The translations under genes and the position numbers were made by a program. This document shows, one piece after another, positions 1 to 33,951 of a stretch of 33,951 bases of DNA. Source of the stretch: Candidatus Nomurabacteria bacterium (lineage in GTDB: Bacteria; Patescibacteriota; Minisyncoccia; Phycocordibacterales; UBA9973); NCBI GenBank assembly GCA_903862255.1, contig CAIOXK010000002.1, forward strand, positions 1 through 33,951. The letters are read 5' to 3'. Each line of letters starts with the position of its first letter. Within the stretch, counting starts at the first letter, position 1. The notes below the pieces were generated by a model, which worked only from the letters and a program-made list of their open reading frames with translations, was not told the DNA's origin and did no database searches.

Positions 1-608
1 GTAGATTCGATTGCCGCTGATGCCCCACTGAGTACCAGTGCATCACTTGTTAGTACGGGAATTTGATTGCCTGATGCAGACTGTGCGGGAGTAAACCCCC
101 CAACAGTTGCTGAGTTGATTGCATAACCAGAAGACACGAGACGCTGACGAGGAGTAAGTGTTTCGAATGTTGCACCACTACATGAACCTGATACCTGCGC
201 ACCAACTTGCACATCTACGAATACAGAATCATTATCTTGAAAATTGTAATCCAACGTATCCCCACCCGCAGAAGTGTCACCGATATTTGCATCAAACACA
301 CCCTCACGTACAGGGAGAGTCATTGTTGACGGAGTACTTGCTGGCCATAATTTTGCCCCGCCAGTAGAAGCATCGTATAGAGAAAATTTGAAACAGTAAT
401 TTGTACCACTAGTACCGCCTAAAAGATTATTAGAACTATCGAGTAAGCGACCCTGGAAATTAATTACCTTTGGTACACCAGTAGCCGCAAATACTTGTCC
501 GAAAATAAGAATACCAATTGTTAAAACTACCACAGCAAAAACATGTACACGAGTAGATCGGATACGAGAAAAGAGCTGACTCAAGTTTTTTCGAGATAAC
601 AATTTCAT
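1..608 (-). CDS. Secreted/surface protein, partial (C-terminus beyond window edge); N-terminal signal/TM segment then '[18 protein letters not shown]...' region
   Basis: Open minus frame from ATG at 608 ([61 protein letters not shown]...) to position 1 with no stop; not in the ORF track because it is truncated. Confidence 0.8.
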
Positions 609-657
609 TGGTGCAAACGCACTGAAATTATATCATTTTTTTAGATGCAAATCATTA

Positions 658-1773
658 CTAATCCACAGTATTTTTGGAATTTTTTCGTCGGGGTTCACGA
701 GTTTCAAGAAGAGCATTCCGCAATTCTTTTTTTAGTACTGTATTTCTATACATCAGATATCCTGTCACTATTCCAATCAATGCAAGTGCGAGCAATAATG
801 AAATTTTTAGTGCCACAATTGCCATAATAATGGTCATCAAGTTGAACCAGAGAGAATTCTTTACAGCAAGATGTAATGGTTCAGTACTCTTATGATCAGC
901 TGAAGTTGCTATCAATGTATACGTACTACCCTGAGTTACTTTTTCATCAGATACAAAAGTAAATGTTCCTGCAGGTGTGGTCAATAGTGGTGACTGAACA
1001 ACTGTCGTAGTGCCGTCTTGTAGAGCGTGAGTAAATGTAAGCGTTATCAGACTACTTGGTGCAGAAGTACCCTTCACCACTACGAAATTACCTGGCAACA
1101 ACGGACTTTCATAGTCAGTAAATAGCGGAGTATTACTGTCTGTAGCAGTAGAAAACACTGGCACAGCAGGTGTTATAGCTGCAGCAGGTGTCTCAGTCGC
1201 AGGAGTAGTTGTCTTAGCTGTCTGAGGTGCAACTGCTGGTGTCGCTGAGGCGGCAGTATTTCCTTGACCAATAGTAAACGATGCCCCACTTGTACCAGAA
1301 AGTACATTAGTACCTTGTCCATCATTGAGCAACACCGATGAGCTACCTTGAGAAATAGAAATAGTACCTGTACCAGCAGCTTTTGCTTTAAAAGTAAGCG
1401 TAACGACAGTTCCTGATGAACCGCTATATCCATTCAAGATCACTCCTTGAAATGATGCACTACCAGAGGAATTCGAGTAACTAGGATTTTGCGCCCACAA
1501 TGTCACGACACCACTTTTTGAAATACCAGTAAGCGTAAGAGTGTCACTAGAAAAAGATACCGTCCCCGAAACAGCGTTGACTGACTGTCCTCCACTGCCG
1601 ACAAGCACTCGTGCAGTAAAAGTCTTCCCTACAGCGATTGTGCCACTAGAAGGACTGATGCTTAATGTCGCCGCATGTGCCTGTGCAGAGAAAATAAATA
1701 TAAAAGTAAAAATGCTAACTGCCAGTACTTTATACTGAGTTTTTATTGTGTCGAGTTTTTTTATAATTGACAT
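658..1773 (-). CDS. Cohesin-domain-like surface protein with signal peptide and C-terminal TM anchor
   Basis: 371 aa; signal peptide ending AQAHA; 'LSISPSSGTIAVGKTFTARVLVGSGGQSVNAVSGTVSFSSDTLTLTGI...' cohesin-like pattern; Pro/Ala/Thr linker; C-terminal hydrophobic helix plus basic tail. Confidence 0.7.
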   Translation of the reverse strand: MSIIKKLDTIKTQYKVLAVSIFTFIFIFSAQAHAATLSISPSSGTIAVGKTFTARVLVGSGGQSVNAVSGTVSFSSDTLTLTGISKSGVVTLWAQNPSYSNSSGSASFQGVILNGYSGSSGTVVTLTFKAKAAGTGTISISQGSSSVLLNDGQGTNVLSGTSGASFTIGQGNTAASATPAVAPQTAKTTTPATETPAAAITPAVPVFSTATDSNTPLFTDYESPLLPGNFVVVKGTSAPSSLITLTFTHALQDGTTTVVQSPLLTTPAGTFTFVSDEKVTQGSTYTLIATSADHKSTEPLHLAVKNSLWFNLMTIIMAIVALKISLLLALALIGIVTGYLMYRNTVLKKELRNALLETREPRRKNSKNTVD

Positions 1774-2614
1774 ATAAAATAATAAGTGTAATGAGTATCA
1801 ATATAACAATAACAGTTGTTGATGTCTGTGATGATAGTGGTGCAATAGTTATCGTTGCAACATTTCCTGCGACATCGTACGCATGCAACAAAAGTATACT
1901 CTTTCTTGATTGATCGTGCAGTAGATATGGACTCTCAATTGTGGACAAATCATTATCACCTTCTTGCAGTGTGACATGATCAATGCCAGATTCTTTATCA
2001 ATCGCAGTGAAAACAAGTACTGCGTGACCATCATATAAATTTTTGTCATTCACAATCGAAGCAGAAAGTGTTGGTGCAATTGTATCCGGAGTAGTGTAGA
2101 CGGAAGGTGCAACTGAAGTTGTTATAGGAAATGTAGTACTAGTATCAGATAATTTTTCAACAGTGCCCTTACCATCAGTATCAGTAACAGTAATATTGGT
2201 AGTTGAAATCGCAGCGACACCGGCTGATTTTCCTACAAACACTAGTCGTACAATTTCTGCTGGTAATTTAGCAGACTGATCAAAAGGATTGATGAGTCCG
2301 TCGAAACCACCAGGAATAATACCTGAAAATATAACACTATTTCCTTTCACAACAGGCTGATCGATCCACAACGTAATATTGGAAGTGCCAGTCTCTGCGC
2401 GTACAAATGACAATGTATCTGATGAAAAAGTAACAGCTCCTTGAACACCGTTAATTGATACCCCTTTTGTATCGACAACAATATCAACATAAAACTGTTG
2501 CTGCTGTGCAACACTTTGTGGTGCGTGAATAACCGTAGCGTGCGGTATATCTTTACCAAAAACACTCAGCGGAAGTAGTACGATTATTAAAAATGTATAA
2601 AAAAGTTTTTTCAT
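1730..2614 (-). CDS. Second cohesin-domain-like protein with signal peptide and C-terminal TM anchor
   Basis: 294 aa; 'ATVIHAPQSVAQQQQFYVDIVVDTKGVSINGVQGAVTFSSDTLSFVRAE...' resembles the cohesin region of the next gene; terminal TM 'VIVILILITLIILYVNYKK'. Confidence 0.7.
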   Translation of the reverse strand: MKKLFYTFLIIVLLPLSVFGKDIPHATVIHAPQSVAQQQQFYVDIVVDTKGVSINGVQGAVTFSSDTLSFVRAETGTSNITLWIDQPVVKGNSVIFSGIIPGGFDGLINPFDQSAKLPAEIVRLVFVGKSAGVAAISTTNITVTDTDGKGTVEKLSDTSTTFPITTSVAPSVYTTPDTIAPTLSASIVNDKNLYDGHAVLVFTAIDKESGIDHVTLQEGDNDLSTIESPYLLHDQSRKSILLLHAYDVAGNVATITIAPLSSQTSTTVIVILILITLIILYVNYKKTRHNKNSV

Positions 2615-2616
2615 AA

Positions 2617-3603
2617 TTATCCTGTCCAGTGATATGCCAAAATACTAAAATCGACAATGTTAATCTTGCCGTCATTGTTTAAATCAACATTCGCTGGCGG
2701 AGTGCCTCCTTTTTTATACCAAAATGCCATAACAGAAAAGTCCACGAGGTTAACTTTATTATCACAGTTAATATCACCAACTGATGCAGCACAGCCAGTT
2801 GGCTTAGCTTTATTTTCTGTCGACACCACAAATGGTACCGGATCAGTTTGGGCACTTACTTTATCATCCATCAATGATCGTGATTGTGCATTGTGGCCTC
2901 CGTACTCCAACGGAGTAGTATCAAAATTATATAAATATGCACCAGTCGGACCAGCGGTTGTGCTTACAAGATGCTCACTGTCTGAGTGTACAGAAATATT
3001 AACCTTACTGTTTGGTACAGCAAAACCAAAAATTGCTTCGTTATCACCTCTCTTTACTTCTGCCTTATCCACGTCAATAGTTGGTGCGAGGATAATACCG
3101 CCAATATTAACCGCGGCACCAGTAGTTACATACACTGGGAAAGAAAAGCTAACGGAGTGGTGACCGTCTTGGTCTGTTGTGTAAACAGAAAACGTATAAT
3201 TACCTTGAACTAAACCTGTTAATGATGCAGAAAAATTAGCATTTGGATCTGCGGTAGTAGTAATAACAGTTGCACCGTCTTGCAGAATAACTACCTTAGA
3301 AGACGGATATCCCATACCGGAGAAATTCACAGTGGTGGGCATTCCATTAGTTGCTGTAGTTGTTGAACTTGAACTAGAACTGCTACCGCCAGCACCTCCT
3401 CCTCCACCACCCCCACCTCCAGCTGGAGGTGTAGTTGTACCTCCACCTGGCGGAGTAGCTGGAGTACCTCCAACCTGAGCAGTAATAAAAACATTACTAG
3501 AAGTTGTAACGTGAATCGTTGCATGTACAATTGTTCGAACAAGAAGTACCGCAACAATTATTACCAAAGATATGCTGAGTATGTGACTACGAAATGTGTT
3601 CAT
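2617..3603 (-). CDS. Dockerin type I domain-containing surface protein
   Basis: 328 aa; C-terminal duplicated Ca-binding F-hand repeats 'GDINCDNKVNLVDFSVMAFWY' and 'VDLNNDGKINIVDFSILAYHW'; N-terminal TM; poly-Gly/poly-Ser linker. Confidence 0.85.
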   Translation of the reverse strand: MNTFRSHILSISLVIIVAVLLVRTIVHATIHVTTSSNVFITAQVGGTPATPPGGGTTTPPAGGGGGGGGGAGGSSSSSSSTTTATNGMPTTVNFSGMGYPSSKVVILQDGATVITTTADPNANFSASLTGLVQGNYTFSVYTTDQDGHHSVSFSFPVYVTTGAAVNIGGIILAPTIDVDKAEVKRGDNEAIFGFAVPNSKVNISVHSDSEHLVSTTAGPTGAYLYNFDTTPLEYGGHNAQSRSLMDDKVSAQTDPVPFVVSTENKAKPTGCAASVGDINCDNKVNLVDFSVMAFWYKKGGTPPANVDLNNDGKINIVDFSILAYHWTG

Positions 3604-4624
3604 CGTGGCGCCCCATACTTTGCTGAGCCTTACCTATAATATAAGCGTTATATCGAGATATGATATTCTTGCCGGCCCACCATAAGATACTAATACTTAC
3701 CAACAAGCAAATTGCGAGCTGCCAAGGTAACACAAAAAACCATACTGTCTTCTTTGCATGCAATCCTTGTGTACCATATGACAAATCAATATGAGCACTA
3801 TAAAGACCGATAGCAAAATTTTGCCATTGGTATTGCACTGTATTAAAAAACCCTTGTATTGGTAATTGCTCTCGGTGCTCTAACCATGACAAGGTGAATT
3901 GACGAGTACTACCTGGGAGAATATTCCCCTGAGCAGTGTTAGCATCAAATTTTGTGGCTGGAATAAAAAGCGTGTCACGAATAGTAACCGTACCGGTTGG
4001 CTCAACACGGTCGGCACCATCATTACGGAATTTATATCGAAGTTCTACAGGCAACGTATTATAGAAAAAACTGTGACCATTTCTGTCAAATTGTGTAATG
4101 CCACCTGATTCAGTAATATCTCCATTTACTCGCAACAAAATAAGAATACCTACTTTTGCACCAATTGATACTTGCCCAGTATCTGATGAAGGAGGCGTTG
4201 TACTCCAAAAAATTGAAGCAAAGTATCCTCCAGCGTCTGCATCCTTTGGAACGACAATAGTGTACGGCACCTTTATTATTTTGCCTGGAGCTATTGTTAT
4301 TTGAGAAGGAATTACATTAAGCCATGTATCAAGACCTGTTTTTTCAGCACTAAATGCAGGTGTACCTGTTTCTCCTTGCGCACTAAAGTTTTCGTATGAG
4401 ACATAAAATGTCTGCGTAGTACTTTGTTCGTTGATGAGCGTAAATTCACCACCAATAGTTGCACCAGGATCCCCTGCCAATTCAATACGCGCAGGCGATA
4501 CTGTTAATGCAGAAGCAGTTTTCGATGTAACAAAAAAGAAAACAAAAAAAGCCATCACGCTTAGCACTACTGCGAGTGATGTCTTTTTTGCATTTTTCTT
4601 ACTAGAAATTAGCTGTCGCAACAT
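3587..4624 (-). CDS. DUF916 / WxL-interacting-protein-like membrane protein
   Basis: 345 aa; N-terminal TM, 'LTVSPARIELAGDPGATIGGEFTLINEQSTTQTFYVSYENF...' and 'IAPGKIIKVPYTIVVPKDADAGGYFASIFW', C-terminal TM 'WFFVLPWQLAICLLVSISILWW'. Confidence 0.65.
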   Translation of the reverse strand: MLRQLISSKKNAKKTSLAVVLSVMAFFVFFFVTSKTASALTVSPARIELAGDPGATIGGEFTLINEQSTTQTFYVSYENFSAQGETGTPAFSAEKTGLDTWLNVIPSQITIAPGKIIKVPYTIVVPKDADAGGYFASIFWSTTPPSSDTGQVSIGAKVGILILLRVNGDITESGGITQFDRNGHSFFYNTLPVELRYKFRNDGADRVEPTGTVTIRDTLFIPATKFDANTAQGNILPGSTRQFTLSWLEHREQLPIQGFFNTVQYQWQNFAIGLYSAHIDLSYGTQGLHAKKTVWFFVLPWQLAICLLVSISILWWAGKNIISRYNAYIIGKAQQSMGRHDEHIS

Positions 4625-5657
4625 AGGTCAATGTTGTTGTATAACTTCCCGCTTCTGTAAGAGCGGCAATGTTTGCAGCATAGTTAACGTTATAAACAGA
4701 TGATGAAGATGCTCCTGATGTACTTGCAAATCCTTGTGAAGTTAATGGAGCAGTACCAAAACCGTAATTACCTGCAGAACCATTGAATGGAGCAGCTATT
4801 GTACCGCTACCACTTGCAAGGTTTGCTCGAATACCAAATTGTTCACTACCAGGGACAAGTGCAGCAGCTGACGCGCCAGGAATTGCTGTAATTGTATTTA
4901 CACCAGAAGTAAGTGTTGCACCTGACACAGCAAGACTGTATCCAGTACTTGCATTAGTAGAAGCAGATAATGTATGAGCATTGGTTGGTTCTGAGTTTGC
5001 ACCAAGACTATCGCTCGTTGCAAAACGACTATTAGCAGTAGTTAGCGAACCGAAACCAATAGAGTTATTTGAGATTGAAAATGAAAGGCTTTGATCCACT
5101 GTTGCAGTAACTGCAACCTGACTGTTGGTCAAAATAGGAACAGTGATAGTCCCTGTTGCACCATTAGCGTTCAAGCTAATACTGTAATTTGTTGCACTAC
5201 TTGGGTTAACTGAATTAGTTTGATCGTACGTAATAATTACCTTGTCGTTTGCAGCCAGTGCTGCTGTACCAACACCATCAGTAGGTGCAGTTAATGTCAA
5301 AATAACATTATTAGAACCAGAAAACGCAGCCCCCCATGCTGATCCGGTAGCACTAGCTGCAAGTGTTTCAGTATTTTCCGCACCGGTTGAAGCACCGTGG
5401 CTCATAGTTACAGTAGAAATAGTCTTTGAGGTGAAATTAAACCCTGTTGGAAATGTAACAATAATGGTTTGAGCAGCTGCACTTACAGCTGTCGGGGTAG
5501 TGAATTTAATCAAATGACTTGAGTTCGCACTGATAGTTTGATTCGACATTGTATCTGACATTGCAGACAATGATGCGGCATGCGCAATAAAAATTGCGCC
5601 AGGTAATGCGAGTACAAGACTAGTAATGATAGCAATTGAGACGAATTTCTTAAACAT
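4602..5657 (-). CDS. Secreted protein with WxL-like C-terminal domain
   Basis: 351 aa; signal peptide; C-terminal half 'VDQSLSFSISNNSIGFGSLTTANSRFATS...STGYSLAVSGATL...AGSYTTTLTYVATANF', homologous to the C-terminus of the neighbouring 5713..6699 protein. Confidence 0.65.
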   Translation of the reverse strand: MFKKFVSIAIITSLVLALPGAIFIAHAASLSAMSDTMSNQTISANSSHLIKFTTPTAVSAAAQTIIVTFPTGFNFTSKTISTVTMSHGASTGAENTETLAASATGSAWGAAFSGSNNVILTLTAPTDGVGTAALAANDKVIITYDQTNSVNPSSATNYSISLNANGATGTITVPILTNSQVAVTATVDQSLSFSISNNSIGFGSLTTANSRFATSDSLGANSEPTNAHTLSASTNASTGYSLAVSGATLTSGVNTITAIPGASAAALVPGSEQFGIRANLASGSGTIAAPFNGSAGNYGFGTAPLTSQGFASTSGASSSSVYNVNYAANIAALTEAGSYTTTLTYVATANF

Positions 5658-5712
5658 ATATTCGTATTATATACACAATGATTTGATTAAACAATCAAGT
5701 TCTGTTGAAAAA

Positions 5713-6699
5713 CTAATAGTTGGCAGTAATTGCATAATTCAATGTAGTGGAATATGCCCCAGCTGGTGCCAATGTTGCTGCGTTGGCAATATAATATGCA
5801 TCAAGCGTAGCTGTTGCTGTTGGCCCAGATGTGTTTGCGATTGCAGCCAGTGTATTTGCTGCGAAATTCCAGTTTTGTGCAGACTGATCATAACTTGTCG
5901 GTACCGATGCTATCCCCTCACTTAATAATGATAGTGCAAACTGATTAGTCCCAGGACTACCAGTCGCCGAACCTGATATTGTTGCAGGAGGGATAGTATG
6001 ACCATTAGAATCAAGTGTTGACCCACTATAAATAATAGTGTACCCCGTACTAGCATTACTTGCTGCAGCGATAGTATGCGCTGGCGTTACAGTATTTGTA
6101 CCAGCTGTTGTTGTCGCATACCGTGGACCACTAGCACTGAGCGGGCCAAACGATATCGCATTTGCAGAAACAAAAAACGATAGTGTTTCTTGTACCGTTA
6201 CTGTTACTTCATTTGAGGTTGCAATAATATTACCAAAAGCATCAAGTGTCTGAAGTACAAAAAAATAATCTCCTGGTATTTGATTGCTATAGCTATAAGT
6301 AACTACATTCCCTACTGATATAAAGGTATATGGGCCGCCACTGACTGTTGCAATACCTAGATTGTATCCAGAAATTGCATAGCCATCAGCCACGGTTGTT
6401 GCACTCCAATCCAACACTATTGTTGAACCTGTTACTGTTGGAGTGAGCTGTCCTGATGTAACTTCTGGATATTGCAAAAAGCCATCCCTACCGACAAAAT
6501 TTGTTGAACTGCCTGCATTGCCAGAACTATTTGTATTACCAGCAGAATACAATTTGAAACTACCACTTGATTGATATCCGCCACCAGTACCAATATTTGG
6601 ATCACGCACAATAAAATGCGTACTCGTTAAATCTTTTCCATAGACGATACTTCCTCCAATTGAAAACAATACCATCAGACCAATAATGATCTTATTCAT
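5713..6699 (-). CDS. Secreted protein with FN3-like region and WxL-like C-terminal domain
   Basis: 328 aa; signal peptide; 'VQETLSFFVSANAISFGPLSASGPRYATT...STGYTIIYSGSTL...AGAYSTTLNYAITANY'. Confidence 0.65.
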   Translation of the reverse strand: MNKIIIGLMVLFSIGGSIVYGKDLTSTHFIVRDPNIGTGGGYQSSGSFKLYSAGNTNSSGNAGSSTNFVGRDGFLQYPEVTSGQLTPTVTGSTIVLDWSATTVADGYAISGYNLGIATVSGGPYTFISVGNVVTYSYSNQIPGDYFFVLQTLDAFGNIIATSNEVTVTVQETLSFFVSANAISFGPLSASGPRYATTTAGTNTVTPAHTIAAASNASTGYTIIYSGSTLDSNGHTIPPATISGSATGSPGTNQFALSLLSEGIASVPTSYDQSAQNWNFAANTLAAIANTSGPTATATLDAYYIANAATLAPAGAYSTTLNYAITANY

Positions 6700-6727
6700 G
6701 TATTGTATTGTAGCAAATATTTACCGC

Positions 6728-8581
6728 TTAACGGATAGTCATACCAGAATGTTCAGTAATAGCTGCTACTACTATTTGAAATTGTTTTTCAACTTCTTCA
6801 TCGGTCAGTGTTTTTTCACTTGATTGAAATACAAATCGATATGCCACACTAGTCTTCCCTTCTTTGCTAAAGGTATCAAACAATACAGGGGGGCGTGCAC
6901 AATACTTTTCAGCAAATTCATACACTATTTTTTCTAGTACGTTTTTCTCAGTGTCGCCGTTTACCCATACCGCAATATCTCTAACAATAAATGGATACAG
7001 TGACCAGGCCTTAAACGTATTGGTCCCCACATGTGCGCTGCTTAGCAGCGCACATGTGGTAACGTCAATTTCAGCCAACTCATCTTTGTGTGCCTCGTAG
7101 TATTCATCAACACTCGATTCATGTATTCCTGTTTTATCAGCAAGGGCAATATTTATCTGCTCCTGTGTATCGACTGGTCCTGACATAAAGACTGTACCAA
7201 TTTCAAACTCTTTTACCTCACTTACACCGAGCAGTGCAGCATTCAGACGATTCATTTCATAACTTTCTTTTAGGCCATCAGCAAGATTTGTGCGGAGTGC
7301 ACTTTTATCCTTCGGTCCGTGAGCAATCATAATATCCCCTTTTTTTCGGAAGCTGTATGTCATTACTTCTGAATATCCTTGTTCAATTAAATAGAATTTA
7401 ATGGTGCGAATTTTTTCATATTGCTCATTCAAAGAAACTGTTGGGGTGAATGGGATTGGTTGCGGATCAATAGTATCGTAGCCGATTACACGACCGAATT
7501 CTTCAGCCATATCATGAGCCCCAGTAATGTCGTGACGCCATAGTGGTACTGCTAGCGTATACATAGTACCTTCAACAGTACGTAAAGAAGCAACACTTTC
7601 ATAGGTATACCCATAGCGATCGAGCACTTTTACAATTTCAGTGTCTGTAATCGAAACCCCAAGGATTCGTTGAATATCTTGTGTGGTAAATGATATTGCT
7701 CGCTCGACTTGAGGCTGAGGATAATACTCGGCCATAGCAGTAACCGTTCCTCCGCCAAGCGTTTGAATAAGGGTTACTAATTGCGCCGCTGCATTTTCAA
7801 CTGTAAAAGGCGCGAGGTTATTTTCAAAACGTTTTGAAGCATCTGTTGCTAGCCCTAATGGACGAGAAGCTTTGCGCACACTGACTGGATCGAAATTAGC
7901 AATTTCCAATATAACTGACGTTGTTTCAGCTGTTACCTCAGCAGCCTTGCCTCCTTTCACTCCAGCAATTGCCAAAAGTTTTTCATTATCAGCAATAACA
8001 ATCATTCCTGCCTTTAATACCTTTTCTTGCTCTGAGGTGTTTGAAGGATCTTCTTTTCCTAGGACAGTAATAGTCTCTCCATCTCTTGCCTCGCGTACAA
8101 CAATCGGCCCAGATACTTTTGCAGCATCAAAAACATGTGTTGGCTGGCCAGTATCAAGCAAAATATAGTTTGTGGCATCAACAATATTATTAATAGAGCG
8201 CTGCCCTACTAGTTCTAACTTCTTAACTAGCCATGCTGGAGAAGGCCCAACCTTCAGGCCATCTATTTGTACAGCCTTATATCGAAGACAGCCTTTTGAT
8301 TCTACTTGCAGAGCAATAGGAATACTAACTGCTTCAAATTGGTACGCTTCTGTTTTGAAATTAAGACCAAGTAGTCCCGCAATCTCTCTCGCCATACCGT
8401 AATGACTCAGACAGTCACCAGCACGATCGGGCAAAATTTTGATATCAAAAATAGTATCAGTAGCAAGTACCTCTATATCTTCAACCTCAAAAGCGTGGAA
8501 AATAATTGTTTCCTTGAGAATTTCTGCAGAAGGCAGTGGATCTTCAATATGAGACTGTAACCAGTTGTATGAATATTTCAT
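6728..8581 (-). CDS. pheT: Phenylalanine--tRNA ligase beta subunit, short form
   Basis: 617 aa; 'MKYSYNWLQSHI', 'IKILPDRAGDCLSHYGMAREIAGLLGL', B5-like 'ISFTTQDIQRILGVSITDTEIVKVLDRYGY', FDX-ACB C-terminus 'WSLYPFIVRDIAVWV'. N-terminal B2/EMAP-type tRNA-binding region not seen. Confidence 0.93.
   Translation of the reverse strand: MKYSYNWLQSHIEDPLPSAEILKETIIFHAFEVEDIEVLATDTIFDIKILPDRAGDCLSHYGMAREIAGLLGLNFKTEAYQFEAVSIPIALQVESKGCLRYKAVQIDGLKVGPSPAWLVKKLELVGQRSINNIVDATNYILLDTGQPTHVFDAAKVSGPIVVREARDGETITVLGKEDPSNTSEQEKVLKAGMIVIADNEKLLAIAGVKGGKAAEVTAETTSVILEIANFDPVSVRKASRPLGLATDASKRFENNLAPFTVENAAAQLVTLIQTLGGGTVTAMAEYYPQPQVERAISFTTQDIQRILGVSITDTEIVKVLDRYGYTYESVASLRTVEGTMYTLAVPLWRHDITGAHDMAEEFGRVIGYDTIDPQPIPFTPTVSLNEQYEKIRTIKFYLIEQGYSEVMTYSFRKKGDIMIAHGPKDKSALRTNLADGLKESYEMNRLNAALLGVSEVKEFEIGTVFMSGPVDTQEQINIALADKTGIHESSVDEYYEAHKDELAEIDVTTCALLSSAHVGTNTFKAWSLYPFIVRDIAVWVNGDTEKNVLEKIVYEFAEKYCARPPVLFDTFSKEGKTSVAYRFVFQSSEKTLTDEEVEKQFQIVVAAITEHSGMTIR
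7027..7059. repeat. Palindromic element inside pheT
   Basis: CCACATGTGCGCTGCT-T-AGCAGCGCACATGTGG, 16 bp arms. Confidence 0.9.
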
Positions 8582-8584
8582 AAA

Positions 8585-9289
8585 TTATTTCTGAGGCCAT
8601 TGATTAAGACGAAGGTCTCCCTGATATTGATATCGAACATCACTAATACCAAATTTTACATTTGCTAAGCGATCAACACCCATACCGAATGCAAAACCAG
8701 TTAGTTTTTTATTATCATATTCAACCGCATCAAATACATTTGGGTGAACCATACCGGCACCACCAAGCTCTAACCATCGATCGCCAACGCGAGCATCAAC
8801 TTCAAATCCTGGCTCAACGAATGGAAAGAAGCTTGGGCGCAAACGAATCTCTGTTTCTTCTCCAAAAAATTCTTTCAAAAAATTTAACAGCGTTGCCTTA
8901 AGATGAGCAACAGTAATATTCTCCCCCACTACCAGTCCTTCTATTTGGTGAAACTGTGCTTCGTGTGTCATATCAGTTGCCTCATTACGGAATACCTTGC
9001 CTGGAGAAATAATAGCCAGAGGAGCAGTATGATTTTGCATGTAGCGAATTTGCACGTTACTAGTGTGTGTTCGCAGTACAAAACCCGGACGATCCTTAAT
9101 AAAAAATGTATCCTGCATATCGCGCGCTGGATGATCTTTTGGGAAGTTCAACGCATCGAAGTTATGCCATTCATCTTCTAATTCTGGACCAGTTCCTACA
9201 GAAAAACCCTGTTTAGCAAAAATCGCGTAGATTTCTTCAAGTACTAATGTAAGTGGGTGTAAAACACCTAATGTAGGTTTTTGTTGCAT
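8585..9289 (-). CDS. pheS: Phenylalanine--tRNA ligase alpha subunit, catalytic core only
   Basis: Starts MQQKPTLGVLHPLTLVLEEIYAIF; class II motifs 'VLRTHTSNVQIRYM', 'GKVFRNEATDMTHEAQFHQIEGLVV', 'WLELGGAGMVHPNVF', 'GFAFGMGVDRLANVKFGISDVR'. The 9460 start in the ORF track reads antisense of no feature and overlaps trhO; 9289 ATG is 1 nt after the trhO stop. Confidence 0.93.
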   Translation of the reverse strand: MQQKPTLGVLHPLTLVLEEIYAIFAKQGFSVGTGPELEDEWHNFDALNFPKDHPARDMQDTFFIKDRPGFVLRTHTSNVQIRYMQNHTAPLAIISPGKVFRNEATDMTHEAQFHQIEGLVVGENITVAHLKATLLNFLKEFFGEETEIRLRPSFFPFVEPGFEVDARVGDRWLELGGAGMVHPNVFDAVEYDNKKLTGFAFGMGVDRLANVKFGISDVRYQYQGDLRLNQWPQK

Positions 9290-9290
9290 A

Positions 9291-10304
9291 TTATTTTTTT
9301 TCGCCTGATGTAGACTTGTTGAAGGAGGCCACAATCTTTTTAATCTTACTCCAAAATATTGAAACTCTCCAGCCACCATTGAAACTATGGTCGGCGTGGC
9401 ACCCATCAAGACATACTTTCTTGCCATGCTTGGCAATACTTTTTGCCTGACAATCATCACACATCAGAATATGTTTATTACATTTTTTATTTTCACAGTT
9501 GATATATTGCTCGCTTGTAGTTCCACAATAATCACACTTGCCAATTACTTTATGCTTAGGATCGTCTGTATAAAATCCCATCATTACGCGATTATCAAAT
9601 ACATATAGCTTGCCTTCGAAATCTTCATTTGGGAACTGTTCCATATACGACACAATGCCACCATCTAATTGATACACGTCATTAAAACCTTGAGTGATCA
9701 AATATCCACTAGCTTTTTCACAACGTACACCACCAGTACACACAGTTACTACTGTTTTGTTTTTTAGGTGAGCAATACTTTTAATGATATGTGGCAGGTC
9801 CCGGAAATTATGTAGCTCTGGTGTAATAGATCCAGCAAACTTACCTACCTTGTGTTCATATGCATTACGCATATCGATAATATAAAATTCTTTCTTCGGC
9901 GCGCCGGAGCCTTGTGCAGAGGCGGCTCCGTGAATCCATTCATGGAGTTCTTTTGGCGGAAGGTGCTTTCCTGTTACTTCATTAGGATTTACATCACATA
10001 CACCAAGATTGCCGGTGACAATTTCTTCACGAACCTTAATAGAAAGTTTTGGAAATGAATTACCGTCACCCTTACTGCGCTTGAAGTGAATATGTTGAAA
10101 ACGCTCATCTTTTTGCATTTCAATAAGAAAATCCTCAGTATCCTGAGTCTTGCCTTCAAATGTAAAATTAATACCTTCAGTCGCTACAATAGAACGACCC
10201 TTAAGATTGTATTTAGTAGACAATCCAACAAACCAGTCCCGTGTTGCCACAGGGTCCTGAATATAAACATACTTATAAAACAATAGGATTTGGAAGTCAC
10301 TCAT
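9291..10304 (-). CDS. trhO: Rhodanese-family tRNA U34 hydroxylase TrhO (YceA family)
   Basis: 'MSDFQILLFYKYVYIQDP..GRSIVATEGINFTFEG', rhodanese 'YIIDMRNAYEHKVGKFAGS', active-site loop 'VCTGGVRCEKAS', C-terminal Cys-rich tail. ATG at 10304 preferred over 10331. Confidence 0.9.
   Translation of the reverse strand: MSDFQILLFYKYVYIQDPVATRDWFVGLSTKYNLKGRSIVATEGINFTFEGKTQDTEDFLIEMQKDERFQHIHFKRSKGDGNSFPKLSIKVREEIVTGNLGVCDVNPNEVTGKHLPPKELHEWIHGAASAQGSGAPKKEFYIIDMRNAYEHKVGKFAGSITPELHNFRDLPHIIKSIAHLKNKTVVTVCTGGVRCEKASGYLITQGFNDVYQLDGGIVSYMEQFPNEDFEGKLYVFDNRVMMGFYTDDPKHKVIGKCDYCGTTSEQYINCENKKCNKHILMCDDCQAKSIAKHGKKVCLDGCHADHSFNGGWRVSIFWSKIKKIVASFNKSTSGEKK
9905..9930. repeat. GC-rich hairpin element inside trhO
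   Basis: CGGAGCC-TTGTGCAGAGGC-GGCTCCG, in an otherwise AT-rich gene. Confidence 0.6.
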
Positions 10305-10372
10305 AGCCAAGAGCTTACCAGAAAAAGCCACAAAAATAAATGGGTACTAATAAGTACGGTATACTTGCCAGT

Positions 10373-10918
10373 ATGGAAGAAATGGATGACAAAGTCCTAG
10401 TACAAAAAACACTAAACGATCCTGAATCTTTTCGATATATTATCGACCGATACAGGGCAAAGCTGTTTCGATATATTGGACATATTGGTATACGCGACCA
10501 TGCCCAACAAGAAGATGTCCTCCAAGAAGTATTTATTAAAGTTTACCGCAACCTCAATGGCTATAATGATGACTTCCCCTTCTCTTCCTGGATCTATCGT
10601 ATTGCTCACAACGAAGCGATGAATTTCTTCCGGCGGAGAAAGATTTCACCATTATCACTCGAATCATTTCCTTTCTTAGATTTTATTGGTGAAGAAAAGA
10701 CGTATGACGAGAAGTTACTTGATGATGAACAAATTAAAAATGCACTAAATCAGCTTGATCAAAGATATAAAGAAGTTATTATTCTCAAATATTTTGAAGA
10801 AAAAAGCTATGAAGAAATTGCTGACATTTTAGAAAAACCTCCTGGCACAATTGCTACACTGCTAAGCCGAGCAAAACAAAAACTCAAAATACAACTTGAA
10901 GAGTTACTCCATGAATAA
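10373..10918 (+). CDS. ECF-like RNA polymerase sigma-70 factor
   Basis: 'DVLQEVFIKVYRNLNGYNDDFPFSSWIYRIAHNEAMNFFRRRK' region 2 and 'LDQRYKEVIILKYFEEKSYEEIADILEKPPGTIATLLSRAKQKLK' region 4. ATG 10373 lies 7 nt after TATACT; ORF track start is 10340. Confidence 0.9.
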   Translation: MEEMDDKVLVQKTLNDPESFRYIIDRYRAKLFRYIGHIGIRDHAQQEDVLQEVFIKVYRNLNGYNDDFPFSSWIYRIAHNEAMNFFRRRKISPLSLESFPFLDFIGEEKTYDEKLLDDEQIKNALNQLDQRYKEVIILKYFEEKSYEEIADILEKPPGTIATLLSRAKQKLKIQLEELLHE

Positions 10919-11612
10919 AGAAACATTTGATGACAATATAATGAATGAGATACATAAAAAACAGATGCGACCTCGTTCTCGCTGGTTTTTTGTAACAGAA
11001 CAGTGGTTTTTTGTAACACTGATCAGTATTACTACATTCATTGGCAGTCTTGCTGTGACAAGTATTCTATTTATCCTAACTGATCACGACTGGTTCGCAG
11101 TAGAATATCTAGATGAAGGACTTGTTATTCATATTGTAAAAACAATCCCTTATTTATGGCTTGGAATATTGTTAATCGTAGTGCTAGTGATTAGTAAAAA
11201 TGTTAAAAAAATTGGCCATGGTTATCGTTACTCTTTTTGGCGCATCGTATACTCAAGCTTATTTGCAAGTATTAGTGTAGGAGTAGCACTGTATTTTGCA
11301 GGGACAGGAACATTACTAGATAATTACTTTGATAGGACAATTCCTTCATACCATTCATTGGTAAGCAGTAATAATGATATCTGGATATACCCTGAAGACG
11401 GCTTGCTTTCTGGAAAGATTCAAACAACAACAAAAACATCTTTCACTATTATTGATGTAGATGACCAACCATGGACCATTACAATAAATGAAAAAACTAT
11501 AGTAGAAACGCCTTTGCTGCCTGGCAAGAAGGTTAAAATTACTGGCACAATGATTGATGGCAGTACTTTTACTGCTACAGCAGTACTACCATGGAGAAAT
11601 GAAAGAAAATAG
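10911..11612 (+). CDS. Membrane protein, possible anti-sigma partner; DUF5666-like C-terminal segment
   Basis: Translationally coupled to the sigma gene (starts inside its end); three hydrophobic helices; C-term 'GLLSGKIQTTTKTSFTIIDVDDQPWTITINEKTIVETPLLPGKKVKITGTMIDGSTFTATAV'. Confidence 0.6.
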   Translation: MNKETFDDNIMNEIHKKQMRPRSRWFFVTEQWFFVTLISITTFIGSLAVTSILFILTDHDWFAVEYLDEGLVIHIVKTIPYLWLGILLIVVLVISKNVKKIGHGYRYSFWRIVYSSLFASISVGVALYFAGTGTLLDNYFDRTIPSYHSLVSSNNDIWIYPEDGLLSGKIQTTTKTSFTIIDVDDQPWTITINEKTIVETPLLPGKKVKITGTMIDGSTFTATAVLPWRNERK

Positions 11613-11685
11613 CACTCTTTGCGTAATAAGAGTGTAAGGCAGCGATTTATTACTATTAGCAGCTACTTACTTAATTCTTACCATT

Positions 11686-12138
11686 ATGAAAAAAGCACTA
11701 CTTACAGCAGGACTTGTTCCTTTGGCATTCGGGGCGTTCGTTTTAACTGCATCTGCTCAGGGCATGACAACAACAGCAACTCCTGCAACAGCAGCACCTG
11801 TTACAACAACTAATTCAGCATTAGCAACTGACCGTCAAACATATGTAACTGACACTGCAACACTTAAGGCAGACAAGGCAACTCTAGCTACTGATATTAA
11901 GGCACTAGCTGCTGCAAAGAAAGCAAAAGACGCTACTGCTACAGCAACAGCACAGGCTGCAGTAACTGCAGACAAGGCAACAATTAAGACTGACACAGCA
12001 GCGGTAAAAGCTGACGCAAAGAAAATCGCCGCAGATCGCAAGGCTGTAAAAACTACAAAGAAGGCTGTTAAGAAAGCTGCTAAAGCTTCAGTAAAAACTT
12101 CTACTACAGGCGACACAATGACTACTCCTGCTCAATAA
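11686..12138 (+). CDS. Exported Ala/Lys/Thr-rich low-complexity protein
   Basis: 150 aa; signal peptide 'KKALLTAGLVPLAFGAFVLTASAQG', then repeating D-K-A-T/A-A-K segments. Confidence 0.75.
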   Translation: MKKALLTAGLVPLAFGAFVLTASAQGMTTTATPATAAPVTTTNSALATDRQTYVTDTATLKADKATLATDIKALAAAKKAKDATATATAQAAVTADKATIKTDTAAVKADAKKIAADRKAVKTTKKAVKKAAKASVKTSTTGDTMTTPAQ

Positions 12139-12164
12139 TTGAGTATGTCTCACCTTTTCTAGGT

Positions 12165-12211
12165 AAGACAACATAAAACCCCGCGTTAGACGCGGGGTTT
12201 TATGTTGTCTT
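12165..12211. terminator. Bidirectional terminator between convergent genes
   Basis: Perfect inverted repeat AAGACAACATAAAACCCCGCGT-TAG-ACGCGGGGTTTTATGTTGTCTT (22 bp arms, 3 nt loop). Confidence 0.85.
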
Positions 12212-12219
12212 GGATTACC

Positions 12220-12642
12220 CTATTCTTCCTTAAGATTCAAGGAGACTGAGTTCACACAGAAACGCTGTCCTGTTTCTGATGGTCCATCAGGAAATACGTG
12301 ACCGAGGTGGGATCCACAGTTTGCACATACTACTTCTACGCGACTCATGCCATGACTAACGTCTTCTTTAAATTCAACAGCACCTGGTAATGCATTATCA
12401 AATGATGGCCAACCACTTTTTGAATCAAATTTTGTATCTGATGAAAACAAAGGGTTGTCACATGCAGCACAAAGGTATGTACCCTTCTTGTCTTCATGAA
12501 CGTACATACCTTTGAAAGGTGCTTCTGTTCCCCGTTCGCGTAATACTTCGTATTGCTCGGGAGTTAATTCTTTCTTCCACTCTTCTTCAGTTTTACTGTG
12601 CCACGCCATAGCTTCAGCGTCGGTTGGGTGATTTTTATCCAT
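12220..12642 (-). CDS. msrB: Peptide methionine-(R)-S-oxide reductase MsrB
   Basis: '[28 protein letters not shown]', '[18 protein letters not shown]', 'RFCVNSVSL'. Confidence 0.96.
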
Positions 12643-12650
12643 ATTGTGTA

Positions 12651-13193
12651 TTAATTAAGTGTTTTTAATAGATTAGAAAATTCTTTTTGAACTTTTTCTA
12701 ATTTTGGATTGATAACGATCTGGCAATAACCAGCGTTTTCATGATTAGTGTAATAATCTTTGTGATAGTCTTCTGCTTCATAGAATTTCACTAATGGTTC
12801 GAGTTGTGTTACCACAGGTGCTCCAGCCTTATTTGATGCATTCATATCAGCAATAAAATCTTCTGCTTCTTTTTTCTGGTCTGGACTGGTATAGAAAATT
12901 ACTGAACGATATTGTGTACCAATATCATGACCCTGCTGGTTCAACGTTGTTGGATCATGACTACCAAAAAATACTGTGAGTAAACTTTTGTATGTTACCA
13001 GCTCTGGGTCGTACTCTATATATATCACCTCTGCATGCCCTGTGGTCCCTTGAGAAACTTCTTGATATGTAGGGTTCACAACTGATCCGCCTGAATAGCC
13101 TGGCAATACTGTACTTACACCTTTCATCATTTTGAAGACCGCTTCTGTACACCAGAAACATCCTCCGCCAAACACTGCTTTTTCTGTATTCAT
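12651..13193 (-). CDS. msrA: Peptide methionine-(S)-S-oxide reductase MsrA
   Basis: '[31 protein letters not shown]', '[12 protein letters not shown]', '[10 protein letters not shown]', 'YHKDYY'. Confidence 0.96.
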
Positions 13194-13206
13194 ATAATTA
13201 TGTTAA

Positions 13207-14358
13207 TTATCCGAAGGTAAAGGTATATGCATCCAACCCTACTCCTTCAACTTCAATTTGTAATGTATGCGCTCCATAGTCTGATCCGCTTACTAAATCA
13301 TATAACCTATTTTCACTTATAGTTACTGTGCCATCTGCATTCACATCCTTACCAGCTTCTACTCCGAGTGGTTTACCATCACGGGTAATTTTTAGTATTA
13401 CAGGATGTTTTGCACTAGCAACTAAGTACACATGCTTGGCACTATAATTATATTGAATCTGGGCATTTGTTGTAGTATTTTCAGCATACTCATATTGGAA
13501 ATTCCATGTACCTCCTAAATAGAGCGTATCGTCTTTTTTATTAGATGGAATAGTTAGAATCTGGTTCATTATTTTACCTTGAACCCCGTTCCCCAAGAAT
13601 TCATTACGTTCTGCACCAAAATATGTTTCAGGACTACGTACACCCGCTTCATTTAGCGAGACGGTATTTGTTGGCGCAGTAATACTTGATGGGATCACAG
13701 CATTTGTTCCTAACACCTGAGCACGTTCTGTCAGTGCTGCCTGTATAGCTTTTTCTGTTTCATCGTAGCCACCCTCTCCTATGTGGTCATGTACTACATA
13801 GCCATCAATATCAATTAAATATTCATGCGGCCAATATTGATTACCGTACGCATTCCATGTACCCATATTACTATCAAGTACTACAGGATATGTAATACCG
13901 GCTTTTGTGACTGCGGCTTTGACATTATTGATATCTTTTTCGAAATCAAATTCTGGAGTATGAACACCTACAATAACTAAACCTTGATCTTTGTACTTGT
14001 TGTACCATGCGTTGAGGTACGGAATAGTTCGCTGGCAATTGATACAACTATACGTCCAGAAATCTACCAAAATGACTTTCTTTCCGACAAGATCAGAGAG
14101 CTTTAATGAATCAACATTTACGAACCCTGTTGGGTTTTTAATTTCTTTTGCTTTTGAATATTTGTCTGCCTTTGCAGCGAGTACTGCTGTACGGTCTAGT
14201 GCACTCGCACCTGGAGTACTTTCAATTGGTACAGCCATCACATCTTCTGCTGGCGTATTTGGTATAGAAGGTTTTTTTGAATTGATAATAACGATTGCTG
14301 CAATAATCAATCCGAGCACTACCATCAATACTACCTTTTTAGTTGTTGTGTTTTTCAT
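13207..14358 (-). CDS. Membrane-anchored thioredoxin-like protein (DipZ/TlpA-type)
   Basis: N-terminal TM; 'VILVDFWTYSCINCQRTIPYLNAWYNKYKDQGLVIVGVHTPEFDFE', C-terminal beta-rich domain. Confidence 0.9.
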   Translation of the reverse strand: MKNTTTKKVVLMVVLGLIIAAIVIINSKKPSIPNTPAEDVMAVPIESTPGASALDRTAVLAAKADKYSKAKEIKNPTGFVNVDSLKLSDLVGKKVILVDFWTYSCINCQRTIPYLNAWYNKYKDQGLVIVGVHTPEFDFEKDINNVKAAVTKAGITYPVVLDSNMGTWNAYGNQYWPHEYLIDIDGYVVHDHIGEGGYDETEKAIQAALTERAQVLGTNAVIPSSITAPTNTVSLNEAGVRSPETYFGAERNEFLGNGVQGKIMNQILTIPSNKKDDTLYLGGTWNFQYEYAENTTTNAQIQYNYSAKHVYLVASAKHPVILKITRDGKPLGVEAGKDVNADGTVTISENRLYDLVSGSDYGAHTLQIEVEGVGLDAYTFTFG

Positions 14359-14364
14359 AATAGT

Positions 14365-15165
14365 TTAACGAATAACCTTAATAACTGGAGCATTAGGATC
14401 GACTGGCGTAGTAATTGCCGTTGAGGCAAGATATGACAAAAATCCTGGAATAATTGGCAAAATACAAGGACTAAGGAATGACGCCAGTCCAGCGAAGAAT
14501 GAAATACCGATATTCAGAATTGTTAATGAAGAAATATTTCCTCCTGCACTAGTGCCTACATTTAATGTAGTAAGAATGCTTGTTATGAATTGGAAATTAG
14601 CAACCTGAGAAAGTTCACCGGTAAAAATTAATACACCGATAACTATCAAGAGTCCACCAAAAATATACTCTAGCGGACTTAGCCACTTACCTGCCTTATC
14701 AATTAAATGCTGTGCTTGGTTAGTAAACAGTCCAACCAATAGAAATGGAATACCGATTCCTAATGTGTATGCCATCAACAAAATAAATGCGCTCCCTGCC
14801 TGGACACTAGCTAGTGCCAAAATTGCACCAAGAGCCGCACTAACACAAGGTGTCCAACCAACGGCAAATGCTGCCCCGAAAACAAAAGAAGTAATATAGC
14901 GAGATGAAAACTTATGCGTTACTGCCATTTTGTGATCACGAGTGAGGAATGCTGGTTGAATTAACCTTACGAGAAATAATCCAAATAAAATAATAATGAC
15001 ACCCCCTACTCGTCCAAGCCACATCTCTGTAGCTACAGAAGCATGAGCTAATACTGTTTGCAGTAATATTCCTACAATAGAAAATACCACTGAGAATCCA
15101 AGAACAAAAAATACACTACTAAAAAATATAGTCCAATCTCGCTTTACTGTTTTAACTTCATCCAT
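14365..15165 (-). CDS. ccdA: CcdA/DsbD-type transmembrane electron carrier
   Basis: 266 aa; multiple TMs; 'FAVGWTPCVSAALGAILALAS' and 'FFAGLASFLSPCILPIIPGFLSYLA'. Confidence 0.92.
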   Translation of the reverse strand: MDEVKTVKRDWTIFFSSVFFVLGFSVVFSIVGILLQTVLAHASVATEMWLGRVGGVIIILFGLFLVRLIQPAFLTRDHKMAVTHKFSSRYITSFVFGAAFAVGWTPCVSAALGAILALASVQAGSAFILLMAYTLGIGIPFLLVGLFTNQAQHLIDKAGKWLSPLEYIFGGLLIVIGVLIFTGELSQVANFQFITSILTTLNVGTSAGGNISSLTILNIGISFFAGLASFLSPCILPIIPGFLSYLASTAITTPVDPNAPVIKVIR

Positions 15166-15172
15166 ACTTATA

Positions 15173-15200
15173 AGTATAGCCGTAAGAGAAGTAATGTCAA
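15173..15200 (-). promoter_or_regulatory. ccdA promoter
   Basis: Minus strand TTGACA-N16-TATACT; -10 ends 7 nt before the ccdA ATG. Confidence 0.7.
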
Positions 15201-15215
15201 GTTAACTTTACATTA
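15192..15215. promoter_or_regulatory. Palindromic operator upstream of ccdA operon
   Basis: TAATGTCAAGTTAACTTTACATTA, 24-bp palindrome with one mismatched pair, overlapping the -35. Confidence 0.65.
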
Positions 15216-15599
15216 GAAATTTCGATCAATGTAGGCGCGAGTACATACTTTTGATAGTACCAGTACGACGAAAGCAATATACAGCCATGGGTCCACATGA
15301 TGACTAAGACTTTGAACAATGATGCCAATTGTTACTGCTGCAGTACCGGCAATAAAAGCTACTCTTCCTGCCATCACACGATGTTGTGCTTCTCGCTCAT
15401 CAACCACTTGTTCTTTTACTACAAATGCAGCAAATAATCCAAAGGCTACGAGTGCAATTACCAGCAAGCCTACAAGCATCATATCTGGCATCCACCAGGT
15501 AAATGGGTTGAGTAGTACCAAAAGCACTAGTAGTAGAATAGTGGTGACAATAGTTTCTTTGAGAGTTGAATTATTATTTGAATTATTTTTCATATGCAA
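15213..15599 (-). CDS. DUF2178-like integral membrane protein
   Basis: 128 aa, four hydrophobic helices with 'VVDEREAQHRVMAGRVAF' loop; directly follows an XRE regulator gene. Confidence 0.65.
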   Translation of the reverse strand: MHMKNNSNNNSTLKETIVTTILLLVLLVLLNPFTWWMPDMMLVGLLVIALVAFGLFAAFVVKEQVVDEREAQHRVMAGRVAFIAGTAAVTIGIIVQSLSHHVDPWLYIAFVVLVLSKVCTRAYIDRNF

Positions 15600-15795
15600 T
15601 ACTAAATATTTTTTCTACAGGGAGTTTGAAATACAGGGCAATGGTTAATGCCAAATGTACAGAAGGAGTGTACTTCCCTTTCTCAATCGCAATAACAGTT
15701 TGACGACTCACAAAAATTGCTTGTGCAAACTCTTCTTGTGTTACGCCTTTTTTACTACGAAGCTCATATACTTCATTTGCTATATATTCTCTCAT
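15583..15795 (-). CDS. XRE/Cro-family HTH transcriptional regulator
   Basis: 70 aa 'YELRSKKGVTQEEFAQAIFVSRQTVIAIEKGKYTPSVHLALTIALYFKLPVEKIF'. Confidence 0.92.
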   Translation of the reverse strand: MREYIANEVYELRSKKGVTQEEFAQAIFVSRQTVIAIEKGKYTPSVHLALTIALYFKLPVEKIFSIAYEK

Positions 15796-15829
15796 ACTTT
15801 AGAAATCTACTCTACCAGACAACTTGTGT

Positions 15830-15851
15830 GATGTAAAGTTATCTTTACATC
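15830..15851. promoter_or_regulatory. Palindromic operator upstream of the XRE gene
   Basis: GATGTAAAG-TTAT-CTTTACATC; 18/20 core positions identical to the ccdA operator core. Confidence 0.65.
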
Positions 15852-16957
15852 TTAGTTCCTTGGACATAAATAAACAAATCATCAACTGATGTTGCCCACT
15901 TCTCCTGCACTGGTTTTAGAATGCGCCATGTTTCTAAAACTTCATCTTTTGTAACAAAGAATTGCTTATCGCCTTGCATAGCATGGTAGTACACGGACTC
16001 ATATGCATTAGTTGCATCATTTAATGAAATAACTTCTGTTGCGCCGTCTTTGTATACAATAGTCACATCAGTGCTTTTGCGATCAAGCGCCTTACCACTT
16101 TCAACTGTTAATACAAAACCATCGTCACCCTTTGAGTGCAAAGGTATTGAAACAAATGTTTCGACAGTACTATCTGGATTATGTGCCGCTTCTTTATATC
16201 CTTCATATTGTCCCCTCTTCACATTGTCGAGATCAACAGAAAGATTTTTCAATACAGCGATTCTACTTTTTGGACTAATGACCATTGCTGCAACCTGTAG
16301 CAAATGACTCTGAATAAAATCACGCAATGCACCAGTCTGTTCATAAAAATCAGCACGCCCTTCGATAGCAATCTTTTCTGCAGCAGTTACTGTGATACTT
16401 TTCACGTACTTCATATCGATTTTATGATTAACGAGATCACGTACTGTTTGTTTTGCCAAATAGTGATCGACACGGTACACATCATCTTCATCAAAATACT
16501 GACCAATTTCTTCAATAGTTTTTTCAGCATTTTCTAAGTCAACACCGAAAGGCTTTTCTAACATCAACTTAGTTTCTGAATGGTGAGCTAGGCCACTATC
16601 GCTCAGATGTTTAATGATCGGCAATGATACTGTTGGTGCTACTGAGAGGTAGTACAAGCGTTGAGTGGTTGCCCCAAATTCTGTTTCAATCAAGTCGAGC
16701 TCGTCTGACAGTTTTTTATAATCATCAGCATTATCCAGATCCATCGTGAATAACTGCGTGTGGTCTTCAAGAAAGTCCTTCTCTTCTACGTTGATCAAAA
16801 GATCATTGAGATCAACATTGTCCCGGCGAGTAATACCGATCAGTTTAAAATTCTCTGGCAACATACCCTTGCGTGCCAAGCCATCAATTGCCGGTAACAG
16901 TTTTCTTTTTGAAAGATCCCCGGTAATGCCTACTAATATTATTATAGTGTTATTCAT
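15845..16957 (-). CDS. zwf: Glucose-6-phosphate dehydrogenase, short form
   Basis: 370 aa; 'GITGDLSKRKLLPAI', 'LEKPFGVDLENA', 'RVDHYLAKQTVRDL', 'FYEQTGALRDFIQSHLLQVAAM', 'SGKALDRKSTDVTIVYK'. Confidence 0.88.
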   Translation of the reverse strand: MNNTIIILVGITGDLSKRKLLPAIDGLARKGMLPENFKLIGITRRDNVDLNDLLINVEEKDFLEDHTQLFTMDLDNADDYKKLSDELDLIETEFGATTQRLYYLSVAPTVSLPIIKHLSDSGLAHHSETKLMLEKPFGVDLENAEKTIEEIGQYFDEDDVYRVDHYLAKQTVRDLVNHKIDMKYVKSITVTAAEKIAIEGRADFYEQTGALRDFIQSHLLQVAAMVISPKSRIAVLKNLSVDLDNVKRGQYEGYKEAAHNPDSTVETFVSIPLHSKGDDGFVLTVESGKALDRKSTDVTIVYKDGATEVISLNDATNAYESVYYHAMQGDKQFFVTKDEVLETWRILKPVQEKWATSVDDLFIYVQGTKM

Positions 16958-17006
16958 ACTTCTATTATACTCCCCCTGTCTAGCCTTTCGAGCTATACTT
17001 ATTTAT

Positions 17007-17822
17007 ATGACACATAATGCATTGGTACTGGCAATCGAATTGATCTTTGTTTATATGGCCGGAATGTTTTTCTTATCCCTAATGAAAAAAGACAATAGTA
17101 TTGTTGATATCGCATACGGTATTGGCTTCATTATTGTTGCATGGAGTACTCTACTTATTTTTGGTAATCATACATTTATTCAGTTACTTATTACTGGCCT
17201 TATTACTATTTGGGGACTACGTTTATCAATCCGAATCTATCTTCGCAACAAAGGAAAGCCAGAAGATTTCCGTTATAAAAAATGGCGAGAAGAGTGGACA
17301 TGGTTCAAGACTCGTAGTTTTTTTCAAATCTATATGCTGCAAGGTTTGATCATTATCGGTATCAGTACCGTAAGTATTTTTATTAATAGTTCAATTCATA
17401 CTCGCTTACCAAATACTATATACAGCACAATATTAGTAATAATCGGCGCACTTGCCTGGGTCAAAGGATTTTTCTTTGAAGCTGTTGGCGATTACCAATT
17501 AAGTACCTTTATTAAGCACCAAACAGAATTAAAGGCCAGGGGTGAGACTCCAGCAAAAACAGTAATGGATGAAGGGCTATGGAGTATGACTCGTCACCCT
17601 AATTATTTCGGTGAAGTTGCAATGTGGTGGGGCTTATTTATTATTGCCCTGTCAGTACAAGGTGGAATAGTTACAATTATTAGCCCGCTAATAATTACGT
17701 TTTTATTGTTAAAAGTTTCTGGCATACCGATGCTTGAAGCACACTATAAAGGCAATGCCGAATACGAAGCATACCAAGCTCGTACTAATGCACTGATCCC
17801 TTGGTTTCCGAAAAAGAAATAA
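17007..17822 (+). CDS. DUF1295 / steroid 5-alpha-reductase-like membrane protein
   Basis: 'MTHNALVLAIELIF...WGLRLSIRIYLRNKGKPEDFRYKKWREEW...GLWSMTRHPNYFGEVAMWWGLFI'; ATG at 17007 favoured over the 16746 ORF start, which overlaps zwf. Confidence 0.9.
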   Translation: MTHNALVLAIELIFVYMAGMFFLSLMKKDNSIVDIAYGIGFIIVAWSTLLIFGNHTFIQLLITGLITIWGLRLSIRIYLRNKGKPEDFRYKKWREEWTWFKTRSFFQIYMLQGLIIIGISTVSIFINSSIHTRLPNTIYSTILVIIGALAWVKGFFFEAVGDYQLSTFIKHQTELKARGETPAKTVMDEGLWSMTRHPNYFGEVAMWWGLFIIALSVQGGIVTIISPLIITFLLLKVSGIPMLEAHYKGNAEYEAYQARTNALIPWFPKKK

Positions 17823-17833
17823 AAGAAGAAATA

Positions 17834-20800
17834 CTAAATGTGACTATTGATATACACTCTCGTCTTTTGATCCAGAGTACCAGTAGTTTTTAGTCCCACA
17901 CTCTTTTGGAATGCTGATAGTGTTCTTTTTGTCTTCGCGCCAAATGTTTTAGTTTCATTACCAGGCTTAGTCACAGCGAAGCCGTGTGCTGCTAGGTACT
18001 TTTGTAGAATGATTGTATCTGAGCTAATATCGCCACCCTTGAGGTTTTTTGTAAGGAGTACAACAGGTAATGCAGCAGCAGGAATAGATGATGGAACTGA
18101 TGGGGTTGATGGTACTGATACTGGTACTACAGTAACTAATTTGCTTCCAATTGCAGTACCGCCACCACTAAGTCCTTGTTGGCTACCTATTGGTGTATTT
18201 ACAACAGGAGAAGTGAAGACAATACCTGTTGCAATAGCAGTTGCTGCAGGATCAGCACCCGCATCTCTATAACTTACTGTTAATGAGTATGTTCCAGCTG
18301 GAATACTATCAGCAGTTGCAGACGCAACCTGACTAACTCCGCTAATACCGCCAGTGAGCGGAAGTGTAAATGTTGTTGCACCAGAAGCAATGTTTTGCAG
18401 AGTAAGAACTATCGGACTGCCGTATGTTGGGGTGAAGATTAATGAGACGCTGCCCGATAACGGCGCAACAGGAAGGTTAAAAGCGATTGTGAGTGGTGAG
18501 GTAGTAAGTTGTGAAAGTCCAGTAGTTGGAGCAGTGAGTGTTGGAGTTGGAGTACTTGTTGGACAAGCCGCCATTGTGAATGTTACGTCATTACCGTACC
18601 CTGTACCGTCGATACTTGTTGCGTATGCACGATAGTGGTATGTTGTGCCGCAATCAAAATGCACACTCGATAAATCATTATATGTCTCAGTGAAACTTCC
18701 AGTAGAGAATGTCTCGCCTGACTGAACAGAAGTATTTCCGTACGCAGTTGTCGTGCCCCATTCGAAACCTCGAACGGTCGGCGCATCCTGTCCAATGTCA
18801 GTAATAGCTCCGTTGAAAGTTACATTTGTTCTTGTAATACCTGTGGCAGAACTTGTCGAAAGCGATGGACCGCTTTGCAGTATCCAAATATCACCAGTAC
18901 CGGAAGTATAGGTATATGCACCACCAACAGCTAATACGAGCTTAGTACCATCACCAGAAAACGCAACACCTCCCCAGTTACGAATCCCTGGCGCAATCTG
19001 CGGATCCCAAGTACTACCAGAATCGGAGGAAAGATATGTGTAATCACCATTTGCAGTTGCTGCAATTTTAGTACCATCACTTGATGATGAAATGTATTTC
19101 CATTTTCGTGTTCCTGCAGCTGTCTGGTCTGTCCAGCTCACTCCGAAGTCAGTCGAGGTCCAGATGTCGCCGGTACTACTACCATTACCAACAGTTGCTA
19201 CCAAATGACTACCGTCTGATGATGATGTCACGCCATACCATCGCTGTGTCCCAGCATTTGTCTGATCTGTCCAAGTTGCACCACTATCTGTAGAGGTATA
19301 AATATCGCCAGTTGTTGCAAAGCCCCCAACAACAGCAACAAGCTTCGTACCGTCAGAAGACGAGGCAACAGAAGACCAGTACCTGCTACCTGATGTCGTC
19401 TGGTCTGTCCAAGTTGCACCACTATCTGTAGAGGTATAAATGTCACTATTATAATACGAAACCGCGACTAACTTAGTACCATCAGAAGATGTAGCAATAG
19501 AAGTCCAGTGAAGACTTGGGGCATTAGTCTGGTCTGTCCAAGTTGCACCAGAGTCATCAGAAGTCCAGATATCACCACCGTATACAGCGGCGGCAATATG
19601 TGTACCGTCAGACGATACTGCAATAGCACGCCACGCTCGACTGCCCGCAATAGATCGATCGATCCATGTCGCACCACGGTCTGAAGAGGTATAAATATCG
19701 CCACCATTTACCGCTCCGACGATAAGTGAACCGTCTGAGGATATTGCAAGAGCGGACCATTGTACGCCAGCCATTACAGCCGAGAGATTCCATGCGCCTG
19801 TTGTATTACTAGTATAAATATCACCACCACTCTCTGCTGCTATAAGTTTCGTACCATCAGCAGATGAAGCGACAAACTGCCATTGTCTACCCCCCGCAGT
19901 TACCTGGTCTGTCCATGTTGCGCCAGAGTCATCAGAAGTATAGAGGTCATCAGTATTAGCTGCACCCGCTACAAGCTTCGTGCCATCGGAAGACGATGCA
20001 ACAGAAACCCATTGTCTATTCCCTGCCGCTGATCGATCTGTCCATGTTGCGCCAGAGTCATCAGAAGTCCAGATATCACCACTAGACGCTGCTGCAACGA
20101 GTTTCGTACCATCAGCAGAAGATGCGACTGAATTCCAATATCTTGAGCCTGATGTCGTCTGGTCTGTCCATGTCGCGCCACTGTCGGTTGAAGTGTAGAT
20201 GTCGCCATTAGATACTGCTGCAACGAGTTTCGTACCATCAGCTGATGAAGCAAGTGATTGCCAATATCTTGAGCCCGATGCCGTTTGGTCTGTCCATGTT
20301 GCACCACTGTCGGTTGAAGTGTAGATGTCGCCACTAAACTCAGCAGCAACGAGTTTCGTACCGTCAGCTGATGAGGCTATCGTATTCCAAGACCTGTTCC
20401 CTGATGTTGTTTGATCTGTCCATGTTGCACCACCGTCGGTTGAAGTGTAAATGTCGCCATTATATACAACAGCGGCAATATGCGTACCGTCAGCAGACGA
20501 AGCAACTGAAACCCATTGCCTAGTCCCTGCCGCTGATCGATCTGTCCATGTTGCACCACCGTCGGTTGAAGTGTAAATGTCGCCATTAAATATTTCAGCT
20601 ACAAGCTTTGTACCGTCGGCAGAAGATGCGCCTGCCTGCCAATTGAGTTGTGGTGAGACAACAACCTTTTGACTAACCCAGGTTACTCCACTATCAGAAG
20701 ATGTGTGGATAGTCCCCCCATCAACTGCGGCCACAACATGACTTCCATCATTAGAAATTGCCACTGCAGACCAATCTCTTTGACCGTTAGTATTTTGATT

Positions 20801-21685
20801 TATCCATGTTACCCCTGAGTCGTTTGAAGTATATAGGTTGCCATTAGTAACTGCTGCAACGAGTTTCGTACCGTCAGCTGATGAAGCGACTGAGCGCCAC
20901 CATAAACTACCAGACCCTACCTGGTCAGTCCATGTTGCGCCAGAGTCAGTGGAAGTATAGATGTCGCTACTAAAAGCGACAGCAACAAGCTTTGTACCAT
21001 CAGCAGAAGATGCAAGTGATTCCCATAATTTACCACCCCATCCATCATTATGATTCTCAACCCATGTAATACCAGAATCATTTGATGTCCAGATATTACC
21101 GCCATACGAAGCAGCCGCAAGTTTGGTACCGTCAGCAGACGAGACTACTGCACGCCATTCAATAGCGCCAGAGGACCCAATCTGGTCCGTCCATGTTGCA
21201 CCACCGTCGGTTGAAGTGTAGATGTCGCCACTCTCCTGCACAGCAACCAGCTTAGCGCCATCAGCAGATGATGCTATAGCATTCCAAGCCCTGCTCCCTG
21301 CCGACGCTCGGTCCGTCCATGTCGCGCCACTGTCGGCAGAAGTCCAGATATCGCCACTATATGCGGTTGCGGCAAGATGTGTGCCATCAGCAGACGAAGC
21401 AATTGAGCTCCAGTATCTACTACCAGCACTGAAACGATTTGTCCAAGTCACACCACTGTCTGTTGAAGTGTAGATATTTGCACCGCCCGCAACAGCTGCC
21501 AGTTTTGTACCATCAGCAGATGAGGCAATCGAGCTCCAAGATAGTCTTGTAGCTGGAGTAATTTTGCCAGCAGTAGCATTTGACCACGTCCACCCTGTAG
21601 CATGAACCTTTGTCGCAGTTAATAGCGATACCAATACTATTAAAGGCAGGATAATAAAAACTGCTGACAAAAGTTTTCTTTTCAT
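17834..21685 (-). CDS. Giant secreted Asp-box (BNR-type) beta-propeller repeat protein with C-terminal peptidoglycan-binding-like domain
   Basis: About 21 repeats of 'WxSVASSADGTKLVAAxxxGDIYTSTDSGATWTDQ'; signal peptide; C-terminal 'DTIILQKYLAAHGF...KTFGAKTKRTLSAFQKSVGLKTTGTLDQKTRVYIN'. ATG at 21685 (the track uses an upstream TTG). Confidence 0.9.
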   Translation of the reverse strand: MKRKLLSAVFIILPLIVLVSLLTATKVHATGWTWSNATAGKITPATRLSWSSIASSADGTKLAAVAGGANIYTSTDSGVTWTNRFSAGSRYWSSIASSADGTHLAATAYSGDIWTSADSGATWTDRASAGSRAWNAIASSADGAKLVAVQESGDIYTSTDGGATWTDQIGSSGAIEWRAVVSSADGTKLAAASYGGNIWTSNDSGITWVENHNDGWGGKLWESLASSADGTKLVAVAFSSDIYTSTDSGATWTDQVGSGSLWWRSVASSADGTKLVAAVTNGNLYTSNDSGVTWINQNTNGQRDWSAVAISNDGSHVVAAVDGGTIHTSSDSGVTWVSQKVVVSPQLNWQAGASSADGTKLVAEIFNGDIYTSTDGGATWTDRSAAGTRQWVSVASSADGTHIAAVVYNGDIYTSTDGGATWTDQTTSGNRSWNTIASSADGTKLVAAEFSGDIYTSTDSGATWTDQTASGSRYWQSLASSADGTKLVAAVSNGDIYTSTDSGATWTDQTTSGSRYWNSVASSADGTKLVAAASSGDIWTSDDSGATWTDRSAAGNRQWVSVASSSDGTKLVAGAANTDDLYTSDDSGATWTDQVTAGGRQWQFVASSADGTKLIAAESGGDIYTSNTTGAWNLSAVMAGVQWSALAISSDGSLIVGAVNGGDIYTSSDRGATWIDRSIAGSRAWRAIAVSSDGTHIAAAVYGGDIWTSDDSGATWTDQTNAPSLHWTSIATSSDGTKLVAVSYYNSDIYTSTDSGATWTDQTTSGSRYWSSVASSSDGTKLVAVVGGFATTGDIYTSTDSGATWTDQTNAGTQRWYGVTSSSDGSHLVATVGNGSSTGDIWTSTDFGVSWTDQTAAGTRKWKYISSSSDGTKIAATANGDYTYLSSDSGSTWDPQIAPGIRNWGGVAFSGDGTKLVLAVGGAYTYTSGTGDIWILQSGPSLSTSSATGITRTNVTFNGAITDIGQDAPTVRGFEWGTTTAYGNTSVQSGETFSTGSFTETYNDLSSVHFDCGTTYHYRAYATSIDGTGYGNDVTFTMAACPTSTPTPTLTAPTTGLSQLTTSPLTIAFNLPVAPLSGSVSLIFTPTYGSPIVLTLQNIASGATTFTLPLTGGISGVSQVASATADSIPAGTYSLTVSYRDAGADPAATAIATGIVFTSPVVNTPIGSQQGLSGGGTAIGSKLVTVVPVSVPSTPSVPSSIPAAALPVVLLTKNLKGGDISSDTIILQKYLAAHGFAVTKPGNETKTFGAKTKRTLSAFQKSVGLKTTGTLDQKTRVYINSHI
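18859..21550 (-). repeat. Intragenic tandem repeats (~126 bp unit, approximate bounds)
   Basis: Recurrent DNA such as 'gtctgtccatgttgcgccagagtcatcagaagt' and 'gcaacgagtttcgtaccatcagc' at ~126-nt spacing. Confidence 0.85.
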
Positions 21686-21794
21686 AAAAAGCAAAAAGTC
21701 TCAAATTAAAATATAATCTCCATATTATACAACATAGAGACAAAATATGCTGTGTATAAAGAGCAATAAACGACTCACTAAAATTTATGCTTTA

Positions 21795-22265
21795 TTAGGG
21801 TAGATACTGTTCTGAAATATCAACAACTTTACCGTCTTTAATTGTTACCCAATATAATAATTTATCTGCTTGATATAAATCGGTTTTGTCTAAATAAATT
21901 TTTATAAATTCTTCCAGCGAAACCTGCTCATTCCAAGATTGTCCCCCTTCTGGATCTTTTGCATATGTCTGTAAAGAAACAGTGGTTCCTGGGGCTATTG
22001 GAATTGTGTGCACTTGAGAGTTTTCATTAACATAATCAACACCAACAAAGTCAGTGCTTATACTTTTGATCAAGCCGACATGCATTCCGTTTTTGTCATC
22101 TCCATAATCTTTATTATCTGGAGTTGCAATTGTTGATTCTACGCCTGCTGGCTGAGCCGGAACAGGAGTTAGTGTGCGTTCTTTTACCAACAGCTTATTT
22201 TCTATAATCGCTTGAGTGATGACCAGTACAAAAAAGACGCAAAGAATGGTGTATATTTTTCTCAT
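21795..22265 (-). CDS. Hypothetical exported/membrane-anchored protein
   Basis: 156 aa; N-terminal hydrophobic segment, ATG preceded by TGCTATAAT-N6. Confidence 0.7.
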   Translation of the reverse strand: MRKIYTILCVFFVLVITQAIIENKLLVKERTLTPVPAQPAGVESTIATPDNKDYGDDKNGMHVGLIKSISTDFVGVDYVNENSQVHTIPIAPGTTVSLQTYAKDPEGGQSWNEQVSLEEFIKIYLDKTDLYQADKLLYWVTIKDGKVVDISEQYLP

Positions 22266-22283
22266 GTGGTAATTATAGCAGTT

Positions 22284-24023
22284 TTAACGTTCGCCAACTT
22301 GCTGGCGCCACATTGCATAGTACAAACCTTTTTCGGCAAGTAACGCTTCATGGGTACCAGTTTCAGCAACCTTCCCTTTTTCAAGCACATAAATACGATC
22401 AGCGTGCATAATTGTTGAGAGACGGTGTGCAATCAATACTGTAATGCGTAAATTTCCTCCTGAAACATCACGAATAGTTTTTGTGATTTCTTCTTCAGTA
22501 ATTGAGTCAAGGGCAGATGTTGCTTCGTCGAAAATCAAAATACTTGGCTTGCGAAGTAATGCACGAGCGATTGAAAGACGCTGCTTTTCACCACCAGAAA
22601 TTTTTACACCTCCTTCACCAATGATAGTGTCGATACCGTTATCAGCACGAGCAAGTAGTGGTGCCGCAGCACTTTGTTCGAGTGCCAGCATCATTTCTGC
22701 ATCAGTAGCATCTGGCTTAACGAACAAAAGATTTTCTTTGATAGATCCAGCGAAGAGTTGTGTATCCTGAGTCACGAAGCCAATTTGTGTACGAAGTGTA
22801 TTCATATCAACATCTTTATAAGAAATATTGTTATAAGAAATATTCCCCTCTTTTGGCTCATATAGACCAACGAGCAATTTCACCAGTGAGGTTTTACCCG
22901 AACCTGAAGGACCAACGAATGCAATTGTCTCTCCGCCATTCACTTTAAATGAAATATGTTCTAGTGCAGCTGACTTAGCAGTACGATATTGAAACCCTAC
23001 ATCATCAAATGCTAATGCAGATACAGTACCAACAGTCTTTGCTTCATCGGGGACTGGCTCAATTGGCGCACTAATAATTTCAGTGAATTTACCAAGTGCA
23101 ACCTGTGTATCACGGTAGTTTGTAATAACAGTACCGAGATCTTGTAGTGGACCAAAGATGAAGAATGAATATATGTAGAGTGAAAAGAATTGCCCGAAAC
23201 TAACAACTTTTGCGAATACAAGATAGAGTAAGAATGCCAATATCAATGTACGCATCAAGTTGATGAGCGTCCCTTGAACAAAACTGATACTACGAATAAA
23301 CCGCAGCTTTTTCAATTCAAGCTTTAGAATGCGATCAGTTGTTGTATTAAGACGACCGATTTCTTGATCAACCAATCCTAGGCTTTTTACTAATTCGATA
23401 TTGCGGAGCGATTCTGTTGTCGCCCCAGACAATGCTGTAGTTTCTGCGACGATAACTTTCTGAATACGCTTCACCTTCCCCGTCAGCACATAACTTAATG
23501 TACCGATAATTGGAATGGTTAATGCAAATACTACTGCAATACCCCAATAAATACTGATAGCGTAAATTGTTACGAAAATAAATCCGAGAATTGAAACAAA
23601 GAAGACATTGATAAATGAAGCAATAAATGTCTCACTCGATGTTCTCACCTGTTGCAATGTACTAAGCGTTTGACCACTACGCTGGTCTTCGAATACTTCA
23701 TACGGCAATGCGAGTGAGTGTTGAACTCCATCATTGTAAATTTTAGCGCCAGTACGCTGAGTAACAGTATTGAGATAATAATCCTGAAAGTTCTTTGCTA
23801 CACGAGAAACAAAGGCAGCGCCAACAGCAAGTAACAATAGAATAGAAATACCACGGAAAAATTCATGCAAGGTAAAAGTATCAAACTTCGTCGCATAGTC
23901 ATCAATGATGTGCCGAAAGATCAAGGGATCAAGCAGTGAAAACGTTTGATTGATAGCAGCCAAAATAAGCACCATCAAACATAGTTTCCAGTACTGCTTC
24001 AGATAAATAACAAGTATCTTCAT
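22284..24023 (-). CDS. ABC transporter, fused permease/ATPase (MsbA/MDR-like exporter)
   Basis: Walker A 'FVGPSGSGKTSLVKLLVG', signature 'ISGGEKQRLSIARALLRKPSILIFDEATSALD', N-terminal six-TM region; ATG at 24023. Confidence 0.95.
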   Translation of the reverse strand: MKILVIYLKQYWKLCLMVLILAAINQTFSLLDPLIFRHIIDDYATKFDTFTLHEFFRGISILLLLAVGAAFVSRVAKNFQDYYLNTVTQRTGAKIYNDGVQHSLALPYEVFEDQRSGQTLSTLQQVRTSSETFIASFINVFFVSILGFIFVTIYAISIYWGIAVVFALTIPIIGTLSYVLTGKVKRIQKVIVAETTALSGATTESLRNIELVKSLGLVDQEIGRLNTTTDRILKLELKKLRFIRSISFVQGTLINLMRTLILAFLLYLVFAKVVSFGQFFSLYIYSFFIFGPLQDLGTVITNYRDTQVALGKFTEIISAPIEPVPDEAKTVGTVSALAFDDVGFQYRTAKSAALEHISFKVNGGETIAFVGPSGSGKTSLVKLLVGLYEPKEGNISYNNISYKDVDMNTLRTQIGFVTQDTQLFAGSIKENLLFVKPDATDAEMMLALEQSAAAPLLARADNGIDTIIGEGGVKISGGEKQRLSIARALLRKPSILIFDEATSALDSITEEEITKTIRDVSGGNLRITVLIAHRLSTIMHADRIYVLEKGKVAETGTHEALLAEKGLYYAMWRQQVGER

Positions 24024-24027
24024 GTAG

Positions 24028-24519
24028 TTATTCCTTCGGCGGAGTATCGATACCTGCCCATACATTACTAGTACCAATATGCTCTACGCCAGATGCTTTG
24101 ATATATAAGAATAATTGCATTTTGTAGCCAGTCATAGTCTTAAGTAGTTCAAGAAGAAATATTGCTCGTGAATGTGTCATGCCAAAAATTGAAACTTCTT
24201 CTTCGAGATTTGTTTCATTGAATTGTGCATAGATTTCTGCCATTTCTTTTTCTTGTACATCCATAGCTCCAGCAAAGTTTTCTACAGTTGTTGCATCACG
24301 ACGCTCTGCATATTTTGCAAAAGGAGTAATATCTCCCACTAAGATTGCATCCATTGTTCCCACCCCTGCTGTACTAAGGTATTGTAGGAGTTCTAAAGTA
24401 GTACGCTGTTTTTCTGTTGGCTTATGATCGTGCTTATCTGCAGGAATCTTTTCTGCCAAGTGCTTAATAATGCTAATTTCTTTTTTAAATGAGTTCCAGA
24501 TTTGTTCTTTTGTATACAT
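24028..24519 (-). CDS. DinB-like helical-bundle protein
   Basis: 163 aa; 'LELLQYLSTAGVGTMDAI' and overall DinB/YfiT-like helical pattern. Confidence 0.55.
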   Translation of the reverse strand: MYTKEQIWNSFKKEISIIKHLAEKIPADKHDHKPTEKQRTTLELLQYLSTAGVGTMDAILVGDITPFAKYAERRDATTVENFAGAMDVQEKEMAEIYAQFNETNLEEEVSIFGMTHSRAIFLLELLKTMTGYKMQLFLYIKASGVEHIGTSNVWAGIDTPPKE

Positions 24520-24534
24520 AGGTCATCATTATAG

Positions 24535-24569
24535 CACAAAGCCACTATAATTTCTATAGTGGCTTTGTG
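24535..24569. terminator. Palindromic terminator
   Basis: CACAAAGCCACTATA-ATTTC-TATAGTGGCTTTGTG, perfect 15 bp arms, between the two minus-strand genes. Confidence 0.7.
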
Positions 24570-24589
24570 GTGCTTGAGATATCTGCTTA

Positions 24590-25270
24590 TTAATGAGTTG
24601 TAACGGTCATTGCAATTTGCAGTGTCGGATCTGTAGAGTAATCGTACCCAGTAGTACTAGTTAACCCTTCCCCGCCTGAAATGATTAGGAATTTAGTATG
24701 TGACAATGCCACTACATATACTGACAATCCAAAGCCATGGTGCGTACCACCGTTAAAAATTGGCAAACCAGATGTTGTAAATGCAAAAGGTGTTGTTGCT
24801 ACGCTATACAAAGAACCATCTTGTTCATTTTGCACTTGGGTAACCCATCCAATCTTACCGTATGACAACACGTTCTTGCCCCACTTCCCTGTAGAAGTAT
24901 CAGCGCTGTCAGTTGCTTTTACAATAGTAATAGGTTGAATGTTTGAATTTGGAATTGAGAGTGATACCTTACCAGTTTTGTCGATTGACTGAATACGTGT
25001 TTGAGGGTATGTCGCAGTGTAACCAAACTTAGCATCTGTATACACTTTTGTAATTGGACTTGGTGTTGCGTGCGGAGGCAACACTGGCTCAGATGGCTTA
25101 GTAACTGCTGGAATAACTGGTGTTGTTGAAACGGTTGGTATTTCAGAATTAATAACTGGAGCAGTGCGATTATGCCGAGAATAAAAACGCGCACCTATTA
25201 TAACTGCGATTATTAGAATTACTACTAATGCCAGAATGATTACAGTAGAACCTTTTTGTAAATTTTTCAT
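24590..25270 (-). CDS. Hypothetical membrane-anchored extracytoplasmic protein
   Basis: MKNLQKGSTVIILALVVILIIAVIIGARF then Pro-rich linker and globular domain. Confidence 0.7.
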   Translation of the reverse strand: MKNLQKGSTVIILALVVILIIAVIIGARFYSRHNRTAPVINSEIPTVSTTPVIPAVTKPSEPVLPPHATPSPITKVYTDAKFGYTATYPQTRIQSIDKTGKVSLSIPNSNIQPITIVKATDSADTSTGKWGKNVLSYGKIGWVTQVQNEQDGSLYSVATTPFAFTTSGLPIFNGGTHHGFGLSVYVVALSHTKFLIISGGEGLTSTTGYDYSTDPTLQIAMTVTTH

Positions 25271-25338
25271 ATACAAAGTATACCACCTCTACACATACAT
25301 CACCTTTTTAGATACAGTAACTCTCCACCTTCAGAATA

Positions 25339-25365
25339 TATGTGCGCTGCTAAGCAGCGCACATA
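25339..25365. repeat. Intergenic copy of the same palindromic element
   Basis: TATGTGCGCTGCT-A-AGCAGCGCACATA; shares the 23-nt core TGTGCGCTGCTwAGCAGCGCACA with 7027..7059. Confidence 0.9.
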
Positions 25366-25403
25366 ATAGCAAGACTGTAACTATTGAATTGCAAGCAATC
25401 CTA

Positions 25404-25441
25404 AAGAAAATCCCTCTCACTATATTGAGAGGGATTTTCTT
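25404..25441. terminator. Bidirectional terminator-like hairpin
   Basis: AAGAAAATCCCTCTCA-CTATAT-TGAGAGGGATTTTCTT, perfect 16 bp arms, downstream of Nudix gene. Confidence 0.75.
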
Positions 25442-25515
25442 ATAGGGTGCCGTCGTAGAGGAAGTCAGAACTATTTTCGCACAGAGAAACGATGCGACTA
25501 TCTATATTCCGAGCC

Positions 25516-25971
25516 TTAATCTAAAGACTTTAAAGCATTAACTACATCATCTAGGACTCCTACCATTGATTCAAATTTAAGTAACGCTTTCGCTTCATCA
25601 TACTCACACCACTTGCAAGCAATGATTTCATGCTGCCAAATTTCAGGAACAGTAATTTCATCTGAACTAGGAAAACCTAGGTAATATGTATTGGTCTTAT
25701 GATATGTCTTGTCATCCTTCTCGAATTGATAGTCATTACTAAATGTAATATCTTCATGGATAACACAGTCAGTTATACCCGTTTCTTCCCATAGCTCTCT
25801 TTTTACGGTGTCTAATACTGTTTCATTTTCTTCTTGATGCCCTTTTGGAAAAGACCAATTTCCTGTGTTCTGATGAACAATAAGAAAATTCCAAACACCT
25901 TCTTTTTGTATGACAGGTATAATACCGAATGAGTAGTCCTCTATGGCGACAGGATTTGTTTCAGATTTCAT
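25516..25971 (-). CDS. NUDIX hydrolase
   Basis: Nudix box 'GHQEENETVLDTVKRELWEETGI'. Confidence 0.93.
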   Translation of the reverse strand: MKSETNPVAIEDYSFGIIPVIQKEGVWNFLIVHQNTGNWSFPKGHQEENETVLDTVKRELWEETGITDCVIHEDITFSNDYQFEKDDKTYHKTNTYYLGFPSSDEITVPEIWQHEIIACKWCEYDEAKALLKFESMVGVLDDVVNALKSLD

Positions 25972-26034
25972 ATTTTGATAATAACATTTTAATTTAAATG
26001 CTTATAGTGGTGGGTTTAAAAAATATATTTGGTT

Positions 26035-26074
26035 AGAACTAGAAAATCCCTCAGCTGAGGGATTTTCTAGTTCT
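26035..26074. repeat. Perfect 40-bp palindrome
   Basis: AGAACTAGAAAATCCCTCAG|CTGAGGGATTTTCTAGTTCT, no spacer. Confidence 0.95.
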
Positions 26075-26158
26075 TTTCTCTAATGGGTTGCTTGTTGGAC
26101 AAGTTCAGAACTCTGAATTGGAGGAAAATAGATATTGAACTAGGGTTGTTTCAGAATT

Positions 26159-27019
26159 TTATTCAACATTTTTCTCAAAAGCAGCACGAAGCATTTTAGT
26201 TACACCATCGCCAGCAACTGACTGACCTGTTTGTTCGTTGTTACGAAGTTCACTTTCCAAAGGAAGTAATAGCACTTGCTTCGGGAACTTCTTTGCAAGG
26301 TCAAGATTACTTATAGCTGGATTATGCCTGTTTACTATGAACAAATCACCCTCTTTAATATCCTGTTCAGTCAGTGTCGGAACAACTTTCGCCTCAATAC
26401 CAAGTTCTGTTTCTATCTCTTTTTGCCAAGTAGGTAAAATTTCTTCCTTTGGAAATTCACTTCCCGTATGGTCGGTGATGTTTTCAGAAAGAAGATATAC
26501 TTCCTTAATATCGTTATTCTTTTCTTTGGCTATATTAAGAAGTGTCTTAACAACCTCAACAGAAAAACGACCTCCCAACATTTGTTCTACGCGAGTTTCA
26601 ATTAAAACATCTTCATCGAAAGAAAAATCAATGTTGAATTTTTCTTTTAGCAAAGTAGGTAGTATTTCCATTCTTACCTTACCACCTTCTGCAACAGCTT
26701 CTGAAAGACCTAGTTCTTTTGGAAAGCTCTGTAGCGCATTTTCATCCTTTTTACTTATAGCATTGAATAGTTCTTCTTCAATTGCGTTGTAGCAAGTCAT
26801 ATCTATTGCGATAGCACTGTTTGGATGTTTGAGTATTTCTTCAAAAATTTTTGTTACATTCGGTTCTTCTCCTTTTTCACATACAGGATTTATTTCGGGG
26901 AACATTGCATCATAGAGGTCATTTGAGCGAAAGATTGGGAATACTGCCAACTGCTGTTTCTCAAGATTAGGCTGTATATCTTCATGTTGTTCGTTCAACG
27001 GATTAAGGGTATTTTCCAT
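26159..27019 (-). CDS. Hypothetical protein, no family recognised
   Basis: 287 aa from ATG 27019 (MENTLNPLNEQHEDIQPN...), preceded by TGCTATACT-N6; charged, non-repetitive, protein-like composition. Confidence 0.65.
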   Translation of the reverse strand: MENTLNPLNEQHEDIQPNLEKQQLAVFPIFRSNDLYDAMFPEINPVCEKGEEPNVTKIFEEILKHPNSAIAIDMTCYNAIEEELFNAISKKDENALQSFPKELGLSEAVAEGGKVRMEILPTLLKEKFNIDFSFDEDVLIETRVEQMLGGRFSVEVVKTLLNIAKEKNNDIKEVYLLSENITDHTGSEFPKEEILPTWQKEIETELGIEAKVVPTLTEQDIKEGDLFIVNRHNPAISNLDLAKKFPKQVLLLPLESELRNNEQTGQSVAGDGVTKMLRAAFEKNVE

Positions 27020-27097
27020 ATGAAAAGTATAGCAAAACATAATACTGCAACCAAATTAGGCTATATTAATGATTTCAATGTATTTAACAAATAAAAA

Positions 27098-27119
27098 CCC
27101 CCTCTCAAATGAAAGGGGG
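27098..27119 (-). terminator. Rho-independent terminator of 27137..27613 gene
   Basis: Minus strand CCCCCTTTCATTTGAGAGGGGGTTTTTAT. Confidence 0.75.
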
Positions 27120-27136
27120 CTGCGAACATATTCTAC

Positions 27137-27613
27137 TTAGCGAAGCACAAAAACAAATTTCTCGTCATCGCCACGGCCATGGTTTCTGCCGTTAGTGAAG
27201 GTTTCCATATAGATGCCACCATCGCTTCTTTTGGCGATGCGTGGAGCCTGTTGGTTGAACCTGGCAATCTCGCCTGTAAGGGCTGTAGCGAACTGGATTT
27301 GCCTATCATCTTGGAAGTCCAGCTCAAGGTCACCTTGCTCAAATACAGCTTCGGCGGTTCCGTTAGGACAAACGCCCAACCTTAAGTCTTGTGCAGCCTC
27401 GTAAATGTCTTGTGGAAATTCCGAAGCGGCAGCGAGATCGCCAACGTTCAGTTTTACAAGGTTAAGTTTTTTTCCATCAACCTCAACAGTCCGCCAAGGC
27501 TTTAGGTTTACAATACCTGTCCTACCAGAAAGAAAAGTCTTAACGCCTTCAATGCCACCAAGTTTGTTTACAATTGCTTCAACTGTACCAAGATCTAATT
27601 TGTTGTATTTCAT
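27137..27613 (-). CDS. CPR-type conserved hypothetical protein ('LDLGTVEAIVNKLGGIEGVKTFLSG' family)
   Basis: 159-codon ORF from ATG 27613 (MKYNKLDLGTVEAIVNKLGG...); the longer 27682 start falls inside a hairpin of the leader. Confidence 0.7.
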   Translation of the reverse strand: MKYNKLDLGTVEAIVNKLGGIEGVKTFLSGRTGIVNLKPWRTVEVDGKKLNLVKLNVGDLAAASEFPQDIYEAAQDLRLGVCPNGTAEAVFEQGDLELDFQDDRQIQFATALTGEIARFNQQAPRIAKRSDGGIYMETFTNGRNHGRGDDEKFVFVLR

Positions 27614-27758
27614 GATTTTGTTTATTGTGAGCTGATAGCCCGTTTTTTGATTGCTGTCCGCAATCAGGAACTGGACCACCATGGTCCTAGCCAGAAACCT
27701 CTATATGAGAGGGGCTTTTGGCTAGGACCATTCGCAAGTAGATGTAAAGGAACTTTAT
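27614..27758 (-). promoter_or_regulatory. Candidate structured 5' leader
   Basis: Stem ATGGTCCTAGCCA/TGGCTAGGACCAT (27680..27732 region) with an inner CCTCT/AGAGG stem, between a promoter and ATG 27613. Confidence 0.5.
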
Positions 27759-27764
27759 AAGTAC

Positions 27765-27793
27765 ATAATAGCATACTTATGTAAATATGTCAA
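27765..27793 (-). promoter_or_regulatory. Consensus sigma-70 promoter
   Basis: Minus strand TTGACA-N17-TATTAT, with TGC before the -10. Confidence 0.75.
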
Positions 27794-27863
27794 GTGCTAT
27801 ACTACCCTACTAAATTAGCCTTGTTCTAGTAAACCCTTGCATATAAGGGTATAATCAAGCCAT

Positions 27864-28373
27864 ATGGGAATGGAACAAATGGGACAGACAAACAACCTTA
27901 CCAATAAGGTAAATGAGGCACTAGAAAAGCTCGGCTCAACATCACGATGGAATGATGCCCCAAAATCACTTGAGAACACTGAAAGCCTCTTAGGGAAGTC
28001 GGTTGTCATGGTGGATGACATGGAAGGCGTGCTTGAGGGATTTGCCCCCTATCTTGTAGTGGCTACAGGAGGTAATGCCTCTTTTATTCAATATAACGGA
28101 CAAAGTTTGGAGGAGCTGACAAAAGAAATTATGAGTACCAATTCTGACATTGTCCTCATGGATTATCATTTGTCAGAAGATGACAGTATGAAAGGTTCTG
28201 ACGTTCTTCGTGCATTGAAAGAAAATGAGTTTACAGGACAAAGTATTGGTTTCTCATCTGACCATGAAGCAACCCAGGACTTTGAAAGTGCAGGGGCTAT
28301 AGGTGCAGTCAAAAAAAGACCTGCTTCCCCCGAAAGGACCATTCAGGAGCTAGCTGCAAAAATAACTTCCTAA
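27864..28373 (+). CDS. Stand-alone response-regulator receiver-like protein
   Basis: 'KSVVMVDDMEGVLEGF', 'SDIVLMDYHLSEDDSMKGSDVLRALKE', 'SIGFSSDHEATQDFESAGAIGAVKKRPASPE'; no output domain. Confidence 0.75.
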   Translation: MGMEQMGQTNNLTNKVNEALEKLGSTSRWNDAPKSLENTESLLGKSVVMVDDMEGVLEGFAPYLVVATGGNASFIQYNGQSLEELTKEIMSTNSDIVLMDYHLSEDDSMKGSDVLRALKENEFTGQSIGFSSDHEATQDFESAGAIGAVKKRPASPERTIQELAAKITS

Positions 28374-28382
28374 CCAATTGCG

Positions 28383-28418
28383 AAAATGCCTTTAATCAAC
28401 TTTGATTAAAGGCATTTT
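28383..28418. terminator. Bidirectional terminator between convergent genes
   Basis: AAAATGCCTTTAATCAA-CT-TTGATTAAAGGCATTTT, perfect 17 bp arms. Confidence 0.85.
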
Positions 28419-28933
28419 TATTGAGCTTGCTCAACGTCATTCCAAAGAGTAGTCGGGGTTTTTGAATAGTCCGTCGTTTCTTTTCCCTGATACCACACAG
28501 TTACGTCATTAGTTTTTACAGGTCTGATAGCTATCTCTGAAAAAATATCCCCTGAAGACATGTCCTCAATCCATGTGTCAGTCGTAGTGTCTGTATCGCC
28601 AGGATAAATTGAAACCCTTTCCATTAATGCTAGACAGAGTTTTTTTGAATAGAGATACTTTGAAGCACTGATGGTTTCAATAAAAGTGTTGGGTGAACCA
28701 CTCGCGACATAGACGGCATTAGCATGGTCGTTTTCCTTAGAAATCAAATCATTGCATTGCGTAGTGGTAACATCTCCCATTGGTAACGAAGAGATAAAAT
28801 CGCTATTAATAGCACTAGTTGCATTTACAGTATTTGGACTAGAAATTGGTTTAGAGTGATGACCTAAAGCATATCCACCTGCAATCGCTACCAATACAAT
28901 AACAACTATAAACAAAGCGTACTTAGTTTTCAT
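28418..28933 (-). CDS. Hypothetical membrane-anchored protein
   Basis: 171 aa; N-terminal TM 'YALFIVVIVLVAIAGGYALG'. Confidence 0.65.
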   Translation of the reverse strand: MKTKYALFIVVIVLVAIAGGYALGHHSKPISSPNTVNATSAINSDFISSLPMGDVTTTQCNDLISKENDHANAVYVASGSPNTFIETISASKYLYSKKLCLALMERVSIYPGDTDTTTDTWIEDMSSGDIFSEIAIRPVKTNDVTVWYQGKETTDYSKTPTTLWNDVEQAQ

Positions 28934-28961
28934 GGTTGAATAATAACATGCAATTAAAAAC

Positions 28962-29210
28962 TTATTCAGTTGTATCTGCCTCCATTTCTTTTACAAGCTT
29001 TATTCCTTTCGGGGAGTTAGCAGGAATTAAAGAAGCATTCCTGCATTGAGGGCAAACCACCTCTTTTGAAGAGGCTCGCCAAATGGAATAAATCAATCCA
29101 GGAATTATGAAAAATAGCCACAGTACAATTTCGATTAGAAAACTTCCCTTCGTTTCTGTCTTTGATTTTCCCAAGTATCCACATTCAGTACAAACAAATG
29201 TTTGAGCCAT
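28962..29210 (-). CDS. Small zinc-ribbon membrane protein
   Basis: 82 aa; 'CTECGYLG' and 'VCPQCRNASL' flanking a hydrophobic segment. Confidence 0.65.
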   Translation of the reverse strand: MAQTFVCTECGYLGKSKTETKGSFLIEIVLWLFFIIPGLIYSIWRASSKEVVCPQCRNASLIPANSPKGIKLVKEMEADTTE

Positions 29211-29325
29211 AATTATTTAAATGCTAGTTAATAACGTGGGTGGGCTACAACAAAAATCCCACCACTAGATGACCCGAGGGCCTACATCAGTTTCCCAATG
29301 CAACGTCGTAAACGCACCCTAATGA

Positions 29326-29685
29326 TGGGGTATTACTAAGGATGTTTATGACAAGAAACACCAAGAGTATCAGGACAAGGTACAGCTTCTCAGCCTAGAA
29401 GCAGAAGAATACGAAAAAGGTAACTTTGATTATCAAAACACTGTAGCTACAGTATTATCCGTAGCCCGCCGTGCAAAGGACATCTTTGAAAGTTCTGAAC
29501 CACATGAAAAGAGAGCATTTTTGAATTACCTACTTCAGAACCCATCCGTGCAGGAGAAAAAGCTAGAGTTTACAATACGTTCTCCGTTTAATTTGATATT
29601 GGATTGGACTAGTAGTCCTAATAGGGGTGCCCAGAGGGAATTGAACCCTCGATGTCGGAACCACAACCCGAAGTTTTACCACTAA
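29326..29685 (+). pseudogene. C-terminal remnant of a large serine recombinase
   Basis: Open frame without ATG: WGITKDVYDKKHQEYQDKVQLLSLEAEEYEKGNFDYQNTVATVLSVARRAKDIFESSEPHEKRAFLNYLLQNPSVQEKKLEFTIRSPFNLILDW..., stop at 29683; upstream in-frame stops; catalytic domain absent. Confidence 0.65.
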
Positions 29686-29697
29686 ACTATGGGCACC
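29626..29697 (-). tRNA. tRNA-His(GTG)
   Basis: Minus strand G-GTGCCCA...TCGGG-TTGTGGT-TCCGA...GAGGGTTCAATTCCCTC-TGGGCAC-C; anticodon GTG, encoded G-1 opposite C73. Confidence 0.95.
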
Positions 29698-29756
29698 ATG
29701 CATTGTCCGACGAAGCTCAAAGAGCGAAGTTGGATGTTGTCGTGCGAGCCCCTCCT

Positions 29757-29774
29757 CCGCTAAAGCTTTGGCGG
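29757..29774. repeat. Imperfect palindrome CCGCTAAAGCTTTGGCGG next to tRNA-His
   Basis: 8 of 9 pairs; core resembles the rarA element (CTTCGCTGAAGCT vs CTCCGCTAAAGCT). Confidence 0.5.
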
Positions 29775-29813
29775 GCGACGCGTTACAGTTATACCAGAAT
29801 ACCCCTTAAAAAT

Positions 29814-30221
29814 CTAGGGTAATAAGAACATTGAAACCATTACCCCGTAGAGTACTGTTGCCATAGCCGCTGACCCCAAGCACCACACGCACCATTGTTT
29901 GATTTTGAAATGCTGTACGCCTACGAGATACATAGAGAATAAGAATCCTACCGTGATCATCACTATAAACACCAAACTTGCAAGATTACAGCTATGCCCT
30001 GTACCGAAATACAATAAAAACCCAACAGTAACGATATAGTAAAACATTCCTAGGATAGTATTTGAAATACCGAAAATCTTTGCCTCGGGACTACTAATAA
30101 CAGTTTCGCAGGGCGCGCGACGTGGACACATCAGTGGTTTTTGTGCTTTTTGTTTATTATAAATATAGAGCGTAATTCCCAACCCAATAAGTGATGCCAA
30201 TAGTCCAATAAGTATAGCCAT
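29814..30221 (-). CDS. Vitamin K epoxide reductase (VKOR) family protein
   Basis: 135 aa; 'CETVISSPEAKIFGISNTILGMFYY' and 'IKQWCVWCLGSA' CxxC in TM. Confidence 0.88.
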   Translation of the reverse strand: MAILIGLLASLIGLGITLYIYNKQKAQKPLMCPRRAPCETVISSPEAKIFGISNTILGMFYYIVTVGFLLYFGTGHSCNLASLVFIVMITVGFLFSMYLVGVQHFKIKQWCVWCLGSAAMATVLYGVMVSMFLLP

Positions 30222-30351
30222 GCTGATATTGTACAGTATTTGTCTATATTTAATAAGACATTTATAAAAGTGGTAGCTATTGACTTTTTATGTTATATAT
30301 GCTATCATTAGCTTAAACAACAACTCACTTACATTAATAACTCAAAAAAAG

Positions 30352-30477
30352 ATGAAAACTTTTCTGAACGCATTGATGACAAATAACATGTCCTCAAAAC
30401 AACTAACAATTGCTACGGTTGTAGTATTTGTTTTAGCAATAATAGTGGACATCGTTCTAAACAATCTTTGCAAATAA
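30352..30477 (+). CDS. Small single-TM protein
   Basis: MKTFLNALMTNNMSSKQLTIATVVVFVLAIIVDIVLNNLCK (41 aa), followed by a + strand terminator; ORF track start 30280 less likely. Confidence 0.4.
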   Translation: MKTFLNALMTNNMSSKQLTIATVVVFVLAIIVDIVLNNLCK

Positions 30478-30495
30478 CATGGCCGCGCCAAACTA

Positions 30496-30530
30496 ACGCC
30501 GTTCCTACACAATATGGGAACGGCTTTTTG
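30496..30530 (+). terminator. Rho-independent terminator
   Basis: GCCGTTCC-tacacaatatg-GGAACGGC-TTTTT. Confidence 0.8.
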
Positions 30531-30534
30531 TTTA

Positions 30535-31740
30535 CTATTTTTTGTAATACTTCTTCCCTTTCAACTTATCAGGCAATAAATCTTCTTCAGTATATTTTTC
30601 ATAACCAGCACCATATCCTATGTCTTTCATTAATTTCGTTGGGGCATTTCTTATCTTAAGCGGGATCGGCAAGTTACCCATTTTCTTAGCATCGTCCATA
30701 GTCATACTAAACGCATTGTATACTGATTTACTTTTTGGAGCTTGTGATAAATACACAACGCCATGCGAAAGAGTAATACCGACCTCTGGTAAGCCAATCG
30801 TTTCAACTGCTCGGAATACTGCATTTGCCAATACTAATGCATGCGGATCCATCATACCGATATCTTCAGAAGCAAAGATCACCATACGGCGCGCAATGAA
30901 CTTAGCATCTTCACCACTCTGCAGCATACGAGCCAGATAATACAATGCAGCGTCAGGTTGTGATGCGCGCATACTTTTTATAAATGCAGAGATAGTATTG
31001 TAGTGCTCTTCCCCACCCTTATCGAACCGTAAGTGGGTATCTTGTAATGATTGTGTAATTGTTTCAATAGAAACGGTGGTATAAAAACGTCGAGTACTAT
31101 CGATCAACGAAAGTGCTTGTCGCGCATCACCATTGGCAATCTGAGCGATAAAAGTTTTTGTGCCGACATCCATCGGCACACCGGTGCGCTCGATGATTTC
31201 TACAATCTCCTCTTCAGATAATCCATTAAGTGTAAAAACGCGCACACGAGAAAGCAATGCAGAAATAACTTCAAAGCTAGGATTTTCTGTCGTTGCTCCG
31301 ATCAGTGTTAACTGTCCGCTTTCAACATATGGCAAAAGAAAATCTTGCTGTGCTTTGTTGAAGCGATGAATTTCATCCAGAAATAAAATCTTTGGCCCGG
31401 ACTTCGCTGAAGCTACGCCCGGCAAGCCAAACAGATCTCCATTTTTTGGCTCAAATTCTTTCTCTTCTATAATTTGACGAATATCATCCTTGCCGGCAGA
31501 AACAGCAGACAATTCGTGATAGTCAGCATTGAGTGCTTTGGCATAAATACGAGCTAGTGTGGTTTTACCTACACCTGGTGGTCCCCATAAAATAAATGAG
31601 AATACTAACTTGCCTTCAATAGCAATACGAAGCGGGGCAGCTGTACCAACAAGGTGTTGCTGGCCTACAAATTCATTGAGGTCTTTTGGGCGAATAGTTG
31701 CTGCTAGCGGTGTAAATTGTCCTGGAGATGTCGGCGCCAT
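30535..31740 (-). CDS. rarA: Replication-associated recombination protein A (MgsA/RarA AAA+ ATPase)
   Basis: '[22 protein letters not shown]', '[23 protein letters not shown]', '[24 protein letters not shown]', '[15 protein letters not shown]'. Confidence 0.95.
31394..31428. repeat. GC-rich hairpin-like element inside rarA
   Basis: GGCCCGGACTTCGCTGAAGCTACGCCCGGCAAGCC. Confidence 0.5.
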
Positions 31741-31799
31741 ATTCGCATCGTACCACCTTACTGTAAGTAAATCGAATCCGCTTGAAATGCAATCAGGAG

Positions 31800-32810
31800 T
31801 TATTCAGTTGCCATTTCGTGCTTATACACTGATGTTAAAGCATAAATCAGACTCACTACGAGAGGGCCGATAATCAACCCAACTGGTCCAAGCAAGCTAA
31901 TCCCACCAAGTACTGAGAACAATACAAGTAGTGGATGAATAGCGATCTGTTTTCCTACCACAAATGGATTAAGAACATTGTCGATCGTACCACTAATAAA
32001 GATTGCCCATAATGCGTACCCAATTGCTGGGGCTATTCTATTACTTAAGAATAGAAAAATTACAACCGGAATAGAAATAAGTCCTGTGCCAATGTTTGGC
32101 ACTAACGAAGCAACAGCTGCGAGTAGTCCCCAAAGTGCCGCATGTGGTACGTGAAAAATAAATAAACCGATGCCTGTTACAATTCCTTGCGCCAATCCAA
32201 TTACAAAATATCCTTTTACTATGCCATTAATAGCCTTATGTAAAATTGTAATAATTTTTGTATTACTTTCTTCAGATAGTGGACTTAAAGAAATTAAAGT
32301 CTCTGTCCAGGTCTTACCGTCCTTAATAAAGTAAAACATTGTAAGCAATAGCAATAAAAATGAAATCAGTGTCGAAATAGTGGTAGTAAATACCGTTGCG
32401 CCTTTTGAAACAAGCCCTGCAATAAACGTATTTACTTTTGCCTGTAAATCAAACGTAACACCTGGGAAGAAGTTGTGTAACCACACAGTCACATTGTTTA
32501 CGGCAACATTGATTGATCCGTGGGCACTAAGCCATGCCAGCATAGTTTGTGATTGCTTGATAACAACAATACCGATGAGAAATAATGGCGTACATAGAAT
32601 TACAATGAAAGAAAGAATAGTGAGTACTGACGCGAAGTTTGGATAGCGAACAAATCGTATAAACCATTTATATAGAGGATGGAGCAGTGAAGAAAACACT
32701 ATTGCTAAAATAATTGTAATAAGAAATGGCCAAAAAATAATAAATCCGATAGCGAATGCTAAGAACAGCAGTGCTGCGAAAAAGTACCGTTGGATGAATG
32801 TTGAAGTCAT
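31800..32810 (-). CDS. AI-2E family transporter (PerM/YdiK-like)
   Basis: 336 aa polytopic; 'LVPNIGTGLISIPVVIFLF' and 'GKQIAIHPLLVLFSVLGGISLLGPVGLIIGPLVVSLI'. Confidence 0.92.
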   Translation of the reverse strand: MTSTFIQRYFFAALLFLAFAIGFIIFWPFLITIILAIVFSSLLHPLYKWFIRFVRYPNFASVLTILSFIVILCTPLFLIGIVVIKQSQTMLAWLSAHGSINVAVNNVTVWLHNFFPGVTFDLQAKVNTFIAGLVSKGATVFTTTISTLISFLLLLLTMFYFIKDGKTWTETLISLSPLSEESNTKIITILHKAINGIVKGYFVIGLAQGIVTGIGLFIFHVPHAALWGLLAAVASLVPNIGTGLISIPVVIFLFLSNRIAPAIGYALWAIFISGTIDNVLNPFVVGKQIAIHPLLVLFSVLGGISLLGPVGLIIGPLVVSLIYALTSVYKHEMATE

Positions 32811-32825
32811 TGGTATAAGTATACC

Positions 32826-33482
32826 CTAGTTATATTCTAGATATAACCCCTCAGTAACCACTGTCACTTCTCCATCGATGACTTTCAATGCACCCTGATC
32901 ATCAAGTGCATATACTTTTTCTGTTATACCTTCAATAGTTTTCTCTATGTTTTCTTTTGTGACGTTTGAGAAATATTCGTTGTTTAAATGAGGCAAGAAA
33001 ACAAAGTTCACGAGATCAAGACCATTCATATTCTTTTCTTTACCAAGTCCTTCATCGTAGAGATCTTGTGCGATTTTGAATGAAAGCTCCTTTGTCATAA
33101 CTTCACTACCAGCACTATTGCCTACCAACACTTTGCTTTCAAGTAAAATTGGCATAATCTTTTTAAGACCAGAAAGAAGAATCCATTTCATAAGATGAAA
33201 AGGGTCCCCGCCCTCAAAATAAAATACATCGGCCTTCTCAAAAGAAGTTCTCCAAATTTCCTGATCTAATGCTGAGATATCAATAATCTGAATAGATTTA
33301 AAGTTTAAATTCTTCAGAAGGATAAGGTCATCAATTACCCATTCTTTGTCCTCCATTAAAGTATTGGATGCAGTAGGTACAAAAATAATTGTAGTGTCTT
33401 CCGGCTTCTTCCCTACCAAATCAAATAATGCATCGGCAATTGTTTTGTTTGTAATTCCTCCAGATGTAAGTAGTAATTTCAT
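32826..33482 (-). CDS. Peptidase S51 (peptidase E-like)
   Basis: 'MKLLLTSGGI', 'FVPTASN', 'YFEGGDPFHLMKW', 'VLVGNSAGSEVM'. Confidence 0.88.
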   Translation of the reverse strand: MKLLLTSGGITNKTIADALFDLVGKKPEDTTIIFVPTASNTLMEDKEWVIDDLILLKNLNFKSIQIIDISALDQEIWRTSFEKADVFYFEGGDPFHLMKWILLSGLKKIMPILLESKVLVGNSAGSEVMTKELSFKIAQDLYDEGLGKEKNMNGLDLVNFVFLPHLNNEYFSNVTKENIEKTIEGITEKVYALDDQGALKVIDGEVTVVTEGLYLEYN

Positions 33483-33509
33483 ATCTGCACATCTTAACAC
33501 AAAATAAAA

Positions 33510-33536
33510 AACAGATCAGTGATTAGCTGATCTGTT
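33510..33536 (-). terminator. Rho-independent terminator for the 33556 gene
   Basis: Minus strand AACAGATCAG-ctaatca-CTGATCTGTTTTTTATTTT. Confidence 0.8.
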
Positions 33537-33555
33537 CGAGGTGTTTTAATTTGAA

Positions 33556-33951
33556 TTAGTAGAATACCAGGTAATTGGTAACCACATTTGGGTTGCGTGT
33601 TCCAACCAATATAACCTGCCCATTTGTTTCCTTACAACTTTGCCCCCATGACTTTCCACCATCAAGTACATAGATATGTGTAGTGGTTGATTTTCCTGAC
33701 CTATCCAAACCACAAACAATCTGTCGTGCTTGGTCATAAGTAACCATTTGATCAAACAAAACAACACCAATCTGTGCACCGGTCGGTGTATCTCTCCTGA
33801 TTAAAACCTTATCTACTGTTTTGTTCGAGGAAAGATATTGTCCATTTCTGAAAATACTTGGTAGGAAAAACAATGTCGCATTGTTATTTTTGCATCTGCT
33901 ATACAGAGCATCGAAGTTTGCGTCGCTGGCATGGTCAAACTCTATAGAGTA
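33556..33951 (-). CDS. Hypothetical protein, 5' end beyond window
   Basis: Frame remains open from 33873 to window end (YSIEFDHASDANFDALYSRCKNNNATLFFLPSIFRNGQ...). Confidence 0.6.
   Translation of the reverse strand, partial: YSIEFDHASDANFDALYSRCKNNNATLFFLPSIFRNGQYLSSNKTVDKVLIRRDTPTGAQIGVVLFDQMVTYDQARQIVCGLDRSGKSTTTHIYVLDGGKSWGQSCKETNGQVILVGTRNPNVVTNYLVFY

Follow-up and report, generated by a model that had tools for sequence, protein, structure and literature searches.

How does a perfect palindrome come to lie in frame in a tRNA synthetase gene, and why does its core recur between genes of the same contig? The window (the whole stretch of 33,951 nucleotides analysed here) is contig C2 of a 670-kb assembly of 43 unordered contigs with 89% completeness, probably a Patescibacteria (CPR) genome judging by size and gene content. 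The window contains the following features.

6728..8581, minus strand: pheT (phenylalanyl-tRNA synthetase beta), carrying the motif in the linker before the FDX-ACB domain
7027-7059, inside the minus-strand gene pheT: palindrome CCACATGTGCGCTGCTTAGCAGCGCACATGTGG, 33 nt, perfect, with 16-bp arms and a 1-nt centre
7032-7054: core of the family motif in the pheT copy; the outer 5 bp per side are a copy-specific palindromic extension
24590-25276, minus strand: ORF of 228 aa, function not assigned, no Pfam match, downstream of the intergenic copy
25339-25365, intergenic: second copy, a 27-nt palindrome with 13-bp arms and its core at 25341-25363

Both palindromes had been reported in an earlier note on this DNA, and both were confirmed, the pheT copy by position, arm pairing and domain match. 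It encodes the peptide TTCALLSSAHV (motif part CALLSSAH) directly ahead of the FDX-ACB domain (residues 527-617). The second copy is located between genes and precedes the ORF at 24590-25276, whose start is 66 nt away; no strong promoter was found nearby, and no terminator is predicted at this copy. The 23-mer, with up to three mismatches, was observed twice in the window and not at all in 100 dinucleotide shuffles. A terminator-like palindrome, AAGAAAATCCCTCTCRCTATATTGAGAGGGATTTTCTT, adjoins two different motif copies (window 25404-25441; L003:1442-1481).

The earlier note counted two copies. These belong to a real multi-copy family whose exact form was confined to this genome, and the genome search that the note had proposed raised the number to 11. 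Pattern searches of the whole genome located TGTGCGCTGCTWAGCAGCGCACA at 11 places, with five exact 21-mer cores, nine sites within two mismatches and 11 within three, against none for the reversed control. Matrix and de novo scans covered a sample of approximately 330–390 kb, about half of the genome. The weight-matrix scan (388 kb) returned 11 sites scoring at least 22.9 (22.9–43), with no other site exceeding 8.9, while shuffled sequence peaked at 12.2; the gap was sharp, the background reaching at most 13.5, and no decayed intermediates were found in this sample. De novo clustering of palindromic 21-mers (330 kb) ranked the motif family first, with 10 members versus at most two in shuffles. 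The members are listed below.

C2: in pheT
C5: in a DUF4015 gene
C12: in a gene for a UvrD-type helicase with a PD-(D/E)XK nuclease domain
C13: in murF
C11: in fmt
C2: intergenic, window 25339-25365
C4: intergenic
C5: intergenic, upstream of ychF
C14: intergenic, downstream of mutM
C17: intergenic tandem pair (two members) between argS and ndk

The motif unit is 21–23 nt. Similarity from copy to copy stops at 21–26 nt, with no extended conserved body, and the flanks differ among copies, without a conserved tetranucleotide at the hairpin foot.

We compared this genome (G000) with 147 other genomes of the family, 11 of them congeners. The motif with at most two mismatches was absent from all 147. 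A relaxed degenerate pattern was enriched only in G000, G039 and G041, and the latter two congeners carry a diverged version with the consensus TGTGCGTTRCYSRGYAACGCACA, among other places at two loci where G000 also has a site. A matrix built from the congener sites alone still scored all 11 sites of G000 at 20.7–30.9. A tree of pheT and the helicase placed G000 as sister to G040 and G039 as sister to G042; both sisters lack the family, so its distribution is patchy. Matches to TGTGC-N13-GCACA in G042 and G036 were A/T-flanked terminators rather than family members, and this pattern was rejected as a conserved frame. Viral contigs (IMG/VR) gave no match to the motif, so a phage origin was rejected. 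A wide distribution was rejected as well, since the search of GTDB r220 gave only two unrelated matches, by our estimate about what chance would produce in 264 Gb.

Five of the 11 copies are within genes, so that the in-frame tolerance first noticed in pheT is repeated; the accompanying claim of insertion was contradicted at four genes. The helicase site has unchanged length, with no indel relative to six orthologues, and the MurF site has none relative to the single orthologue available. Sites in truB of G039 and G041 likewise leave the length of TruB unchanged relative to four orthologues (from G033, G040, G042 and G036, the last being more distant), and the DUF4015 site differs in length from the sister species by at most one residue. 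Ancestral residues were spared: where helicase orthologues read E-C-L-L-x-T-[AS], the protein of G000 reads C-A-L-L-S-T-A (copy peptide CALLSTAQ), and the sole motif mismatch sits in the codon that keeps the ancestral Thr, while one mismatch in the MurF copy (peptide SAVLSST) preserves the ancestral Val. The reading as an inserted element therefore fails at these genes, where the copies arose in place, by substitution. All seven coding sites (five in G000, two in truB) share one reading frame, encoding CALLSSAH-like helices (P = 0.008 for two open frames).

The pheT linker has a history of its own. The comparison of orthologues proposed in the earlier note showed that G040, the closest relative, lacks the palindrome but has a linker of equal length. 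Across the family, however, this linker is hypervariable and frequently contains palindromes, and the pheT copy may or may not be an insertion. Palindromes with arms of at least 9 bp occurred in seven of 49 family genes within 84 nt of linker, versus two in the adjoining coding sequence of 591 nt (linker excess, p = 1e-5). These palindromes are unrelated in sequence, among them a 44-nt palindrome in G004, and the coding DNA of these genomes has an excess of long perfect palindromes. The linkers L046, L047, L051, L263 and others show unrelated palindromes together with repeat-like peptides across the family. G033 and G039 differ in their pheT palindromes at eight positions, which form four complete mirror pairs and for which arm homogenisation by template switching is a sufficient explanation; this process, the correction of quasi-palindromes, has been described for coding DNA (PMC8604942) and for RNA stems (PMC8794818). 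Such switching is also plausible for the arm extension in pheT of G000, and the linker hot spot may explain why this copy was tolerated and extended to 33 nt. A 68-nt palindrome at L005:1524-1591 shares its right arm with a tRNA gene end plus spacer; the left arm is missing from the related locus in G040, an apparent template-switch extension.

Two intergenic sites could be compared between species. Upstream of ychF the flanks are homologous in G000 and G041, and the palindrome is TGTGCGCTGCTAAGCAGCGCAC in the former and TGTGCGTTACCGAATAACGCACA in the latter; the argS-ndk site is common to G000 and G039. At both loci each copy matches the consensus of its own genome. Orthologous sites thus change along with the genome that carries them, the observation that most favours a trans-acting recogniser; homogenisation between copies is an alternative. 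The argS-ndk copies look inserted relative to G033 and G041, the G039 copy forming an additional stretch of 33 nt with the 5-nt repeat ATGTA. Twelve intergenic sites of G000, G039 and G041 are nearer to promoter-like sequence than random intergenic positions (mean match 8.3 versus 7.3 of 12, p = 0.004), and at ndk in G000 and gpmI in G041 the palindrome centre, TTGCTN, forms a −35-like hexamer 17 nt from the −10. This proximity is suggestive, a hint of regulation rather than proof.

A separate palindrome, CGCGTCWGACGCG, often C/G-flanked, is unchanged between congeners and occurs at the following positions.

G000: L143:801, 3207 and 6735; L146:5031; L205:11485
G041: L160:12350; L164:17506; L165:16448; L225:726
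G033: L166:592

It lies inside genes whose N-termini resemble those of tpiA, recG and ligA, and it flanks on either side a long stretch devoid of ORFs that may be an rRNA operon. It looks like a conserved chromosomal binding site; gene-embedded palindromic sites of this kind thus exist in this genome, which we counted in favour of binding sites for the main motif as well.

The earlier note had also suggested a check for REP-type transposases. Y1 genes of this type are indeed present, two in G000 (PF01797 matches at C26 and C24), four in G039 and three in G041, versus zero to one in other congeners, so that the three motif carriers have the most; they match NF047646 (REP_Tyr_transpos, the NCBI REP-associated family) weakly, below its cut-off. 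Palindromes, mostly of 21–25 nt, flank nearly all Y1 genes inspected in G000, G039, G041, G042 and G034. Most are perfect and of odd length, built around a single central base, and their sequence is gene-specific; some have a few scattered copies, mostly intergenic. The flanking occurs at one or both ends (L210, L211, L212-L220), for example TTAGCTAGAACWGTTCTAGCTAA in G034 and CTTGAGGWCSGWCCTCAAG in G041. Orthologous Y1 genes adjacent to the helicase gene have TTAGAGACTWAGTCTCTAA in G039 and TTAGAGGCTSAGCCTCTAA in G041, a symmetric difference. None of the Y1 genes of G000, G039 and G041 is flanked by the motif itself, the nearest motif copy being 4.8 kb away; they have other palindromes or none.

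We prefer, with a probability of roughly 0.48, the reading that the motif copies are binding sites of a putative dimeric DNA-binding protein and co-evolve with it. The pheT palindrome would belong to a group of about 11 recognition sites on the chromosome. Selected substitutions would create and maintain these sites where they stand, in intergenic DNA frequently on a promoter −35 element or immediately outside it, and in genes wherever the peptide [CS]A[LV][LP]SS[AT][HQ] is tolerable. The recognised sequence would have drifted within the genus between G000 and the two congeners, and the pheT copy would additionally have been lengthened, probably by arm homogenisation. A shared dyad motif at unlinked loci that evolves in place, as found here, is a trait of protein-binding sites; the protein, and selection as the force, are what we infer. 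Against this reading, no candidate binding protein was found, the genes near the sites form no coherent regulon, and for operators the intergenic copies resemble one another unusually closely. The patchy pattern also suits a mobile element, and we keep as the main rival an orphan family of REP-like palindromes, dispersed by a REP-associated Y1 transposase (RAYT) that has since disappeared, is encoded outside the assembled contigs or works in trans. The motif shares architecture and copy number with the Y1-flanking palindromes, its tandem pair at ndk resembles paired REPs, and the extra stretch at argS-ndk in G039 fits as well. Yet no Y1 gene carries the motif, although G041 is 97% complete, the gene copies are not insertions, scattered copies of Y1-linked palindromes are mostly intergenic, and neither a conserved tetranucleotide beside the hairpin nor decayed intermediates were seen; on balance we consider this origin doubtful. 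Still less likely is that a Patescibacteria-like genus has a hitherto unreported system of recognition spanning the chromosome, possibly run by a domesticated REP-type Y1 transposase, with co-drifting 23-bp sites in essential genes at an amino-acid cost.

Other readings account for parts of the data. A class of RNA hairpins (terminator, processing or regulatory stem) kept for their structure would agree with the symmetric double changes in ndk copy a of G000 and in the G039 ndk copy, and with the CTTTTT that follows the ychF copies of G000 and G041. It is improbable, as most intergenic copies have no T-run, the gene copies in the helicase gene, murF and the DUF4015 gene break pairs singly, and the sequence is conserved beyond the needs of pairing. 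An insertional palindromic element entering genes in frame, as the earlier note proposed, would suit a multi-copy motif in frame in five genes and a pheT linker that attracts unrelated palindromes; contradicted at four genes and by the short unit, it is very improbable. A purely mutational origin, by template switching with a coincidentally shared core, has the abundance of palindromes in coding DNA, the mirror pairs in pheT and a known process on its side, but template switching cannot yield one shared core at 11 unlinked loci. It does not explain the sites themselves, and as a full account it is scarcely credible.

If the copies are binding sites, a minimal genome pays with amino-acid changes in an otherwise conserved helicase, MurF and TruB for about a dozen copies, and the DNA word changes at orthologous sites between species, which would provide an unusually clean natural record of site–protein co-evolution in an uncultured lineage. 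If they are orphan REPs, this would be a case of REP-like palindromes in genes that did not get there by insertion, something not predicted by current REP models.

Among known systems, REP/RAYT elements share with the motif the short perfect palindromes, the tandem arrangement, the low copy number and, in this genus, palindrome-flanked Y1 genes. REP hairpins have a GTAG/GGAG foot, which the motif lacks, and REPs are extragenic, whereas about half of the motif copies are in genes without insertion; a RAYT-linked REP was rejected because no cognate Y1 gene is flanked by the motif. Intrinsic terminators were rejected because a T-run follows the stem at few copies only, such as ychF, and DNA-uptake sequences were rejected by reasoning (far too few copies; the half-site never stands alone in the window). 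HIP1 of cyanobacteria is also a palindrome in genes and spacers, but it is an 8-mer that is linked to methylases and occurs in very many copies (PMC4390886), as opposed to a 23-mer with 11 copies. Rickettsia palindromic elements, to which the earlier note had likened the motif, lie in frame in unrelated protein genes; they are insertions of approximately 150 bp (PMC10969869), and the likeness was rejected because the motif has no conserved body of ~100–150 bp and added no residues at the helicase, MurF and TruB. LexA-type operator motifs drift between lineages (PMC8565304) with orthologous sites following, as here; LexA was rejected because no SOS genes lie at the sites, many of which are inside genes, and the literature on LexA yielded for Patescibacteria no more than a mention in the text. 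The motif is also unrelated to parS (TGTTTCACGTGAAACA), which was rejected: the motif is species-specific and, at 23 bp, longer, its sites are dispersed, and most congeners have separate canonical parS clusters. Compact clusters of canonical and near-canonical parS, ~2–3 kb, were observed at G033:C12:10300-13090, G041:C9:24179-25953 and G037:C17:19509-21614. What the motif shares with parS/ParB and similar chromosomal sites is its manner of occurrence: a genome has some ten nearly identical palindromes, located both within genes and between them, which evolve where they stand.
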